Source of the DNA: Comamonadaceae bacterium
Lineage (GTDB): Bacteria > Pseudomonadota > Gammaproteobacteria > Burkholderiales > Burkholderiaceae_C
NCBI GenBank assembly: GCA_027488215.1
Contig: JAIYCB010000012.1
Location: forward strand, 1 to 64,000
Direction of reading: 5' to 3'
Length of the DNA: 64,000 nt
Numbering within the stretch: the stretch's first letter is position 1; every line of letters begins with the position of its first letter. The translations under genes were made by a program, and so were the position numbers. Positions 1 through 64,000 of the stretch are shown piece after piece. The notes beneath the pieces were generated by a model that was not told where the DNA came from, made no database searches, and saw only the letters and a program-made list of their open reading frames with translations.

Positions 1-870
1 AACATCTTGCTGTGCTCGACCATCATCGAGACCGGCATCGACGTGCCCACGGCCAACACCATCGTGATTTCACGCGCCGACAAATTCGGCCTGGCCCAGC
101 TGCACCAGCTGCGCGGGCGCGTGGGCCGCTCACACCACCAAGCCTATGCCTATCTGATGGTGCCCGAGATCGAGGGCCTGACCAAACAAGCCGCCCAGCG
201 GCTGGACGCGATCCAGCAGATGGAAGAACTGGGCAGCGGCTTTTACCTGGCCATGCACGACCTGGAGATCCGAGGTGCGGGCGAGGTGCTGGGCGAAAAC
301 CAGAGCGGCAACATGCTCGAAGTGGGCTTTCAGCTGTACAACGAGATGCTGTCCGAAGCCGTGCGCAGCCTCAAAGCAGGCAAAGAGCCCGACCTGCTCA
401 GCCCCTTGTCGGTCACGACCGACATCAACCTGCACGCCCCCGCCCTGCTGCCCAACGACTACTGCGGCGACGTGCACCTGCGCCTGTCGTTCTACAAGAA
501 GCTGGCCACCGCCAAAACCAGCGACCAGATCGACGCCCTGCTCGAAGAGCTGGTCGACCGCTTTGGCAAACTCCCCCCCCAAGCGCAAACGCTGGTGGAC
601 GTGCACCGCCTGCGCGTGCTGACCCAGCCTTATGGCGTCATCAAGGTCGATGCGGCTCCAGGCGTCATCCAGATCACCTTCAAACCCAACCCGCCCGTGG
701 ACCCCATGGCCATCATCGGCCTGATCCAGAAAAACAAACACATCAAGCTGGCAGGCAACGACAAAATCCGTATCGAGCGCGAACTGCCCGACCCCAAGGC
801 GCGGGCGCAGATGGTGCGGGATGTGCTCAGGAGCTTGGGCACACCAAAGCCTGAGACGGTGTTGGCCTGA
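1..870 (+). CDS. mfd: Transcription-repair coupling factor Mfd, C-terminal part
   Basis: Mfd is the superfamily 2 translocase that dislodges RNA polymerase stalled at DNA damage and recruits the UvrAB excision machinery. The frame is open from base 1, so the gene begins before the window; 289 residues are present. Visible are late helicase motifs (STIIETGIDVP at residues 6-16 and QLRGRVGRS at 36-44), the following LEIRGAGEVLG block, and the C-terminal TRCF domain over roughly residues 140-270. The stop is TGA at 868-870. An imperfect GC-rich hairpin starts at the stop codon and may be a weak terminator. RecG shares the helicase motifs, but the TRCF-like C-terminal region and its length fit Mfd. 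Confidence 0.95.
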   Translation, partial: NILLCSTIIETGIDVPTANTIVISRADKFGLAQLHQLRGRVGRSHHQAYAYLMVPEIEGLTKQAAQRLDAIQQMEELGSGFYLAMHDLEIRGAGEVLGENQSGNMLEVGFQLYNEMLSEAVRSLKAGKEPDLLSPLSVTTDINLHAPALLPNDYCGDVHLRLSFYKKLATAKTSDQIDALLEELVDRFGKLPPQAQTLVDVHRLRVLTQPYGVIKVDAAPGVIQITFKPNPPVDPMAIIGLIQKNKHIKLAGNDKIRIERELPDPKARAQMVRDVLRSLGTPKPETVLA

Positions 871-1012
871 GCGAGCAGCTGACTGCGGCTGCGCTCAGCT
901 GATTTTCGTGATCACAAATAGGTGCCATAATATTTTCGAGCGGCTGGATTTCTGATCCCTTCGCGTCGAGAAAATAAAGGTGCCAGTCCGAAGCGCCCAC
1001 AGGAGACCCAAA

Positions 1013-1984
1013 ATGTCGTTCCAGATTTTCCGCCGCAGCCGCCGTGTGCTGCTGCTTGTCCTTGCCACCCTGGCGCTCGGCACTTCGGCCCAAACTTGGC
1101 CCGAGCGCCCGATCAAGCTGGTGGTGCCTTTCCCGCCAGGTGGCGGCGCCGATACGGCCGCCCGCATGTACGGCGAGAAGTTGTCGGCGCTGCTGGGGCA
1201 GCCTGTGCTGATCGACAACAAGCCGGGCGCCAGCGGCAACATCGGTGCCGAACTGGTGATGCGCGCACCGGCAGACGGCTACACGCTCCTTTTTGCGAAC
1301 GAGTTCCTGGCCACCAACCCGCTGATGTTCAAAGAGATCCGCTACGACTCGCTCAAGGACTTTGTGCCAATCGCGAAAGTGGCAAGCAATGCCACTGCCA
1401 TTGCGGCGCACCCCAGCATCGGCGTCAAGACGATTCAGGAACTGATAGCTCTGGGCCGGACGAAGAACCTCAACTACGCGTCACCCGGCGTCGGCACCGG
1501 GCCGCACCTTTTCGGGCAGCTGATCGCGATGCAGACCGGTGCGAAGTTCACCAACATCCCTTACAAAGGGTCAGCTCCTGCCACGGCGGATGCGGTGGGC
1601 GGACAGGTGGACTTCATCATCTCCACCTTGTCGCCGATGGTGCCGCACTTCAATTCCGGACGGCTGCGTGGCCTGGCCATCACCGGCGGCAAGCGCTCAA
1701 CGCAAGCACCCGATGTGCCGACGCTGACCGAATCCGGCTTGATCAGCCAGCGGTACGAAGTCTGGTATGGCGTGGTGGCGCCCGCCGCCGTTCCGCGTCC
1801 CATCACCACGCGACTTCAGCAGGCATCCGCTCAGGTGCTGCGAGACCCTGAGCTGCTGAACAAGCTGCGCAACGCCGGCTTCGACGTGGAGCCGAGCATT
1901 GGTGACGACTTTGGGGCTGAACTTCGTGCAGACATTGATCGCTGGGTACGCATCATCCGCGATGGCAAGATTCCTCGCGAATAG
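1013..1984 (+). CDS. Bug/TctC-family tripartite tricarboxylate transporter substrate-binding protein
   Basis: This is a periplasmic solute-binding protein of the Bug family, which is greatly expanded in Burkholderiales and binds small carboxylates or related ligands. The chosen ATG has an AGGAG ribosome site 7 bases upstream; the frame also extends upstream to 980 without one. The 323-residue product begins with a basic N-terminus and a hydrophobic stretch ending near residue 26 (signal peptide), followed by the family's VVPFPPGGGADTAAR loop and the DNKPGASGNIGAE loop that shape the ligand pocket. No TctA or TctB membrane subunits are nearby, so it is an orphan. It lies 10 bp ahead of an oxidoreductase gene and is probably cotranscribed with it. 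The ligand cannot be told from sequence. Confidence 0.9.
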   Translation: MSFQIFRRSRRVLLLVLATLALGTSAQTWPERPIKLVVPFPPGGGADTAARMYGEKLSALLGQPVLIDNKPGASGNIGAELVMRAPADGYTLLFANEFLATNPLMFKEIRYDSLKDFVPIAKVASNATAIAAHPSIGVKTIQELIALGRTKNLNYASPGVGTGPHLFGQLIAMQTGAKFTNIPYKGSAPATADAVGGQVDFIISTLSPMVPHFNSGRLRGLAITGGKRSTQAPDVPTLTESGLISQRYEVWYGVVAPAAVPRPITTRLQQASAQVLRDPELLNKLRNAGFDVEPSIGDDFGAELRADIDRWVRIIRDGKIPRE

Positions 1985-1994
1985 GAGAAAGAAC

Positions 1995-2969
1995 ATGAAA
2001 TCATGGTGGATTCGAACGGCCGACAATGCGATGGCTCTGGAGCTGCGCGACATTCCAATACCGCAACCGGGTCCCGGTCAGGTGTGCATTCGCATCCGAG
2101 CTGCGGCGCTCAATCGTGGTGAGTTCATCGCGGGCCACGGCCTACACACGGCGGCTACGGCACGGCCTGCAGGTTTCGAGGCGGCGGGAGAAGTGACTGC
2201 GCTGGGCGCTGGTGTCACGCGCTGGAAACTCGGTGACCGGGTCATGGGCCGCTGCGACGGCGCTTTCGCCGAACATGGCTGCATGAATGCCGAGGAAGTT
2301 TTTGCAGCTCCCGAGCGACTGACTTGGGAACAGGCGGCGGCGACGACGGTGGTGTTCCTCACGGTCTACGAAGCCTTGATGGCGCATGGCCGTCTGGCTG
2401 CGGGCGAAACGATGCTGGTGACCGGCATCTCATCTGGTGTGGGTGTGGCTTCGCTGCAAGTCGGCAAAGCCCTGGGTGCGCGGGTGATCGGCACCTCCGG
2501 GTCATTGGAAAAACTCGAGCGCCTGAAAGCGCTGGGCCTCGATGTCGCGTTGTACACCCGCGCGCCCGACTTCGTCCCAGCCGTCATGCAGGCCACCCAA
2601 AACAAGGGCGTGGACCTGGTGGTGAACACCGTGGGCGGCAGTGTATTTGCCGCATGCATTGAAGCCATGGGTTTCCAGGCGCGACTGGCCATGGTGGGCT
2701 ATGTCGACGGTCAGGTCGATGCGCGCATCGACCTTGGCGCGCTGCACAGCAAGCGTTTGCAGCTGTTCGGCGTGTCCAACAAGATGCGCAACATGTCTCA
2801 CCGCATTGCCGCGGCTCAGGCCCTGGAGCGCGACTTGCTGCCCATGTTGGCCGATGGCCGCGTGACGCCATTGGTCGACCAGGTTTTCGCGCTCGATGAC
2901 CTGCCAGCCGCACAGCAGTGCATGCAGGGCAACCAGCACCTTGGCAAGCTGGTGGTGCGCGTCGACTGA
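1995..2969 (+). CDS. Zinc-type alcohol dehydrogenase-like / NADPH:quinone reductase family protein
   Basis: A medium-chain dehydrogenase/reductase of the quinone-oxidoreductase group, 324 residues. The start was chosen at the ATG behind the AGGAGA that overlaps the preceding stop; an upstream in-frame extension to 1899 lies inside the previous gene. The N-terminal GroES-like domain (about residues 1-120) contains the NRGE and GDRV motifs and lacks the cysteine cluster of zinc alcohol dehydrogenases, as in quinone reductases. The nucleotide-binding Rossmann domain shows TGISSGVGVASLQ near residue 140. It probably reduces a quinone or an alpha,beta-unsaturated carbonyl with NADPH. It sits between two Bug-type binding proteins, a common Burkholderiales arrangement for uptake and breakdown of an organic acid, but the substrate is unknown. 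Confidence 0.85.
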   Translation: MKSWWIRTADNAMALELRDIPIPQPGPGQVCIRIRAAALNRGEFIAGHGLHTAATARPAGFEAAGEVTALGAGVTRWKLGDRVMGRCDGAFAEHGCMNAEEVFAAPERLTWEQAAATTVVFLTVYEALMAHGRLAAGETMLVTGISSGVGVASLQVGKALGARVIGTSGSLEKLERLKALGLDVALYTRAPDFVPAVMQATQNKGVDLVVNTVGGSVFAACIEAMGFQARLAMVGYVDGQVDARIDLGALHSKRLQLFGVSNKMRNMSHRIAAAQALERDLLPMLADGRVTPLVDQVFALDDLPAAQQCMQGNQHLGKLVVRVD

Positions 2970-3050
2970 TCAGAGGCCGTCACAGACTCGGTGTCATGCC
3001 CCATTCAAGCGGCTAATTTTTCTATTCCTCAACCCACTCGGAGACACAGG

Positions 3051-4016
3051 ATGATCAAGCAAATAACTGCCATTGCGCTGGCACTTGCCGTTGGATGGGC
3101 CACACAAGCCCAAGCCCAGGGCTATCCCAACAAACCCATCCGCGTGGTGCTGGGCTACACCGCCGGCGGCGCAGCGGACGCTGTCGCACGCCCACTCATG
3201 CGTGTGCTCGAGCCGCTGCTGGGGCAAGCCATCATCGTCGAACCCAAACCGGGCACTGCCGGTGGCGTAGCGGCAGAGTTCATCAGCAAGGTGGCGCCGG
3301 ATGGTTACACGCTTTACTTTGCCGATGGCGGACCCTTCACCACCGCACCACACCTGACCAAAGTGGGCTACCACCACCTCAATTCGTTCACCCACATCGG
3401 CCATGTTTGCAGCACGGGCAGTATCATGGTGGTGCATCCCTCCTCGCCATTCAGGAGCGTGGCCGACGTGGTGGCGGCATCGAAAAAAGAACCCGACAAA
3501 TGGAGCTACGGCACCTCGGGCATTGCCGGTCCACACCACTTTTCCGGCGAGCTGCTCAAGAGTGTCACCGGCGCAAGCCTGCTGCACATTCCCTACAAGG
3601 GCGGCGCGCCAGCGATGACCGACCTGATGGGCAACCAAGTGCCGATGCTCTTTTCTTCACTGGCTGCGGCTGTGGGTCCCTACAAGTCCGGCAAGCTGCG
3701 CGCTTTGGCTGTGACTTCGCCTAAACGCTCAGGTGCCTTTCCGGATGTGCCCACCATGGACGAGCTCGGGTACAAGGGTTTTGACTCCACCGGTTGGTTC
3801 GAGCTGGTGGGCCCGGCTGGCATGGCGCCAGAACTCGTGGCGCGACTCTCACAGGCGCTGCTCAAGGCGGGCGAAGACAAAAATCTGCAGGAGCAGTTCA
3901 AACAGCTGGGTTGCGACGCTGAATTCCTGACGCCCGCTCAGACGGTCGAGAAGGTCAAGAGCGACCATGCCAAATGGGGCAAAGTCATCAAAGACGCCAA
4001 CATCAAGGCCGAATGA
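3051..4016 (+). CDS. Bug/TctC-family tripartite tricarboxylate transporter substrate-binding protein
   Basis: A second Bug-type periplasmic binding protein, 321 residues. The ATG at 3051 follows a CGGAGAC ribosome site; the frame extends upstream to 2991 but that part is not protein-like. The signal peptide (residues 1-22, ending TQAQAQG) is followed by the conserved YPNKPIRVVLGYTAGGAADA start of the mature domain and the EPKPGTAGGVAAE loop. It differs clearly from the copy at 1013, so the two are paralogs and not a recent duplication. It lies 81 bp after the oxidoreductase gene. No membrane subunits of a tripartite transporter are seen in the window. Confidence 0.9.
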   Translation: MIKQITAIALALAVGWATQAQAQGYPNKPIRVVLGYTAGGAADAVARPLMRVLEPLLGQAIIVEPKPGTAGGVAAEFISKVAPDGYTLYFADGGPFTTAPHLTKVGYHHLNSFTHIGHVCSTGSIMVVHPSSPFRSVADVVAASKKEPDKWSYGTSGIAGPHHFSGELLKSVTGASLLHIPYKGGAPAMTDLMGNQVPMLFSSLAAAVGPYKSGKLRALAVTSPKRSGAFPDVPTMDELGYKGFDSTGWFELVGPAGMAPELVARLSQALLKAGEDKNLQEQFKQLGCDAEFLTPAQTVEKVKSDHAKWGKVIKDANIKAE

Positions 4017-4283
4017 CATCTAAGTGCGGCCTCAGCAACGAGATCAAGAGAACACAAGCGGCAAGTCAAACACGTCGGCGGCACTGTTTTAGGGGGTCAA
4101 GACCAGTGAGGTCTCGTAGACGGTCTGCATGTGGAAGATTCACTCAAATCACATTCGCTTGGGTCACTTCTTTCAAATTGACTTTTCAAATCTCCTGATA
4201 CAAAAAAATCTTGATAACTATGAGGACTTTACGGCGAAAGGTTTTTTTGGCCTACCATGGTGATTTGCTTTGAAACAAGACAT

Positions 4284-4634
4284 ATGAAAATCTCTCTATC
4301 AATCATTGCAACAGTATTTTTTGCAAACGGTGCGTTGGCAAACGATTTCCTAAAACCGGACCAAATTCAAAATCTACTTGTGGGGAAGAAGGTTCTGGGC
4401 CAAGCGTCAAATGGCAGCATATTTGACTTCCAAATGAATTCCGACTTCACGGCTACCACTTCCGCTGCGGGTGGAGACACTGGTCGTTGGAGGCTGTCTG
4501 AGGATGGTTATTGCTCGACATGGACCAAAATCAGACAAGGAAAAGAGGCGTGTTTCAAAGTTTCCAAGGTGGGTGCCAACTACTTCGTGGATGGCCCTGA
4601 TGGGTCACGATCGCGCATCATGCGCATTGACTGA
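4284..4634 (+). CDS. Small secreted protein of unknown function
   Basis: A 116-residue protein with a typical signal peptide (MKISLSIIATVFFANGALA, cleavage before NDF). The internal ATG at 4284 was preferred over the in-frame ATG at 4257 because it places the hydrophobic stretch directly at the N-terminus. The mature part has a repeated GK...G / W / C pattern (GDTGRW, CSTW, CFKV) that recalls small periplasmic proteins of the DUF995 type, but I cannot assign the family firmly. Two cysteines near residues 76 and 88 could form a disulfide. Codon use is less GC-rich than in the neighbouring genes. It stands alone, 267 bp after the previous gene. Confidence 0.6.
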   Translation: MKISLSIIATVFFANGALANDFLKPDQIQNLLVGKKVLGQASNGSIFDFQMNSDFTATTSAAGGDTGRWRLSEDGYCSTWTKIRQGKEACFKVSKVGANYFVDGPDGSRSRIMRID

Positions 4635-5139
4635 TTCAACTGCCACAGTTCCCATTCAGCCGGTAGGGAAAGATCTCGTTAAAGAATAGTTCATCAACTG
4701 GACACCTTCAGGAACATACGATTTAGCGGAGTGTAGTTTCACAGGGTTTGCAGCCTTTCCTTCAACCTGTTTGTTCTGGTTGATCACCCACTGGCCGTGA
4801 TGGCATTCGCGGCCAGGGTTACCACCTGCAAATCGAGCTCAGTACTATGGTTAACCATAAAAATTATAAAATTTTAATTTTAAATTACTTAAAAATCAAT
4901 TTTTATTAACGCCTGCCATCTTACCGAGGCCTGAAGTTTTACAGGTCGTCATGATCGCTGTTCCCGCCAAAATGACGCGGCCTTTGTACAAATGGCGTTT
5001 ACCGTCTTGATAGTCAAAGAGATGCTGCCTGTATTACCGCGCCACCACTTTGCCTTGTGGATTGAAAAGATCAGCCTTTAGGCTGTCGCCGAGTTGTTTG
5101 AAATATCTGGCGCTGCCTCCAGTTGAAGGTCAGCAAGCT
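4635..5139. other. Gene-poor stretch with possible decayed coding remnants
   Basis: No intact gene is supported over these 505 bp. The centre (about 4850-4910) is very AT-rich. On the minus strand two coding-like pieces can be read. One runs from about 4838 to a stop at 4656-4658 (61 open codons, including ...VEGKAANPVKLHSAKSY...) without a start codon. The other lies at about 5125-4905 (...ARYFKQLGDSLKADLF...) and is interrupted by a TAA near 5037. They look like decayed gene fragments, but short open frames can occur by chance. Confidence 0.3.
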
Positions 5140-5559
5140 TCAGCGGTTGACCATCACGATCTGATCAGCAGCAATGGTTATTTCAAACTCAACCAATTCA
5201 CCACCCTTATGAAGCTTAGGAAATCCAACGCCTGCCACATTGAACCACCCCGGCTTGGCAGCAGGTACAGCGCCTTTGGACAATGCACCCTCCCCCCGAG
5301 TCAAAGGCTTGTTTCCGTCGCACACTGACAAAAGAGCAGCCTCAGTCAGCTCAACAGTTCGGACCTGAGTCAATTCAGATTTATTCTTCACCGGCAAGAT
5401 GCGTCCGACATGATCCAAAAGACGCACCGTTTGAAACTGAGGTGCCCACACTGAGTTGTCCATGCGCCCGGCAGTAATGCAAGTAGAAGCCTGAATGCTC
5501 ATTGGCAAAAGACATGCGGTTACCCAAAGCAATTGCTTGGAGATTTTGAAAGCGTTCAT
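5140..5559 (-). CDS. Secreted hypothetical protein
   Basis: A 139-residue protein of unknown function. The ATG at 5559 is preferred because it gives a proper signal peptide (MNAFKISKQLLWVTACLLPM, then SIQA before the mature STCITA). The frame extends upstream to 5640, but that part is not signal-like, and no start in the frame has a strong ribosome site. Two cysteines remain in the mature protein (residues 27 and about 84). The C-terminal part alternates hydrophobic and polar residues (ELVEFEITIAADQIVMVNR), which suggests beta strands. No family recognised. It is isolated, with decayed sequence downstream and a long gene-free region upstream. Confidence 0.5.
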   Translation of the reverse strand: MNAFKISKQLLWVTACLLPMSIQASTCITAGRMDNSVWAPQFQTVRLLDHVGRILPVKNKSELTQVRTVELTEAALLSVCDGNKPLTRGEGALSKGAVPAAKPGWFNVAGVGFPKLHKGGELVEFEITIAADQIVMVNR

Positions 5560-5770
5560 TTGAAGCATCCGATCAAGGAAGCTCATCATAAGTCGCAGAC
5601 TGGCGAGATCGCTTAGAAAGCCTGAGAACGTTCTCAACATTTCAAAAATTTATATATCCAGAGTAGGGGTTGTTTTTAAAAAGTAAGAGAGGGTGTTCGT
5701 ATTTAGCCCAAAGGGCAATCGGACAAGCAAATTAAAGTGCATAGACACAAGGGAGTCTCTACTTAGGATT

Positions 5771-5805
5771 GGGGGGGGTGGGGTTAGGTTGGGGTCTGGC
5801 TGGGG
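5771..5805 (+). other. Four-run G-quadruplex motif
   Basis: Four runs of at least four guanines stand on the plus strand: eight at 5771-5778, then four each at 5780-5783, 5791-5794 and 5802-5805, with loops of 1, 7 and 7 bases. This satisfies the usual intramolecular G-quadruplex rule with four tetrads. The motif lies about 210 bp upstream of the minus-strand secreted protein gene, in gene-free DNA. Confidence 0.7.
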
Positions 5806-5910
5806 ATGAAATTGGAAGTCCCCGGACAAGCCCAGAAATTCAACCCGTTGCTCATTGAATCAAGCAGCGCTCAATAGGGAAACCGCCCACGGCAGTCTGT
5901 AAATCCCAAA

Positions 5911-5950
5911 AAGCAAAAAGCCCAACCGATAGGGGTTGGGCTTTTTGCTT
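5911..5950 (-). terminator. Intrinsic terminator downstream of tRNA-His
   Basis: A perfect 17-bp inverted repeat (arms 5911-5927 and 5934-5950, 6-base loop) is built around AAGCCCAACC and its complement, with A/T-rich outer arms giving U-rich ends in either direction. It lies 8 bp from the 3' end of the leftward tRNA-His gene and so ends that transcript. Confidence 0.85.
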
Positions 5951-5958
5951 GATTTACT

Positions 5959-6035
5959 TGGGGTGGCTGATGGGGCTCGAACCCACGACAACAGGAATCA
6001 CAATCCTGGACTCTACCAACTGAGCTACAGCCACC
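5959..6035 (-). tRNA. tRNA-His (anticodon GTG)
   Basis: Read on the minus strand, a full cloverleaf can be drawn: 7-bp acceptor stem GTGGCTG/CAGCCAC, a D arm with AGCTCAGTTGGTAGAG, an anticodon loop with GTG in GGATTGTGATTCC, and a T arm with GGGTTCGAGCCCC. An extra 5' G at 6035 stands opposite the C discriminator, the hallmark of tRNA-His. The CCA end is encoded (5959-5961). A strong terminator lies directly downstream. Confidence 0.95.
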
Positions 6036-6089
6036 GCGAAGCCAAAATTATAACCCGAAGTTGGGTACAAATCTATGCGGAATGGGCAA

Positions 6090-8006
6090 TTATGAAGCCG
6101 TCTTGTCTTTGGATTTTTTCACCAGAATTTCCACCTTGAACTTGGTCTTGAGGTGTGACAAATAAGCGTTGGCCTCTGCATTCCCCAGCAAACGAGCAAA
6201 TTGCTCACGGCTTTGTGCTTGTTGCTGTGCATTAGGCTCTTCGCGTGGCACCAATTTGTTCACACGCACCAAGGCAAAGCCTTGTGCGCCCAAGTCCACG
6301 CCCACCAAGACCGGCATCGCGGCCGGGTCAGCGCGAAGGGCCGCATCCACCAAAGCTTGAGGCAGGCCCTGGGTTTGATCACGTGAAACCACGGCGGGAT
6401 TGCCCACTTGGGCTTGTGCGGGCTGGGCCTTCCATTCATTCAGTCGAGCCTGCCCTTCAGCTTTAGCCTGGGCTCGGGCCTGCTCCAAGATGAACTGAGT
6501 GCGTACCAGGTCTTTGACTTCGGCAAAGGGCCGCACTGCTGCCGCGCGATAGTTGACAATGCGTGCTGATACCAGGGTGTTGTTACCCAACTCGATCGCA
6601 GCCGTGTTGCGGCGCTTACTGATCGACTCTTCCGCAAACAAGGCTTCCAGAATTTTGGGGTTGGCCATCACACCTTGCGTCGCGGGCGTGGGGTTTCGGC
6701 CCAGGCCTTGAGCCTGCTGGACATTGAGCTTGAGCTTCTCGGCCACAGGCTTGAAGGTGTCTGCTTGCTCATAAACACTGTTGCTGAAGGTCTCTGCCAA
6801 TTCTGCAAATTGACGCTTGGCTTGTTGTTCACGCAAGTCGGCCTCCAGCCTTGGTCGCATGGATTCCAGGCTGGGTGCAGCAGGCGCCTTGATGTCGGTG
6901 AGCATGATGATGTGGAAACCGAATTCGGACTCCACGACCGGACTTATTTCACCTTTTTTCAGACCAAAAACGGCGTCCTCAAAGGACTTGACCATGGCCC
7001 CTTTGGCAAAGTAGTCAAGGTCGCCGCCATTGGCCGCCGATCCCGGATCGTCAGAGTTTTTGCGAGCCAACTGGGCAAAACTTTTGGGATCTTTGCGCAC
7101 ATCAGCCAACAGTGCATCTGCTTTGGCTCGTGCCTTTTCGCGATCTGACGCTGATGCACCCTTGGGCGCATTGATCAGAATGTGGCTGGCTCGGCGCTGT
7201 TCCTGACCGGACAGTCGCTGAAGATTTTGTTCGTAATAGGTTTTGATGTCCTGCTCGGGCAACTGGATGTTTTTGGCCAGAGTGGCGGCATCCAACACCA
7301 AGTATTCCACGTCCACTGATTCAGGCGATCGGAAACGCTCAGACTGTGTCTGGTAAAACTTTTCCAGATCAGCTTCACTGACCTGAACCTTGGCTGCAAA
7401 AGCGGCAGGCTCAAAGCGTTGGATCTGGATTTCCCGACGCTGCAAATAAGCTTGCAAGGCACTCTCGGTTTGGCGCTGCGAAGCCACTGCCGATGACTGC
7501 AAGATCGCCAAGACCTGTTGATTGGACAAGTCGCGTCGGACACGGGCTTCTAACATTTCAGGTGTCATGCCCTGACCAGCAGCCAGTTGACGGTAGCGCT
7601 CCATGTCCAGCTTGCCGTCAGGTCCTCGCAAGCTGGCGATCGAGGGGTCTTGTTGCAGGTAATTGGCCAGGCGTTGGTCACTGGTGACGAGCAACTGCTT
7701 TTCTGCAGCAACAGCTATCAAACGGTCATTGACCATGCGCTCCAAGCTGGCGTAGCGGGCCGTATCAGAACCGAGCAGTTTGACATCCAGGTTAGGCGAG
7801 GAGGCGCGAATTCGATCTACTTCTTGTTGGTGCATTGCGTCCCATTCTTGCTGGGTAATTTCAATGTCACCCACTTTGGCAACAACAGCACCACGGTCAC
7901 TCATGTTGCTGTAACCATCCACACCAAACAAAACAAATGAGGGAATGATCAGCAAGACCAGTACGCCCATGAGGATCTTGGAATGATTGCGGATGGTGTC
8001 AAACAT
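6090..8006 (-). CDS. ppiD: Periplasmic folding chaperone PpiD (SurA N-terminal and parvulin domains)
   Basis: PpiD is an inner-membrane-anchored chaperone that works at the exit of the Sec translocon on newly exported proteins. The 638-residue product has a short cytoplasmic N-terminus, one membrane segment (about residues 12-31, ILMGVLVLLIIPSFVLFGV), a SurA-type N-terminal chaperone domain (about 35-200), one parvulin rotamase domain (about 268-376, starting RRASHILI and containing GGDLDYFAKG) and a C-terminal chaperone-like region ending in a lysine-rich tail. The length matches the PpiD family. It lies between tRNA-His and tRNA-Val on the same strand, downstream of a HU gene. In E. coli hupB and ppiD are also neighbours, so this order is conserved. 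Confidence 0.93.
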   Translation of the reverse strand: MFDTIRNHSKILMGVLVLLIIPSFVLFGVDGYSNMSDRGAVVAKVGDIEITQQEWDAMHQQEVDRIRASSPNLDVKLLGSDTARYASLERMVNDRLIAVAAEKQLLVTSDQRLANYLQQDPSIASLRGPDGKLDMERYRQLAAGQGMTPEMLEARVRRDLSNQQVLAILQSSAVASQRQTESALQAYLQRREIQIQRFEPAAFAAKVQVSEADLEKFYQTQSERFRSPESVDVEYLVLDAATLAKNIQLPEQDIKTYYEQNLQRLSGQEQRRASHILINAPKGASASDREKARAKADALLADVRKDPKSFAQLARKNSDDPGSAANGGDLDYFAKGAMVKSFEDAVFGLKKGEISPVVESEFGFHIIMLTDIKAPAAPSLESMRPRLEADLREQQAKRQFAELAETFSNSVYEQADTFKPVAEKLKLNVQQAQGLGRNPTPATQGVMANPKILEALFAEESISKRRNTAAIELGNNTLVSARIVNYRAAAVRPFAEVKDLVRTQFILEQARAQAKAEGQARLNEWKAQPAQAQVGNPAVVSRDQTQGLPQALVDAALRADPAAMPVLVGVDLGAQGFALVRVNKLVPREEPNAQQQAQSREQFARLLGNAEANAYLSHLKTKFKVEILVKKSKDKTAS

Positions 8007-8025
8007 GTCTGAAGTCTCGGGTTGT

Positions 8026-8055
8026 CAAAAAAAAGGCGAACCTGGGGTTCGCCTT
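8026..8055 (-). terminator. Intrinsic terminator after the hup/tRNA-Val unit
   Basis: A 10-bp perfect stem (8033-8042 and 8046-8055, AAGGCGAACC with a 3-base loop) is followed, on the minus strand, by a run of eight T. It lies between the 3' end of tRNA-Val and the ppiD start, so ppiD should need its own promoter or read-through. Confidence 0.85.
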
Positions 8056-8066
8056 GTGTTGAGAGG

Positions 8067-8142
8067 TGGTGGGCGCTGACGGTCTCGAACCGCCGACCTA
8101 CTCCGTGTAAAGGAGCCGCTCTACCAACTGAGCTAAGCGCCC
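8067..8142 (-). tRNA. tRNA-Val (anticodon TAC)
   Basis: The minus strand folds into a standard 76-base tRNA: acceptor GGGCGCT/AGCGCCC, D arm TTAGCTCAGTTGGTAGAG, anticodon stem GCTCC/GGAGT with loop TTTACAC (anticodon TAC), T arm GGCGGTTCGAGACCGTC, discriminator A and an encoded CCA at 8067-8069. It sits 14 bp downstream of the HU gene, so both may come from one transcript. Confidence 0.95.
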
Positions 8143-8156
8143 TCTCAAATGTCTTG

Positions 8157-8429
8157 TCAGTTCAAAGCATCCTTCAAGCCCTTGCCTGGACGGAACTTTG
8201 GAACATTGGCTTTCTTGATTTTAATCGCAGCGCCAGTGCGCGGGTTACGGCCTGTGCGTGCAGCACGCTTGCCCACAGCAAAAGTGCCAAAACCCACCAA
8301 GGAAACGGTGCCACCTTTTTTCAAGGTTGTGCGCACTGCACCGATGGTGGCTTCCAATGCACGACCAGCAGCAGCTTTGGACAGATCGGCATGCTTTGCA
8401 ATGTGTTCAATCAATTCAGTTTTGTTCAC
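8157..8429 (-). CDS. hupB: HU-type histone-like DNA-binding protein
   Basis: HU binds DNA non-specifically as a dimer and bends it, compacting the nucleoid. The 90-residue product has the whole fold: N-terminal helices ([20 protein letters not shown]), the GFGTF turn near residue 47, and the beta-arm with the DNA-intercalating proline in RTGRNPRTG (about 59-67), ending GLKDALN. IHF subunits look similar, but the sequence agrees best with HU-beta. A small inverted repeat (8449-8454 with 8462-8467) lies in its leader about 20 bases before the start. tRNA-Val and ppiD follow on the same strand. Confidence 0.95.
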
Positions 8430-8677
8430 AAAAAACCTCTGGGTGTTGATGCCGTTCTAAGCGGCATGGGGTCAGTAGACAAATCAACATGCTGAGCAGG
8501 TTGATGCAAAGAGTTAGGGCAAACTGGGCCCTGAGCAATTAAATCCACACCTTGTGGGTATGTCAATCGGTGTCAGGCACTACCCATTGAGCGATGGATT
8601 CTAGCCTTGAAAACACAGCAGGTGGGCGGGTTGCAAAGATTTTTTGACTAACAATCGCAGCGGCCCTCGACTGCAAA

Positions 8678-9763
8678 TCACAAAGCCTCTGATATGGCTT
8701 TACCCACATCAGAAGTACTTGCCTTTCCGCCTAAATCCGGAGTACGAGGCGCATCGGAGCCTGCTGCCAGCACTTTTTCAATGGCTGCCAGGATAGCATC
8801 GTGCGCGTCTTTGTGGCCCAAAAATTCCAGCATCATGGCGCCACACCAAATTTGACCGATCGGGTTGGCAATGAATTTGCCCGCGATGTCCGGGGCCGAA
8901 CCGTGCACCGGTTCAAACAGCGAGGGAAATTTACGGTCAGGGTTCAGGTTTGCGCTAGGCGCAATGCCAATAGTGCCTGTACAAGCTGGCCCCAAATCAC
9001 TCAGGATGTCACCAAATAAATTGCTGGCCACCACCACATCAAAGAAGTCAGGGCGCTGCACAAAATGCGCTGTCAGGATGTCGATGTGAAATTTATCGAC
9101 GTTGATGCCCGGAAAACTCTTCGCCATCTCGGCCACACGCTCGTCCCAATAAGGCATGGTAATGGCGATGCCGTTAGATTTGGTGGCGCTGGTCAGGTGC
9201 TTTTTGGGGCGTGACTGCGCCAATTCGAAAGCGAACTTGAGCACACGGTCCACGCCGATGCGGCTCATGATGGTTTCCTGCATAACGATCTCGCGCTCGG
9301 TGCCAGGGAACATGCGACCACCTACGGCCGAATATTCGCCCTCGGTGTTTTCACGCACAATGTACATGTCGATCTCGCCAGGCTGACGTGCGCTGCCGTC
9401 ACGACGTACCACAGGGGCCACGATGCCAGGCATCAGGCGCGCTGGGCGCAGGTTGATGTACTGGTCAAACTCACGGCGAAAGAGCAGCAAAGAGCCCCAC
9501 AAAGACACGTGGTCAGCGATTTTTTCGGGCCAGCCTACTGCACCAAAATAAAGCGCGTCGTGGCCACCAATCTGGTCTTTCCAGTTGTCCGGCAGCATCT
9601 GGCCATGCTTTTCAAAATAGTCCCAGCTGGAAAAATCGAAATGATCGAACTGCAAGTCGATGCCAAACTTGCGGGCTGCAGCGTCCATCACGCGCAGGCC
9701 CTCGGGCATCACCTCTTTGCCAATGCCGTCTCCTGGAATCACGGCGATACGATGTCTTGTCAT
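8678..9763 (-). CDS. Tartrate dehydrogenase / D-malate dehydrogenase family protein
   Basis: A 361-residue member of the isocitrate/isopropylmalate dehydrogenase superfamily, which performs metal- and NAD-dependent oxidative decarboxylation of 2-hydroxyacids. Visible motifs are the N-terminal IAVIPGDGIGKEV, the substrate-binding arginine segment INLRPARLMPG, the VRENTEGEYSAVGG loop, the metal-binding region DILSDLGPA, and the nucleotide-binding loop EPVHGSAPDIAGK. The spacing and the GWPEKIADHVSLW segment point to the tartrate/D-malate group (TtuC, DmlA) and not to LeuB. The gene stands alone. Likely substrates are tartrate or D-malate, which would fit the organic-acid uptake proteins elsewhere in the window, but the exact substrate is not proven. 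Confidence 0.85.
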   Translation of the reverse strand: MTRHRIAVIPGDGIGKEVMPEGLRVMDAAARKFGIDLQFDHFDFSSWDYFEKHGQMLPDNWKDQIGGHDALYFGAVGWPEKIADHVSLWGSLLLFRREFDQYINLRPARLMPGIVAPVVRRDGSARQPGEIDMYIVRENTEGEYSAVGGRMFPGTEREIVMQETIMSRIGVDRVLKFAFELAQSRPKKHLTSATKSNGIAITMPYWDERVAEMAKSFPGINVDKFHIDILTAHFVQRPDFFDVVVASNLFGDILSDLGPACTGTIGIAPSANLNPDRKFPSLFEPVHGSAPDIAGKFIANPIGQIWCGAMMLEFLGHKDAHDAILAAIEKVLAAGSDAPRTPDLGGKASTSDVGKAISEAL

Positions 9764-9854
9764 GGGGTGTCCTCAGTTAAATCTAATCAAAGCGGCAGCG
9801 CCGTGGCGCAGCCGGTAAAATGGCGAGCATACAAGCACATTGGCACTAACAGGT

Positions 9855-10763
9855 TCACCGAGGTGACGCCCTGACCACCAGGCTCACGCCCAAAGCTGTG
9901 AGCGCCGTGCCCACTAGCGTGAATGCCGTGATAGTTTCGCCAAACAGCAACCAGGCCATGATGGTCGTGGTGGGCGGCACCAAGTACATCAGGCTGGTCA
10001 CCGAGGCTGCAGCCCCACGCTGGATCAGTACATACAAAAGCGAACTGCCGCCCAGCGTCAACCCCAGAACCGACCAAGCCATGGCACCGACCAGCTCTGC
10101 GCTCCAGTGCATGGCCTCGGGTTCGGCCAGCGCCAGCGGCAAAGTCACCAGAAAAGCGGCCATCAACTGCACCGTGTTGGCCGAACGTACATCACAAGGC
10201 TGCACAAAGCGCTTTTGGTAGAGCGTGCCCACCGTGATGCTGAGCAAGGCCCCGATGGCCAAAGCCATGTTCACAGGGGTCACATGGTCCATGGGCGAGC
10301 CCAAAGTGAGCTTGCGCCACACCACCATCAGCAAGCCCACAAAGCCCAAGCACAAACCCAGCCACTGCCGTGGAGTGACGCCCGGCTGGTCCGATCCGCG
10401 CAAGCTGTACGACAGCCAAATCGCCGTGAGCACCGGCTGAAACCCCACGATCAGAGAGGAGAGCCCCGAACCCATGCCCGCCTTGACAGCAGCCCACACG
10501 CCGCCCAGATACGCGGCGTGCATCAGGATGCCAGTGACCGACAAATGCAGCCATTGCATGCGGCTCTTGGGCCAATGCACACGCGCCAGCCAGATCCAGG
10601 GCAAGAAACATGCGATGGACAGAAAGTAACGTACCAAAAGGAAGCTGAACGGCGGAGAGTGGGGCATGCCATAGCGGGCCACGATGTAGCCAGTGCTCCA
10701 AATCAGCACAAACACCACCGGCGTGGCCTGTAGCCACGCCGTGCGCTGCTGCGCGGCGTTCAT
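9855..10763 (-). CDS. EamA-family (DMT) transporter
   Basis: An inner-membrane protein of 302 residues with about ten hydrophobic segments arranged as two EamA repeats (roughly 10-145 and 160-298). The drug/metabolite transporter superfamily exports or imports small metabolites such as amino acids; the substrate cannot be read from sequence. The first segment holds the typical LIWSTGYIVARYG motif. Its ATG overlaps the stop of pgsA by four bases (ATGA), so translation is probably coupled and the two genes share a transcript. Confidence 0.88.
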   Translation of the reverse strand: MNAAQQRTAWLQATPVVFVLIWSTGYIVARYGMPHSPPFSFLLVRYFLSIACFLPWIWLARVHWPKSRMQWLHLSVTGILMHAAYLGGVWAAVKAGMGSGLSSLIVGFQPVLTAIWLSYSLRGSDQPGVTPRQWLGLCLGFVGLLMVVWRKLTLGSPMDHVTPVNMALAIGALLSITVGTLYQKRFVQPCDVRSANTVQLMAAFLVTLPLALAEPEAMHWSAELVGAMAWSVLGLTLGGSSLLYVLIQRGAAASVTSLMYLVPPTTTIMAWLLFGETITAFTLVGTALTALGVSLVVRASPR

Positions 10764-11329
10764 TTAACCCGAGCCCGAATTTCAGGCAAGGCCTTGCGCA
10801 TGTAGTAGACCATGGACCAGATGGTCAGAATGGCTGCCATCAGGATCAGCACCGCGCCCCAGCCGCGGGTGTCAATCACGTCAAATAATATGCCGTCATA
10901 GAGCAAGAATGGAATGGCCACCATCTGCACCGTGGTTTTGAGTTTGCCCACCATGTGCACCGCCACACTCTTGCCCGCGCCAATCAAAGCCATCCACTCG
11001 CGCAGCGAAGAAATGGCGATTTCGCGGCCAATGATGACCAGGGCGATGAGCACATGCACCCGGTTCATGTGCACCAAAATCAGCAAAGCAGCACAGACCA
11101 GAAACTTGTCTGCCACCGGGTCCAAAAAAGCCCCGAAGGCCGAGGTTTGGTTGAGCTTGCGGGCCAAATAGCCGTCCAGCCAGTCGGTCCATGCAAAGAG
11201 GACAAACATGACCGTGGCGATCAGGTTTTGGGTCTCGACCTTCAGGCTGTCCAGGTAATACACGCCAATGATCAATGGAATCGCGACGATGCGCGTCCAG
11301 GTCATGAGGGTGGGAATCGTGAAAAACAT
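10760..11329 (-). CDS. pgsA: CDP-diacylglycerol--glycerol-3-phosphate 3-phosphatidyltransferase
   Basis: PgsA makes phosphatidylglycerol phosphate, the committed step to phosphatidylglycerol and cardiolipin, in the inner membrane. The 189-residue product from the ATG at 11329 starts MFFTIPTLMTWTRI, typical for the family; the longer upstream frame overlaps uvrC and is not protein-like. The CDP-alcohol phosphotransferase signature D-G-x2-A-R-x8-G-x3-D-x3-D is present (DGYLARK...GAFLDPVADK, about residues 50-75). Several hydrophobic segments follow. It lies 52 bp downstream of uvrC on the same strand, a neighbourhood known from many proteobacteria, and overlaps the EamA gene by four bases. Confidence 0.95.
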   Translation of the reverse strand: MFFTIPTLMTWTRIVAIPLIIGVYYLDSLKVETQNLIATVMFVLFAWTDWLDGYLARKLNQTSAFGAFLDPVADKFLVCAALLILVHMNRVHVLIALVIIGREIAISSLREWMALIGAGKSVAVHMVGKLKTTVQMVAIPFLLYDGILFDVIDTRGWGAVLILMAAILTIWSMVYYMRKALPEIRARVK

Positions 11330-11381
11330 GGTCTTGATTGTGGCACGCCCTGACAACAGCTCGATGACAGAATCTGTTGGA

Positions 11382-13322
11382 TCAGTGCAGGGCGTTGTAA
11401 ATGGTCTCGGCCAGCTCGTGCGAGATGCCTTCCACCCCGGACAGGTCTTCAACGCTTGCTGCCTCGACCCCGCGCACACCACCGAAACGCTGTAACAAGC
11501 GCGCCCGTTTGCGCGGTCCAATGCCCGGGATTTCTTCGATCTTGCTGCCGCCCATGCGCACTTTGGCGCGTGCGGCACGCATGCCGGTGATGGCAAAACG
11601 GTGCGCCTCGTCGCGAATTTGGGCCACCAACATCAACGCGGCCGAGTCCTTGCCCAGATAAACCTTCTCACGGCCGTCGGCAAACACCAGTTCTTCCAGG
11701 CCCACCTTGCGGCCTTCGCCTTTTTCCACGCCCACAATGCGCGACAGGTCCAGCCCCAGGTCGCTGAAGACTTCTTTGGCCATACTCACCTGCCCTTTGC
11801 CACCGTCGATCAGCACCAGGTCGGGCAGCCGGGCTGTGCCCTCGCCTGAGCGCAGGGCCTCGGCCAACTTGCCGTAACGGCGCATCAGCACCTGGCGCAT
11901 GGCGGCGTAATCGTCGCCCGGCGTGATGCCCTCGATGTTGTAGCGGCGGTAATCGCTGCTTTGCATCTTGTGCTGGCGAAACACCACACAAGACGCCTGA
12001 GTGTTTTCGCCCGCCGTGTGCGAGATGTCGAAGCACTCGATGTGCAGCTGGTCCAGATCGTCTGGGGCCAGGTCCAGCGCCTCGGCCAACGCCCGGGTTC
12101 GGGCCTGCTGCGAGCCCTCTTCGGCCAGCAAGCGGGCCAATTGCAGTTCGGCGTTTTTTTCGGCCATCTCCAGCCACACACGGCGGTGTTCGCGCGGCTG
12201 CGTCACGGTGCTGATCTTGACACCCGACTGCGCCGACAATGCTGTGATCAAGGCTTTGTCCACAGGGACGCTCAAGATCAGCAGCGGTGGCACAGGTACG
12301 CCAATGTAGTGCTGTGCCAAAAACGCCTCCAGCACCTGCACCTCGACAGGACGCTGCACTTCACTCTCAACTTCGCCCTCTTCCAGCCCCAGCAGGTCTT
12401 GGGCGTCCTGGACATGCACCGGAAAATAAGGACGGTCACCCAAATGCCGCCCGCCGCGCACCATGGCCAGGTTCACACAAGCGCGACCACCTTGCACCCG
12501 CACCACCAGGATGTCGGCATCGGTGTCCACCGCCGTGTCGACCGACTGTTGGTGCAAGACCCGTGACAGGGCGGTCATCTGGTTGCGCACCTCAGCCGCC
12601 TGCTCAAACTCAAGCCGATCGGCGTGCGCCATCATGCGCTGCTCCATCTCGCGCATCAGCGCCTGGGTCTCGCCATTCAAAAACTGTTCGGCATGCTGAA
12701 CATCGGCCTTATAGTCCTCGGGGCTGATCAGGTTCACGCAGGGGCCCGAGCAGCGTTTGATCTGAAAAAGCAAGCAAGGCCGAGTGCGGTTGGCAAACAC
12801 CGTGTCCTCGCAGGTGCGCAACTTGAACACCTTCTGAATCAGCTGAATCGACTCCTTGACCGCCCAAGCGCTGGGGAAGGGGCCAAAGTAACGGTGCTTC
12901 TTTTCCACGCCGCCTCGGTAATAGGCCACACGCGGGTAGTGATGTGCCTCAGGCGTGGTCACGACGGCAGGAAGCGCCGCGCGGCCATTGCCCGTGAGCT
13001 TGAGGTAGGGGTAGCTCTTGTCATCCCTGAACAGGATGTTGAAACGCGGGCTCAGGGTTTTGATGAGGTTGTTTTCGAGCAGCAAAGCCTCGGCCTCGGA
13101 ACGCACCACCGTGGTCTCCATCCGGGCAATCTTGCTGACCATGTGGCCAATGCGCGTGCCGCCGTGGTCCTTCTGGAAATAGCTCGAAACCCGTTTTTTG
13201 AGCTGCTTGGCCTTGCCCACATAGAGTACGTTACCCTGCGCATCAAAGTAGCGATACACCCCCGGCAAAGCCGGGAGCGCGGCCACCTGGGCCAGCAAGG
13301 ATTCGTCGTGAGCCGCTGTCAT
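11382..13322 (-). CDS. uvrC: UvrABC system protein C
   Basis: UvrC makes both incisions beside a lesion in nucleotide excision repair. The 646-residue product from the ATG at 13322 (an upstream in-frame extension to 13367 is less likely) shows the GIY-YIG nuclease domain (LPGVYRYFD...VLYVGKAK, about residues 17-60), the UVR motif region that contacts UvrB (about 205-245), the RNase H-like second nuclease ([21 protein letters not shown]) and tandem helix-hairpin-helix motifs at the end ([14 protein letters not shown]). Length and domain order are complete. It is upstream of pgsA; earP starts divergently 47 bp away, so the two share a short promoter region. Confidence 0.97.
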
Positions 13323-13369
13323 GGCGCGTATTGTGACGGGGAAACAATTTGCCCCGACAATCCCCAACC

Positions 13370-14467
13370 ATGCACTCGCGCCAAACTGGGAAAATTTGGG
13401 ATATTTTCTGCACCGTCATCGACAACCACGGTGACCTTGGTGTGTGCTGGCGCCTGACCCGCCAGCTGCTGGCAAAAGGCCTGCGGGTGCGCCTGTGGGT
13501 GGACGACGCCTCAGCCCTCGCCTGGATGGCCCCCGAAGCCCAGGCCATACGCAAGCTGCAAGTGCTACCGTGGAACGATGCCAGCCAAAGCGAAGTGTTA
13601 ACCCGCTTGCAACCCGCCGACGTTTGGGTCGAAGCCTTTGGCTGCATCTTGCCCGAAGCTTTTGTTGCTCACGGCGTAGCCACCCGCACGCAGCAACCCG
13701 CCTGGATCAACCTCGAATACCTGAGCGCCGAAAACTGGGTGCCCCGCATGCACGGACTGCCCTCGCCCGTGATGAGCGGTCCCGCCAAAGGCTGGACCAA
13801 GACATTCTTTTATCCCGGCTTCACCAGCGACACCGGCGGCCTGCTGCGCGAAACCGACTTGCTTGAGCGGCAGGAACGCTTTGACCGCAATGCCTGGCGC
13901 CAGCAACACGCCCCCAACCTGGCACCCGGAAGCCTGCTGATCAGCCTGTTCTGCTACGAACCCACCGTCCTGCCCCAACTGTTGCATCAACTGGTGGACA
14001 CACCTCACCACCTGCTGGTCACCCCCGGCCGCCCGCTGGCCGCGGTGCGACAAGCGCTGGCCCACATGCCCGTGCCCCCCAGTTGGAGCGCCCTGCCCTA
14101 CACAGACCAGAACGGCTTTGACGAGATGCTCTGGACCTGCGACCTCAACTTTGTGCGCGGCGAAGACTCATTGGTGCGAGCGCTTTGGGCTGGCCAGCCC
14201 TTCATCTGGCACATTTACCCCCAGGGTGACAATGCCCACCATGCAAAGCTGGAGGCTTTTTTGGAATGGATGCAGGCGCCGGAGAGCCTTCGGCGAGCGC
14301 ATCGGGTTTGGAATGGGATGGAAGCGGGCAAATGGCTCGCAATCAGTACAGCCGCGCTGACGGACTGGACGACCTGCGCACAATCCGCACGTCAACGTCT
14401 GCGCGAACAAGACGACCTGGTGCAACAGCTGATCACTCACAGTGGGACCTCATGCGCAGCACCTTGA
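13370..14467 (+). CDS. earP: EF-P arginine rhamnosyltransferase EarP
   Basis: EarP transfers rhamnose from dTDP-beta-L-rhamnose to arginine 32 of elongation factor P. The 365-residue product shows the N-terminal [13 protein letters not shown] motif, whose aspartates (residues 18 and 22) correspond to catalytic aspartates of characterised EarP proteins, and the C-terminal nucleotide-sugar loop [18 protein letters not shown] with a conserved glutamate. The start at 13370 gives the family N-terminus; the frame extends back to 13349. The efp gene follows 202 bp downstream, the classical EarP arrangement, and its product carries the required arginine. Confidence 0.93.
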
Positions 14468-14669
14468 AGGTGTTTTGCTCGGCCACAGCTCCATGGACCC
14501 AATGATGCGCGGTGCAGCTGCCCTCCCTGAGTGTGGCACTTCCTTTCATGGCGACCACCTTTTTGACCGCCAAGCTCTTGAGCTGGGGCCTGAGCAGCGT
14601 TTGTCCGGGCCCGGTTAGAATGATGGGCTTGGCAACAAGCCACCCCCTTTCATTTCAGACTCAATTCCT

Positions 14670-15224
14670 ATGAAAACCGCTCAAGAAATCCGCGTTGGCA
14701 ACGTCATCATGCACGGCAAAGACCCCATGGTCGTCCTGCGCACCGAATACCAGCGTGGCGGTCGTGGCTCATCCACCGTGCGCATGAAGCTCAAAAGCCT
14801 GATCGCCAACTTCGGCACCGAAGTGGTCTTCCGCGCTGACGACAAGATGGACCAGGTCATTCTGGACAAGAAAGAGTGCACCTACTCTTACTTCGCTGAC
14901 CCCATGTACGTCTGCATGGACACCGATTTCAACCAATACGAAGTCGAAGCCACCAACATGGGCGACGCCCTGAACTACCTCGAAGACGGCATGGAACTTG
15001 AAGTGGTGTTCTACAACGAGAAAGCCATCTCGGTCGAATTGCCCACCACTGTTGTGCGCGAGATCACCTGGACCGAGCCAGCCGTCAAAGGCGACACCTC
15101 CGGCAAAGTCATGAAGCCCGCCAAGATCGCCACCGGCATGGAAGTGCCAGTGCCTTTGTTCGTCGACCAAGGCGACAAGATCGAAATCGACACCCGCACG
15201 GGCGAATACCGCAAGCGCGTCTGA
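14670..15224 (+). CDS. efp: Elongation factor P with rhamnosylatable Arg32
   Basis: EF-P relieves ribosomes stalled at consecutive prolines. The 184-residue product has the three-domain EF-P layout: KOW-like domain I with the modification loop ([10 protein letters not shown], arginine at residue 32), then two OB-fold domains, ending [20 protein letters not shown]. Arginine in place of lysine at the loop tip defines the EarP-modified subgroup, in agreement with earP upstream. A promoter probably lies in the 200 bp between the genes (an AGAATGAT-like -10 near 14616). A strong terminator follows the stop. Confidence 0.97.
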
Positions 15225-15245
15225 TTTTTGGATCACTCCTCCGAC

Positions 15246-15269
15246 AAAAGCCCCGCAAGGGGCTTTTTT
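15246..15269 (+). terminator. Intrinsic terminator of efp
   Basis: A perfect 9-bp stem AAAAGCCCC/GGGGCTTTT (15246-15254 and 15259-15267) with a GCAA tetraloop ends in a T run, 22 bp after the efp stop. Confidence 0.92.
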
Positions 15270-15330
15270 CATGGGCGCAACGATTCGGCTGTGTTTCGGA
15301 TGGGGTATGGCTACGCTCACATTACTGTCG

Positions 15331-16224
15331 ATGCACAATGCGGTCATGCAATCCAGACAAGACCTTTCTGCCCCATCCCTGCCCCACGCTTGGGCCGATT
15401 TGCAAGCCGAAGCCCAAACATCGGATTGGCTGGAACCTGAAGCCAACCGCCTGGCCTTTGCCGACCCCGAATTTTTATTGCGCCGTGAGACGCGCGGCAT
15501 CCGCTTCCAGCTGGAAATGCTCAAACCCGACTTGGCGCAAACCGAGGCCAAAATTGAACACACTGTGGTGGTTTTCGGCAGCGCCCGGTTCATGGACATG
15601 GCCAGCGCTCAAACACAACTGAGTGCGGCGCAGAAAGTAGGCCAGCCGCTAGAGATCGCCAAAGCCCAGGCAGCGATTTGCAATGCCCAGCACTACGAAA
15701 ACGCGCGCACCTTTGCGCAATTGGTGGCCCGCTCTTGCTCTTGCCTGCCCAATGATGAAAAGCTGTTCATCTGCACGGGGGGAGGCCCTGGCATCATGGA
15801 AGCAGCCAACCGGGGCGCACAAGAAGCCGGTGCGCCGTCGGTCGCACTGAACATCGCTTTGCCCCACGAGCAAAAGCCTAACCCCTACGTGACACCCGAG
15901 TTGAGCTTCAAATTTCACTACTTTGCGCTGCGCAAAATGCACTTCATGATGCGAGCCAAAGCCTTGGTCGCCTTTCCGGGGGGCTTTGGCACGCTCGATG
16001 AATTGTTCGAGGTGATGACGCTCGTGCAAACGCGCAAATCACGCCCAGTGCCCATCTTGTTGTTCGGCACCGAATTCTGGAAGCGGCTGATCAACATGGA
16101 TGTGCTGGTTGAAGAGGGCACCATTTCCATCGAAGACCTTCAACTGTTTCGCTATGTGGACACGCCTGAGGCGGCTTGGCAGACCATTTGCGACTTTTAC
16201 CAGCTCAATGTGCCTGCGGCTTGA
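15331..16224 (+). CDS. LOG-family (TIGR00730-type) Rossmann-fold protein
   Basis: This 297-residue protein belongs to the lysine decarboxylase-like LOG family; characterised relatives cleave ribose-5-phosphate from cytokinin-type or other nucleoside monophosphates. The two signatures are present: GGGPGIMEAANRGA (about residues 150-163) and PGGFGTLDE (about 217-225). The N-terminal extension of about 90 residues makes it longer than plant-type LOG proteins. The frame reaches back to 15271, but that start lies next to the efp terminator; ATGs at 15331 and 15346 are more plausible, neither with a clear ribosome site. Its physiological substrate here is unknown. Confidence 0.85.
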   Translation: MHNAVMQSRQDLSAPSLPHAWADLQAEAQTSDWLEPEANRLAFADPEFLLRRETRGIRFQLEMLKPDLAQTEAKIEHTVVVFGSARFMDMASAQTQLSAAQKVGQPLEIAKAQAAICNAQHYENARTFAQLVARSCSCLPNDEKLFICTGGGPGIMEAANRGAQEAGAPSVALNIALPHEQKPNPYVTPELSFKFHYFALRKMHFMMRAKALVAFPGGFGTLDELFEVMTLVQTRKSRPVPILLFGTEFWKRLINMDVLVEEGTISIEDLQLFRYVDTPEAAWQTICDFYQLNVPAA

Positions 16225-16279
16225 GCACCCCCATTTGAGGCCCGAAAGCCCTTCTTGTGCAAGCGGCTGAGCCCAAACC

Positions 16280-17452
16280 TTAATGGCCTTTGCCGGATCG
16301 AAGTCGCCAAGCTGCGCGCGATCCCGCGCCCACCGCTGCCCCCACTACCCAAAACACGGGTGCCACGCCAGCTACTGCCCCCGCCACGCCAAACAGCATG
16401 GGCATGAGGACACTGGAGGCATTGATGGTCATCAAGCGCAGCCCCAGCGCCTCACCCTGACGGTGTTTGGGGGTGATTTGGTGCAAGGTGCTCATGATCA
16501 TGGGCTGTACTGCGCCCAGCGCAAGTCCCAACATCACCGAGCACACACCCATGCTCCAGGGTGTGGGCATAAAAGGGTACAAGGCAAACAGCAACCCGGT
16601 GCAGACCATGGCCCCGGTGATGATCTGGTACTCATGCACATGGCGCGACAGCCAAGGCAAACACACCCGGATGAAGGCCGCAGATATGGCGAATGCGCCC
16701 AGAATGGTGCCCACCACTGAAGCGCTGTAACCCCGTTCGTGGCCCAGCACTGGCACCACAAAGGTGTGCACATCCCAGCAAGACGACAGCAGCCAATTCA
16801 CGCCCAACAAGCGACGAATCATTGGATCGGCCAGCAAGTCCAGCGCGCGGCGCGGCCCGGCATTTTCCGGGGACGAAGGCGTAGGCAACTCGTTCACCCG
16901 ACGCACCCAAAACCAGGTGCTCAGGGGGAACACAGCCATCAGCAAAAAAGCCCAGCGAAAACCGGTTTCGTGGGCTGGTGAAGGCCCGGCAAAATCGATC
17001 AGCAATCCCGCCAATACCGGCCCCAGAAAATTGGACACTGCCGGACCGATCGACAGCCAGCTGAAGGCTGCTTTGAGCTCGGCCGGATTTTGGGCCATAC
17101 GGCCCACATGCCGCTGCAAAGCAATCACAGCCATGCCGGTGGCTCCACCCGTGGCCAAGGCACTGACACACATGATTGGAAAAATCGGCCACAGCACTGA
17201 CAAGCCCGCCCCTGTGGAAGCGATCACCACGCTGATCAAAATGGGCGTTTTCAAACCCTTTCGGTCGGCATAACGCCCCGCGGGCAAAGCAAAAAACACC
17301 TGAGTGAGGGCAAACAAGGCCAGTAAAGCCCCCACAGCCAACGCGCTGAAGCCTTGCTGCAAAGCCAGCAAAGGCATGGCCATGCGCATGCCTGCCATGC
17401 AGGCATGCAAAAAAATTTGACCTGCAATCAGACGTGCCAGTTCACGATTCAT
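16280..17452 (-). CDS. Major facilitator superfamily transporter
   Basis: A 390-residue inner-membrane protein with about twelve hydrophobic segments and the MFS loop 2-3 signature (GRYADRKGLKTP, about residues 58-69). The N-terminal half is typical of drug- or sugar-type efflux proteins. The end is rich in arginine and lysine (WRLRSGKGH), a likely cytoplasmic tail. Substrate unknown. It is the last gene of a long minus-strand run, 48 bp after rmuC, and converges with the LOG-family gene; no clear terminator lies between them. Confidence 0.85.
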   Translation of the reverse strand: MNRELARLIAGQIFLHACMAGMRMAMPLLALQQGFSALAVGALLALFALTQVFFALPAGRYADRKGLKTPILISVVIASTGAGLSVLWPIFPIMCVSALATGGATGMAVIALQRHVGRMAQNPAELKAAFSWLSIGPAVSNFLGPVLAGLLIDFAGPSPAHETGFRWAFLLMAVFPLSTWFWVRRVNELPTPSSPENAGPRRALDLLADPMIRRLLGVNWLLSSCWDVHTFVVPVLGHERGYSASVVGTILGAFAISAAFIRVCLPWLSRHVHEYQIITGAMVCTGLLFALYPFMPTPWSMGVCSVMLGLALGAVQPMIMSTLHQITPKHRQGEALGLRLMTINASSVLMPMLFGVAGAVAGVAPVFWVVGAAVGAGSRAAWRLRSGKGH

Positions 17453-17500
17453 GCATGAACCTTGTCATGGCCATGCTGTCCCCGTCATGACATGTTCAGG

Positions 17501-18910
17501 TCAAGCATGACCACCTGCATCAGCACCAGGCAAAAGAGCCTGGGCTTCGGCTTCGGGCAAGGCATCCACCTGGCGCAAAGCACGGTGCATCACGTTGCTG
17601 CGGGTTTGAGCCTGGTCCAGCGTATTGAGTACGGTTTGCGTCTGGTTACGCACCCTGTCGAGGACATCGCCAAACTTGCCAAACTCGGTCTTGACAGCGC
17701 CCAGCACCTGCCAGACTTCGCTGGAACGCTTCTCCAGAGCCAGAGTTCTGAAGCCCATTTGCAAGGCATTGAGCATGGCCATCAAATTGGTCGGGCCCGC
17801 CAACGTGACGCGGTGGTCGCGCTGCAGGGTTTCCATCAAACCTGGACGGCGCAACACCTCGGCATACAAGCCTTCGGTAGGCAAGAACATGACCGCAAAG
17901 TCGGTGGTATGCGGTGGTTCCAGGTACTTTTCGGCAATCGACTTGGCTTCGAGCTTGATGCGTGCTTCGAGGGCCTTGGCGCACAACTCGGCTTGCACCG
18001 GGTCGGCTCGGCTTTGGGCCTCCAACAGACGCTCGTAGTCCTCGTTCGGGAACTTCGCGTCAATTGGCAGCCACACGGGCTGACCGCTGTCCGATCGGCC
18101 CGGCAAACGGATGGCGAAGTCCACACGGTTCTTGTCACCGGGGCGTGTGGCCACCTGCACCGCGTATTGATCAGGCGAGAGCACTTGTTCGAGCAAGGAC
18201 GCCAGCTGCGCTTCGCCAAACATGCCGCGCGTCTTCACATTGGTCAGCAGATGTTTGAGGTCGCCCACACCTTGGGCCAAAGTGTGCATCTCGCCCAGGC
18301 CTTTGTGCACCTGTTCCAGCCGTTCGGCCACTTGCTTGAAGCTCTCTCCCAAACGCGCTTGTAGCGTGGCCTGGAGTTTTTCATCCACCGTGAGGCGCAT
18401 TTCATCGAGCTTGGCGGCATTGCTTTGTTGCAACTGGGCCAGCTGGGTTTCCATGGTGCCGCGCATCTCGGCCAGGCGCCGGGCGGTGGCTTCAGACAAG
18501 GCGTTGACCTGCTGCGCCAGGCTGTCGGTCAGGCTTTTTTGCAACAAGGCCAGCTGCTGGGCCAATGCGTCGATTTGTTGGTTCTGGGTGCGGGTGGCCT
18601 CGGCGCTTTGCTGCAGCAGCGATTGCTGGAAAAGCGTCAGCGTCTGCATGGCCTCTTGCCGCCCTTGCACGCCCGACTGGCTGATTTCGTTGCGCAGCTC
18701 ACGCTCCAGGCGCTCTGTCTGGGTTTGTATGGCCGCAAATTGTTGTTGATACCAAGCGTTTTGTTCAGCCGTCTGCATGGCTGTTTGCTCGGCAAGCAAC
18801 GCAGCAGTCTGCTGCGCTTGTTGATCGGGCGATGCACTGCGGCGCAACAGCAGCCAGACCACCAACAACAGATTCAGCCCCCCCAGGGCCAGCAACACCC
18901 AGTCACTCAT
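17501..18910 (-). CDS. rmuC: DNA recombination protein RmuC homolog
   Basis: RmuC proteins limit DNA inversions and are predicted to contain a nuclease-like core. The 469-residue product has a single N-terminal membrane anchor (about residues 5-22, LLALGGLNLLLVVWLLL), a long glutamine-rich coiled coil (about 30-200) and the conserved C-terminal RmuC domain (about 200-440) with the GMFGEAQLASLLE, PIDAKFPNEDYERL and LPTEGLYAEVL motifs. The ATG overlaps the stop of the upstream 2-hydroxyacid dehydrogenase gene by four bases (ATGA), suggesting coupled translation. Confidence 0.92.
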   Translation of the reverse strand: MSDWVLLALGGLNLLLVVWLLLRRSASPDQQAQQTAALLAEQTAMQTAEQNAWYQQQFAAIQTQTERLERELRNEISQSGVQGRQEAMQTLTLFQQSLLQQSAEATRTQNQQIDALAQQLALLQKSLTDSLAQQVNALSEATARRLAEMRGTMETQLAQLQQSNAAKLDEMRLTVDEKLQATLQARLGESFKQVAERLEQVHKGLGEMHTLAQGVGDLKHLLTNVKTRGMFGEAQLASLLEQVLSPDQYAVQVATRPGDKNRVDFAIRLPGRSDSGQPVWLPIDAKFPNEDYERLLEAQSRADPVQAELCAKALEARIKLEAKSIAEKYLEPPHTTDFAVMFLPTEGLYAEVLRRPGLMETLQRDHRVTLAGPTNLMAMLNALQMGFRTLALEKRSSEVWQVLGAVKTEFGKFGDVLDRVRNQTQTVLNTLDQAQTRSNVMHRALRQVDALPEAEAQALLPGADAGGHA

Positions 18911-19893
18911 GCAGCGGGGCCAGCCACGTTGTTCAAAGGCGTCAGCGCCTGGCCACGGGTCAGGTAAGCCACCAGGTTGTCGGCCGCCAGCTGGGCCATG
19001 GCCTTGCGAGTCTGAATGGTTGCGCTGGCGATGTGCGGGGTCAACACCACATTGGTTACCTTGAGCAAGTCCGGGTGCACCGAGGGCTCGCCCTCGAACA
19101 CATCGATACCCGCCGCAGCGATTTGGCGCGCCGCCAGGGCTTTGGCCAGGGCCGCGTCATCCACAATGCCGCCGCGTGCAATGTTGACCAGCGTGGCGGT
19201 AGGCTTCATCTGCGCCAACTCTGCCGCGCCAATCGTGTGGTGCGATTCGGCGCTGTAAGGCACCACCAGCATCACATGGTCGGCGGTTTGGAGCAGCTCT
19301 TGCTTGCTCACATAACGGGCTTTGCAATTGGATTCCAGCTCGGCGCTCAGGCGAGACCGGTTGTGATAGAGGACCTGCATGCCAAAGCCATGCGCCGCCC
19401 GGCGGGCAATGCCTTGCCCGATGCGGCCCATGCCAATGATGCCCAAGGTCGAGCCATGCACTTCAGCCCCGGCAAACATGTCGTAGCTCCACTTTTTCCA
19501 CAAGCCGGCACGCAAATAGTGCTCACTCTCGGTCACGCGCCGGGCGGTGGCCATGAGCAGTGCAAAGCCGAAGTCGGCCGTGGTTTCGGTCAACACATCA
19601 GGTGTGTTGGTGGCCTGCACGCCGGCGGCGGTCATGGCGGGCACATCAAAGTTATTAAACCCCACAGCCATGTTGGCCACGATGCGCAGTTGCGGGTTGG
19701 CCTTCAGCAGCGCGGCGTCGATGCGCTCGCTGCCGGTGGTCAATGCGCCCACTTTGTCCTGCATGCGGCGAGTCAGCTCTGCAGCTGACCAGACCTCATC
19801 GGCCTGGTTGCTCTCGACTTCAAACACCTGCGCCAAAGACTGCAGGACCTCGGGGAAGATGGCGCGCGCCACCAAAATAGAAAGTTTGGACAT
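18907..19893 (-). CDS. 2-hydroxyacid dehydrogenase (glyoxylate/hydroxypyruvate reductase type)
   Basis: A D-2-hydroxyacid dehydrogenase of 328 residues that reduces glyoxylate, hydroxypyruvate or related 2-oxoacids with NAD(P)H. The catalytic substrate-binding domain surrounds a Rossmann domain with GIIGMGRIGQGIARRA (about 150-165); NIARGGIVDD (about 232-241) and the catalytic His region (LTPHIASAT, about 283-291) are visible. The ATG at 19893 overlaps the stop of the nhaD-type gene upstream by four bases, and its own stop overlaps the rmuC start. An extension to 19953 lies inside the upstream gene and is rejected. Confidence 0.9.
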   Translation of the reverse strand: MSKLSILVARAIFPEVLQSLAQVFEVESNQADEVWSAAELTRRMQDKVGALTTGSERIDAALLKANPQLRIVANMAVGFNNFDVPAMTAAGVQATNTPDVLTETTADFGFALLMATARRVTESEHYLRAGLWKKWSYDMFAGAEVHGSTLGIIGMGRIGQGIARRAAHGFGMQVLYHNRSRLSAELESNCKARYVSKQELLQTADHVMLVVPYSAESHHTIGAAELAQMKPTATLVNIARGGIVDDAALAKALAARQIAAAGIDVFEGEPSVHPDLLKVTNVVLTPHIASATIQTRKAMAQLAADNLVAYLTRGQALTPLNNVAGPAA

Positions 19894-21317
19894 CACTGGA
19901 ACCAGATCAAACTCATGACCACGAACAACGGAATCAGAACAGCGCCTGACCACAACATGTAACCAAAGAAACTCGGCATCTTCACACCACGGTCTTCAGC
20001 AATCGCCTTGACCATCAGGTTGGGCGCATTACCAATGTAGGTGTTGGCACCCATGAACACGGCACCCGCCGACACGGCGGCCAATGTCGGGGCCAACGTG
20101 GTCATCAAGACTTGTGGATCGCCACCAGCGGTGTTGAAGAACACCAGATAAGTCGGGGCGTTATCCAGGAATGAACTCAAAGCACCCGTGATCCAGAAAT
20201 ACATCATGACATCGGGGCTGCCGTCGGGCTGGGTCACAGCCTGAACCACTGCGCCAAATGGGCCATTGACACCCGCCTTGAGCATGGCAATCACCGGGAT
20301 GATGGTCAGGAAAATACCCGCAAACAACTTGGCCACCTCTTGCATCGGGGCCCAAGAAAACTGGTTATCGGCATGCACTTTGGCAGGCGTGATCGTGAGG
20401 GACAAGAAAGTCACAGCCAACAGGCCAACGTCACGCACCACGCCGGGCAGACCAACCTCAGTGCCATAGATATCGAAGGACACGTCGGACTTCCACAGAC
20501 CGCTCATCAGCACCAAGCCCACCACGACGGCCAACAAAGCGAAGTTGATGCCCCCATCAAAACCGATGGCCTTGGAGTCGGGCGTCGGGTCTCGCTGCAT
20601 AAGCCCTTCACGGCGGTTGAAATACCAACTGTCCAGGAAGTAAAAAATGGTCAGCAAGCTGCCCAGCAAGAAAAATGTTTCAGGGAAGATGTGTTTCAAG
20701 GTCCAGAAGAAATCCACGCCCTTCAAGAAGCCCAAAAACAGCGGTGGATCACCCAACGGGGTCAGCGAACCGCCCGCGTTGGAGACGATGAAGATGAAAA
20801 ACACCACCACATGGGCCATGTGTTTTCGGTGTTCGTTGGCGCGGATCAAGGGACGAATCAGCAACATCGAAGCCCCAGTGGTGCCCATGAAGCTGGCCAA
20901 AAACGCACCAATACCCAAGATGGCCGTGTTCAGGCCGGGGCTGCCTTGCAGGTTACCGCGAATGAAAATGCCGCCCGACACAGTGAAGAGTGCGGTCAGC
21001 AAAATGATGAAGGGAATGTATTCAGCAAAAAGCGCGTGCACCATATTGGCACCCGCCATCGCTGGCCCAAACATCACGGCAAAAGGGATCAAAAATGCCA
21101 AGCCCCAAGCGGCAGCCACTTTGCCGTAATGATGGTGCCAGAAATGCGGCGTCAACAAAGGCATCAAGGCAATGGACAACAAAATGCCGGCAAACGGCAC
21201 GCCCCAAATCACAGACAACTGCGAACCGTCAAAATCGGCGGCCCAAGCCCCACCAGACATGGCCAGCAACGCCGGCAAAGCCAGCCAGGTGGTCCATCTT
21301 GATCCCAAAAGCCTCAT
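19893..21317 (-). CDS. nhaD: NhaD-type sodium:proton antiporter
   Basis: A 474-residue inner-membrane ion transporter. The start is the ATG at 21317, preceded by GGAG nine bases upstream. An N-terminal hydrophobic region resembling a signal sequence (ending GGAWAADF) precedes about twelve membrane segments. The conserved family motifs FMGTTGASMLLIRPLIR (about residue 135) and SNAGGSLTPLGDPPLFLGF (about 170) are present; such motifs define NhaD antiporters, which exchange Na+ or Li+ for H+ and contribute to pH and salt tolerance. Its stop overlaps the start of the 2-hydroxyacid dehydrogenase; pncB ends 51 bp upstream. Confidence 0.88.
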   Translation of the reverse strand: MRLLGSRWTTWLALPALLAMSGGAWAADFDGSQLSVIWGVPFAGILLSIALMPLLTPHFWHHHYGKVAAAWGLAFLIPFAVMFGPAMAGANMVHALFAEYIPFIILLTALFTVSGGIFIRGNLQGSPGLNTAILGIGAFLASFMGTTGASMLLIRPLIRANEHRKHMAHVVVFFIFIVSNAGGSLTPLGDPPLFLGFLKGVDFFWTLKHIFPETFFLLGSLLTIFYFLDSWYFNRREGLMQRDPTPDSKAIGFDGGINFALLAVVVGLVLMSGLWKSDVSFDIYGTEVGLPGVVRDVGLLAVTFLSLTITPAKVHADNQFSWAPMQEVAKLFAGIFLTIIPVIAMLKAGVNGPFGAVVQAVTQPDGSPDVMMYFWITGALSSFLDNAPTYLVFFNTAGGDPQVLMTTLAPTLAAVSAGAVFMGANTYIGNAPNLMVKAIAEDRGVKMPSFFGYMLWSGAVLIPLFVVMSLIWFQ

Positions 21318-21368
21318 GGTGCGCGTCTCCAATTGAAAGAATGTGATGTTAAGGTGAAAGTAACCGAT

Positions 21369-22553
21369 TCAGGCGCTGGGTGTCACTTCAAACACCTGAC
21401 GCAGATAAGCCAGGTATTTTTCATCATCACACATACCTTTGCCAGGCGAGTCTGAAAGTTTGGCGACGGGCTGACCATTGCAACGGGTCATTTTGATGAC
21501 GATCTGCAGCGGCTCGTATCCCAGGTCATTGGTCAAATTCGTTCCCACGCCAAAGGCCAATTGGCAGCGGCCCCGGAATTGCTCAAACAACTCGATGGTG
21601 CGCGGAATGGTCAAGCTGTCGCTGTAAATCAAGGTCTTGGTTTTGGGGTCCACCCGGTTGTGTTGGTAATGCGCGATCATGCGCTCACCCCAGCTGAAGG
21701 GGTCGCCACTGTCGTGGCGGGCACCGTCAAAGAGCTTGCAAAAGTACAGATCAAAGTCGCGCAAGAAAGCGTTGAAACCGTAAACATCGCTGAGCGCAAT
21801 GCCCAAGTCACCCCGGTATTCCTTGGCCCAGGACTCAAAGGCAAAAATTTGACTGTCGCGCAAACGAGGCCCGAGGGCTTGGCAGGCCTGCAAGTATTCA
21901 TGCGCCATGGTACCCAATGGGGTTAGGCCAAGGGAATACGCGTAATAAACATTACTGGTTCCAGCCAATTGGCCACTGGGGCCGGTACCGAGTCGGGCTG
22001 ACAGCACGCGCAAGACCTCTTCGTGCCAAGCCCGTGAAAAACGGCGGCGGGTCCCGTAGTCGGCAATCTTGAGGGTTTCCAGTCCTGGGGCCTGCAACTG
22101 GGCAATTTTGGTGTCCAGGCGGCGGCGACCTTCCATCAGATCAGGCACTTTTTGGGTGTTGCGGAAGTACACCTCGTTGACGATGGCCAAAACCGGAATC
22201 TCAAACAAAATCGTGTGCAGCCAAGGGCCCCGGATGGTGATGTCAATCTCGCCCGAGGGCAAGGGGGTCACTTCAATGTACTTTTCATTGAGTTTGAACA
22301 GACCCAAAAAATCCACAAAATCGCTCTTGATGAAGCGCATGGACCGCAGGTACTGCAACTCGCTTTCCTTGAATGTCAGGCTGCACAGGGAGCGTATCTC
22401 TTCTCGGATCTCCTTGACGAACTGGGCCAAGGGCACGCCCGGATTGCGGCATTTGAACTTGTATTCGACCTGCGCCCCTGGAAACTGGTGCAACACCACC
22501 TGCATCATGGTGAATTTGTACAGATCGGTGTCGAGCAGGCTGGTGATGATCAT
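21369..22553 (-). CDS. pncB: Nicotinate phosphoribosyltransferase
   Basis: PncB converts nicotinate and PRPP to nicotinate mononucleotide in NAD salvage. The 394-residue product begins [20 protein letters not shown], the diagnostic N-terminus. Further family signatures are [18 protein letters not shown] (about 166-183), the GTSNVYYA motif with the usual phosphorylated-histidine region further on ([15 protein letters not shown], about 278) and [15 protein letters not shown] (about 340). Length fits the proteobacterial family. It is part of the long minus-strand run, 67 bp after livF. Confidence 0.95.
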
Positions 22554-22620
22554 GGTGTTTTGTCTCTGGCGGCTGAGGCCACTCGTGGTTGTGGGCCAGT
22601 GTAAGGGATGACCAAAGGAC

Positions 22621-23292
22621 TCAGGTGGCCTGATGCGGGCTAGAGACCTGTTTGTCTAGTCGCCCGCTGGCCAGCTCCAAGACCCGCTGCGCGTGGTGGG
22701 TCAGGATGTTGTTTTGCTCGGCCACCAGCATGGCCACGCCTTCTCGGGCCAGTTGCAGCAAAGCATCCCGCATGGCCGCCACCAGCACCGGGGCGATGCC
22801 CTCGCAAGGCTCGTCCAGCAACAACAGGCGCGGGCCGATCATAAGGGTGCGGGCCAACGCCAGCATTTGTTGCTCACCACCGCTCATTTGGCTGGCCGGT
22901 CGGTGCAGCATGGTTTGCAGCTGTGGGAACAAAGCCATCACGCGGTCAAAGCGTTGCGCGGGCGTTACCTGAGCGATTGAACCCGAGGGTGCGGCGATCC
23001 ACAGGTTTTCCTTGACTGACAAGCCGGTGAACAATCGCCGGTCTTCGGCTACAAAACCCAAGCCCGCTCGGGCGCGTTGGTGCGCAGGCCAATCCTCAAT
23101 GGAAAGGCCTTGCCATTCGATGCGCCCTTGCGCACGCGGGCCGATGCCGATCAGGCTTTGCAGCAAGGTCGATTTGCCCGCGCCATTCAAACCCTGAATG
23201 ACCACCAACTCACCCTCGCCCACCGTCAGACTCACGTCGAACAAGGCTTGGGCCTGGCCGTACCAGGCGTTGAGTCCCTTAACGGTGAGCAT
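22621..23292 (-). CDS. livF: Branched-chain amino acid-type ABC transporter ATPase (LivF-like)
   Basis: The second ATPase of a HAAT-family ABC importer. Over 223 residues it shows Walker A (GLNGAGKST, about 35-43), the Q-loop region, the signature [15 protein letters not shown] (about 136-150) and Walker B ([14 protein letters not shown], about 157-170). LivF-type ATPases lack the extended C-terminus of LivG. It overlaps livG by 14 bases and is the last gene of the transporter set. The transported substrate may be branched-chain amino acids, amides or urea; sequence alone does not decide. Confidence 0.9.
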
Positions 23293-24076
23293 CGAGCAGG
23301 CCTTTCATCTCGAAATCTTTCCCCAGATAGCGTTCGCGCACCTGCGAGTCTTGCGCCACCGCTTCAGGTAATCCATCGGCCACCAGGCGCCCTTGCATCA
23401 GCACCAACACCCGTTCGGCCACGCCAAATACGGCGTCCATGTTGTGTTCGGTGTAGAGCACCGTCACGCCTTGGGATGCCACTTGGCGAACCAGCGCCAT
23501 CATGTCGGCCCGCTCGGCCAAGGCCAGCCCAGCAGCAGGCTCGTCCAGGAGCAGCAAAGCGCCCGATGGATCGGCAGCTGTTTCAGGCAAGCCCGCCAGC
23601 GCCATGGCCAGCTCCAGCCGTTTTTTCGCGCCATAAGGCAAATCGGCCACCGTGTGGTGGGCCAGCGGCTGCAAACCCGCCTGTGCGGCCAAGTGCATGG
23701 CGCGTTCGGGTTGCCGCCGGTCCAGCTGGTCCCACCAAACCAAGGGCGCTGCACCGCGCAGCACCAACTGGATGTTTTGCAGGACCGTGAGCGCCTCAAA
23801 GGTCTGCGCCACCTGAAAAGTACGAGCCACGCCCAAACGCTGACGCTCGGCAGGGGCCTTGCCCAACAGCGACTGACCTTGCCACAGAACATCACCCGCC
23901 GTGGGCACCTGCTGGCCAGCCAGGCAGGCAAAACAGGTCGATTTGCCCGCGCCATTGGGTCCGATCAAGGCCACGCACTGGCCTGCGGGTACAGAGAAGT
24001 GCACGCCGTCCAGCGCCCGCACGCCGCCAAAGTGCTTGGCCAGGCCCTTGACCTGCAATGTCTGCTCGTCACTCAT
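23279..24076 (-). CDS. livG: Branched-chain amino acid-type ABC transporter ATPase (LivG-like)
   Basis: The first ATPase of the HAAT importer, 265 residues. Walker A (LIGPNGAGKSTCF, about 37-49), a signature region of the divergent LivG kind (DLPYGAKKRLELAMAL, about 150-165), Walker B (ALLLLDEPAAGLA, about 177-189) and the H-loop (VLYTEHNMDAV) are visible. The signature motif reads PYGAKKR instead of LSGGQ, which is normal for this subfamily. Its ATG overlaps the stop of the fused permease gene (ATGA), and its end overlaps livF, so the three are a tight operon. Confidence 0.92.
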   Translation of the reverse strand: MSDEQTLQVKGLAKHFGGVRALDGVHFSVPAGQCVALIGPNGAGKSTCFACLAGQQVPTAGDVLWQGQSLLGKAPAERQRLGVARTFQVAQTFEALTVLQNIQLVLRGAAPLVWWDQLDRRQPERAMHLAAQAGLQPLAHHTVADLPYGAKKRLELAMALAGLPETAADPSGALLLLDEPAAGLALAERADMMALVRQVASQGVTVLYTEHNMDAVFGVAERVLVLMQGRLVADGLPEAVAQDSQVRERYLGKDFEMKGLLDAHR

Positions 24077-25944
24077 GAGCGGCCACCCTTCCGGGTCATC
24101 CAGCGGGCCATCAGCATTTGCACTCCCCCCAAGACACCACTGGGGGCCAGCACCATGACCCCCATGATGACCAAGCCCAACACCCCGCGCCAGTACTCGA
24201 GGCCCTGGCCAAGCTCAGCCCCACCCCAGACCAGCAGCGCACTGCCGACGGCTGAGCCCCACAACTGGTGCACGCCGCCCAGCAAAATCACCAGCAAAGC
24301 ATCGACCGACATGGCCACCGAAGCCACCGAAGGGAATACCGCTCCCTTGAACGCGGCCCACAAGCCCCCGGCCAAACCCGCCAAAGTGGCGCTGCCCACA
24401 AACACCTGGTAACGCAGTGCCTGCACCGGCAAGCCACTGGCCGCCGCCCGCAAAGGCGCATCGCGCAAGGCCTGCAAAGCCGCGCCCCGGCTGGAGCGAG
24501 CCATCCGGGCCATGCCTGCCAAAGCCAGCAACAATCCCGCGCACAACAGCGCATCCCACAAAGCCCGCGACTCAGCCGCCATCATGCGCAGACCGATCAA
24601 GCCGTTGTCTCCGCCTGTCAAGCCCACCCATTGGGTGGCCCCGGCCCAAATCGTTTGCGCCAACGCCAGCGACAACATGGCCAGGTACACCCCGCTGCTG
24701 CGCACCACCAAGACCCCAAACACAAGCGCCACCGACATGGCCAGCGCCATGCCTGCGGTCAAGGCTGTGATCAGGCCTGCGCCCCAATGCAAATGCGCCA
24801 ACGCCGCGCCGTAAGCACCCAATGCAAAAAACGCCGCGTGACCAAAGCTGACCAGACCACCCAAAGCCATCATCCACTGCAGGCTCAGGCCAAACAGCAT
24901 CATCACCATCACGTCTTCAGCCAGACTGCGTCCGTAATCACCCTGCCCCCAGGCCAAGAACGTCAACCCCACAACCGCCGCCACCATCACCCCACGCCCA
25001 ACCTGACTTGCAGGCCACAAAGAAAACACCGGCACCGTCTCGCGCTGTTCGGCATGCAGGGTCGATCCAGCCAAGCCCTGCGGACGCCAGACCAGCACCG
25101 CCGCCATGGTCAAAAACACCAGCACCAAAGTCGCTTGCGGGAAAAAGCTCAGGCCCAAGGCGTGAATCAGGCCGATCAACACCGCCGCTGCAAACGCCCC
25201 GCCGATGCTGCCCAGCCCCCCGGTGACCACCACCACAAAGGTCTCGACCACCACATTCACATCCATTTGCAAGTGCGCAGGCTCGCGTGGCAGTTGCAAA
25301 GCTCCGGCCAGCCCCGCTAAGCCGCAGCCCAGCATGACCACCCCCAGCATCAGCGGCGCAGGATTCACCCCCAGGGCGTCCAGCATCTCTCGGTCTTGCG
25401 TGGCGGCTTTGACACGCTGGCCCCACAGGGTGCGCGTGAGCAGCAGATGCAGCCCCAGCCAGACCAAGGGCCCTAGCACCAGCGTGAACAACTGCCAGGT
25501 GGGGAAATACGACTCGCCCAGCTGAACCGCACCTTTGAGGCCGGGGAAGCGCGGCGCAAACACCTCTTCCGGGCCAAAGTACCAGCGCATCGCGTCATGC
25601 AGTGCCAGTGTCAGGCCAAAGGTGGCCACCAATTGGTACAGCTGCGGCGCGTGGCGCATGCGCTTGAGGAGCAGCACTTCGGTCACGGCCCCCAGTAAGG
25701 CCGCCACACATGCCCCCATCAAAATGACAGCGCCATAACCCCAAGCCGTTTCGGCCATCGCGGGCCACCAGTTCGCCACGGCATGGGCGGACCACAGCGC
25801 ACCCAGCATGAAAAAACTGCCGTGCGCGAAGTTGACGATACGGGTCACGCCAAAAATCAGCGTCAAACCCGAAGCCATTAAAAACAAGGTAGTGGCGTGG
25901 CTCAGTCCGTTGAGCAGTTGCAACGCCAGTGCTTCAAACCCCAA
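24073..25944 (-). CDS. Fused LivH-LivM ABC transporter permease
   Basis: One 623-residue protein combines both permease subunits of a branched-chain amino acid-type ABC importer. Residues about 1-290 are LivH-like (LASGLTLIFG-type start, NFAHGSFF, and the central EAA-like region GVNPAPLMLGVVMLGCGLAG), and residues about 330-610 are LivM-like (GGLVSFGHAAFFALGAYGAA and the ALRDAPLRAAASGL loop). About 15-18 membrane segments. The start is a TTG codon with AAGG upstream; no better in-frame start fits the LivH N-terminus. No periplasmic binding protein gene lies nearby, so it must be encoded elsewhere or be missing. Confidence 0.9.
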   Translation of the reverse strand: MGFEALALQLLNGLSHATTLFLMASGLTLIFGVTRIVNFAHGSFFMLGALWSAHAVANWWPAMAETAWGYGAVILMGACVAALLGAVTEVLLLKRMRHAPQLYQLVATFGLTLALHDAMRWYFGPEEVFAPRFPGLKGAVQLGESYFPTWQLFTLVLGPLVWLGLHLLLTRTLWGQRVKAATQDREMLDALGVNPAPLMLGVVMLGCGLAGLAGALQLPREPAHLQMDVNVVVETFVVVVTGGLGSIGGAFAAAVLIGLIHALGLSFFPQATLVLVFLTMAAVLVWRPQGLAGSTLHAEQRETVPVFSLWPASQVGRGVMVAAVVGLTFLAWGQGDYGRSLAEDVMVMMLFGLSLQWMMALGGLVSFGHAAFFALGAYGAALAHLHWGAGLITALTAGMALAMSVALVFGVLVVRSSGVYLAMLSLALAQTIWAGATQWVGLTGGDNGLIGLRMMAAESRALWDALLCAGLLLALAGMARMARSSRGAALQALRDAPLRAAASGLPVQALRYQVFVGSATLAGLAGGLWAAFKGAVFPSVASVAMSVDALLVILLGGVHQLWGSAVGSALLVWGGAELGQGLEYWRGVLGLVIMGVMVLAPSGVLGGVQMLMARWMTRKGGRS

Positions 25945-25971
25945 TTGATCGCCTTGTCATCACAAAAAAGA

Positions 25972-26709
25972 TCAGTCCACCCAGTGGGTGAAGTCTTGCG
26001 CGGACACCCGTGTGGTCTGGAAGGTGTTGACCAAGGCCGACTCGTCGGCGTAGCCGAGCGACATGCCGCAAACCACCATTTCATTCTCACCCGCGCCCAC
26101 CAAAGGCAAGATGATTTTGGAAAAGCCGTTCCAGGCCGCCTGCGGGCAAGTGTGCAGGCCGCGCGAACGGGCCGCCACCATGATGCTTTGCAAAAACATG
26201 CCGTAGTCGAGCAAACTGCCCCGACCCATGACTTTATCGATGGTGAACATCAGACCCACGGGTGCGTCAAAGAATCGGAAATTCTTTTGGTGCTGGGCGT
26301 GCATCATGGCCTTGTCGCCCTTGCCAATGCCCAGTACGCCGTACAAACCAAAACCACACTCACGGCGGCGGTCGATGTAGGGGCTGACCCATTTTTCGGG
26401 GTAGTAGTCATAGGACTCGGCATATTCAGAGGCCAAAGCCGGATTCGCGCTGATGGCGTCATGCGCGGCGCAGGTTTTAGCCACCAGCTCATCACGCTTG
26501 GCGCCTTGCAGCACATACACCTTCCAAGGCTGGGTGTTGGTGCCACTGGGCGCGCGCGCGGCGATGCCCAGCACCTCTTGCAGCACAGCGCGGTCCACCG
26601 GCTTTTGCAAATAAGCTCGGGCCGAAAAGCGACTCAGGATGGCCGCGTCCACGCTGGCCGGATCGTTCACGCGGGTGCTGACCTGGGGGCCGATGGGGGA
26701 AATGCTCAT
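25972..26709 (-). CDS. Nitroreductase family protein
   Basis: A 245-residue FMN-dependent nitroreductase-fold protein, which would transfer electrons from NAD(P)H to nitroaromatics, quinones or similar acceptors. The FMN-binding N-terminal motif [14 protein letters not shown] (about 27-40), the [15 protein letters not shown] segment (about 53-67) and the C-terminal GMSLGYAD motif (about 217-224) are the family hallmarks. It resembles nitrobenzene/nitrobenzoate reductases more than NfsB. Its ATG overlaps the stop of the thioesterase gene by four bases; LivHM starts 27 bp downstream. Confidence 0.9.
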
Positions 26710-27146
26710 GTCAATGTCTCCAAAAATCCTTTGAGTGGGGTCGGCAAGGGCACAGGTCGGCGAGTTTCGCGGTCCACGTACACATGCACAAAATGGCCCC
26801 GGGCAGCGCTCATCTCTTCACCTTGGGCAAACAGGCCCACCTCGTAGCGCACGCTGGACGTGCCCAGCTTGGCCACGCGGATACCCGCGTCGATGGTTTG
26901 GGGGAAGGCCAGCGGTGCAAAGTAAAAACACTGGGTTTCCACCACCAGGCCAATGGTGCTGCCCGCGTGGATGTCGAGCACGCCACGCTCAATCAGCGTG
27001 GCGTTCACGGCCGTGTCAAACCAGCTGTAGTACACCACGTTGTTCACATGGCCATACACATCGTTGTCCATCCAGCGGGTGGTGATCGCACGAAACGCTT
27101 TGTAGCTGCTGCGGGCGTCGGATTGGGGTTTAGCAGGCGTGTTCAT
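26706..27146 (-). CDS. Acyl-CoA thioesterase, 4HBT hot-dog fold
   Basis: A 146-residue YbgC/FadM-type thioesterase that hydrolyses acyl-CoA. The motif [20 protein letters not shown] (about 22-41), with the catalytic aspartate in WMDND, is diagnostic for the 4-hydroxybenzoyl-CoA thioesterase family; the central beta-strands follow. The ATG at 27146 overlaps the stop of the deacetylase gene (ATGA); an upstream frame to 27290 lies inside that gene and is rejected. Substrate chain length is unknown. Confidence 0.88.
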
Positions 27147-28081
27147 CGCCCGAGATTGTGCCAGCGTTGCCACTGCTGCCAGTAGGCCAAGGCCACGTCC
27201 CAGGTCTGCATTTGCACCTGCACCGTGGTCTCGATGTCGTGTCCGTAGCCACCGCCCATGCACAGCACCACCGGCAGCCTGCGTTGCCACGCCCAGTCCA
27301 GCACCACACGGTCTCGGGCTTGCATGCCATCCGCAGTCAGTTTGAGCCGACCCAGCCGATCCCCCTCGTGCGGGTCGGCTCCGGCCAGGTAAATCACCAG
27401 CTGCGGATCGAACCGGTCATGCAGCGTTTGCAGGGCTTGGTGGAGCGCCTCCAGATAGGGCTCGTCGGTACAGCCGTCGGGGAGACCTACGTCCAAATCA
27501 CTGGGCTCCTTGCGGAACGGGAAGTTCTTCTCGCCATGAAGAGACAGCGTGAACACGCTGGGGTCGTTGGCAAAGATGTGCGCCGTGCCGTTGCCTTGGT
27601 GCACATCCAGGTCAATCACCGCCACATTCAAGGTCTGTCGCTGGTGACGCCAGGCTTCGGCCTGCATCAGGCGGGCCGTCACTGCAATGTCGTTGAACAC
27701 ACAAAAGCCCCCGCCCTTGTGCGCGTAGGCATGGTGCGTGCCGCCAGCCAGGTTGCCTGCCACGCCTTGATTCAGCGCATCGCGGGCAGCCGCCACAGTA
27801 GCGCCCACCGAGCGACGGGCCCGTTCGGCCATGGCGGTACTCCAAGGAAAGCCAATCTCGCGCTGCAAGGCGGGCTCCAGAGTCCCGTTGCTCACACCCT
27901 GGATGTAAGCGGGCGTGTGCACCAGTGCTAATTCACCATCGCTGGCCGCAGGCGCTTCGCGCATGAACACTCCCGGCAGCTCTTGTGTGAGGCGGTCACG
28001 CAGACGGCTGTACTTGCGCATGGGAAAGCGGTGGCCTTCGGGCAAGGGCAAAACAAAGTGGTCTGCGTAATAAGCGTGCAT
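27143..28081 (-). CDS. Histone deacetylase family protein
   Basis: A 312-residue arginase/deacetylase-fold protein related to bacterial acetoin utilisation protein AcuC and to acetylpolyamine amidohydrolases. Active-site features are visible: the [18 protein letters not shown] segment (about 135-152, with the His-His pair), and the zinc ligands in [10 protein letters not shown] (about 170-179) and the later [11 protein letters not shown] segment. It would remove acetyl groups from lysine or small amines. It heads the minus-strand run and overlaps a thioesterase gene, so acetyl/acyl turnover is a reasonable theme. In this species the target is unknown. Confidence 0.88.
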
Positions 28082-28187
28082 GGGTGACTCAGGTGGGGCC
28101 TTGATTCTAGAAAACCCTCTCTAAACTGAGCCACGAGTGTGCACATCCCCTTGCAATACCAGGTAGAAACCCTAAAATCCAAATCAT

Positions 28188-28199
28188 GCTGCACTGCAA
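28188..28199. promoter_or_regulatory. Possible PhaR-type operator upstream of the phasin gene
   Basis: The stretch GCTGCACTGCAA lies 70 bp before the phasin start. It resembles the TGCANTGCA-like sites reported for PhaR, the regulator that senses polyhydroxyalkanoate and represses phasin genes. The assignment rests on position and motif likeness only. Confidence 0.35.
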
Positions 28200-28268
28200 C
28201 AAAGTTGTACGGCCTAGGCCAGTTAAGGCGCAGTCTTCTTGAAACCGAACTTTTATCTGGAGCCCCTC

Positions 28269-28802
28269 ATGATGACACCCGAGCAAATCGTCGCCTCGCA
28301 CAAAGCCAATGTGGAAACCCTGTTTGGCCTGACCGCCAAAGCATTCGAAGGCGTGGAAAAAATGGTGGAGCTGAACCTGAGCGTGGCCAAGGCCGCCCTG
28401 GACGAGTCCGCCAACAACACCCAAGCCGCTCTGAGCGTGAAAGACGCCCAAGAGCTGCTGGCCATGCAAGCCAACCTTTTCCAGCCTTTGGCTGAAAAAA
28501 CTGCCGCATACAGCCGTCACCTGTACGACATCGCGTCGGGCACTGGCAGCGAGTTCACCAAAGCCTTCGAAGCCCAAAGTGCCGCTGCGCAAAAGCAGTT
28601 CGCCACTTTGATGGACAGCGCCGCCCAAAACGCCCCTGCCGGTTCTGAGCAAGCCGTGGCCATGATGAAGGGTGCCATGACCGCCGCCAACAGCGCTTTC
28701 GAATCGGTGCAAAAAGCCGTCAAGCAAGCCACCGACCTGGCCGAAACCAATCTGGCTGCCGTCACGCAATCGGCTGCACCCAAGGCTGCCAAAAAGAAGT
28801 GA
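28269..28802 (+). CDS. phaP: Phasin family protein
   Basis: Phasins coat polyhydroxyalkanoate granules. The 177-residue product begins [20 protein letters not shown], followed by the amphipathic, alanine- and glutamine-rich helices of the Phasin_2/TIGR01841 family (about 10-120) and a lysine-rich C-terminus (AAPKAAKKK). The ATG at 28269 has TGGAG upstream; an in-frame codon at 28239 has none. Codon use is strongly biased toward common codons, as expected for an abundant protein. Two terminators follow. The gene implies that this organism stores PHA, though no synthase is in the window. Confidence 0.92.
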
Positions 28803-28809
28803 TTTTTCA

Positions 28810-28846
28810 CGGCAGGCCGGTTTTGCAAGTACCGGCCTGTCGTTTT
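28810..28846 (+). terminator. Intrinsic terminator of the phasin gene
   Basis: A 12-bp stem (28810-28821 with 28831-28842, one G-T pair) built on CGGCAGGCCGGT, 9-base loop, followed by TTTT, 8 bp after the phasin stop. Confidence 0.85.
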
Positions 28847-28902
28847 GCAAGTTGTCTCCTCGGATCTCTTTGCATTTCATCTGGGAAACAGGGATCCCTT
28901 CT

Positions 28903-28933
28903 AGGGCTGATCGCAAGATCAGCCCTTTTTTTG
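28903..28933 (+). terminator. Second rightward terminator with no gene in front of it
   Basis: A perfect 10-bp stem AGGGCTGATC/GATCAGCCCT (28903-28912 and 28917-28926) with a GCAA loop and a run of seven T. It lies 56 bp after the phasin terminator. It may back up that terminator or end a short RNA. Confidence 0.8.
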
Positions 28934-29001
28934 GCTACGCCATGTCGTCAGGAGATCGTTGGTCCTTGTCACCTCCCAGTTGTTCGGGGGCCCACCTCAA
29001 G

Positions 29002-29979
29002 TCACTGGCCTTCTTCAAACTGAGCCATGCGGGCTTTCAAAGCGGGCAAAGCGGCCCGCATCGCGACCCTGCCCGCTTCGATGGCACGCTGGCGTGCACC
29101 AAAATCAGCGCTCTTGACACCCGACAGCGCTGGCCGAACCACCACGTCGGCCTCCTGCAATGCCAAAGTGTTGATGCTTTTGCCCATGATGGCAAATGTC
29201 TGCATGAGGATCTGGAAGGTGTCGCCGTAGGGGTTGCCCTCCGGATCGCTGGAGATGTCCACAGCGATCACAAAGTTGGCCCCCATTTCGCGTGACTGAC
29301 GCACCGGCACCGGGGAGACCAGGCCCCCGTCCACGTATTCACGGTCTCCCAGGCGCACTGGCTGGAACACCGCAGGCACGGCACTCGACGCACGCACCGC
29401 TGCCCCCGTGTTGCCGCGCCTGAACGTGATCGCCTGACCACTTCCCAAATCAGTGGCCACGATCCCCAAGGGGATCTTCATTTGCTCCAAGGTCTTGCCA
29501 CCGACCTGCGCATTCACATACTTGGCCAAGGCCTCACCACGCAAAGCGCCCCGATTCAGGATCGGCAGCATCCAGTCCGTGATCTCGGCCTCCTGCATGG
29601 ACTCGGCCACACGCACCAAATCAGAGGGACTTTTGCCGCTGGCGTACAAAGCCGCCACCAAGCTGCCCGCGGAGGTGCCCACGACAAGGCTGGGTTTGAG
29701 CCCAGATTCTTCCAGCACCTGAATCACCCCTACGTGTGCGAAACCTCGCGCAGCGCCGCCCCCTAGCGCCAGACCCAATTTCACCTCACGCCGCTCGGTG
29801 ACAGGTCGTGCGCCAGGCTCTTGGGGTTTGATGGGGTCCAAACTGCTGCACGCGGTCAAAACAAACAGCATCAACACCATGCCCAGTCGCTGACCTGCTT
29901 GCTTGAACCGGCCTCCCAGCCTGTGTTCTTCTGCCGATTTGACGCACAACATTTGGCCCATTCCCTTCAATTTATGCAT
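29002..29979 (-). CDS. Patatin-like phospholipase lipoprotein (RssA type)
   Basis: A 325-residue patatin-fold acyl hydrolase. A lipoprotein signal with lipobox LTAC (cysteine near residue 44) predicts membrane anchoring. The oxyanion-hole motif LGGGAARGFAHVG (about 73-85), the nucleophile elbow GTSAG (about 99-103) and the DGG motif with the catalytic aspartate (YVDGGLVSPVP, about 213-223) complete the Ser-Asp dyad. It would cleave phospholipid acyl chains at the cell envelope. A Fur-box-like site lies 20 bp upstream of its start and is shared with the divergent iron-type binding protein. Confidence 0.88.
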   Translation of the reverse strand: MHKLKGMGQMLCVKSAEEHRLGGRFKQAGQRLGMVLMLFVLTACSSLDPIKPQEPGARPVTERREVKLGLALGGGAARGFAHVGVIQVLEESGLKPSLVVGTSAGSLVAALYASGKSPSDLVRVAESMQEAEITDWMLPILNRGALRGEALAKYVNAQVGGKTLEQMKIPLGIVATDLGSGQAITFRRGNTGAAVRASSAVPAVFQPVRLGDREYVDGGLVSPVPVRQSREMGANFVIAVDISSDPEGNPYGDTFQILMQTFAIMGKSINTLALQEADVVVRPALSGVKSADFGARQRAIEAGRVAMRAALPALKARMAQFEEGQ

Positions 29980-29998
29980 GTTTCCCTCAAATCTTATT

Positions 29999-30017
29999 GA
30001 TAATGATTCGCATTTGA
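29999..30017. promoter_or_regulatory. Fur-box-like site in a divergent promoter region
   Basis: GATAATGATTCGCATTTGA agrees with the 19-bp Fur consensus at 13 positions, including the whole first nine bases. It lies between the patatin gene (start 29979, leftward) and the iron-type binding protein (start 30054, rightward), where Fur could repress one or both under iron repletion. Confidence 0.7.
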
Positions 30018-30053
30018 TTTACACTCTGGAGATCTAACCCGCTAAAAGACTCC

Positions 30054-31097
30054 GTGACACCGTCTAAATCCTTGTTGACCATCACCTGCTTCCTGAGTGT
30101 CGCATCGGCCATGGCACAAGACAGGGTGCTGAACATTTACTCCGCTCGCCACTACCCCAGCGATGAAGTCATGTACAGCGACTTCACCAAATCCACCGGC
30201 ATCAGGATCAACCGCGTTGACGCCGACGATGCCGGTATTCTCGCCCGTCTCAAGGCAGAAGGCACTGCTTCGCCTGCCGATGTGATTTTGTTGGTCGATG
30301 CTGCGCGATTGTGGCGCGCGGAAGTCGATGGCCTTTTTCTGCCCGTCAAATCCAAACTCCTTGAAGAAGCCATCCCGGCGCACCTGCGGGCGAAAACGGC
30401 AGACAACGGCGGCACGGCCTGGTTTGGCCTGTCTACCCGGGCACGTGTGATCGTTTACGACAAGCTCAAGTTCAACAAAACCGATCTCGACAGTTACGAA
30501 AAATTGAGCGATGCGAAATTCAAAGGCAGCCTGTGCATCCGCAGCGGCTCACACCCCTACAACCTGAGCCTGTTCGGCGCCATGACTGAGCATCTGGGTC
30601 CGCAAAAAACAGAAAGCTGGCTCAAGGGCCTGGTGAGCAACATGGCGCGCAGCCCCAAAGGCGGTGACACCGACCAAATCCGAGGCGTGGCCTCGGGGGA
30701 ATGCGGCGTGGCCGTCACCAACACCTATTACCTTGCACGCCTGATGCGCTCCTCCAATCCGGCCGACCGCGCCGTGACCGAAAAAATCAGCGTGGTCTTC
30801 CCCAACCAAAGCAGCTGGGGCACCCACATGAATGTGGCTGGCGGCGCAGTGGCACGCCACGCCAAAAACACCGAAAGTGCCATCAAGTTTCTGGAATACC
30901 TGGCCAGCCCTGCCGCGCAAAACCATTTTGCCAACGGCAACAACGAATGGCCTGCCGCCAAAGGGGTCACCTTTGACAACCCTGCCCTCAAAGCCATGAC
31001 CGGTGGAAGCTTCAAAAGCGAGTTGCTTCCGGTCAGTGCAGTCGGCATGAACCAGATCAAGGTTCAGCAAATGCTGGACCGGGTCGGTTTCAAATGA
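30054..31097 (+). CDS. Iron(III) ABC transporter-type periplasmic binding protein (FbpA-like)
   Basis: A 347-residue extracellular solute-binding protein of the family that holds FbpA/FutA. It starts with GTG and has a signal peptide (cleavage near SAMAQ-D). The mature protein begins VLNIYSARHYPSDEVMYSDF, the typical ferric-binding N-terminus; later GVAVTNTYYLARL contains the adjacent tyrosines that coordinate iron in FbpA. The permease and ATPase genes are not next to it; it stands alone behind a Fur-box-like site. The iron assignment rests on the tyrosine motif plus that site; other metals or anions remain possible. Confidence 0.85.
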   Translation: MTPSKSLLTITCFLSVASAMAQDRVLNIYSARHYPSDEVMYSDFTKSTGIRINRVDADDAGILARLKAEGTASPADVILLVDAARLWRAEVDGLFLPVKSKLLEEAIPAHLRAKTADNGGTAWFGLSTRARVIVYDKLKFNKTDLDSYEKLSDAKFKGSLCIRSGSHPYNLSLFGAMTEHLGPQKTESWLKGLVSNMARSPKGGDTDQIRGVASGECGVAVTNTYYLARLMRSSNPADRAVTEKISVVFPNQSSWGTHMNVAGGAVARHAKNTESAIKFLEYLASPAAQNHFANGNNEWPAAKGVTFDNPALKAMTGGSFKSELLPVSAVGMNQIKVQQMLDRVGFK

Positions 31098-31109
31098 TGG
31101 CCAGACCGA

Positions 31110-32702
31110 TCAAGCCGTGACCGCTTCGGCCTCCTTGGCCGGCACTGCTGGCAAACGGATCAGATGGTCAAACGCGCTCAGGGCAGCTTTTGCACCTTCG
31201 CCTGCAGCGATGACGATCTGCTTGTAAGGCACCGTGGTGCAATCGCCCGCCGCGAACACGCCGGGCACGTTGGTGTGGCCCTTGGCATCCACCACAATTT
31301 CGCCGAATTTGCTCAACTCCACGGTACCACGCAAGAACTCGGTGTTGGGCACCAGACCGATCTGCACAAACACGCCTTCAAGCGCCACCCAATGGTCGTC
31401 GCCGCTCTTGCGGTCCTTGTAGCGGATGCCGTTGACCTTGCCTTCTGCACCCGTGATTTCGGTCGTTTGGGCGTTGGTGTGGATGCTCACGTTGGACAAG
31501 CTCTTGAGCTTGCTCACCAGCACCGCGTCGGCCTTGAGCTGGTCGGCGAATTCAAACACCGTGACATGCGCCACGATGCCTGCCAAGTCAATCGCCGCTT
31601 CGATACCGGAGTTGCCACCGCCAATGACGGCGGTGCGCTTGCCCTTGAAGAGCGGACCGTCGCAGTGGGGGCAATACGCCACGCCCTTGTTTTTGTACTC
31701 TTGCTCGCCGGGCACGTTGACATTGCGCCAGCGGGCACCGGTGGACAGGATCACCGAACGGGCCTGTAGGCCCGCACCATTGGCCATCTGCACTTCGATC
31801 AGGCCACCCGGCTCGGTCGCCGGGATGATTTTTTCAGCGCGCTGCAAATTCATGATGTCCACCTCGTAATGGCGCACTTGCGCTTCCAGAGCCGCCGCAA
31901 ACTTGGGGCCGTCGGTCTCGAGCACCGAGATGTAGTTCTCAATCGCCATGGTGTCGTTGGTCTGGCCACCAAAACGCTCAGCCGCCACACCCACGCGGAT
32001 GCCTTTGCGGGCCGCGTAAACAGCTGCGGCCGCACCTGCAGGACCACCGCCTATGATCAAGACGTCAAAGGGGTCTTTGGCGCTGAGCTTGGCCGCTTCG
32101 CGTTCACCAGCGTTGGTGTCCAGTTTGGCCACGATTTCTTCCACCGACATGCGGCCTGAGCCGAACACCTGGCCATTGAGGAACACCATGGGCACCGCCA
32201 TGATTTGGCGCTCTTCCACCTCTTGCTGGAAAGCGCCGCCTTCGATCACCACGGTTTTGACCTGCGGATTGACGATGGCCATGAGCGACAAAGCCTGCAC
32301 CACGTCGGGGCAGTTGTGGCAGCTCAGCGACATGTAGACCTCGAAATTGAAGTTCCCTTCAAGGGCCTTGATGCTGTCGATGACGTCGGCCTCGACCTTA
32401 GGGGGATGACCGCCGGTCCACAGCAGCGCCAACACCAGCGAGGTGAACTCGTGACCCAAAGGCAATCCTGCAAAACGCACGCCGGTGGTCTGGCCTTCGC
32501 GGGCCACTACGAACGACGGCTTACGGGCATCGTTACCAGAGGTGTCCAGGCTGACCTTGTCCGAGAGGTCCGCAATGGTTTCCAGCAGGCTCTTCATCTC
32601 AGTGCCGGTCTCGCTGCCGTCCAGCGAAGCGATCAAACGAATCGGTCGGCGAAGCAAGCCAAGGTATTGCTGAAGTTGGGCTTTGAGGGTGTCGTCGAGC
32701 AT
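31110..32702 (-). CDS. ahpF: Alkyl hydroperoxide reductase subunit F
   Basis: AhpF passes electrons from NADH to AhpC, which reduces organic peroxides and hydrogen peroxide. The 530-residue flavoprotein shows an N-terminal tandem thioredoxin-like domain with the CHNC disulfide ([10 protein letters not shown], about 126-135), the FAD-binding motif ([20 protein letters not shown], about 214-233) and the catalytic disulfide AYCPHCDG (about 345-352), followed by the NADH domain ([15 protein letters not shown]). Length matches the family. ahpC lies 223 bp upstream on the same strand, separated by a palindromic repeat. Confidence 0.95.
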
Positions 32703-32860
32703 GGTTTTCTCCTGTTTTTGGCTGCATTCATCCCAAGCCCACGCTTATGGCGAGGCCTCGGACAGACGGGGGGTTGGGGGAAATCGTTGAGGACAGCACA
32801 CACCCGGTTTGTGGCCCTGTTGTGCTGTGCTCAACGCCCTGCGATACAGGGTATTCGTCT

Positions 32861-32916
32861 GTCATTGCGAACGCAGTGACGCAATCCATGGATCGCCACG
32901 CTGCGCTCGCGATGAC
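32861..32916. repeat. Dispersed palindromic repeat between ahpC and ahpF
   Basis: A 56-bp imperfect palindrome centred on CCATGG with arms reading GTCATTGCGAACGCAGTGAC and a mirrored GC..GCGATGAC. It belongs to a type of dispersed hairpin repeat found in many proteobacterial genomes (GTCATTGCGA...TCGCGATGAC). It starts 10 bp after the ahpC stop and may stabilise or end the ahpC transcript. Confidence 0.7.
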
Positions 32917-32925
32917 GCAGTTACA

Positions 32926-33498
32926 TCAGATCTTGCCGACCAGGTCGATGGAAGGTGCCAAAGTCTTGGCGCCTTCTTTCCACTTGGCTGGGCACACTTG
33001 GCCGGGGTTGGCGGCGGTGTACTGAGCGGCCTTGAGCTTGCGCAGGGTCTCGGACACGTCGCGTGCGATCTCGTTGGAGTGCACTTCGGCGGTCTTGATC
33101 ATGCCTTCGGGGTTGATGATGAAGGTGCCGCGCAAGGCCAGACCTTCTTCTTCAATGTGCACGCCAAAAGCGCGTGTCAGGGTGTGTGTAGGGTCGCCAA
33201 CCAAGGGGAACTTGGCCTTGCCCACGGCAGGCGATGTCTCGTGCCACACTTTGTGCGAGAAGTGGGTGTCGGTGGTCACGATGTAAACCTCGGCACCGGC
33301 TTTCTGGAACTCGGTGTAGTTGTCAGCCGCGTCTTCGATTTCGGTCGGGCAGTTGAAGGTGAAAGCGGCGGGCATGAAAATCAGCACAGACCACTCGCCC
33401 TTGAGGGTTTCGTTGGACACTTGCACGAATTTGCCGTTGTGGAAAGCCTGGGTTTTGAAAGGCTGGACTTGGGTATTGATCAAAGAGGACATGGTCAT
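32926..33498 (-). CDS. ahpC: Alkyl hydroperoxide reductase subunit C (peroxiredoxin)
   Basis: A typical 2-Cys peroxiredoxin of 190 residues. The peroxidatic cysteine sits in FTFNCPTEIED (about residue 51) and the resolving cysteine in PGQVCPAKW (about residue 170); the usual valine before the first cysteine is replaced by asparagine, as in other AhpC proteins of this kind. It uses AhpF, encoded downstream, as reductant. The 120 bp upstream contain short inverted repeats that could be a regulator site, for example for OxyR, but no clear OxyR box. Confidence 0.95.
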   Translation of the reverse strand: MTMSSLINTQVQPFKTQAFHNGKFVQVSNETLKGEWSVLIFMPAAFTFNCPTEIEDAADNYTEFQKAGAEVYIVTTDTHFSHKVWHETSPAVGKAKFPLVGDPTHTLTRAFGVHIEEEGLALRGTFIINPEGMIKTAEVHSNEIARDVSETLRKLKAAQYTAANPGQVCPAKWKEGAKTLAPSIDLVGKI

Positions 33499-33620
33499 TT
33501 CCTTGGGGTTGGTTTATAAAAACTATCGAATGAGAAAACTCATTGGTCGCAATCATAATGCAGCCTAGGGTTTCTACTCATGAATAGTTCCTATCGACCT
33601 CATAGGAAAAAGCTTTCAGC

Positions 33621-34067
33621 TCAAGCCTGTCGATTGGGTCTTCTATTTACCCGTGCCAAACCCATGGCCAAAAACAGCCAAGCCAATATCCAAGCCGTAC
33701 CGCCCCATGGCACCAGTGCGCGCAGGGCATCCCAATCCAAAACATGCCGTGCATAGAGATTGAAGCTGAACAAGACCAAGCCCACCAGCATGAGCCAGCC
33801 CGCTGCCTGCAGCCAGCGCGATACCCCGCAGACCCGCAGCGCCAGCCCTGTGAACAACAAACCCAGCGAATGAAATTGCTGCTGACTCAAAGCGGTTTGC
33901 ACCGCCATGGGCACGCCCCCGGCAAACACGGGCAAATGCGCAAAGGCGGCGCTGAACACCACACTGGTGCAAGCGCTGATCGCCCCCAGCGCCAAAAACC
34001 ACCGGGCCGACGTGGGCCAGACTAAAGGCGAGTCAACAGAGGTAAAAGCAGAGGACGGGCTGGACAT
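33621..34067 (-). CDS. DUF423 family membrane protein
   Basis: A 148-residue inner-membrane protein with four hydrophobic segments. The N-terminal LALGAISACTSVVFSAAFAH, the FHSLGLLFTGL segment and the C-terminal PWGGTAWILAWLFLAMGLA match the DUF423 (YgdD/TMEM256-type) pattern. Function is unknown in the family. The ATG at 34067 is preferred over the frame's upstream limit at 34130, which is not protein-like. It lies 82 bp after cfa on the same strand. Confidence 0.75.
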   Translation of the reverse strand: MSSPSSAFTSVDSPLVWPTSARWFLALGAISACTSVVFSAAFAHLPVFAGGVPMAVQTALSQQQFHSLGLLFTGLALRVCGVSRWLQAAGWLMLVGLVLFSFNLYARHVLDWDALRALVPWGGTAWILAWLFLAMGLARVNRRPNRQA

Positions 34068-34149
34068 GGGATGCTGGGCACAGAGCCAAAAATGGGAACC
34101 CGCGCATTGGAGCACGTTTGTGGGCCCCATGAACCACCAGAAAGAACGC

Positions 34150-35325
34150 TTACATCATTGGCCTGCGGTAACCCCCTGCCCGCCCGCCAGGTGACAAGAC
34201 CACCTGCCATAGCTGGTTGTCCCGGGCGCGGAAAGTGCCCGCACAGCACTGCAGGTAATAGCGCCACATGCGGTAAAAACGCTCGCCGTAGCGCTCCTTC
34301 AGTGACGGCCAGGCCGCTTCGAAGCGCGCATGCCAGGCCATGAGGGTTTTGTCATAGTCTTCGCCAAAGTTGTGCCAGTCTTCCATGACGAAATCTTCCT
34401 CGCTGTAGTAGGCGATTTCAGAAGCCGAAGGCAGCACACCATTGGGGAAGATGTATTTTTCGATCCAAGGATCGATTCCAGCACCTGCGCGGTTTTTGCC
34501 GATGGTGTGCAGCAAAAACAAGCCATCGTCCCGAAGGCTGCGTCGGGCCATGTCGAAATAGGTGCGGTAGTTCTTGTGGCCCACATGCTCAAACATGCCA
34601 ATGGACGCCACACGGTCAAAGCGCTGCTCACCGTAGGGATTGAACTGCCGGTAATCGGCCAGCTCAAAACGCACTGGCAAGTCACGGGCCTTTTGCGCAC
34701 CCAAGCGGGCTTGCTCTTTGGAGATGGTCAACCCCACGCACTGCACACCATGCTGGCGGGCGGCATGGAACATCAAGCTGCCCCAGCCGCAGCCAATGTC
34801 CAATAACGTCATGCCCGGCTCGAGTTGCAGCTTCTGGCAAATCAGCTCCAGCTTGGCCTCTTGCGCCTGCGCCAGCGTTTGGGCAGCGGGCCAGTAGCCG
34901 CAGCTGTAGGCCATGGACGGGTCCAGCATGGCCTCGTACAAATCGTTGCCCAAGTCGTAATGCAGCTCGCCCACTTGCCAGGCGCGGTGCTGCGACTGCA
35001 AGTTGGTCAAGCGCGCCTTGAGCGACGCCCACAGCCACCCCGCTCGGCCCACCTGCTCGTCCAGCCGCGCCCGCAAAATGCGGGTGATGAACTCGTCCAC
35101 TTGGTCGCAATCCCACCAGCCGTCCACATAACTCTCACCCAGGCCCAGACTGCCGCGCGTCAGGATCCGGTCAAAGGTGTCGGGGTGGTGCACCCGCATG
35201 TCCCAAGGCCTGCCGCCCCCAACACGGATGTCCGCCGTGGCCAGCAATTCGCAGGCACGCCGCCAGTTGCTGTCGGTGTGCACCAAAACCGTTTCGTTTT
35301 TGTCCCAAGTGAGCTCTGAAGCCAT
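34150..35325 (-). CDS. cfa: Cyclopropane-fatty-acyl-phospholipid synthase
   Basis: Cfa adds a methylene bridge from S-adenosylmethionine to unsaturated phospholipid acyl chains. The 391-residue product has the N-terminal lipid-binding region (FDRILTRGSLGLGESYVDGW), the WQVGELHYDLGNDLYEAMLD segment, the SAM-binding motif LLDIGCGWGSLMFHAA (about 176-191) and the C-terminal YYLQCCAGTFRARD motif. The ATG at 35325 has AGGAGA upstream. A strong 8-bp hairpin (35425-35446) lies in the divergent intergenic region. Confidence 0.95.
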   Translation of the reverse strand: MASELTWDKNETVLVHTDSNWRRACELLATADIRVGGGRPWDMRVHHPDTFDRILTRGSLGLGESYVDGWWDCDQVDEFITRILRARLDEQVGRAGWLWASLKARLTNLQSQHRAWQVGELHYDLGNDLYEAMLDPSMAYSCGYWPAAQTLAQAQEAKLELICQKLQLEPGMTLLDIGCGWGSLMFHAARQHGVQCVGLTISKEQARLGAQKARDLPVRFELADYRQFNPYGEQRFDRVASIGMFEHVGHKNYRTYFDMARRSLRDDGLFLLHTIGKNRAGAGIDPWIEKYIFPNGVLPSASEIAYYSEEDFVMEDWHNFGEDYDKTLMAWHARFEAAWPSLKERYGERFYRMWRYYLQCCAGTFRARDNQLWQVVLSPGGRAGGYRRPMM

Positions 35326-35424
35326 GCGGTTCTCCTGTTCAGATGCCAACCGGGCCAAACACCGGTGACCCTGTCCATGCTAGAAAAAGGGACACCGTTT
35401 GGACATCCGACCAAACCGGTACTC

Positions 35425-35446
35425 GCTTACCGTTTTTGCGGTAAGC
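35425..35446. promoter_or_regulatory. Inverted repeat in the cfa leader region
   Basis: A perfect 8-bp inverted repeat GCTTACCG/CGGTAAGC (35425-35432, 35439-35446) with a TTTTTG loop lies 100 bp upstream of cfa and 129 bp upstream of the divergent dehydrogenase. It could be an operator or a transcript hairpin. Confidence 0.4.
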
Positions 35447-35533
35447 CCTCTGGGCCCAGCACATGACCAACGGGGTCGTTACGACCCTATTTCAGACGAG
35501 CTGCTCTTTGTTCATACCTTGCCAAAGGGCATA

Positions 35534-35556
35534 ATTGACGTTGACGTAACGTCAAT
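35534..35556. promoter_or_regulatory. LiuR-like palindromic operator upstream of the short-chain dehydrogenase
   Basis: ATTGACGTT and AACGTCAAT form a perfect 9-bp inverted repeat with a 5-base spacer; nested in it is TTGACGTAACGTCAA. This resembles the TTGACGT-ACGTCAA-type sites of MerR-family LiuR regulators that control branched-chain amino acid and fatty acid degradation. It lies 19 bp before the start codon, so it overlaps the likely promoter or leader. Confidence 0.55.
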
Positions 35557-35574
35557 CAATTTCAGGAGTCGAAC

Positions 35575-36333
35575 ATGGACATTCAAGGCAAAGTTTTCAT
35601 CGTCACCGGCGGCGCATCGGGCCTGGGCGAAGGTACGGCCCGCATGCTGGCGGCCAACGGTGGCAAAGTGGTGATTGCCGACATGCAGGCTGAAAAAGGC
35701 GAGGCCATCGCCCAAGAATTGGGCGGCGCATTCGTCAAGTGCGATGTCAGCAACGAAACGGATGGCCAAGCCGTGGTCGCCAAAGCCGTATCCATGGGCA
35801 AGCTGATGGGTCTGGTCAACTGCGCGGGCATCGCCCCGGCTGAAAAGACCGTTGGCAAAAACGGCGCACACAACCTGGCCGTCTACACCAAGGCGATCAT
35901 GGTCAACCTGGTCGGCACCTTCAACATGATCCGCTTGGCCTCTGAAGCCATGTGCAAAAACGAGCCCGAAGCCACCGGCGAGCGGGGTGTTTTGATCAGC
36001 ACCGCCAGCGTGGCGGCTTACGACGGTCAGATTGGCCAGGCAGCCTATGCAGCGTCCAAAGGCGGCGTGGTCGGCATGACCTTGCCCATTGCCCGCGACC
36101 TGGCTCGCAACGGCATCCGCAACATGACGATTGCCCCCGGCATCTTCGGCACCCCCATGCTGTTTGGCATGCCGCAAGAAGTGCAAGACGCCCTGGCCGC
36201 CGGCGTGCCCTTCCCCAGCCGCTTGGGCACCCCACAGGACTACGCCAAGCTGGCCAAACACATCATCGAAAACGACATGCTCAACGGCGAGGTGATTCGC
36301 CTGGACGGCGCGATTCGCCTGGCTCCAAAGTGA
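35575..36333 (+). CDS. Short-chain dehydrogenase, 3-hydroxyacyl-CoA dehydrogenase type II-like
   Basis: A 252-residue NAD-dependent short-chain dehydrogenase close to the HSD10 type, which oxidises 3-hydroxyacyl-CoA and 3-hydroxy-2-methylbutyryl-CoA in beta-oxidation and isoleucine degradation. The cofactor motif [11 protein letters not shown] (about 11-21), the catalytic serine in [10 protein letters not shown] (about 142-151) and the AAYAASKGG motif with Tyr and Lys (about 157-165) are visible. AGGAG precedes the ATG. The LiuR-like palindrome upstream fits a role in branched-chain degradation. It stands as a single gene. Confidence 0.9.
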
Positions 36334-36355
36334 GCCCCCCAACAGGCCTGCTGAC

Positions 36356-37150
36356 TCAAGCCGCCATGCCCATCCAGCTCAAACCCAACCAAGCTGCGAT
36401 GTAAATGCTCACGAAAGCCTGCACAACAGGCATGGCGGCCTGACCGGCCACCCGCTCAGCCAGGATGCCCGCCAATGGGATGAATTGCTGTGCATGAACG
36501 GCCAAAAAATGCGCGGGGCGCAAGTCTTGCCAGGCATGCCACCCCACCACCGGCAAACCCACCCCAGCAGGCGGTTGCCTGCCTCCCAACATGAAGCCAC
36601 TGGCGGTGGACAACACAAAGGTGAGGGTCAGGCCCAAAAGCACCGCCAAGAGGGTGGGTGTCATCACCGCCGTCCCCAAACCCCTCCAAATGAACCAAGC
36701 CAGCCAGGCTTTTGATGCCACCAAGCCCACCGCTGCAACAGCCATCAGGCCAAACAAGATCGCCCGGACAGGGTCGATGGTGTTGTAGTGAGAGCCTTCA
36801 CCGAGCGATGCTTGGTAAGTGATGTAGACCACCTCGAACAATGACGTGACGATGATCAAGCCAGTGATCCACTGAAAGCTTTGGCCTTGACCCACCCTGC
36901 CAGGCACCAGCATGGTCAACCAGACGGTGGTCCACGCAAACAGCGCCGTGCCCGCCATGAACTTCATCGGCTTGGCCCAGATGCCCACCTCGCGCAGAGT
37001 CCGCACATCCACCCAAGACAAGACCAAGGTGGGCAGCAAAACCAAGGCCATCAACGCCCCGTAACCATAAAGTATTTTCTGTGCCGTGCTCAGCCCCGAC
37101 CACCCCAGTACAGAGCCGCCCAGGCTTTCGGCAAAACTTGGAAATGACAT
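36356..37150 (-). CDS. Multi-pass membrane protein of unknown function
   Basis: A 264-residue inner-membrane protein with about seven hydrophobic segments. The order is a short soluble N-terminus, a VLLPTLVLSWVD segment, then the loop EVGIWAKPMKFMAG, and a middle ITYQASLGEGSHYN motif rich in polar residues between membrane spans, which may form a ligand or cofactor site. I do not recognise the family. It is divergent from a TetR regulator and shares the intergenic region with twin operator palindromes only 13 bp upstream of its start, so it is very likely the regulator's target. Confidence 0.75.
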   Translation of the reverse strand: MSFPSFAESLGGSVLGWSGLSTAQKILYGYGALMALVLLPTLVLSWVDVRTLREVGIWAKPMKFMAGTALFAWTTVWLTMLVPGRVGQGQSFQWITGLIIVTSLFEVVYITYQASLGEGSHYNTIDPVRAILFGLMAVAAVGLVASKAWLAWFIWRGLGTAVMTPTLLAVLLGLTLTFVLSTASGFMLGGRQPPAGVGLPVVGWHAWQDLRPAHFLAVHAQQFIPLAGILAERVAGQAAMPVVQAFVSIYIAAWLGLSWMGMAA

Positions 37151-37162
37151 GCTGACCCCATT

Positions 37163-37177
37163 GTTGACACTGTCTAC
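37163..37177. promoter_or_regulatory. Operator half copy 1 in the TetR/membrane-protein intergenic region
   Basis: GTTGACACTGTCTAC is an imperfect copy of the palindrome at 37194, with 13 of 15 bases identical. It lies 13 bp upstream of the leftward membrane protein start. Confidence 0.65.
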
Positions 37178-37193
37178 TATTGTGATTTAAACT

Positions 37194-37208
37194 GTTGACA
37201 CTGTCAAC
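37194..37208. promoter_or_regulatory. Operator copy 2, a perfect 15-bp palindrome
   Basis: GTTGACACTGTCAAC is a palindrome with arms of seven bases around a central C. It lies 31 bp from the first copy, about three helix turns, and 23 bp before the TetR start. Confidence 0.75.
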
Positions 37209-37230
37209 AAATGCTTCGAAAAACGCGAAC

Positions 37231-37908
37231 ATGGCCAAAACCATCCATGACCTGGACCTGAAAGAAGCCTGTATTCAAGCGGCCCGCGAGGTGATTGCCG
37301 AGCAAGGCATCGAAGGCCTGAGCCTGCGCGATGTCGCCCGAAAACTGGGGGTTTCCCACCAAGCGCCTTACCGGCACTACCCCAGCCGGGACCACCTGCT
37401 GTCAGCGATCATGCAGCGCTGCTTTGCGGATTTCGCCAACTTTATGGACCAAGCCTCCAAAGCCCACGGCAGCGACGCACTGCTGGGCATGGGCCAGGCC
37501 TACATGCGTTACGCCGCAGATCACCCGCTTGAATACCGCCTGATGTTTGGCACCCCTTGGCCCGAACCTGCGGCCCATCCCGATTTGGTGCGCCATGCGG
37601 TGCATGCTTTTGACTTGTTGCGTCACCTTCTACAGCAGCAATTGCAACAGCGCGCAAGCGGCACACAGAGTGACATGCTGGCCCTGTTGGCTGAAGCGGA
37701 GTTGCAAGTCCTCTTCATCTGGTCGGCACTGCACGGCATGGCCAGCATCCAGCAGGCCAATGTCATGCAACACCTGGCACTCTCGCCGGGTGTTGCAGCC
37801 ATTGCCGAGCCTTATTTGATGGGCATGATGCATACCGCCCTGACCCACGGTCCGACCCAGGCCTCCCAAACCGCCTCAGGATCGCCTAAGGTCGGCCGTG
37901 AAGACTGA
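37231..37908 (+). CDS. TetR/AcrR-family transcriptional regulator (WHG domain)
   Basis: A 225-residue dimeric repressor. The N-terminal helix-turn-helix domain (about 5-55) contains GLSLRDVARKLGVSHQAPYR with the recognition helix; the C-terminal ligand domain holds YMRYAADHPLEYRLMFG, typical of the WHG-type TetR_C family. The ATG at 37231 was chosen; the frame reaches back to a TTG at 37195, but that codon lies within the operator palindrome. It probably represses itself and the divergent membrane protein through the two GTTGACACTGTC-type sites. The ligand is unknown. Confidence 0.9.
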   Translation: MAKTIHDLDLKEACIQAAREVIAEQGIEGLSLRDVARKLGVSHQAPYRHYPSRDHLLSAIMQRCFADFANFMDQASKAHGSDALLGMGQAYMRYAADHPLEYRLMFGTPWPEPAAHPDLVRHAVHAFDLLRHLLQQQLQQRASGTQSDMLALLAEAELQVLFIWSALHGMASIQQANVMQHLALSPGVAAIAEPYLMGMMHTALTHGPTQASQTASGSPKVGRED

Positions 37909-38088
37909 AACACAGCGCCCACCGATCGGAAGTGCAACGCGCTGATTTTTTGACCTGGACAAGGGTTTTGCCTCTCAACCTTATCCGTTGAATGTGCGTG
38001 AATTTGCTTTACAGTCCAAAAAGCATCTCAGACGCAACGTGAACCACGTTACTGTGATCAGCATTTTCCGACTGAACAAAAACAAGCC

Positions 38089-39927
38089 ATGACTCCCACT
38101 GTTTTACGTATTCCAATCTTATTCACCTGTGCCTGTCTTTTGAGTGGATGCACATCCTGGTCCATATCTTCAGCACCAGCCAACGCCTTGCGCTACAGCG
38201 TGCCCGATCAAACCATTCAACCAGAAGCGGCCAGTGGCAACACCACAAAACCCGGCTGGGCCTTCAAGCGCCAGGCCGTGGCGGCGGCCAACCCGCTGGC
38301 CACCGATGCAGGGCACCAGGTGCTTCGCGCGGGCGGTTCGGCGCTTGATGCTGCCATTGCCGTACAGATGGTTCTGGGCTTGGTCGAGCCGCAGTCGAGC
38401 GGCATTGGTGGTGGCGCGTTTTTGCTGCACTTTGATGGCCAAAAGGTCACGGCGCATGACGGGCGCGAAACCGCCCCTGCCGGAGCACGCCCCGACATGC
38501 TGCTGAACGAGCAGGGCCAGCCATTGTCCTTTCAGGACGCGGTGCAAAGCGGACATGCGGTGGGGGTGCCCGGAACGGTGCGCATGCTCGAAGTAGCGCA
38601 TCGACAGCACGGACGCCTGCCTTGGTCCCAACTTTTTGTGCCCGCGATCTCGCTGGCCGAGCAAGGCTTTGCGGTCAGCCCTCGACTGCACACCCTGCTG
38701 CAAGCTGATCCTCTCCTGCGCAATGACCCCTTGGCCATGCGTTTTTACTACCAGCCCGATGGCCGTGCCTGGCCCATCGGTCATTTGCTGCGCAATCCAG
38801 AGTACGCCCACGTGCTGCGCCGCATTGCCAACGAAGGCAGCCGCGCCCTGCATGAAGGGCCAGTGGCTCAGGCCATCGTGCAGCGCACGCAAGCCCAGCC
38901 CCGACCCGGCAGCCTGAGCCTGCAAGATCTGCGCGACTACCAGCCCAAAGCGCGTGAAGCCCTGTGCTTTGAGCACAGCGCCCAGTCGCGCCAATACCGC
39001 ATTTGCGGCTTTCCGCCGCCTTCATCCGGCCAAATCGCCATCGGACAGATTTTGGGCATGCTTCAGCACACCACGACACAAGGCACTGATAGAGCCCAAG
39101 GCCTGGCATCGGCCGACTGGCTACACCGTTACAGCGAAGCCTCGCGACTGGCCTTTGCCGACCGAGCGCAATACGTGGCCGACCCCGATTTTGTGGCGGC
39201 GCCCGCAGGCCACTGGCACAGCTTACTGGCCCCAGACTATCTGCGCCAGCGCAGCCAATTGATCGGCCCGCGCGCCATGGCAAGCGCACCGGCAGGCCAA
39301 CCCTCAGGTGCGCGCAGCAGCTGGGGCCCAATGCCCACCCAGCCCGAGTACGGCACCAGTCATATCAGCGTGGTCGATGCCCAAGGCCGTGCCGTGGCCA
39401 TGACCACCACCATTGAGGCAGCCTTTGGCGCGCGTCGAATGGTCAGCACTTCCGCAGACCGAGCTGGCGGCTTCTTGCTCAACAACGAACTGACCGATTT
39501 CAGTTTCGCTCCAAGCGATAGCCAAGGTCGCCCCATCGCCAACCGTGTCGAGCCCGGCAAGCGTCCGCGCTCGTCCATGTCGCCCACGCTGGTGTTCGAC
39601 TCTGCAACGGGCCAATTGCTCATGAGCGGCGGCAGCCCCGGTGGCGCACTCATCATCCACTACACCGCCAAGCTGCTCATTGGCACCCTGCACTGGGGCC
39701 TGAACGCACAGGAAGCCATTGATCTGCCCAACTTCGGTTCCCTCGGTGGCCCGACTGTGCTGGAAGCCAAACGATTTGAAAACACCACACTGGAAGCCCT
39801 CAAGGCTCGCGGCCACGAAGTGCGCGAAGTCGACATGACCAGCGGCCTGCAAGCCATAGAGCGCACCGCCTCAGGTTGGTTCGGTGGGGCTGACCCCCGG
39901 CGTGAGGGTGTGGTGTTGGGAGACTGA
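38089..39927 (+). CDS. ggt: Gamma-glutamyltransferase
   Basis: Gamma-glutamyltransferase cleaves glutathione and transfers the gamma-glutamyl group, in the periplasm. The 612-residue proenzyme has a lipoprotein-type signal (LLSGC, cysteine near residue 21). Conserved motifs are ATDAGHQVLRAGGSALDAA (about 72-90), SSGIGGGAFLL and DGRETAP, the autoprocessing site with the nucleophilic threonine in YGTSHISVVDAQGRAVAMTT (about 423-442), and SGGSPGGALIIH (about 523-534). Autocleavage before that threonine would give large and small subunits. Likely role: recycling of extracellular glutathione or use of gamma-glutamyl compounds. It stands alone, 181 bp after the TetR gene. Confidence 0.93.
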   Translation: MTPTVLRIPILFTCACLLSGCTSWSISSAPANALRYSVPDQTIQPEAASGNTTKPGWAFKRQAVAAANPLATDAGHQVLRAGGSALDAAIAVQMVLGLVEPQSSGIGGGAFLLHFDGQKVTAHDGRETAPAGARPDMLLNEQGQPLSFQDAVQSGHAVGVPGTVRMLEVAHRQHGRLPWSQLFVPAISLAEQGFAVSPRLHTLLQADPLLRNDPLAMRFYYQPDGRAWPIGHLLRNPEYAHVLRRIANEGSRALHEGPVAQAIVQRTQAQPRPGSLSLQDLRDYQPKAREALCFEHSAQSRQYRICGFPPPSSGQIAIGQILGMLQHTTTQGTDRAQGLASADWLHRYSEASRLAFADRAQYVADPDFVAAPAGHWHSLLAPDYLRQRSQLIGPRAMASAPAGQPSGARSSWGPMPTQPEYGTSHISVVDAQGRAVAMTTTIEAAFGARRMVSTSADRAGGFLLNNELTDFSFAPSDSQGRPIANRVEPGKRPRSSMSPTLVFDSATGQLLMSGGSPGGALIIHYTAKLLIGTLHWGLNAQEAIDLPNFGSLGGPTVLEAKRFENTTLEALKARGHEVREVDMTSGLQAIERTASGWFGGADPRREGVVLGD

Positions 39928-40036
39928 TCCTCAGTCGCAAAAGCGACCGTGCAAAGGTGCCAGCTCAGGTTTGCCCTCTTGTCAGTTCACGCCGCTTCCA
40001 TTGGAATGATCCAATCCATTTCAACAGGAGACCCCA

Positions 40037-41020
40037 ATGAAAACATCAGGCACAAGCCGTCGCACCTTTGTTCAGGCATCTGCCGCTGCCGCTGTCACGG
40101 TGGCCTTTCCCCCATTGGTACAAGCACAAGCCTTTCCGGCCAAGCCCATCAAACTGATTTGCCCCTGGCCTGCAGGCGGATCGAGCGATGCCGTGATGCG
40201 CGCCCTGGCCGAAAGCGCCAGCAAGGCCCTGGGTGGTCAAGTGATCATTGAAAACAAACCCGGCGCCAGCGGCATGCTCGGCCCCAATGAACTGGTGCGC
40301 GCTGCGCCCGATGGGTACACCCTGTCGCAAATCACCATTGGCGTGGCACGGCTGCCGCACATGCAAAAGATGCAGTTTGATCCGCTCAAGGACTTCACCT
40401 ACATCGCCTGCCTGACCGGCTACACCTTTGGCGTGGTGGTGCGGTCTGACTCGCCCATCAAGTCCATTGCCGACTTGGTGTCTTTTGCCAAAGCCAACCC
40501 TGGCAAGTTCACCTATGGCTCGACGGGCAACGGCACCACACCGCATCTGGCCTTTGCAGAGTTCGCCAGCAAAGCCAAGATCGACGTCACCCACGTGCCC
40601 TTCAAAGGCAGCTCTGACGGCCTGCAGGCTGTGATGGGTGGCCACGTCATGTCACACAGTGACGCCACCGGCTGGGCTCCACAGGTCGAGGCAGGCACCA
40701 TGCGCCTGCTGGCCACCTACGGCAGCAAACGCACCAAGCGCTGGCCCAATGTGCCCACGCTCAATGAGTTGGGCTTTGACACGGTGTCAGACTCGCCCTT
40801 TGGCATCGGTGGCCCCAAGGGCATGGACCCGGCCGTGGTCAAACGCCTGCACGATGCCTTCAGGCAAACCCTGCAAGACCCGGCCGTCCTCGCCAGCTTT
40901 GACAAGTACGACCAGTCGGTGATTTACATGGGCACCGAGGAATACACCCGGTTCATCCACAACACCTTCCAGTCCGAAAAGGCGACCATCGAGCGTTTGG
41001 GCTTGGCCATGAAAACTTGA
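40037..41020 (+). CDS. Bug/TctC-family tripartite tricarboxylate transporter substrate-binding protein
   Basis: The third Bug-type binding protein in the window, 327 residues. The N-terminus carries a Tat-like pattern (TSRRTFVQASAAAAVTVAF), so export in folded form is possible, unlike the other two. The mature protein starts AFPAKPIKLICPWPAGGSSDA, followed by ENKPGASGMLG. It has AACAGGAGA before the ATG. No membrane subunits are nearby. A bidirectional terminator follows 55 bp after the stop. Confidence 0.9.
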   Translation: MKTSGTSRRTFVQASAAAAVTVAFPPLVQAQAFPAKPIKLICPWPAGGSSDAVMRALAESASKALGGQVIIENKPGASGMLGPNELVRAAPDGYTLSQITIGVARLPHMQKMQFDPLKDFTYIACLTGYTFGVVVRSDSPIKSIADLVSFAKANPGKFTYGSTGNGTTPHLAFAEFASKAKIDVTHVPFKGSSDGLQAVMGGHVMSHSDATGWAPQVEAGTMRLLATYGSKRTKRWPNVPTLNELGFDTVSDSPFGIGGPKGMDPAVVKRLHDAFRQTLQDPAVLASFDKYDQSVIYMGTEEYTRFIHNTFQSEKATIERLGLAMKT

Positions 41021-41075
41021 AAAAGGTCAAATCGCCAAGCATCCTGTTCATGCAATCAGGATACAGACCCCAAAC

Positions 41076-41101
41076 AAAACGGCAGCCTTGGCTGCCGTTT
41101 T
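41076..41101. terminator. Bidirectional intrinsic terminator between the Bug gene and acs
   Basis: A perfect 12-bp inverted repeat AAAACGGCAGCC/GGCTGCCGTTTT (41076-41087, 41090-41101) with a 2-base centre and T runs on both strands. It can end the rightward binding-protein gene and the leftward acs transcript. Confidence 0.85.
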
Positions 41102-41107
41102 GCATGG

Positions 41108-41128
41108 ATGCCGGATCAAGTCCGGCAT
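41108..41128. repeat. Short dispersed inverted repeat after acs
   Basis: ATGCCGGA-TCAAG-TCCGGCAT is a perfect 8-bp inverted repeat of the type CCGGATCAAGTCCGG that recurs between genes in many proteobacterial genomes. It lies 12 bp after the acs stop. Confidence 0.6.
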
Positions 41129-41139
41129 GACAGATGGGC

Positions 41140-43101
41140 TCAGTAAGCCTGCCCCAGCTGACCCAGGATGGCGGGGTTTTCCAAAGTCGAGACGTCCTGC
41201 GTGATTGCTTCGCCTTTGGCCAGCGAACGCAGCAAACGGCGCATGATCTTGCCAGAACGGGTCTTGGGCAGGTTCTCGCCAAAACGGATGTCCTTGGGCT
41301 TGGCGATCGGACCGATCTCTTTGGCGATGTGGTCGCGCAACTGCTTGGCGATCGCCTTGCCTTCTTCCCCATTTGGCAACGAGCGCTTGAGCACCACAAA
41401 GGCGCAAATCGCCTCGCCGGTGGTGTCGTCGGGGCGGCCCACCACGGCGGCTTCGGCCACCAGCTCGGTGCAGCTGACCAAGGCAGATTCGATTTCCATG
41501 GTGCCCATGCGGTGACCGGAGACGTTCAGCACGTCGTCAATGCGGCCGGTGATGGTGAAGTAACCGGTTTTTTCGTCACGGATCGAACCGTCGCCTGCCA
41601 AGTAGTACTTGCCCTTGAAATCTTCCGGGTAGTAGCTCTTCTTGAAGCGCTCAGGGTCGCCCCAGATGGTGCGAATCATGGATGGCCAGGGGCGCTTGAC
41701 CACCAAAATACCACCTTGGCCGTTGGGCATGTCTTTACCGGTCTCGTCCACGATGGCCGCTTGGATCCCGGGGAAAGGCAAGGTGCAAGAGCCGGGCACC
41801 ATGGGCGTGGCACCAGGCAAAGGCGTGATCATGTGGCCACCGGTTTCGGTCTGCCAGAAGGTGTCGACGATGGGGCAATTACCGCCGCCGACGTGCTTGT
41901 GGTACCACTCCCAAGCGGCGGGGTTGATCGGCTCACCGACCGAGCCCAACAAGCGAAGGCTAGACAGGTTGTAGCTCTTGGGGTGCACGGCATCGTTGGC
42001 TTCAGCGGCCTTGATGAGCGAGCGGATGGCGGTCGGTGCGGTGTAGAAAATCGAGACCTTGTGGTCCTGGATCATCTTCCAGAAACGGCCAGCATCGGGG
42101 TAAGTGGGCACGCCCTCGAACACGATCTCGGTGCCGCCCAAGGCCAGTGGGCCATAGGTGATGTAGGTGTGACCCGTGACCCAGCCGATGTCTGCGGTGC
42201 ACCAGAACACGTCGTCCGCCTTCAAATCAAAGGTCCACTTGGTGGTCAGCGCCGCATGTAGCAAATAGCCGCCGGTGCTGTGTTGCACGCCTTTGGGTTT
42301 GCCGGTCGAGCCGGAGGTGTAAAGCAAAAACAAGGGGTGCTCGGCACCCACCCACTCGGGCTCGCAGGTGGTGGCTTGTTGGTCCGCCAGATCGGCCATC
42401 CATACGTCGCGTCCTGCGGTCATGGCTATTTCAGCGCCAGAGCGCTTGACGACCAAGACATTCTTGATGGAGCCGCAACCGCCCAAGTTGATCGCATCGT
42501 CCACGATGGCTTTGAGGGGCAGCAACTTGCCACCACGCACTTGGTTGTCGGCGGTGATGACGGCCACGGCGCCGGTGTCTTCGATGCGGTCACGCAGCGA
42601 CTGGGCCGAGAAACCACCGAACACGACCGAGTGGGTCGCACCGATGCGGGCGCAAGCTTGCATGGCGGCCACGCCTTCGATGGACATGGAGATGTAGATG
42701 ACCACGCGGTCACCCTTTTTGATGCCCAGACTCTTCAGGGCGTTGGCGTATTGGCAGGTTTTGGCCAGCAGCTGGCTGTAGGTGACCTTGGTCACTTCGC
42801 CGCCGTCGGCTTCAAAAATGATGGCAGTCTTGTCGCCCAAGCCTTTTTCGACGTTGCGGTCCAGGCAGTTGTAAGAGGCGTTCAATGTGCCGTCTTCGAA
42901 CCACTTGAAGAAAGGTGCATTGGACTCGTCCAGCACCTTGGTGAAGGGGGTTTTCCAGCTGATCAGTTCTTTGGCCAGACGGGCCCAATAGCCTTCGTAG
43001 TCGGTTTCGGCCTCTTTGCACAGCGCTTCGTAAGCCGGCATGCCCGAGATGTGGGCATTTTTCACGAAATCGGCGCTGGGTTGATAAAGGGTGGAACTCA
43101 T
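41140..43101 (-). CDS. acs: Acetyl-coenzyme A synthetase
   Basis: Acs activates acetate with ATP and CoA to acetyl-CoA through acetyl-AMP. The 653-residue product from the ATG at 43101 (GGAGA upstream) has the family length. AMP-binding signature [15 protein letters not shown] (about 263-277), the [13 protein letters not shown] acetate pocket (about 413-425), the A8 hinge near [17 protein letters not shown] and the C-terminal lysine motif [10 protein letters not shown] (about 616-625) are visible; that lysine is the one acetylated for control in relatives. The extension to 43197 is not protein-like. The gene is alone on its strand. Confidence 0.96.
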
Positions 43102-43274
43102 CAGATTTGTCTCCTCAATGACATGACATCGTTTAAAACTGGTGCAAATGTCTGCTTTCGCTCTTACAAAGCACTGACTGACGCCAGTCTTGCACAAGTT
43201 TCGCCTGTAAGCACCCGTCTAAGCCCTAAAATTCGGGTTTGCCCGAAGTCACGGACTTCCCATCCTGGAAAACC

Positions 43275-43874
43275 ATGTCCAAACCCACACCTCCGACAAA
43301 AAGCACTTTGAGCCCGCTGAGCAATTTCATTTTCGCCAGCCGCTGGTTGCAATTGCCACTTTATCTGGGCCTGATTGCTGCCCAAGCCGTTTATGTGTTC
43401 CATTTTTGGGTGGAACTGGTGCATTTGCTGGAAGCGGCTTTTGGCAGTCAAACCGCCCTGCAGGCCCTGATCACCAGCATCGGCTACAAAACCGACGCGC
43501 CTATCACCTCGCTCAATGAGACGGTGATCATGTTGGTGGTGCTGGCCTTGATCGATGTGGTCATGATCTCCAACTTGCTGATCATGGTCATAGTGGGCGG
43601 TTACGAAACCTTTGTCTCGCGCCTGAATCTGGAAGGCCACCCCGACCAGCCCGAGTGGCTGGACCATGTGAATGCATCGGTACTCAAGGTCAAACTGGGC
43701 ACGGCCATCATCGGCATCAGCTCAATTCACCTGCTCAAAACCTTCATCAATGCGGCCAACTACGATGAAAAAGTGCTGATGTGGCAAACCATCATCCACA
43801 TGGCGTTCTTGCTCAGCGCCATCGCGATCGCCTATGCCGACCGCCTGATGTCGCACCACGACAAGGCCCACTGA
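43275..43874 (+). CDS. UPF0114 (YqhA-type) membrane protein
   Basis: A 199-residue inner-membrane protein with four hydrophobic segments. The [21 protein letters not shown]-terminal segment, the [20 protein letters not shown] motif (about 99-118) and the [20 protein letters not shown] segment are diagnostic of the UPF0114/TIGR00645 family. Function is unknown; relatives are reported in ion-related contexts, but nothing here confirms that. The ATG at 43275 gives the family N-terminus. Fumarase begins 46 bp downstream on the same strand and may share the transcript. Confidence 0.85.
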
Positions 43875-43920
43875 GCGCCTGCCCCATCACGATTTTTGAT
43901 TTTCACGGGATCACACAACC

Positions 43921-45474
43921 ATGACTACACTGATCAAACAAGCCGACCTGATTGAATCCGTCGCTGCCGCCTTGCAGTACATCAGCTACTACCACCCCGC
44001 TGACTACATCGCCCACCTGGCCCGCGCCTACGAGCGCGAGCAAAGCCCTGCCGCCAAGGACGCAATTGCGCAGATCCTGACCAACAGCAAGATGAGCGCC
44101 ACGGGCCACCGCCCGATTTGCCAGGACACCGGCATCGTCAACGTCTTCCTTGAAGTGGGCATGGACGTGAAGTTCGACGGCTTCACCGGAAGCCTGGAAG
44201 ACGCCGTCAACGAAGGCGTGCGCCGGGGTTACAACCACCCCGACAACATGCTGCGCGCATCCGTTGTGTCCGACCCGCATTTCAACCGCAAAAACACCAA
44301 AGACAACACGCCCGCCGTGATCTTCACCCGAATCGTGCCCGGCAACAAGGTCGATGTGACCGTCGCGGCCAAGGGCGGGGGCAGCGAAAACAAGTCCAAG
44401 ATGATCATGCTCAACCCCGGCGACAGCATCGTGGATTGGGTTTTGAAGACCGTGCCCACCATGGGCGCGGGCTGGTGCCCACCGGGTATGTTGGGCATCG
44501 GCATCGGCGGCACGGCTGAAAAAGCCGTGCTCATGGCCAAAGAAAGCCTGATGGACGACCTGGACATGTACCAGCTGCTCGAAAAATCGAGCAAAGGCGA
44601 GAAGCTCGACCAGGTCGAGGAAATGCGCCTGGAGCTGTACCACAAGGTCAACGCCTTGGGCATTGGCGCGCAGGGCCTGGGGGGCCTGACCACCGTGCTG
44701 GACATCAAGATCAAGATGTACCCCACCCACGCGGCCAGCAAACCTGTGGCCATGATCCCCAACTGCGCGGCCACTCGCCACGCGCACTTTGTGCTCGACG
44801 GCTCAGGCCCCTCTTACCTCGAAGCGCCCTCGCTCGAACTGTGGCCCAACGTCAACTGGACCGCCGACACTGAAAAAAGCCAGCGCGTGGACCTCAACAA
44901 CCTGACGCCTGAGCAAGTCGCCGCCTGGAAGCCCGGCCAAACTTTGCTGCTCAACGGCAAGATGCTCACGGGCCGCGACGCCGCGCACAAGCGCATCCAG
45001 GACATGCTCGCCAAAGGCGAGAAGCTGCCTGTGGACTTCAAAAACCGCGTGATCTACTACGTGGGCCCCGTGGACCCTGTGGGGGACGAAGCCGTGGGCC
45101 CCGCAGGCCCCACCACAGCCACTCGCATGGACGGCTTCACTGAAATGATGCTGGCCAACACCGGCCTGATCGCCATGATTGGCAAGGCTGAGCGAGGCCC
45201 GGTCGCCATCGAAGCCATCAAGAAGCACAAGTCGGCTTACCTGATGGCGGTGGGCGGCGCGGCTTACCTCGTGTCCAAAGCCATCAAACACGCCAAGGTC
45301 GTGGGCTTTGCCGACATGGGCATGGAAGCCATCTACGAATTCGACGTGGTCGACATGCCCGTCACAGTGGCAGTCGATGCGGGCGGCACCAGCGCCCACA
45401 TCACCGGCCCCGCCGAATGGCAAAAGCGCATCGCCACCGGTGAGTTCAAAGGCATCGGCGTCAACGCGGGCTGA
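43921..45474 (+). CDS. fumA: Class I fumarate hydratase
   Basis: This iron-sulfur fumarase interconverts fumarate and malate in the TCA cycle. The 517-residue product has both halves fused: the alpha domain with cluster cysteines (RPICQDTGIVNVFLEVG, GAGWCPPGMLGIG, PNCAATRHAHF) and the beta domain (about 330-510, with GPVDPVGDEAVGPAGPTTAT). Length matches FumA-type homodimeric enzymes. L-tartrate dehydratase belongs to the same family, but its subunits are separate. The murI start lies 2 bp after the stop. Confidence 0.93.
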   Translation: MTTLIKQADLIESVAAALQYISYYHPADYIAHLARAYEREQSPAAKDAIAQILTNSKMSATGHRPICQDTGIVNVFLEVGMDVKFDGFTGSLEDAVNEGVRRGYNHPDNMLRASVVSDPHFNRKNTKDNTPAVIFTRIVPGNKVDVTVAAKGGGSENKSKMIMLNPGDSIVDWVLKTVPTMGAGWCPPGMLGIGIGGTAEKAVLMAKESLMDDLDMYQLLEKSSKGEKLDQVEEMRLELYHKVNALGIGAQGLGGLTTVLDIKIKMYPTHAASKPVAMIPNCAATRHAHFVLDGSGPSYLEAPSLELWPNVNWTADTEKSQRVDLNNLTPEQVAAWKPGQTLLLNGKMLTGRDAAHKRIQDMLAKGEKLPVDFKNRVIYYVGPVDPVGDEAVGPAGPTTATRMDGFTEMMLANTGLIAMIGKAERGPVAIEAIKKHKSAYLMAVGGAAYLVSKAIKHAKVVGFADMGMEAIYEFDVVDMPVTVAVDAGGTSAHITGPAEWQKRIATGEFKGIGVNAG

Positions 45475-45476
45475 AC

Positions 45477-46325
45477 GTGAACGCCCCCATTGGCGTTTTT
45501 GACAGCGGCATTGGGGGCCTGAGTGTGCTGCAGGCGCTGCAAAGCGCCCTGCCCCATGAACACTTTGTGTACTTGGCCGACAACGCCCACGCGCCCTATG
45601 GCGAGAAAACCGATCTGTTCGTCCGACAGCGCACGCACGCCATCACCCGGTATTTGCTGGCGCAGCACCAGATCAAGGCGCTGGTCGTGGCCTGCAACAC
45701 CGCCACCGCTGCAGCGATCCACGAGCTGCGCGCGCAACACCCACAACTGCCTTTGGTGGGGGTTGAGCCCGCCCTCAAACCCGCCATGGCCCTGAGCCAG
45801 ACGGGCCACATTGGCGTGATCGCCACCCGCGGTACCATGGCCAGTGACAAGTTCGCACGTTTGCTCGACTCGGTGCAGGGAAAAGCCCGGTTCACGGTAC
45901 AAGCTTGCAATGGCCTGGCCTTGGCCATCGAACAAAGTACCCTGCCCCAGCAAGCCACCCAAGCCCAGGAACGCATCACCGAACTGCTGGTGCAATACAC
46001 CTCGGCCATGGGCACTTTTGGCACAGGCCCAAGCCAGATGGACACGCTGGTGCTGGGCTGCACGCACTACGTGTTTGTGGAAAAGCAACTCCAAGCGCTG
46101 TTGGGGCCGGATGTGCGTCTGGTATCCACCGGCGAGGCGGTGGCCCGTCAGACCCGGCGCTTGCTGGAAGCCGCAGGCTTGTTGCGTTCAGACCCCGATC
46201 CTCCATTGGCAACGCAACGAATACAGCTTTTCACCACTGGTAACTTGGACGGCCTTCAGGCCGCTGCCGAGCGCTGGCTGGGTCTGTCGGCAGATTCCTG
46301 TCACCAAGCTCCGCCGCAAATTTGA
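45477..46325 (+). CDS. murI: Glutamate racemase
   Basis: MurI makes D-glutamate for peptidoglycan. The 282-residue product from the GTG start begins MNAPIGVFDSGIGGLSVLQA; the two catalytic cysteines stand in VACNTATAAAI (about 73) and LVLGCTHYVF (about 195), with the usual DNAHAPYGEK segment between. The start lies 2 bp after the fumarase stop, so the two genes are transcribed and possibly translated together, although the functions are unrelated. The gene converges with the following MFS gene. Confidence 0.94.
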   Translation: MNAPIGVFDSGIGGLSVLQALQSALPHEHFVYLADNAHAPYGEKTDLFVRQRTHAITRYLLAQHQIKALVVACNTATAAAIHELRAQHPQLPLVGVEPALKPAMALSQTGHIGVIATRGTMASDKFARLLDSVQGKARFTVQACNGLALAIEQSTLPQQATQAQERITELLVQYTSAMGTFGTGPSQMDTLVLGCTHYVFVEKQLQALLGPDVRLVSTGEAVARQTRRLLEAAGLLRSDPDPPLATQRIQLFTTGNLDGLQAAAERWLGLSADSCHQAPPQI

Positions 46326-46353
46326 AGGCCGAGCCCAACAGGCGCGCTGCAGA

Positions 46354-47661
46354 TCAGGCCGCGCCCTGCCCCGTCGCCATGCGGCGACCTCGTTCCACAT
46401 TCAAGGGGATCAGCAAGACCAAGCCCAGCACAAACAACAAAGAGGTGGCGCCAATGGCCAAGCGCTGGTTGCCATCGCTCAACCAAGTGATCAGGCCGTA
46501 CATCAGGGGGCCCAAAATGCTCGCCAGCCGGATCGCAAAAGTCCAGAGGCCAAAGAACTCACCCAATCGCTGCGGCGGCACCATCAAGCCCGCCATGGCA
46601 CGGCCCGAGGATTGGCTGGAGCCCATGCAAAAACCTGCGATCCCGGCGGCCCACCAGAAGGTGCCTTTGTCGGTGGACAAAGCGGCGATGAAACAGGTGG
46701 CCACCCAACCCAGCAAAGTCAGGGACAGGGTCAGCTTGTGCCCCAAACGGTCTTGCACATGACCAAAGACCAAGGCTCCGACAAAAGCGGCGATGTTCAG
46801 CACAAAGATCAGCACCATCGTCTCTTGCGGCTGAAAACCAATGACCTGCTCGGCATAGATCGCGGCCAGGGTGATGGCCACGGCCACGCCCCCCTGATAA
46901 GCCACAGCGCAAGCAAGTAATTGGGTGAAGTCTCGGTAGGGCAAGGCATCACGTAGGGTCTGGCGCAGCCGGCGCAGGCTTTGCGCGACCGACTGCACAG
47001 GAGTCTCAGGCCGAGCGGGAGAATGCTCACGCAACAGTGCAAAAGTCACCCAAGTCGCAACGCCATAGACGGCGGCGGTGATCAGCATGGTCACCGGCAC
47101 AAACTGGCTGCCCGACTCGCCACGCGCTTGTGCGGCCAACACATAGGCCAGGCACATGCCCAAGGTGAGCATGCCGCCGATGTAGCCCAGCGACCAGCCC
47201 CAACCACTGACGCGGCCCATGGCCTCAGGCTTGGCCAGTTCGGGCAAAAACGAAGCGGTCAGCGATTCGCCATACGAGAAGAAGGTGTTAGACAGCACCA
47301 AAATGCACAAAGCCAGCACCACCTGCCCTGGCCCCACCAACGACAAAGCGGCGGTGCTGATCACACACCCTGCCGTCACCCACATCAACAGGCGTTTTTT
47401 GCCCGCCACACGGTCAGCCCATGCGCCCAAACCAGGCATGGTGAGCATCACAATCAAATAAGACAGGCTCAGGCCCGAAGTCCAGGCCAGGGTGGCCCAA
47501 TCTGCACCATCGGCCACACCGCCCACAAAGTAGGCCGCAAACACCGCTGTGATCACCACCGTGGTGTAGCCCGAGTTGGCAAAGTCATACATGGCCCAGC
47601 CGAAGACCTCGCGCAAACGAACGCCTGGGTTCAGCGCAGAACGAAGACGGTCAAGGTTCAT
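46354..47661 (-). CDS. UMF1/Atg22-type major facilitator transporter
   Basis: A 435-residue inner-membrane protein with about twelve membrane segments. The REVFGWAMYDFANSGYTTVV N-terminal segment is diagnostic of the UMF1 (Atg22-related) MFS family, as are GAWADRVAGKKRLL and GSSQSSGRAMAGLMVP. Yeast Atg22 exports amino acids from vacuoles; bacterial substrates are mostly unknown. The ATG at 47661 has GGAG seven bases upstream. It lies 12 bp downstream of the next gene's stop, so the two form an operon. Confidence 0.85.
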   Translation of the reverse strand: MNLDRLRSALNPGVRLREVFGWAMYDFANSGYTTVVITAVFAAYFVGGVADGADWATLAWTSGLSLSYLIVMLTMPGLGAWADRVAGKKRLLMWVTAGCVISTAALSLVGPGQVVLALCILVLSNTFFSYGESLTASFLPELAKPEAMGRVSGWGWSLGYIGGMLTLGMCLAYVLAAQARGESGSQFVPVTMLITAAVYGVATWVTFALLREHSPARPETPVQSVAQSLRRLRQTLRDALPYRDFTQLLACAVAYQGGVAVAITLAAIYAEQVIGFQPQETMVLIFVLNIAAFVGALVFGHVQDRLGHKLTLSLTLLGWVATCFIAALSTDKGTFWWAAGIAGFCMGSSQSSGRAMAGLMVPPQRLGEFFGLWTFAIRLASILGPLMYGLITWLSDGNQRLAIGATSLLFVLGLVLLIPLNVERGRRMATGQGAA

Positions 47662-47673
47662 GGGGCGCTCCAA

Positions 47674-48306
47674 TCAGTGCAAATGCCTGGGGCGACGACC
47701 GCCCCCACCTCCGCCATGGCCGCTTGAGCCCCCCGGACCCCGCGGCGGTTTGCCGATCTCGAGGGAGCTGACCAAGCTGTCAAAACGTTGGCTGAACAAC
47801 TTGTCGATTTCTGACACCACCCCCGACAACTCGGCCCCATCAAAATGGCGCTCCATCATGTTGACGACATCGTGCACCAGCAAATCGCGCTGGGCTTGCA
47901 TGATGGCCCCCGGATCGGGGCCGACAAACAGCATCACAAAATCGTCTCGCGACTCGGCCCCGCCGGCCTCGTCCTCGTCGTCAAATTCGGTGTCGTAGAA
48001 GGTCACCTCGATCTGGGTGCCCGCCGCCGACAAGTCATTGAGGTTCATGCACAAATCGTCCAGAACCATGCGGAAGTCTTCGTCGCCGCGCACGGTCCAG
48101 CACAGGTTCAGGCGTTGGGTCTGGGCGTCAAAGCGGATGCCAGGCTCTTCTTCGTAGAGACTCACGCTGCCTTCATTCAGGCTACGCGCCCCTGCGTAAT
48201 GCCAAAGCGGCTTGAGCGCTTCCTGGATCGCCTTGAAGTCGGTACCAGGCTTGATGGGCACATCACCATGCACATGAATTTCAAGCGGAGCGTTGTCGTG
48301 TTTCAT
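47674..48306 (-). CDS. Conserved-looking hypothetical protein with Gly/His-rich tail
   Basis: A 210-residue acidic protein of unknown function. The body (about 1-185) starts MKHDNAPLEIHVHGDVPI and contains regular beta/alpha patterns with LNLCWTVRGDEDFRMVLDDL and a very acidic EFDDEDEAGG segment. The last 25 residues are Gly-, Arg- and His-rich (PRGPGGSSGHGGGGGG, then RRPRHLH), a tail that could bind metal or nucleic acid. No signal peptide. It lies upstream of the UMF1 transporter on the same strand and 19 bp from tRNA-Leu. I do not recognise the family. Confidence 0.65.
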   Translation of the reverse strand: MKHDNAPLEIHVHGDVPIKPGTDFKAIQEALKPLWHYAGARSLNEGSVSLYEEEPGIRFDAQTQRLNLCWTVRGDEDFRMVLDDLCMNLNDLSAAGTQIEVTFYDTEFDDEDEAGGAESRDDFVMLFVGPDPGAIMQAQRDLLVHDVVNMMERHFDGAELSGVVSEIDKLFSQRFDSLVSSLEIGKPPRGPGGSSGHGGGGGGRRPRHLH

Positions 48307-48325
48307 GAGGGTGCTTCAGTGTCGA

Positions 48326-48417
48326 TGGTGCCCCGAACCGGAATCGAACCGGTACGCCCCTGTTACGGAAGCAACGGATTTTAAGTCCGGTGTGTCTACC
48401 AGTTTCACCACCGGGGC
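48326..48417 (-). tRNA. tRNA-Leu (anticodon TAA)
   Basis: On the minus strand: acceptor GCCCCGG/TCGGGGC, D arm TGGTGAAACTGGTAGAC, anticodon loop with TAA (GGACTTAAAATCC), a long class II variable arm, T arm with ACCGGTTCGATTCCGGT, discriminator A and an encoded CCA at 48326-48328. Length and variable arm fit tRNA-Leu. Confidence 0.95.
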
Positions 48418-48456
48418 AGATGTCTTATTGTGCCTTGATTAAGCGCTGATTCTCTT

Positions 48457-48849
48457 TCAGTCGATGTGCAAATTCAGCATCGCCAAGGCAAACAAGCCCA
48501 CCACGCTCAGATAGGCGGCAGACCACACCATGGTGCGCCATTTGGCTTTGTCGGTGACATAAAAAAACACATAGGCCACGCGCATCGCTACAAAAAACAG
48601 GGCCAAGGCATCGACGGTTGACGGATCAACCCCGGTGAGCAAGGCCAAAATGATGCCGACAGCGAAGAAGGGAAAGGCCTCAAAACAATTGGCCTGGGCC
48701 GCATTGGCTCGCGACCTGAACCCCGTCTGCCGGGCCAGCCAAGCCCGGGGGTCGCTGTTGTCATAGCCTTTGAAGCCCGACTTGGCAATGCCCGCACACA
48801 CCACCGGCATGATGCCCGCCACCAACACGGCGCCATAAGAAATCAACAT
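48457..48849 (-). CDS. MAPEG family membrane protein
   Basis: A 130-residue inner-membrane protein with four hydrophobic segments of the MAPEG superfamily (membrane-associated proteins in eicosanoid and glutathione metabolism). NPx-like and RANAAQANCFEAFPFFAVGI (about 47-66) is the family motif. Bacterial members often have glutathione transferase or peroxidase activity; function here is not proven. The ATG at 48849 has AGGAGAG upstream. It precedes no partner in an obvious operon; a cytosolic GST gene is found 455 bp away. Confidence 0.8.
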   Translation of the reverse strand: MLISYGAVLVAGIMPVVCAGIAKSGFKGYDNSDPRAWLARQTGFRSRANAAQANCFEAFPFFAVGIILALLTGVDPSTVDALALFFVAMRVAYVFFYVTDKAKWRTMVWSAAYLSVVGLFALAMLNLHID

Positions 48850-48900
48850 TACGCTCTCCTGAATCAGGGGCCGCACCCTCTGGCTGATGCGTCAAAAACC

Positions 48901-48932
48901 GAAAAAAAAAGCCACTGAATTTTTCAGTGGCT
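48901..48932 (-). terminator. Intrinsic terminator of the small basic protein gene
   Basis: A perfect 10-bp stem AGCCACTGAA/TTCAGTGGCT (48910-48919, 48923-48932) with a 3-base loop, followed on the minus strand by nine T. It lies 36 bp after the gene at 48969-49139. Confidence 0.85.
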
Positions 48933-48968
48933 GGGCGCTGACCCGGCATAAAACCAGGTGCACCGGCT

Positions 48969-49139
48969 TCAACCGCCCTTTTTGGAACGCTTACCGGGGT
49001 TTTTCTTGCTGCGTGTGGCCACACCACGCTCCAGGCTCACGCGTTGGCCACGGCCGCCGGTGCGCAAGGTCACGCCAGGCAATGCAGGCAGTGGAGGGGT
49101 GAATTTACGATCAGCTTCGGTGACGATTTTGTTGCCCAT
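48969..49139 (-). CDS. Small basic protein of unknown function
   Basis: A 56-residue protein (MGNKIVTEADRKFTPPLPAL...) with a very basic C-terminus (TRSKKNPGKRSKKGG). The ATG is preceded by CCGGAG at good spacing and the gene is followed by a strong terminator, so it looks like a real transcription unit. The proline-rich centre and the lysine/arginine tail suggest binding to nucleic acid or ribosome, but this is inference. No family recognised. Confidence 0.6.
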   Translation of the reverse strand: MGNKIVTEADRKFTPPLPALPGVTLRTGGRGQRVSLERGVATRSKKNPGKRSKKGG

Positions 49140-49303
49140 GTGTGGCTCCGGATAAAAATGCAAAACCGATATTAAGCCACAAGAACAGGTCTGTTTGAGT
49201 CAAGGGCCCGGCACGACCAAAGGATTTCGGGGCTAAGTCCTTGCTTGATGCCAGACGCTTGCCACTCTTGCCGTGCTTAGTGACATGGCAACAGAGGCCA
49301 CCC

Positions 49304-49936
49304 TCAGTCCCTGCGCAACGCCACAGCGAAGCCTTTTTGCACTGCAGGCCGCGCCATCAGGGCCTGGTACCAGCGCTGAACATGGGGAAACTGCTGTAGC
49401 TCCACTTGGTGGCGCGGGTGACGCCATACCCAGCCCAAGATGGCAAAGTCTGCAATTGACAGATCACCGGCAAAAAAGTCGTTTGCAGCCAAGCGTCGGT
49501 CCATCACGCCATACAAACGCAAGGTCTCGGCCATGAACCGATCAAAACCGTAGCGTTTGTCGGCCTCGTTGCTCAAGGCGGCGTAGTGGTGCACCTGTCC
49601 CGGCGCGGGGCCAAAGCCGCCCACCTGAAACATCAACCACTCCAAGGTCGCCACACGGCCAGCGCCTTGGGCGGGCAAGAATTTACCGGTTTTTTCGGCC
49701 AAATAAATCAAGATGGCACCGGACTCAAACACCGTCTGGGTCTGGCCATCAGGGCCTTCGGTATCCACCAAAGCCGGGATCTTGTTGTTCGGGCTGATCT
49801 TCAGGAATTCCGGTTCGAATTGTTCCTTTTGGGTGATGTCGACCACCTGCACCGCATAGGCCAAACCCATTTCCTCCAAAGCCACGGTGATTTTTCGGGC
49901 GTTGGGCGTGTCAAAAGCAAAAAGCGTCAAAGCCAT
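49304..49936 (-). CDS. Glutathione S-transferase family protein (YfcG/YghU-like)
   Basis: A 210-residue cytosolic GST. The N-terminal thioredoxin fold begins LTLFAFDTPNARKITVALEE; SPNNKIPALVD (about 50-60) and ESGAILIYLAEKTG (about 70-83) form the glutathione site. The C-terminal helical domain contains WLMFQVGGFGPAPGQ, typical of the nu-class YfcG/YghU group that acts as disulfide-bond oxidoreductase with glutathione. The ATG at 49936 is preferred to one at 49945 because the GGAG lies nine bases before it. Confidence 0.88.
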   Translation of the reverse strand: MALTLFAFDTPNARKITVALEEMGLAYAVQVVDITQKEQFEPEFLKISPNNKIPALVDTEGPDGQTQTVFESGAILIYLAEKTGKFLPAQGAGRVATLEWLMFQVGGFGPAPGQVHHYAALSNEADKRYGFDRFMAETLRLYGVMDRRLAANDFFAGDLSIADFAILGWVWRHPRHQVELQQFPHVQRWYQALMARPAVQKGFAVALRRD

Positions 49937-50071
49937 GGTCTGCATCTCCTGTGTGGATAAGGCAGTTTATGCAAAACAGCCCCTGACCAAGCCATTGGGC
50001 GACCAGTTGGCGACTGCCCAGCCGGATTCCGGCACTTAAGATGTCTGATTTGACCCACAAAAGGCAGACCC

Positions 50072-51007
50072 ATGAACCGCGTTTTGGCACACACTGGTGC
50101 CCGCTACCCCATCCTTCAAGCCCCCATGGGCTGGATCGCTCGCAGCCCTTTGGCCATGTCCGTCTCGCGTGCAGGGGGATTGGGCATCATCGAAACTTCA
50201 TCCGGTGAGACCGACAACTGCCAGCGCGAAATCGCTGCCATGCTCGCTTCTGGCTTGCCCTTTGGTGTGAATTTACCCATCCGTTTTTTGAAAGACGACG
50301 CGATGCTTCGCTATGTCTGCGCGTCAGGCATCCGCTTTGTCACCACCTCGGCAGGCAGCCCAGCCAAGTTTGTCGCTCCTTTAAAGGCCGCTGGCATCGC
50401 GGTTTACCACGCCGTGCCGACGCTGGAGGCGGCCCTCAAATGTGCTGAAGCAGGCGTTGATGGCCTGGTGGTGGAAGGCTCCGAGGGGGGCGGCTTCAAA
50501 AACCCGGAAGAAGTCAGCACCCTGGTGCTGTTGCAAGCCATTCGAGAAAAAACAGATCTGCCCCTGATTGCGGCAGGCGGCATCGTCGACGGGCGCGGCA
50601 TGGCGGCGGCCTTTGCCTTGGGCGCTGAAGCCATCCAGATGGGCACTCGCTTTGTGGCCAGCGCTGAAAGCCCGGTTCACAGCCACTTCAAGCAAGCCAT
50701 TGTGGCTGCTCCGACCACCGGCACTTTCATGCTCAACACCCGCTCCTCCCCCTGCATCCGCGCACTCAAAGCACCTTTCACCCAAAACCTGCACGAAGCC
50801 GGACTGATGGGCCCCGACGCTTTCAAAGGCATTCAGGACGTTTATTTTGGCGGCGACATGAACGCTGCGCCCGCGTTGGCGGGCCAATCAGCGGGTCTGG
50901 TGCACGAGGTCTTGGCGGTGGAGCAGATCATTACTCAGACTGTGGCCGAGTTTCATCGCATCAGCGCGCGAATGGGACAACTGGCCCAAACTGCCAGCTT
51001 CGGATAA
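50072..51007 (+). CDS. Nitronate monooxygenase / FabK-like flavoprotein
   Basis: A 311-residue TIM-barrel FMN enzyme of the 2-nitropropane dioxygenase family. The N-terminal ARYPILQAPMGWIARSPLAM, the glycine-rich AGGLGIIETS, VEGSEGGGF (about 138-146, normally with His in nitronate monooxygenases) and the phosphate loop AAGGIVDGRGMAAAFALGAE (about 169-188) are clear. The family includes enoyl-ACP reductases FabK and nitronate monooxygenases; the exact activity is not decided. It is preceded by an AAAGGCAG ribosome site and followed by an FKBP gene on the same strand. Confidence 0.85.
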   Translation: MNRVLAHTGARYPILQAPMGWIARSPLAMSVSRAGGLGIIETSSGETDNCQREIAAMLASGLPFGVNLPIRFLKDDAMLRYVCASGIRFVTTSAGSPAKFVAPLKAAGIAVYHAVPTLEAALKCAEAGVDGLVVEGSEGGGFKNPEEVSTLVLLQAIREKTDLPLIAAGGIVDGRGMAAAFALGAEAIQMGTRFVASAESPVHSHFKQAIVAAPTTGTFMLNTRSSPCIRALKAPFTQNLHEAGLMGPDAFKGIQDVYFGGDMNAAPALAGQSAGLVHEVLAVEQIITQTVAEFHRISARMGQLAQTASFG

Positions 51008-51068
51008 AGACAGCCAGCTTGTCCCCAACGTGAAACCCTGACCAACACTTTTACTCAAGAATCCAACC

Positions 51069-51518
51069 ATGAAAACGCTTCTGAGACTCAGCATTGTCAG
51101 CGTGTCACTGATCTGGCTGGGCAATTCGCCCGTTCGGGCTCAAAACGCCATCACGGCCGCCGCTGCCCAGGAGCCTGGGGCACAAGTCACCGCCTCGGGC
51201 ATGGTCTACCGCTCGCTCAAGGACGGAACCGGAGCCAGCCCCAAAGCCTCAGACAAGGTCAAAGTCCACTACCGGGGCACCTTGCCCGATGGCAAGGAAT
51301 TCGACAGCTCCTACAAACGCAATGAGGCCATCGAGTTTCCCTTGAGCCGCGTCATCCCCTGCTGGACTGAGGGTGTGCAGCTGATGAAAGTGGGCGGCAA
51401 GGCCAAGCTGACCTGCCCGCCCGCCACCGCCTATGGCGATCGCGGTGCGGGTGGCGTGATCCCGCCCAAAGCCACCTTGTTGTTCGAGGTCGAGTTGCTC
51501 GCCATCAACGGCAAGTGA
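51069..51518 (+). CDS. FKBP-type peptidyl-prolyl cis-trans isomerase, exported
   Basis: A 149-residue periplasmic isomerase. A signal peptide (MKTLLRLSIVSVSLIWLGNS, cleavage near VRAQ) is followed by the FKBP domain (about 40-147): KVKVHYRGTLPDGKEFDSSY, FPLSRVIPCWTEGVQLMKVG, and the aromatic pocket with AYGDRGAGGVIPP. It is a single-domain FKBP. Its TGA overlaps an in-frame GTG of the following aminotransferase frame. It probably helps fold exported proteins. Confidence 0.92.
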   Translation: MKTLLRLSIVSVSLIWLGNSPVRAQNAITAAAAQEPGAQVTASGMVYRSLKDGTGASPKASDKVKVHYRGTLPDGKEFDSSYKRNEAIEFPLSRVIPCWTEGVQLMKVGGKAKLTCPPATAYGDRGAGGVIPPKATLLFEVELLAINGK

Positions 51519-51547
51519 CCGATTTTTCAAACTCCTCGGAATACCCC

Positions 51548-52726
51548 ATGAAACGGCAATCTTCCCGCATGGATTCGGTGGACAGCCCCATCATCCCCAC
51601 CATCGCCAAGTTGGTCCGCGACAATCCCGGAACCATCTCCTTGGGCCAAGGCGTCGTGAACTACGGCCCTCCTGTGCAAGCCGTGGCCGAATTGCCCAAC
51701 CTCATGGCCGATGCCCAGCTGAGCAAATACCAAGCCGTGAGCGGCATCGCCCCATTGGTCGACCGCTTTCGGCAAAAACTGGCGGATGAAAACCACATCC
51801 ATTGCGGCACCGAGTCGATCGTCATGGTGACGGCAGGCAGCAACATGGCGTTTCTCAACAGCGTGCTGGCTGTGGCCGACCCGGGTGACGAATTCATCTT
51901 GCCCATGCCGTTTTATTTCAACCAGGAAATGGCCATTCGCATGTGCGGCTGTACGCCCGTGCCTGTGCCCACCCAGAGTGACTGGAGCCTGGATGTTGAC
52001 GCCCTGGCCGCCGCCATCACGCCCCGCACCCGTGCCATCGTGACTGTCTCGCCCAACAACCCCACGGGAGCCGTTTACAGCGAAGAGAGCCTGCGAGCGG
52101 TCAATGCCTTGTGTGCCCGCGCAGGCATTTACCACTTCAGCGACGAGGCCTACGAATACTTCACCTTTGATGGTGCCAAGCACTTCTCGCCTGCATCGAT
52201 CCCAGGTGCACAAGGCCACACCCTGTCGTTTTATTCGATGTCCAAAAACTACGGCATGGCCAGCTGGCGTGTGGGCTATGTGGTGTTCCCGGCCGACCTG
52301 TTTGGTGCCATGAACAAGGTGCAAGACACCAACTTAATTTGCGCCCCGGTGGCTTCGCAATTGCTGGCGCTGCAAGCGCTTCAGTTGGGCCGCGAGTGGG
52401 TGCTGCCCAAAGTGCAAGCCTTGGCCGAGGTGCGTGCACAGGTCAACAACGCACTGCAAGGCCTGGGGGACTTGGTTGAGTTTCCGACCACACAAGGCGC
52501 TTTTTATGTGCTGATGAAGTTGCCTGGGCTGGCCGATCCCATGGCCTTCAACCGCGCCATGACCGAAAAACACCGCGTGGCCACCCTGCCCGGCTTTGCC
52601 TTCGGTCTGAACGATACGATCAACGCCAACTACCAGCGCCTGTCTTATGGGGCGCTCGATGCAGCCACCGTGGCCGAGGGTGTAGCGCGCTACGTGGCAG
52701 CAGTCAAGGATTGGTACGCCGCCTGA
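51548..52726 (+). CDS. Class I/II pyridoxal-phosphate aminotransferase
   Basis: A 392-residue fold-type I aminotransferase. Motifs are SLGQGVVNYGPP (about 33-44), VSPNNPTGAVYS (about 164-175), the DEAYEYF loop and the PLP lysine in SFYSMSKNYGMASWRVGYV (lysine about residue 230). The arginine binding the substrate carboxylate follows near the end. Specificity (aspartate, aromatic or other) cannot be told. The ATG at 51548 is preferred; a GTG at 51515 would overlap the FKBP stop and is possible. A small cupin gene follows. Confidence 0.88.
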   Translation: MKRQSSRMDSVDSPIIPTIAKLVRDNPGTISLGQGVVNYGPPVQAVAELPNLMADAQLSKYQAVSGIAPLVDRFRQKLADENHIHCGTESIVMVTAGSNMAFLNSVLAVADPGDEFILPMPFYFNQEMAIRMCGCTPVPVPTQSDWSLDVDALAAAITPRTRAIVTVSPNNPTGAVYSEESLRAVNALCARAGIYHFSDEAYEYFTFDGAKHFSPASIPGAQGHTLSFYSMSKNYGMASWRVGYVVFPADLFGAMNKVQDTNLICAPVASQLLALQALQLGREWVLPKVQALAEVRAQVNNALQGLGDLVEFPTTQGAFYVLMKLPGLADPMAFNRAMTEKHRVATLPGFAFGLNDTINANYQRLSYGALDAATVAEGVARYVAAVKDWYAA

Positions 52727-52786
52727 CAAGTTTGATTGACCCTAAGCCAACCAGCCTCGCTCATTTACCTACGACAGGACCCCGCC

Positions 52787-53065
52787 ATGACCTCTCTGAC
52801 CCTCGAAAGCTTCACCGCCCAGTCCCTTGATGAGGGCTTTGATGAAATCATCGTGCGCGAGTGGGACGCTCACCTCAAACTCGATACCCACACCCACCCA
52901 TTTGATGTCAGCGCGCATGTGGTGAGGGGCGAGTATTGGCTGACGGTGGGAGACGAGATCAAACACCTGAAGGCAGGTGATTTTTTCCGTCTGGCCCGCG
53001 ATGTGCCCCATGCCGAGCTGTATGGACCCGAAGGGGCCACCGTTTGGGTAGCACGTGCCAACTGA
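52787..53065 (+). CDS. Small cupin-domain protein
   Basis: A 92-residue single-domain cupin. The metal-binding pattern is visible: KLDTHTHPFDVSAHVVRGE (two histidines and a glutamate, about 28-47) and LARDVPHAE (fourth ligand histidine about 75). Such small cupins act as dioxygenases, isomerases or ligand sensors; no function can be assigned. The ATG at 52787 starts a compact cupin; the frame extends back to 52736. It is the last chromosomal gene before the prophage junction. Confidence 0.85.
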   Translation: MTSLTLESFTAQSLDEGFDEIIVREWDAHLKLDTHTHPFDVSAHVVRGEYWLTVGDEIKHLKAGDFFRLARDVPHAELYGPEGATVWVARAN

Positions 53066-53139
53066 GTGAGCAAGCAGGCCATCTGCATGAGTGGCGGGCC
53101 CAGGATCGTTCTCCACAGACCAGCCTCAAAGTGGGCAAA

Positions 53140-53176
53140 AAAAATGCCCCCGACTTTTCAGCACGGGGGCATTTTT
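53140..53176. terminator. Strong bidirectional terminator beside the tRNA-Cys fragment
   Basis: A perfect 12-bp inverted repeat AAAAATGCCCCC/GGGGGCATTTTT (53140-53151, 53165-53176) with a 13-base loop. On the minus strand it lies 3 bp after the CCA of the tRNA-Cys fragment and so is the old terminator of that tRNA gene; on the plus strand it can end the cupin transcript. Confidence 0.88.
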
Positions 53177-53179
53177 GTT

Positions 53180-53224
53180 TGGAGGCGCGACCCAGAGTCG
53201 AACTGGGCTCGACGGATTTGCAAT
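53180..53224 (-). pseudogene. 3' fragment of tRNA-Cys (GCA), probable attachment site
   Basis: On the minus strand the sequence from the anticodon loop to the CCA end is a normal tRNA-Cys 3' part: GATTGCAAATCCGT, T arm CCCAGTTCGACTCTGGG, acceptor TCGCGCC, discriminator T and CCA. The 5' half is missing: the bases further upstream (AGGCTTCTGGGGGTCTTCC) do not form a D arm or a matching acceptor strand. Such fragments arise when an integrase inserts an element into the 3' end of a tRNA gene. In this orientation the intact tRNA-Cys should lie at the right end of the element, beyond the window. Confidence 0.75.
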
Positions 53225-53477
53225 CGAGGAAGACCCCCAGAAGCCTTATTTCATGCGGGTTTCAGAGCCATGATTGAACTGCTACGCATGAGCTACGAAT
53301 TTTGTATACCGTAGTATGTAGTGCAACATGACGATTAGCTCGGGTACGTTGATCATTTTCTTACTTCAAACCCTTCAGATTCGGCACCAAATCGTCCTGC
53401 AAAACCTAGTGGTCAAGTATGCGTGAAATATAGAATGGTTCCGAACGTACCTTCTTCTGAGTACGGGAGCAAACCTC

Positions 53478-54449
53478 ATGCAAAAGCAAAACTGGGCAAT
53501 TAGATGCCTGACGGTCATCGTGACAACACTTCACTCAGTGAGCTTTGCCCAAGCACCAGTTATCGATTTACCCGAGAGGCGGTGCACCCTGCAAGAGGTC
53601 ATCGGCCACCTACAATTTCAATCCATTGATAGACGCGCAGCAATAGCGGAACAAACCCTCCCTTTACTGAAGACCGTTGAAGCCCTAAATAACAAAGGCA
53701 AGGATCCAGGGAAACCCATCGGGGAACAACTTTCAATTTCTGACCTAGAAAAATTCAGCCGAGCCAGCCAGCGCATGCAGACGATGCAGTTGACATCACT
53801 GATGGAAAGCCGCCGATTGAGGGACCTGAAAGCCATAGAACGAATGGCCATCTTGGCTGACCAAGAATACCGGTGGACTCAAACACCCAAAGACGGGACT
53901 GACGATGCGGTGTATCACGCGGCGTATCAAGTCATCAAGCTGCTCAGTAAGAACCTAGAGTTGACAGAACCAAAGACAAAACAATGCACGCTTGAATTTG
54001 CATTGCACCAGCAGATGTTGGAACCTACGGCAAAACTCGAACCGTTGTTACCTCAGGTCCCAGTTGCCTCCAGCTTTGTCAAGTCACTAAATTCCAAATA
54101 CAAGATGGACCCCATTGACAGAAAGAGGCTGACAGCTTCCGAACGAGCCAAATACGACGACCTCGAAACCAACTTGTTTTCTGTCTTTAGGAAAAACTAC
54201 GAGTACATGAGGGACATCCAATCGATCAAAGTGATGGCAAACGCCTTAGAGTTGATGCACCAGGCAAGTTTGCAAGACATCGCAATTGGCGGTGGCTCCT
54301 TCGATGCAGTTGGGAAAACAATTCAGCGCAACATTCAAAACAAAGCCTACGACGAGTCGACCCAACTTGCCATGGGGATGTGGACCAAGATTAACGAAAA
54401 GATTCCAAGCCAAGATATAACGGATTGGAAAAAATTAACTTCGAATTAA
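53478..54449 (+). CDS. Exported protein of unknown function, prophage cargo
   Basis: A 323-residue protein with a signal peptide (about 1-25, ending SFAQ-APV). The rest is mostly helical and charged, with long amphipathic stretches (ASQRMQTMQLTSLMESRRLR, FRKNYEYMRDIQSIKVMANA) and two cysteines (about residues 37 and 173). It resembles no family I know. GC content is lower than in the chromosomal genes to the left. It is the first gene inside the left boundary, 253 bp from the tRNA fragment, and 55 bp ahead of the next cargo gene on the same strand. Confidence 0.65.
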   Translation: MQKQNWAIRCLTVIVTTLHSVSFAQAPVIDLPERRCTLQEVIGHLQFQSIDRRAAIAEQTLPLLKTVEALNNKGKDPGKPIGEQLSISDLEKFSRASQRMQTMQLTSLMESRRLRDLKAIERMAILADQEYRWTQTPKDGTDDAVYHAAYQVIKLLSKNLELTEPKTKQCTLEFALHQQMLEPTAKLEPLLPQVPVASSFVKSLNSKYKMDPIDRKRLTASERAKYDDLETNLFSVFRKNYEYMRDIQSIKVMANALELMHQASLQDIAIGGGSFDAVGKTIQRNIQNKAYDESTQLAMGMWTKINEKIPSQDITDWKKLTSN

Positions 54450-54504
54450 CTAGTCGTGGTTGTGAACATTTAATCCGCGAACAAAGTTAAATTAAAGGTA
54501 GAAA

Positions 54505-55926
54505 ATGTTTAATATCTTCGACAACTCACATATAAACAAAAATCCTCTTTTGGCTTCGGAGTTTGTAAAAATTGTCCCGGCTTTTGAACTCGTCAAACAT
54601 ATTATTCAAACAAAAAATGAAGATCGCTCCGAAAAAATAATAAATAATGAAATAATTAAAAATGGAATTTTAAACAGCGACCGCGATGACTTAAAACTTG
54701 TTTTAGCAACATACGGGAAAGTCCTTGAGTTTTGGGATTCAAAAGATTTTTTAAAATTGTATGATAAAGGGACAGCGTTTAAGGCTGCACTTTTTAGCAA
54801 TTCAAACATTGACTGGTATCGGCTAAGTGATTTTGATAAAGTTGAAATTTTACACAAATCAATATTAGCCGATTTCGAAGATGAGACGAATAAAAATCTA
54901 ATATTCGCCATAGCATCAAATCCAAGAATGGATCGCAAGGTAATTGCAAATGCGCTTCTTGGTACAGACGGTTTTGAGGAATTACCCATAACTACTCGGA
55001 TTTTGATAGCTGCAAAATCCATAAAAGTCGAACCAATAGAAGCTGACTACTGGCCAGGTAAGGACTCACCGGATACACATGAGATTTACTTCTCAAATGT
55101 AAATGAGGCCTTTTTGCGAATGGTTAAAGATGCAAAGAGTGGAATGACTGAGGTTGAATTTAACCGATACACGAATGCTTTACTCTGGGAGCTTCCGTAT
55201 GCTCAATTGGATATTAAGTCTGAGTATTGGTTAAGCGCCAATGAAATTGCAAAACTTGAAGAAAAATTTTCGTCTTTTGAATTTATTGAAAAATATTACA
55301 AGATTAGACGCGTAGCACTCTTGAGTGCGTTTCAATTTTTTGAAGATTGGTATGATGTTACTGAAGGGTACCCTGAGACAACAAATCAAATCAATCGCGC
55401 AGTATTTCCAATATTGGCAATAACTTCTTTACTTCGAAATTACTGGCTAAAAGATGATGTCCATGAAATAGTAAATTATCTATTATCATCGCCGTCTCTT
55501 ATTATTAGAGCTGCCGGATATGCAACGATTTTTAATAATATATCCGTAGAATCAGAATCCGATAAAGTATCCGAATTTTTTAACCTTTACCCAGGGAACT
55601 CTCTTGAAAAATGGATTGGCATAACTAGCACACCGGGATTTTGGCTTTGTGATGGCTATGGCTCTAACGCAAAAGTTATTTCAACCCACATGAAATCAAG
55701 TGGTTATCACGAAAAAATTATTAAAGCCAAAGACGATATGTACCAATATTTATTTTTGCACTCATTTTCAGAAAATTTAGAAAAACACAATTCTTTGCCA
55801 AAGTTTGATTTGTTGGAGTCAAAAATTAAGACGCAAGAGTTGGTCGCAACACCATTCACAATTGACGAAAGCAAAATAAATTTGAACAAGCCTGAAAAGA
55901 GTTTTTTAAAAAAATTATTTAATTAA
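54505..55926 (+). CDS. Large AT-rich cargo protein of unknown function
   Basis: A 473-residue cytoplasmic protein without signal peptide or membrane segment. It is predicted mostly helical, with hydrophobic/polar heptad-like patterns and several aromatic-rich motifs (DWYRLSDFDKVEILHKSI, FQFFEDWYDVTEGYPET, TPGFWLCDGYGSNAK), compatible with an alpha-solenoid. The C-terminus is basic (PEKSFLKKLFN). The gene has very low GC, about a third by eye, and favours AAA, ATT and TTT codons, so it came from another source than the tail genes. AAGGT precedes the ATG. Position, composition and lack of relatives make it a candidate for a defence or lysogenic-conversion protein, which is inference only. Confidence 0.7.
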   Translation: MFNIFDNSHINKNPLLASEFVKIVPAFELVKHIIQTKNEDRSEKIINNEIIKNGILNSDRDDLKLVLATYGKVLEFWDSKDFLKLYDKGTAFKAALFSNSNIDWYRLSDFDKVEILHKSILADFEDETNKNLIFAIASNPRMDRKVIANALLGTDGFEELPITTRILIAAKSIKVEPIEADYWPGKDSPDTHEIYFSNVNEAFLRMVKDAKSGMTEVEFNRYTNALLWELPYAQLDIKSEYWLSANEIAKLEEKFSSFEFIEKYYKIRRVALLSAFQFFEDWYDVTEGYPETTNQINRAVFPILAITSLLRNYWLKDDVHEIVNYLLSSPSLIIRAAGYATIFNNISVESESDKVSEFFNLYPGNSLEKWIGITSTPGFWLCDGYGSNAKVISTHMKSSGYHEKIIKAKDDMYQYLFLHSFSENLEKHNSLPKFDLLESKIKTQELVATPFTIDESKINLNKPEKSFLKKLFN

Positions 55927-55969
55927 TTTCTGCAATTTAAATTCAATGGAATAAAAATTTAAAATAACT

Positions 55970-56326
55970 ATGAAGTTCATATTTATTGCCATGGTGGCAT
56001 TACTGACTGGATGCTCGACGAGCCAGATAAACCTCCCATACGAACAACCTGTTGGTTGCAATAGTTCTGACGCAATCGCTCAGTGGAAAGCCCGGATGCC
56101 ACAGTACACGAAAAAAAGAATTCTTTCAGAATTGCTGATGGGCAACCCTGATGCCAGAATTATGGCAACAGGTGGAACTACTAAGACTGTTGAAAGACGG
56201 GATAAAGACAATAAGCAGGTTGAAGTTGTAGTGAACGAACTAGGCAATATAGTTCGTGCAATTGACTCAAGAACAGGTTGCGATATCGGCCCATTGGATT
56301 TTGCCAGGCGAGGCGTTAAATTGTAG
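55970..56326 (+). CDS. Small lipoprotein, prophage cargo
   Basis: A 118-residue protein with a clear lipobox (MKFIFIAMVALLTGC, lipidated cysteine at 15). The mature part is polar and contains two further cysteines (GCNSSD and GCDIG). It may sit in the outer or inner membrane leaflet. Prophage lipoproteins sometimes block superinfection; nothing here shows that directly. It follows the 473-residue gene by 43 bp on the same strand. Confidence 0.65.
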   Translation: MKFIFIAMVALLTGCSTSQINLPYEQPVGCNSSDAIAQWKARMPQYTKKRILSELLMGNPDARIMATGGTTKTVERRDKDNKQVEVVVNELGNIVRAIDSRTGCDIGPLDFARRGVKL

Positions 56327-56482
56327 TCACTGAAGAACCTACTTTACGCCCTTGGGCACAGACAATCGGCTTCGACCGCTGTGTTACTGGCTGACAAACA
56401 ATATTTTAGATAGCGAAAGGCAGGCTTTGACGAATAGTAACTATCCAATCGAAAGCCATGCATCTAAGAATTAAATCGACAG

Positions 56483-57205
56483 TTAAAATAAACTTTTTAC
56501 TTTTTCAGCTTCTTTGGAATTCTGAATTTTTCGTATTGAAATACTTTTAACGCCAACTTCTCCAACACTAATAGATCGTAAACTTGAAGGGCACATGTTT
56601 GAAATCCAATCACTCATTCTAGTCTCAATTCGTGAATCTACTGAAACCTCATCCACCCAAGTCGAAATAATTGAACCGCTTGTTACCTTAAAATTTGCAC
56701 CGTTTCTATAGATACATTGCTCATCTTTTCTATTATTATTTTCTTTACCAGGTCCAAATTTTTCAGCAATCTGTGCTTTCGTTCGATCATACACACTCGA
56801 AACACGCTCGAAACTTATATTAAGGGAAATAAGCTCATCGCCTTTAAATGCAAGAATAACAGAGAACGGCTGTGAGCTTAATGGTGTAGTAATTTTTGCA
56901 TCAAACTGATCAACGCCTTCAACTTGACCACCATGTCTATATATAAAAGTTGTCATAGGCGATGATAAATAAACGCCATCCTTTTCGGTAAGCTGCACAA
57001 TAGCTTCTCTACTCATGCCAATTTTTATTGGCCCAAAACCATTTGGACCCGTAGGAGTCCGAGACGAAGGTGGCGTGAGAGTAGGCGTCACTTCTTTCGT
57101 TTGATTTTGATTTGAATTGGAAAAGCTCTTTGAATCAGGCTGAACTTGTGCTGTACAAATACCAACGGTAAAGCAGAGAACAAACAATGAAAAAGTCTTA
57201 TTCAT
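56483..57205 (-). CDS. Exported protein of unknown function, prophage cargo
   Basis: A 240-residue protein with a signal peptide (MNKTFSLFVLCFTVGICTA, then QVQP). A Ser/Thr/Pro/Asn-rich linker (about 22-55) leads to a domain starting GFGPIKIGMSREAIVQL, a pattern seen in periplasmic proteins of several families, and then beta-rich sequence with three cysteines (in DEQCIYRNG and SNMCPSS). The ATG at 57205 has GAAGGAAA upstream. It is convergent to the lipoprotein gene. Low GC. No confident family. Confidence 0.6.
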   Translation of the reverse strand: MNKTFSLFVLCFTVGICTAQVQPDSKSFSNSNQNQTKEVTPTLTPPSSRTPTGPNGFGPIKIGMSREAIVQLTEKDGVYLSSPMTTFIYRHGGQVEGVDQFDAKITTPLSSQPFSVILAFKGDELISLNISFERVSSVYDRTKAQIAEKFGPGKENNNRKDEQCIYRNGANFKVTSGSIISTWVDEVSVDSRIETRMSDWISNMCPSSLRSISVGEVGVKSISIRKIQNSKEAEKVKSLF

Positions 57206-57719
57206 CAAATTTCCTTCGATCAAATATTTTCATTAAAGAAATTTCCAGTGGTTAAAATTAATCCGAATCGATAACCAAATGGTGTTGACCTCAAAACCCA
57301 GTACCGCCGTTAGGTTCAATTTACCGCTCGTAATACCTGAATCGCTTGGCTGGCAGGTAGCCCAACAGATTGGGCGAATGGTCTCAATTGTACTCATTGC
57401 ACCACGTGGGTGTTGCAACCGATGCAGTTTTAACCATGTGTCCCGAAAACTGATGATCAGTCGAGTTCTGAGAAATCAAGTGTCTAAGCTAATTGCAGGG
57501 CGCAAGTCACGGTCAATCAAAATTGATAGTGCTGGTCAAAGAACCCTCAGGGTCAAAACCTATAGAAATAATTATTTGATGAAAAGATCACGACCCATGC
57601 CGATCAATGATCCAAGCCTGGCCACGGGGAATGTCATCTGCCTGGTGGCAATCGAGACATGAGTCCAGCCCCCGTCCTGTGACTTCAAGAACTCTTTGAT
57701 CAGAAAAGATAGCCCTCCG
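57206..57719. other. Gene-free interval between cargo and lysis genes
   Basis: No gene is supported. A 127-codon open frame on the plus strand (57279-57662) lacks a ribosome site, has unlikely codon use and shows no motif. The interval should hold the promoter of the leftward cargo gene at 57205 and the terminator of the leftward lysis and tail transcript, although no perfect hairpin was found. Confidence 0.45.
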
Positions 57720-58238
57720 TCAACCAGCGTTTAATCTTGCTGCTAATAGGTCAGTTTTAACTACTGAACTCGAACTGGTCCCAAACCAATAGGACAGTAC
57801 GGTCATGGCAATTGCATCCAGCAATCCCAAAACGCGCCCAACGACAAGTTCACTGGCGCCAATAGGCAAGCCAAAAACAAGCACGGCAACCTCCGTTCCC
57901 AGGCATATCGCAAGCAACAGCACCGACAACCAAAACAGCGGCCTTTGTGTGCCTCCGGTGGCGTTGGCTTGACGGGCGCTGTCACGGTCTTTGAAAGCGA
58001 GCTCCGCATACTTAAAGCCGCGCTCGCGCTCGTTTTCTTGGAACTGCAACTCCAGCTGACGCAGCTGGCTGATCTGATCTGCCGTCAGCCGCCCCCCTTC
58101 AATGGCTTTGCGCACGTCCTCCTGCCCTGCCCCACCGACGATGCCGATCAGGGCCGCAACAGCCTCACCGGCGAGCGGTCCCGCCAGTGCGGCTGCCACG
58201 GTGGGAGCCACCGTCTTGAGGGTTTTGAGCCAGTCCAT
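57720..58238 (-). CDS. Holin-like phage membrane protein
   Basis: A 172-residue protein with a hydrophobic N-terminal region (about 8-37, TVAAALAGPLAGEAVAALIGIVGG), a charged helical linker (RQLELQFQENERERGFKYAE) and two C-terminal membrane segments (LFWLSVLLLAICLGTEVAVL and a VVGRVLGLLDAIAMTVLSYW segment). This layout fits the holin family with three membrane segments known from gene transfer agents and phages, which opens the inner membrane for the lysis enzyme. Its ATG overlaps the stop of the peptidase gene (TGATG). Confidence 0.75.
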   Translation of the reverse strand: MDWLKTLKTVAPTVAAALAGPLAGEAVAALIGIVGGAGQEDVRKAIEGGRLTADQISQLRQLELQFQENERERGFKYAELAFKDRDSARQANATGGTQRPLFWLSVLLLAICLGTEVAVLVFGLPIGASELVVGRVLGLLDAIAMTVLSYWFGTSSSSVVKTDLLAARLNAG

Positions 58239-58696
58239 CAAACGATCCCCACGTTGTATCCACTGGCGGTGCGGGTGATGATGCGATTTTGCGGCTTACC
58301 GGGGACCACTAGGCTCACGTGTACCCAGCTGCTGTACTCCAAAATCAGTTGCCCTATCTGCAAACTGTTCACTGCAGAGGCCAAAGCCCGACAAACCATC
58401 TGCGGAGAACCAAACGCCGGAGCCCGAAAGTCCACCGCCATCATGCGTTGATGATCCGACTGCCCTGCCCCACCTATGGCCGTGTTCAGCGCGGGGCATC
58501 GATAGCCGCTGGTGATCACGACCGGGACCTGTTTACCAGCCAAGTCGGACAGGTAAGCTCGAATCCGCTCCATCAGGTGTGCCATCTCCAACGCCTTGTT
58601 GGTCAGTTGCGGCGGCAGGCTGTTGTCGATGTCCAGACGCAAAGCTGTGTCCGAGCGTGTGAACTCTGCCAGGGTGAAATGTGGCGATAACTTCAT
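58238..58696 (-). CDS. Phage endolysin-type peptidase, M15 family
   Basis: A 152-residue protein of the peptidase M15A type that cuts peptidoglycan cross-links. It starts MKLSPHFTLAEFTRSDTA, the typical N-terminus, and shows TSGYRCPALNTAIGG (about 62-76), the zinc ligands in SDHQRMMAVDF (His and Asp, about 80-90) and the third ligand in WVHVSL (about 124-129). It has no signal peptide and therefore needs a holin, encoded directly downstream. The start overlaps the stop of the upstream small gene by four bases. Confidence 0.85.
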   Translation of the reverse strand: MKLSPHFTLAEFTRSDTALRLDIDNSLPPQLTNKALEMAHLMERIRAYLSDLAGKQVPVVITSGYRCPALNTAIGGAGQSDHQRMMAVDFRAPAFGSPQMVCRALASAVNSLQIGQLILEYSSWVHVSLVVPGKPQNRIITRTASGYNVGIV

Positions 58697-58944
58697 TTGC
58701 CAGCACGCTCAATCAAGCGGTCCAATTTGTCATTGATGCGGTCCAGCTGGCTGCGCAGCACGGAGGACGTTTCCTTTTGATAAAGCATCTGCGACTCCAC
58801 CACCGCCACGCGTTGCTCGATCTTGTTGACGTAGACGATGGCTGAAATCGCGACCGTCAGCGTCGTGATCAAGTGCCCCAACTGAATTTCCTTTTTCAGG
58901 TGCCAGCCCTGCAGCCTGCTGGGCTCCGTTGCCTTGTCTGTCAT
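58693..58944 (-). CDS. Small coiled-coil membrane protein of the lysis cassette
   Basis: An 83-residue protein with one membrane segment (about 23-43, LGHLITTLTVAISAIVYV) and a C-terminal coiled coil (RSQLDRINDKLDRLIER). Topology resembles phage spanin or holin-accessory proteins, but no signal peptide or lipobox is present, so it may instead be a pinholin-type or regulator protein. Its end overlaps the peptidase gene by four bases. Confidence 0.65.
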   Translation of the reverse strand: MTDKATEPSRLQGWHLKKEIQLGHLITTLTVAISAIVYVNKIEQRVAVVESQMLYQKETSSVLRSQLDRINDKLDRLIERAGK

Positions 58945-58980
58945 GTCATCCCCTTTTCAGTCAATATGTGGCAAGTCACT

Positions 58981-59826
58981 TCAGCCAATGAAACAATTCA
59001 CTGATCCGTTGTCAAAGAGCTCCGTCCCACCCACGGTAGTCAGGCGCAAGGAGATCAAATCGGTATTGAGACCTTTGTGGCAAACCGTAGTGCCCACAAA
59101 GCCGCTGGCCCCGTCTTCGGCGTAAACGCTGGCGGTGATCGTGTACAGAAAACTGGTGGGGTGTTGGCGCAAGATGGTGATGTTTCCATAACGCTTGGTG
59201 CCTGCTGTAGCGCCCGCCAAGATGGCACCCGCTGTGCCGCTAACCCAGTTGCTGCTGGCACTGCTCGACTCGGTCAACGCACCCACGTAGGAGGTGTTCT
59301 CGATCCCACCAGAATCGCCCAACTGCAACAAGACGCGGCTGGTCCCGCTGGTGGAGACCCCATCAAGGGCCAAAGTGACACGGTTGATGCCCGTGGGGAT
59401 ACCAGAAATATCCACGGAACTACCTGTACCGACGCTGTTGACGCCCAAACCCACCGGTAAGAGCACCGGACCGTGAACCCCGTTGAACCCACCATGCCAC
59501 GCCTTGACGCTGAAGATGGTGTAGGTGCCGGTCACAACCTCAAACATACGGGCGTAGCTTTCTGGCTTGTTCCAGTTGGTTGTTGCAGTGGAACTGCTGA
59601 CCGCTCCTGTTTGCCGGTGCACCACCACATAGTGGGTGTTGCTGGCCGTCAAACTCAAAGTCCCATCCGCAATAGTCAAACCGCTCCACAAGCCGCCGTA
59701 GTAGCCCAACACCAAGCCCGAGCTGGTTGCCGGGTTGCGCGTCAGGCACGATGCCCATTCCAGGGAAGCAAAGTTTTCATTGATTGGGATTTCCGGGCTG
59801 GCCTGGTTGCCACTGATGTTTTGCAT
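58981..59826 (-). CDS. Phage tail-associated receptor-binding-like protein
   Basis: A 281-residue protein directly downstream of the tail tip gene and ahead of the lysis genes, the usual place for tail fibre or receptor-binding proteins. The N-terminus (NISGNQASPEIPINENFASL) is of the type seen in phage tail-end proteins with N-terminal anchors. The rest is Ser-, Thr- and Gly-rich beta-type sequence typical of adhesin domains. The exact role is inference. Confidence 0.65.
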   Translation of the reverse strand: MQNISGNQASPEIPINENFASLEWASCLTRNPATSSGLVLGYYGGLWSGLTIADGTLSLTASNTHYVVVHRQTGAVSSSTATTNWNKPESYARMFEVVTGTYTIFSVKAWHGGFNGVHGPVLLPVGLGVNSVGTGSSVDISGIPTGINRVTLALDGVSTSGTSRVLLQLGDSGGIENTSYVGALTESSSASSNWVSGTAGAILAGATAGTKRYGNITILRQHPTSFLYTITASVYAEDGASGFVGTTVCHKGLNTDLISLRLTTVGGTELFDNGSVNCFIG

Positions 59827-59838
59827 GAAATTTCCTTT

Positions 59839-62800
59839 TTAAATCTTGGCTTGCGCTGGCCAGCCCCGACCCACCGTGACTGACAACTGGTAAACCTTCA
59901 CGTACAAAACCGTTTGCAACGCCCCAAAGTCAGCAATCTGCTGGGCCGCCGTGTAAAGCACTGCATTGGTGCTGGCAGTTACGGTGCGTTTGATGCTGGC
60001 GTAGGTCAAATCGGCGTAAATCTCAACTTCGTACACCTCGGCGTTTTCAGCCAGCGGCGCTGACGGAACCAAGGGGCCAACGAAACGGGTTTCCACCCGA
60101 GTGCGGCGCAGCCACTCAATCGTGATCGCCCCATCGGTTTGCGAAATTTCTTTGTGCAGGTGCACAGGCGCTATTGGTCGCAGGTACAGGCCATAGTTGT
60201 TGAACGAAACGCGCGTGCCGTCGCTGTACTTTTGGTCGGCGCTGACCGCCACCCAGTTTTGCTGTGTTCCCAGTGCAGACAGTGTTTGGGGCAAGAATTG
60301 CGTACCGCCGTTGGTCTGCAACAAAGTGAATTCAGAGCCTGTGAAAGCCACGTAATTCATCGCAAACTCTGATCCGTTGCGGTAGCGCAGCAGATTGCGC
60401 AGACGGTATGTTTTGGCTGCAATCAGTTCAGCTGTCTGAAACTGGAACACCTCGTAGCCCAGCACGGCCAAGTTCAACGTGGGGTCCTTCAGCAAAGCCT
60501 CACGCGTCACACTGGAAAGTGAATCGGCCGCTGTTAACAATACATCCACCGTGCTGCTTTGATCCATCACGCTGCCATTTGTCCAATCGGCCAAGGTGTT
60601 CAGACTCTTGCCCATGATGGCGCGAATTGAATATTGCCCGACGATGGTTGGTGCAGAGCCGTTGTCCGCATACACCGTGCAGCCCGCCCAATCAGTCGCG
60701 TCACTGCCCACGGCCACGTAAACGCCAATCCGATCGGCAAAAGGGTCGAGCACCGTGGGCAAAGTGGTCAAGACACGCATCTGGGTTTTGGCGGGTGGCA
60801 ACACCGTGACTTGTGAGCCATCGGTGATGGCGGCAACTTCGCCACTTTGAACCAGGACACTGGCGTCTTCCTTGACCCCAGTGAAAGTCAAAATGCCATC
60901 GGTTTCTTTGCGCGACAACATCCGCATGTCGTAACTGGAGCCATCCCGATCCACCAAACGCAACACATCATTGGGCTCAAAAGCGTAATACTTGCGCGAC
61001 AAACTGATCGTGACTTGCAAGGCCGACAACACCCTGTTCAGCAGCAACGTCTCCGCAATCTCTTTGGCTTCGTTGGGCGAAAAACTCAAGGGCAGTTGCA
61101 GCGTGGTGGTGTTGTCTTGGGTCCTGACCAATCGATCGGCATATTGCGTATCTGTTTGGTAATCGCGCTGTGGGCAGATGTAGGTAACCGCCAATTTGGC
61201 AGGGATTTCCAGTTCATCCACTTGCGTCAGCGGCATCGGATCGTGATCGCCTTCACGTTTGTCACTGGCGGACATGTCGGTATACGGCACCGTGACCACC
61301 GCATCTTGCCCCCGGTGCCGGAAATACAGCTTGTCGCTCAAATGGCAGTCGAAGAAATAGGCTGTGGCCAATTGCTCCAGCAGCACGCGTACGCTGGTGA
61401 CTTGGCCTGACATCATGCCGTTCACAATCTTGCTGCGCGAATCCAAGTTGCTGGCGTCGTACTGTTCGGGCGTCAGACCAGCACGTGCGCAAAGATTCTC
61501 AACTACTTGCCGCAGGGTTGGAGACGTGGCTGTGCTCAAACCAAAAATCAGCGGGATCGGTTGACTGGCAATGCAGAGGGTTTCGTTTTGACGCAACACG
61601 TTCCAAACGTTGGTTGTCGGATTCCAGCGATAAATCTCTCCACGATCTGAATCAACGATGTAGATGTGTTCGTTGTCCACGTCATAGGCCATGAACTGCA
61701 TGTAAGAGGCAACCACCGGGCTGGTGTATTCGTCCACATAAGTCAGCGTGACACTTGATGGATAAGTGGTCACGGTGGTCACATCAAATTCCAAAACACG
61801 GTTGTCGTATTGCATGCCCAAATAGGCTTTGGTGTTGTCTTGACTGAATACCAAATCACCAGCTTCGTCGGCAACAGTAAAGTCCCCAGGCCACGCCTCT
61901 ACCACTGCGTAGCTGTACATGTCGATGCGCCACAAGGATTCGGTACAAAAGAACAAGAAGTTATCGTCAGCACTGAAGGTGCCACCGCCTGCGTCTTGCG
62001 AAGTGTCACTCGTAACTAGAACATCAGCGATCTTTACGCGAGTGGCTGTGTTGTAGATGTATAGCCTCGTGATGTCATTGCCGAATGGATCGATGAATTG
62101 CATCGGCATCACCAATCGGGTTCCAGCGTGGTTTAAGTACAGTCTCCAAAAGAAATTGGTGGACGCATCTGGGAATGGAATCGTGAAAGCCTCAGTGGCT
62201 GTCTTGGCTGCGGTGTCAATTTCAAAGATGAACGGGTGGTCAACAATCAGGTAGTACACCTTGCTGTAATCGGGTGAAATCACCATCCAACCCGGCACGT
62301 TGTAGGTGTCTTTCATGCCAAGACTGATTCGTGAGAGCGTTGCCCCGGTAAGACGCGACTTTTCAAAAACAGAGAACTCAATGACCGAGCTGTTGCCGTT
62401 TTCGTCAGGCAGGCTTTCGGTGTACGCGGCAACCCAGAAACTGTCCGTCACCGGGTTGTAAACCGCTGCAAACTCAAAGTAGGTCAGGGGCTCTTCGATG
62501 ACTTCACGCGTAGCAGGATCATCGGGAGACAAAAATCCGACCGTACCGCCATTGACGCCGCTGACCCCGCGAACACCAAAATCTGAGGTCAACCAGACCG
62601 ATCCGGCGGTTACACCTTGAGTGCAGACTTCAAAGGTCAAATTGGGTAACGCACCAGATGTTCCAAGCCCGAAGTTTTTGAAAAAGATGGAGCCACGGCC
62701 CCGGTAGGCTGGCGCATTAGGATGACCATCGGGATCGGGCATCTGGTTCGCAGCACCCGTGTACACCGTCATGCGCGTCCAAGCGTTGGTGTTATCGCTG

Positions 62801-63234
62801 GCATCGACCGAACTGCCTTCGGCGGCATTGGATTTGTTGTAGATCAGCTTGCCGTTGGCCCAAATACGGGTTACATCGAAAATTTCCACATCGGTCAGCA
62901 AGAAGTGCAGATCCACTTCGTAGGTGTACGTGGTTTGGCTCACGCCTCCCCCACCCTTCCCGCCCTGCTCTGTGGTGGTGGCAATTTCGCGCTTTTCGCT
63001 TGCCCAGATCAACTGACCCGACATGCGCATCGTGCCTTGCAAATACGGGATGGGGGAGCCATAAGCGCTGCTGGAGACCGTCAAGTCTTCTATGCGCGGA
63101 CCCGAGATGTTTTGATCTGGGGCAAAGGCCATGCCCAACGCATTGCCTGCCATCCAGCCCCATGAAGCACCCGTGGTGCCGCCCACGGCAAAGCCCACCG
63201 CTGCTCCAGCGGCCGAAATGATGAGTTGGGACAT
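59839..63234 (-). CDS. Phage tail tip protein (gpJ/GTA host-specificity type) with central propeller-like insertion
   Basis: A 1131-residue tail tip or baseplate hub protein. The N-terminus has a glycine-rich hydrophobic region (AAGAAVGFAVGGTTGASWGW) and then SGPRIEDLTVSSSAYGSPIP, typical for gene-transfer-agent and siphophage tail tip proteins. The hub domain continues to about residue 205 (PAYRGRGSIFFKNFGLG, LPNLTFEV) and resumes near 570 (TLRQVVENLCARAGLTPEQY). Between them lies an insertion with repeated beta-propeller-like segments (YNPVTDSFWVAAY, SPDYSKVYYLIVDHP, SADDNFLFFCTESLWRID, SQDNTKAYLGMQYDNRVLEF). The C-terminal part (from about 930) looks like fibronectin-type or attachment domains. 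The start overlaps the stop of the NlpC/P60 gene (TGATG). Confidence 0.85.
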   Translation of the reverse strand: MSQLIISAAGAAVGFAVGGTTGASWGWMAGNALGMAFAPDQNISGPRIEDLTVSSSAYGSPIPYLQGTMRMSGQLIWASEKREIATTTEQGGKGGGGVSQTTYTYEVDLHFLLTDVEIFDVTRIWANGKLIYNKSNAAEGSSVDASDNTNAWTRMTVYTGAANQMPDPDGHPNAPAYRGRGSIFFKNFGLGTSGALPNLTFEVCTQGVTAGSVWLTSDFGVRGVSGVNGGTVGFLSPDDPATREVIEEPLTYFEFAAVYNPVTDSFWVAAYTESLPDENGNSSVIEFSVFEKSRLTGATLSRISLGMKDTYNVPGWMVISPDYSKVYYLIVDHPFIFEIDTAAKTATEAFTIPFPDASTNFFWRLYLNHAGTRLVMPMQFIDPFGNDITRLYIYNTATRVKIADVLVTSDTSQDAGGGTFSADDNFLFFCTESLWRIDMYSYAVVEAWPGDFTVADEAGDLVFSQDNTKAYLGMQYDNRVLEFDVTTVTTYPSSVTLTYVDEYTSPVVASYMQFMAYDVDNEHIYIVDSDRGEIYRWNPTTNVWNVLRQNETLCIASQPIPLIFGLSTATSPTLRQVVENLCARAGLTPEQYDASNLDSRSKIVNGMMSGQVTSVRVLLEQLATAYFFDCHLSDKLYFRHRGQDAVVTVPYTDMSASDKREGDHDPMPLTQVDELEIPAKLAVTYICPQRDYQTDTQYADRLVRTQDNTTTLQLPLSFSPNEAKEIAETLLLNRVLSALQVTISLSRKYYAFEPNDVLRLVDRDGSSYDMRMLSRKETDGILTFTGVKEDASVLVQSGEVAAITDGSQVTVLPPAKTQMRVLTTLPTVLDPFADRIGVYVAVGSDATDWAGCTVYADNGSAPTIVGQYSIRAIMGKSLNTLADWTNGSVMDQSSTVDVLLTAADSLSSVTREALLKDPTLNLAVLGYEVFQFQTAELIAAKTYRLRNLLRYRNGSEFAMNYVAFTGSEFTLLQTNGGTQFLPQTLSALGTQQNWVAVSADQKYSDGTRVSFNNYGLYLRPIAPVHLHKEISQTDGAITIEWLRRTRVETRFVGPLVPSAPLAENAEVYEVEIYADLTYASIKRTVTASTNAVLYTAAQQIADFGALQTVLYVKVYQLSVTVGRGWPAQAKI

Positions 63235-63665
63235 CAGTGAACCCCTGGAAGTTGGAATGCTGCGACAAAGAACATTGCTTTGCTGAACATGAGCCGCTGC
63301 TCGACCACCTTGCCGTAGGCTGAGGCTGCGTGGATGATGCTGAAACCGCCATGCCGGTAATCACCGATGATTCCGAAATGCTGTGGCAGCTTGTCAAAGC
63401 CCACCACCACGACGTCACCGATCTGCAGCTGATCCAACGGAACCCATGTCATCTTTTCTCTGGCCATGGCCATCAGTGCACGGCCATCGGGATAGCGGCT
63501 GTAGCCGGTTACATCAAAGTCCTGCTGCACCATACCCAGCTCACGGGCCACACCAATGACCAGACCAATGCAATCAACCCCAACTGCTTTTAAGCGGGCC
63601 TGGTGATGAAAAGGTGTACCCAACCAGTCGCGAGCAGCTGCGACAACTCTTGTGCGATCGGTCAT
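63234..63665 (-). CDS. Tail-associated NlpC/P60-type peptidoglycan peptidase
   Basis: A 143-residue cysteine peptidase of the phage cell-wall peptidase type (TIGR02219-like). The catalytic cysteine is in GVDCIGLVIG (about residue 32) and the histidine in LPQHFGIIGD (about 97), with the polar third residue in the following SIIHAASAYG segment. It precedes the tail tip protein, the usual order in siphophages, and probably cuts the murein during DNA entry. Start and stop codons overlap those of its neighbours by TGATG. Confidence 0.88.
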   Translation of the reverse strand: MTDRTRVVAAARDWLGTPFHHQARLKAVGVDCIGLVIGVARELGMVQQDFDVTGYSRYPDGRALMAMAREKMTWVPLDQLQIGDVVVVGFDKLPQHFGIIGDYRHGGFSIIHAASAYGKVVEQRLMFSKAMFFVAAFQLPGVH

Positions 63666-64000
63666 CAGGATCCCCCATTGCTGGAAGTGGTGCCCCGCCG
63701 ACCCACAATGGCCGTGATCTTGTCGATGCCCGGCACATGAGGCTCACCCTGAAAATTCAAGCCGTTGTTGAATTTGTCTATGCAGTCTTCGAGATAGCGC
63801 TTTTTGCAGCCAGCTGTGGCCACAAAATAATCACCCACCTCGGGTTGCACGATCAAGGGCAGTTGCAGGGTGAAGGTGTTGCTGGTGTGGCTTTTCACCA
63901 CCGCTCGCATTTGGTTGCAAGTGCCGCCTATGAAACCCACCGTCCCGTTTTCAAAAAAACCATCGGGCATCGGGTTGAAATCTTCGATGAAGGTCTGTTT
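63665..64000 (-). CDS. Phage BR0599/DUF2163-type tail protein, C-terminal part
   Basis: The frame is open to the right edge, so only the last 111 residues are seen. The C-terminal signature of the phage BR0599 family is present: a cysteine-containing TAGCKKRYLEDCIDKFNNGL followed by NFQGEPHVPGID. Family members lie between the tail tape measure or minor tail genes and the NlpC/P60 gene in siphophages and gene transfer agents. Function: tail tip assembly, inferred from position. Confidence 0.85.
   Translation of the reverse strand, partial: KQTFIEDFNPMPDGFFENGTVGFIGGTCNQMRAVVKSHTSNTFTLQLPLIVQPEVGDYFVATAGCKKRYLEDCIDKFNNGLNFQGEPHVPGIDKITAIVGRRGTTSSNGGS

Follow-up and report, generated by a model that had tools for sequence, protein, structure and literature searches.

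Probable accretion of passenger genes at the edge of a Comamonadaceae prophage, with a candidate role in the host envelope

The four open reading frames O1 to O4 in a prophage of a Comamonadaceae bacterium (contig JAIYCB010000012.1; the window denotes the whole stretch of 64,000 nucleotides that was analysed) are probably passenger genes, or morons, that were acquired separately and accumulated at one edge of a temperate phage genome, with the late lysis genes on one side and the attachment site on the other (Table 1). We are highly confident of their status as cargo or morons, and envelope cargo expressed during lysogeny appears as the most likely reading of the block. The genes would be expressed from the prophage and their products would act in the host envelope, an action that is rather to be expected for at least one of them. 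O4 was shown to belong to a family of exported-looking proteins that occurs at varying places in other phage genomes. Collectively, O1 to O4 give the impression of common viral cargo of an uncharacterised kind and not of an established new defence system.

Table 1. Features of the cargo block and its surroundings (positions in the window)
Feature	Position	Strand	Description
Left attachment site	53178..53225		3' part of tRNA-Cys; copy of the 48-bp direct repeat delimiting the prophage
O1	53478..54449	+	ORF; 323-aa predicted exported protein, N-terminal signal-like stretch, no convincing relative
O2	54505..55926	+	ORF; 473-aa predicted cytosolic, acidic (pI 5.4) protein, GC 34%, no convincing relative
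O3	55970..56326	+	ORF; 118-aa predicted lipoprotein (lipobox LTGC, Cys15), no convincing relative
O4	56483..57205	-	240-aa predicted exported protein, ATG at 57205, N-terminal signal-like stretch; unnamed phage-carried family
Lysis-side neighbour	57720..58241	-	phrog_1544 (PHROGs), unknown function; context only
Endolysin	58238..58696	-	M15 peptidase, Peptidase_M15_3 (Pfam), phrog_894 (PHROGs); context only

The block sits just inside the end of a 42.7-kb prophage inserted in tRNA-Cys, as shown by the identical direct repeat of 48 bp that bounds the prophage and by an integrase (phrog_1, E 9.8e-24) that adjoins its far end. The second repeat copy (G000:C49:95825-95872) forms the 3' part of the intact tRNA-Cys. 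Repeat, integrase and late genes together locate the block in a temperate phage. The preliminary description was right in regarding it as cargo at a prophage edge, and the four frames were confirmed between the attachment site and the lysis genes. A search of Rfam over positions 52900-58300 gave no match. Relatives of the endolysin were found at 23 loci, for 13 of which ORFs were listed, and the surrounding DNA examined contained no match to O1-O4; the contig of the nearest relative (L035), with 81% identity to positions 58006-64000 of the window, stops before the cargo block. The place of O1 to O3 directly beside the attachment site and the lack of relatives in phage records or viral contigs would also be in agreement with host or other mobile DNA that was picked up by imprecise excision and has no phage-related role. 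Such an origin is improbable given that the frames are intact and well past chance, that the source genome contains no second copy, and that O2 is absent from the three congeners sampled. When the stretch of each gene was simulated with a first-order Markov model, frames of gene length were obtained in 0 of 200 cases each for O1, O2 and O4 and in 0 of 1000 for O3; all four frame lengths exceed chance.

The low GC content initially ascribed to the block was verified, least so for O1, with whole-gene values of 0.475 (O1), 0.340 (O2), 0.445 (O3) and 0.371 (O4) compared to 0.54-0.58 in the five nearest lysis and tail ORFs. The GC3 values of O2 (0.31), O3 (0.42) and O4 (0.25) are below those of all 29 leftward prophage ORFs of at least 120 aa that served as reference (0.49-0.82), while that of O1 (0.56) lies inside this range. 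A composition deviating from the phage core, by which morons are recognised, is thus found for O2, O3 and O4 and, as judged by GC3, not for O1. The sharp GC3 difference between O1 and O2 (z 7.2) speaks against a single common origin.

The arrangement of O1 to O3 corresponds to the earlier account: they share one strand, are separated by only 55 and 43 bp, and are opposed to the late genes, with which O4 shares its direction. The short gaps on a common strand, together with predicted locations that differ and complement each other (exported, cytosolic, lipoprotein), could indicate that O1 to O3 represent one three-component, envelope-spanning system against other phages with O4 as an unrelated neighbour. 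This assumption is unlikely in view of the GC3 step between O1 and O2 and of the zero PADLOC matches for the three proteins, and they have no convincing relatives in the collections searched and hence no conserved linkage. Moreover, a promoter-like site is situated in the O2-O3 gap (55936-55965), a type of site that is no commoner here than in shuffled sequences and shows no excess (7 observed, 9.3 expected). The preliminary description had gone further and regarded the four-gene block as the best candidate in the window for an undescribed system. This interpretation is supported only in part. A single system of four genes finds no support, because in the flanking DNA examined no detectable O1-O3 relative accompanies O4 at any of its seven distinct loci, and because of the GC3 values of O1 and O2; the co-occurrence proposed as a check could not be shown, O1-O3 having no convincing relatives, and O4 falls in an unnamed family. 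The most fitting interpretation of O4 is hence that of a phage moron in its own right. It is very unlikely that O1-O3 form an undescribed trans-envelope anti-phage system composed of a periplasmic protein, a cytosolic protein and an outer-membrane lipoprotein and that O4 represents an undescribed family of periplasmic exclusion factors carried by temperate phages near lysogeny-control or late genes.

Three of the four products are predicted to be exported or lipid-anchored, as had been proposed, namely O1 and O4 by signal-like stretches and O3 by its lipobox. The export signals of O1, O3 and O4 were judged by eye and from hydropathy, and no 19-residue window above 1.6 on the Kyte-Doolittle scale was found in any of the four proteins. 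No family exceeded any curated cut-off in Pfam, PHROGs, PADLOC or NCBIfam, consistent with the initial impression that no known family is present. PADLOC returned no family for any of the four proteins, and nothing points to a known anti-phage defence. The searches made in response place O4 in a family of exported proteins that is small and has no name, whereas the family matches of O1-O3 are all weak and partial; coverage differed among the proteins and was smallest for O3. Sequences from the PDB were searched with O1, O2, O3, O4 and the O4 alignment as queries; the whole-genome samples overlap one another and each includes the source genome.

O1 was not matched in Pfam, PHROGs, PADLOC, PDB sequences, phage records or plasmid records, nor was a relative found in viral contigs, with the full length or an inner part as query, or in a sample of 150 genomes; two further samples comprised 274 and 130 genomes. 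An assignment as FlgD was rejected (NCBIfam model, E 0.01, 16.3 bits versus a cut-off of 124), as was a match in one of the 274 genomes (L020, E 4.6e-4), which lies inside a UmuC-like polymerase frame (Pfam IMS) and is missed by tblastn at E 20. Weak matches in five of the 130 genomes (E 0.016-0.072) cover residues 25-66 in four cases, with 38 residues aligned at 42% by tblastn for L058, L059 and L061, and the two matching frames that were scanned (L058 and L061) encode exodeoxyribonuclease V gamma (RecC). They were dismissed as local resemblance because they concern one family and one short segment. Overall, the weak matches of O1 are judged to be at chance level or local.

Similarly, O2 gave no match in Pfam, PADLOC, phage records or plasmid records, and no relative in viral contigs (full length or inner part), genome contigs or samples of 299 and 369 genomes. 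The weak matches to phrog_1209 (E 0.11), to the GrcA model (E 0.03) and to the GrcA structure among PDB sequences (E 0.44), as well as those in three genomes of a sample of 249 (E 0.05-0.09) and the glycine-radical domain of L022, all concern one family over one segment. O2 was nevertheless not accepted as a glycyl radical protein, since the GrcA model scored 14.6 bits versus a cut-off of 170 and the resemblance is local, restricted to residues 309-359. Two other weak matches from the 249-genome sample are L021 (E 0.008) and L023 (E 0.05). The single-sequence structure model of O2 reached pLDDT 35 and was kept out of the fold searches; according to this low-confidence model, the protein is perhaps helical.

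For O3, no match was obtained in Pfam, PADLOC, viral contigs or phage records, and the weak PHROGs and NCBIfam matches are mostly N-terminal, such as phrog_1754 (E 0.0037, residues 1-30). Candidates that were rejected include Rz-like spanins (PHROGs; residues 2-53 at E 0.017, 2-41 at E 0.27 and 1-18 at E 0.41, none covering the protein), the Cor family (PHROGs, E 0.11, first 18 residues only), and, among the NCBIfam models, TraV (16.1 bits versus a cut-off of 44.75), TrbK (14.8 versus 23), LvhB7 and an Ala-zipper lipoprotein, the last two also under cut-off. The match to N-acetylmuramic acid 6-phosphate etherase among PDB sequences (E 0.38) was likewise discarded. Weak matches occurred in six of 120 sampled genomes (E 0.02-0.1); the one inspected (L030) spans 31 residues, and a longer frame overlaps the one in which it lies.

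O4 is the only member of the block for which convincing relatives were identified, at seven distinct loci from the virus and genome collections, those named lying in Paraburkholderia and Acidovorax. The family is marked by RKDEQC in 7 of 8 aligned rows and by two invariant cysteines. Genome samples comprised 150 genomes, and 250 with the alignment A3; L034 was left out of the family (E 9e-4, 20 bits, within a 957-codon frame). No match was found in phage records or plasmid records, and DUF5348 and Peptidase_MA_2 (Pfam) stayed under cut-off. The structure model has high confidence between about residues 51 and 230, where blocks of ten residues reach pLDDT 73-97. It matched only two BFVD entries at E <= 0.001, both of them phage proteins, A0A5Q2F5G3 (E 3.7e-5) and A0A8S5T817 (E 5.9e-4), each with probability 1.00 and with modest TM-scores (0.34/0.42 and 0.43/0.52); no PDB structure reached E 0.001.

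The position of O4 on the strand of the lysis and tail genes, where it follows the last lysis-side ORF at a distance of 514 bp, makes late expression possible, and one relative (L013) resides within a tail operon, ending 53 bp before the tape-measure gene. It might be argued that O4 is not lysogeny cargo but a late accessory gene with a part in lysis or virion assembly. We consider this quite improbable, because four of the seven relatives instead adjoin phage repressor-like genes (phrog_12107, E 6e-8 to 2e-4, at L005, L006 and L014; phrog_35 and phrog_4 at L011), no lysis or structural family in Pfam, PHROGs or NCBIfam matched O4, and the shifting position suggests a free-standing gene. The two remaining relatives are found beside UmuD/UmuC-like genes (L019) and without a recognised phage neighbour (L016). 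Thus, the same gene occupies differing places in phages, i.e. the repressor side, a tail operon and, in the window, the late end. The sampling favours phage contexts, since five of the seven loci stem from a collection restricted to viruses; of the four loci in the genome collection, two are also present as viral contigs, one lies next to the umuDC-like genes and one is L016. The L013 gene has a GC content of 0.418 between flanks of 0.675 and 0.631, as is expected for a moron in a late operon. A deviating GC content is not a trait of the O4 family, since six of the seven relatives are within 0.09 of their flanks.

O4, as a putative periplasmic protein, and perhaps O1 and O3, might modify a step at the cell surface or in the periplasm on which incoming phages depend and thereby cause superinfection exclusion, which is a working guess and rather doubtful as the particular effect; alternatively, the envelope could be converted in another way. 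Envelope proteins that mediate superinfection exclusion include Llp of T5, gp15 of HK97, SieA of P22, Ltp of TP-J34 and Cor. These, too, are encoded by phages and located in the membrane or at the cell surface, and O3 is a predicted lipoprotein; in contrast to such a relationship, no significant sequence match to O1-O4 exists in Pfam, PHROGs, NCBIfam or PADLOC, and no fold relation of O4 to a tested exclusion protein was found in the PDB. SieA is an inner-membrane protein (PMC11436027), whereas none of O1-O4 has a hydrophobic window above the threshold given above. A literature search, made without the O1-O4 sequences or motif, found no paper on these proteins. At the fold level, O4 resembles a lipoprotein of Erwinia phage Midgardsormr38 (A0A5Q2F5G3) and a protein of Siphoviridae sp. 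ctmwf23 (A0A8S5T817), from which it differs by low sequence identity (12 and 11%), and neither of them has a function given. Midgardsormr38 is a temperate phage (PMC7317114); the place of its lipoprotein gene was not found. Prophage morons or lysogenic-conversion genes are the closest comparison: O1-O4 lie between lysis genes and attachment site with deviating GC and without sign of a phage-core role, and the O4 family takes varying phage positions. Unlike these, O1-O3 have no convincing relatives in the data searched and hence remain candidates for something new. If proteins of the O4 type change the envelope of the lysogen, an unnamed family, set apart by a sharp motif and with a fold known from a model, would join the known means of lysogenic conversion.

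The solid gain of our analysis is that O4, the last gene of the cargo block, belongs to an unnamed, phage-carried family of predicted exported proteins. Relatives were found at seven distinct loci outside the window (L005 = L012; L006 = L015 = L018; L010 = L019; L011; L013; L014 = L017; L016), duplicates being merged by common sequence, common contig or contig name. In the eight-row alignment A4, which has 22 invariant columns including two cysteines, their identity to O4 is 27-35%; the motif RKDEQC occurs in seven rows and the full RKDEQCIYRNG in four, and L013 carries the variant SKEEDCIYRNG. No Pfam family reached its cut-off for O4, none was listed for the relatives in L005 and L013, and a family scan of those in L005, L006 and L010 gave no match above cut-off. 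The AlphaFold2 model of O4 has a mean pLDDT of 78.7; within residues 51-230, ten-residue blocks score 73-97. Compared with this model, no PDB fold reached E 0.001, and two phage proteins in BFVD did. One of them is by name a lipoprotein of Erwinia phage Midgardsormr38, a temperate phage according to PMC7317114.

A phage repressor-like gene adjoins the O4 relative in four of the seven loci (phrog_12107 in L005, L006 and L014; phrog_35 and phrog_4 in L011). In L013 a tape-measure gene begins 53 bp past the relative, in L019 a UmuD-like S24 peptidase and a UmuC-like polymerase adjoin it, and the four neighbours scanned in L016 gave no informative match. Because its position shifts among phages, O4 behaves like a free-standing phage passenger gene. 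The L013 relative has 41.8% GC compared to 67.5 and 63.1% in its flanks; the other six lie within 0.09 of their own flanks. The sample is biased towards the viral-contig collection, which supplied five of the seven loci, while 84,980 species genomes yielded four, two of them with sequence common to the viral collection. Both collection scans require short conserved peptides, hence distant members are missed.

Coordinates and composition of the features discussed (chance: simulated ORFs as long as the gene)
Feature	Coordinates	Strand	GC	GC3	Chance
O1	53478-54449	+	0.475	0.56	0/200
O2	54505-55926	+	0.340	0.31	0/200
O3	55970-56326	+	0.445	0.42	0/1000
O4	56483-57205	-	0.371	0.25	0/200
48-bp repeat, window	53178-53225
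48-bp repeat, far copy	G000:C49:95825-95872
457-aa ORF	L004:12701-14075 (G000:C49:92700-94073)			0.50
189-aa ORF	L004:11808-12378 (G000:C49:91807-92376)			0.49
165-aa ORF	L004:316-813 (G000:C49:80315-80812)	+
Tail protein	59839-63234
Region matched by L035	58006-64000
Repeat-built frame	L030:1925-2851

The preliminary description of the block stands in its four ORFs with gaps of 55 bp (O1-O2) and 43 bp (O2-O3), its low GC (0.340-0.475; the five lysis and tail ORFs closest to it have 0.54-0.58) and its three exported or lipid-anchored products, as predicted by eye and hydropathy from a signal-like N-terminal stretch in O1 and O4 and a lipobox LTGC at the start of O3. Chance lengths were taken from first-order Markov simulation of each gene's own stretch. 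The block was also rightly placed between attachment site and lysis genes: endolysin and tail genes adjoin it, and an identical 48-bp repeat, whose far copy sits within an intact tRNA-Cys, bounds a prophage of 42,695 bp. A phrog_1 integrase adjoins the far end, and the interior carries exonuclease, annealing-protein, DNA polymerase, primase-like and terminase genes.

Two ORFs near the integrase, 457 and 189 aa long, matched nothing in Pfam, PHROG or PADLOC. They have the lowest GC3 among 29 leftward ORFs compared and represent a candidate second cargo spot at the opposite prophage end. A 165-aa ORF on the strand opposite the late genes has an internal signal-like start (by eye) and gave no match in Pfam, PHROG or PADLOC. 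The metagenomic viral contig L035, 81% identical to the matched region, is a near relative of the prophage and stops just short of the cargo block. The tail protein has matches in 118 phage records, all below 60% identity; among the 20 matches listed, 11 Rhodobacter phage rows are annotated GTA TIM-barrel-like.

The proposal that the four genes form an undescribed system was not supported. Co-occurrence in other genomes, by which that proposal was to be judged, was not found: O1-O3 had no match in the DNA examined around any of the seven O4 relatives. GC3 separates O1 from O2 (z 7.2) and O4 (z 7.3), with z 1.5 between O2 and O4. The spacing of O1-O3 allows a single transcript, and these three may work together. 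A promoter scan gave 7 sites, fewer than the 9.3 in shuffles, with one within the O2-O3 gap; a terminator scan gave 9, more than the 5.2 in shuffles (sd 2.2), with none between genes.

Viral-contig scans, a genome-contig scan with O2 and whole-genome samples (1,992 genome look-ups summed over O1-O4, samples overlapping) revealed no convincing relative of O1, O2 or O3, of which O3 was searched least; the contig scans rely on short exact peptides that distant homologues would escape, and "orphan" here means orphan within these searches. Two weak matches recur for O1 and O2, each confined to one family. Residues 28-65 of O1 align over 38 residues at 42% identity with frames from three genomes, and the two of these scanned for families are RecC (exodeoxyribonuclease V gamma); the resemblance is odd because O1 looks exported, and probably reflects local chance. 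Residues 309-359 of O2 (LIIRAAGYATIFNN) resemble glycyl-radical loops or frames; the GrcA model gave E 0.03, under the cut-off, and the matched locus L022 is a Pfam Gly_radical domain, the resemblance probably being due to chance or a helical repeat. A frame in L030, from another genome of the same family, is built of a regularly repeated unit and by eye is likely a CRISPR-type array.

Regarding the mode of action, O1-O4 most likely are cargo at the prophage edge that is expressed from the prophage, and the exported products would act in the envelope. The positions of its relatives, which often adjoin repressor genes in other phages, suggest that O4 is expressed during lysogeny. If one envelope role has to be named, superinfection exclusion is the best guess, small exported phage products being well known for it, but no result here prefers it over other envelope changes. 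Examples of such products acting in superinfection exclusion are described in PMC11436027.
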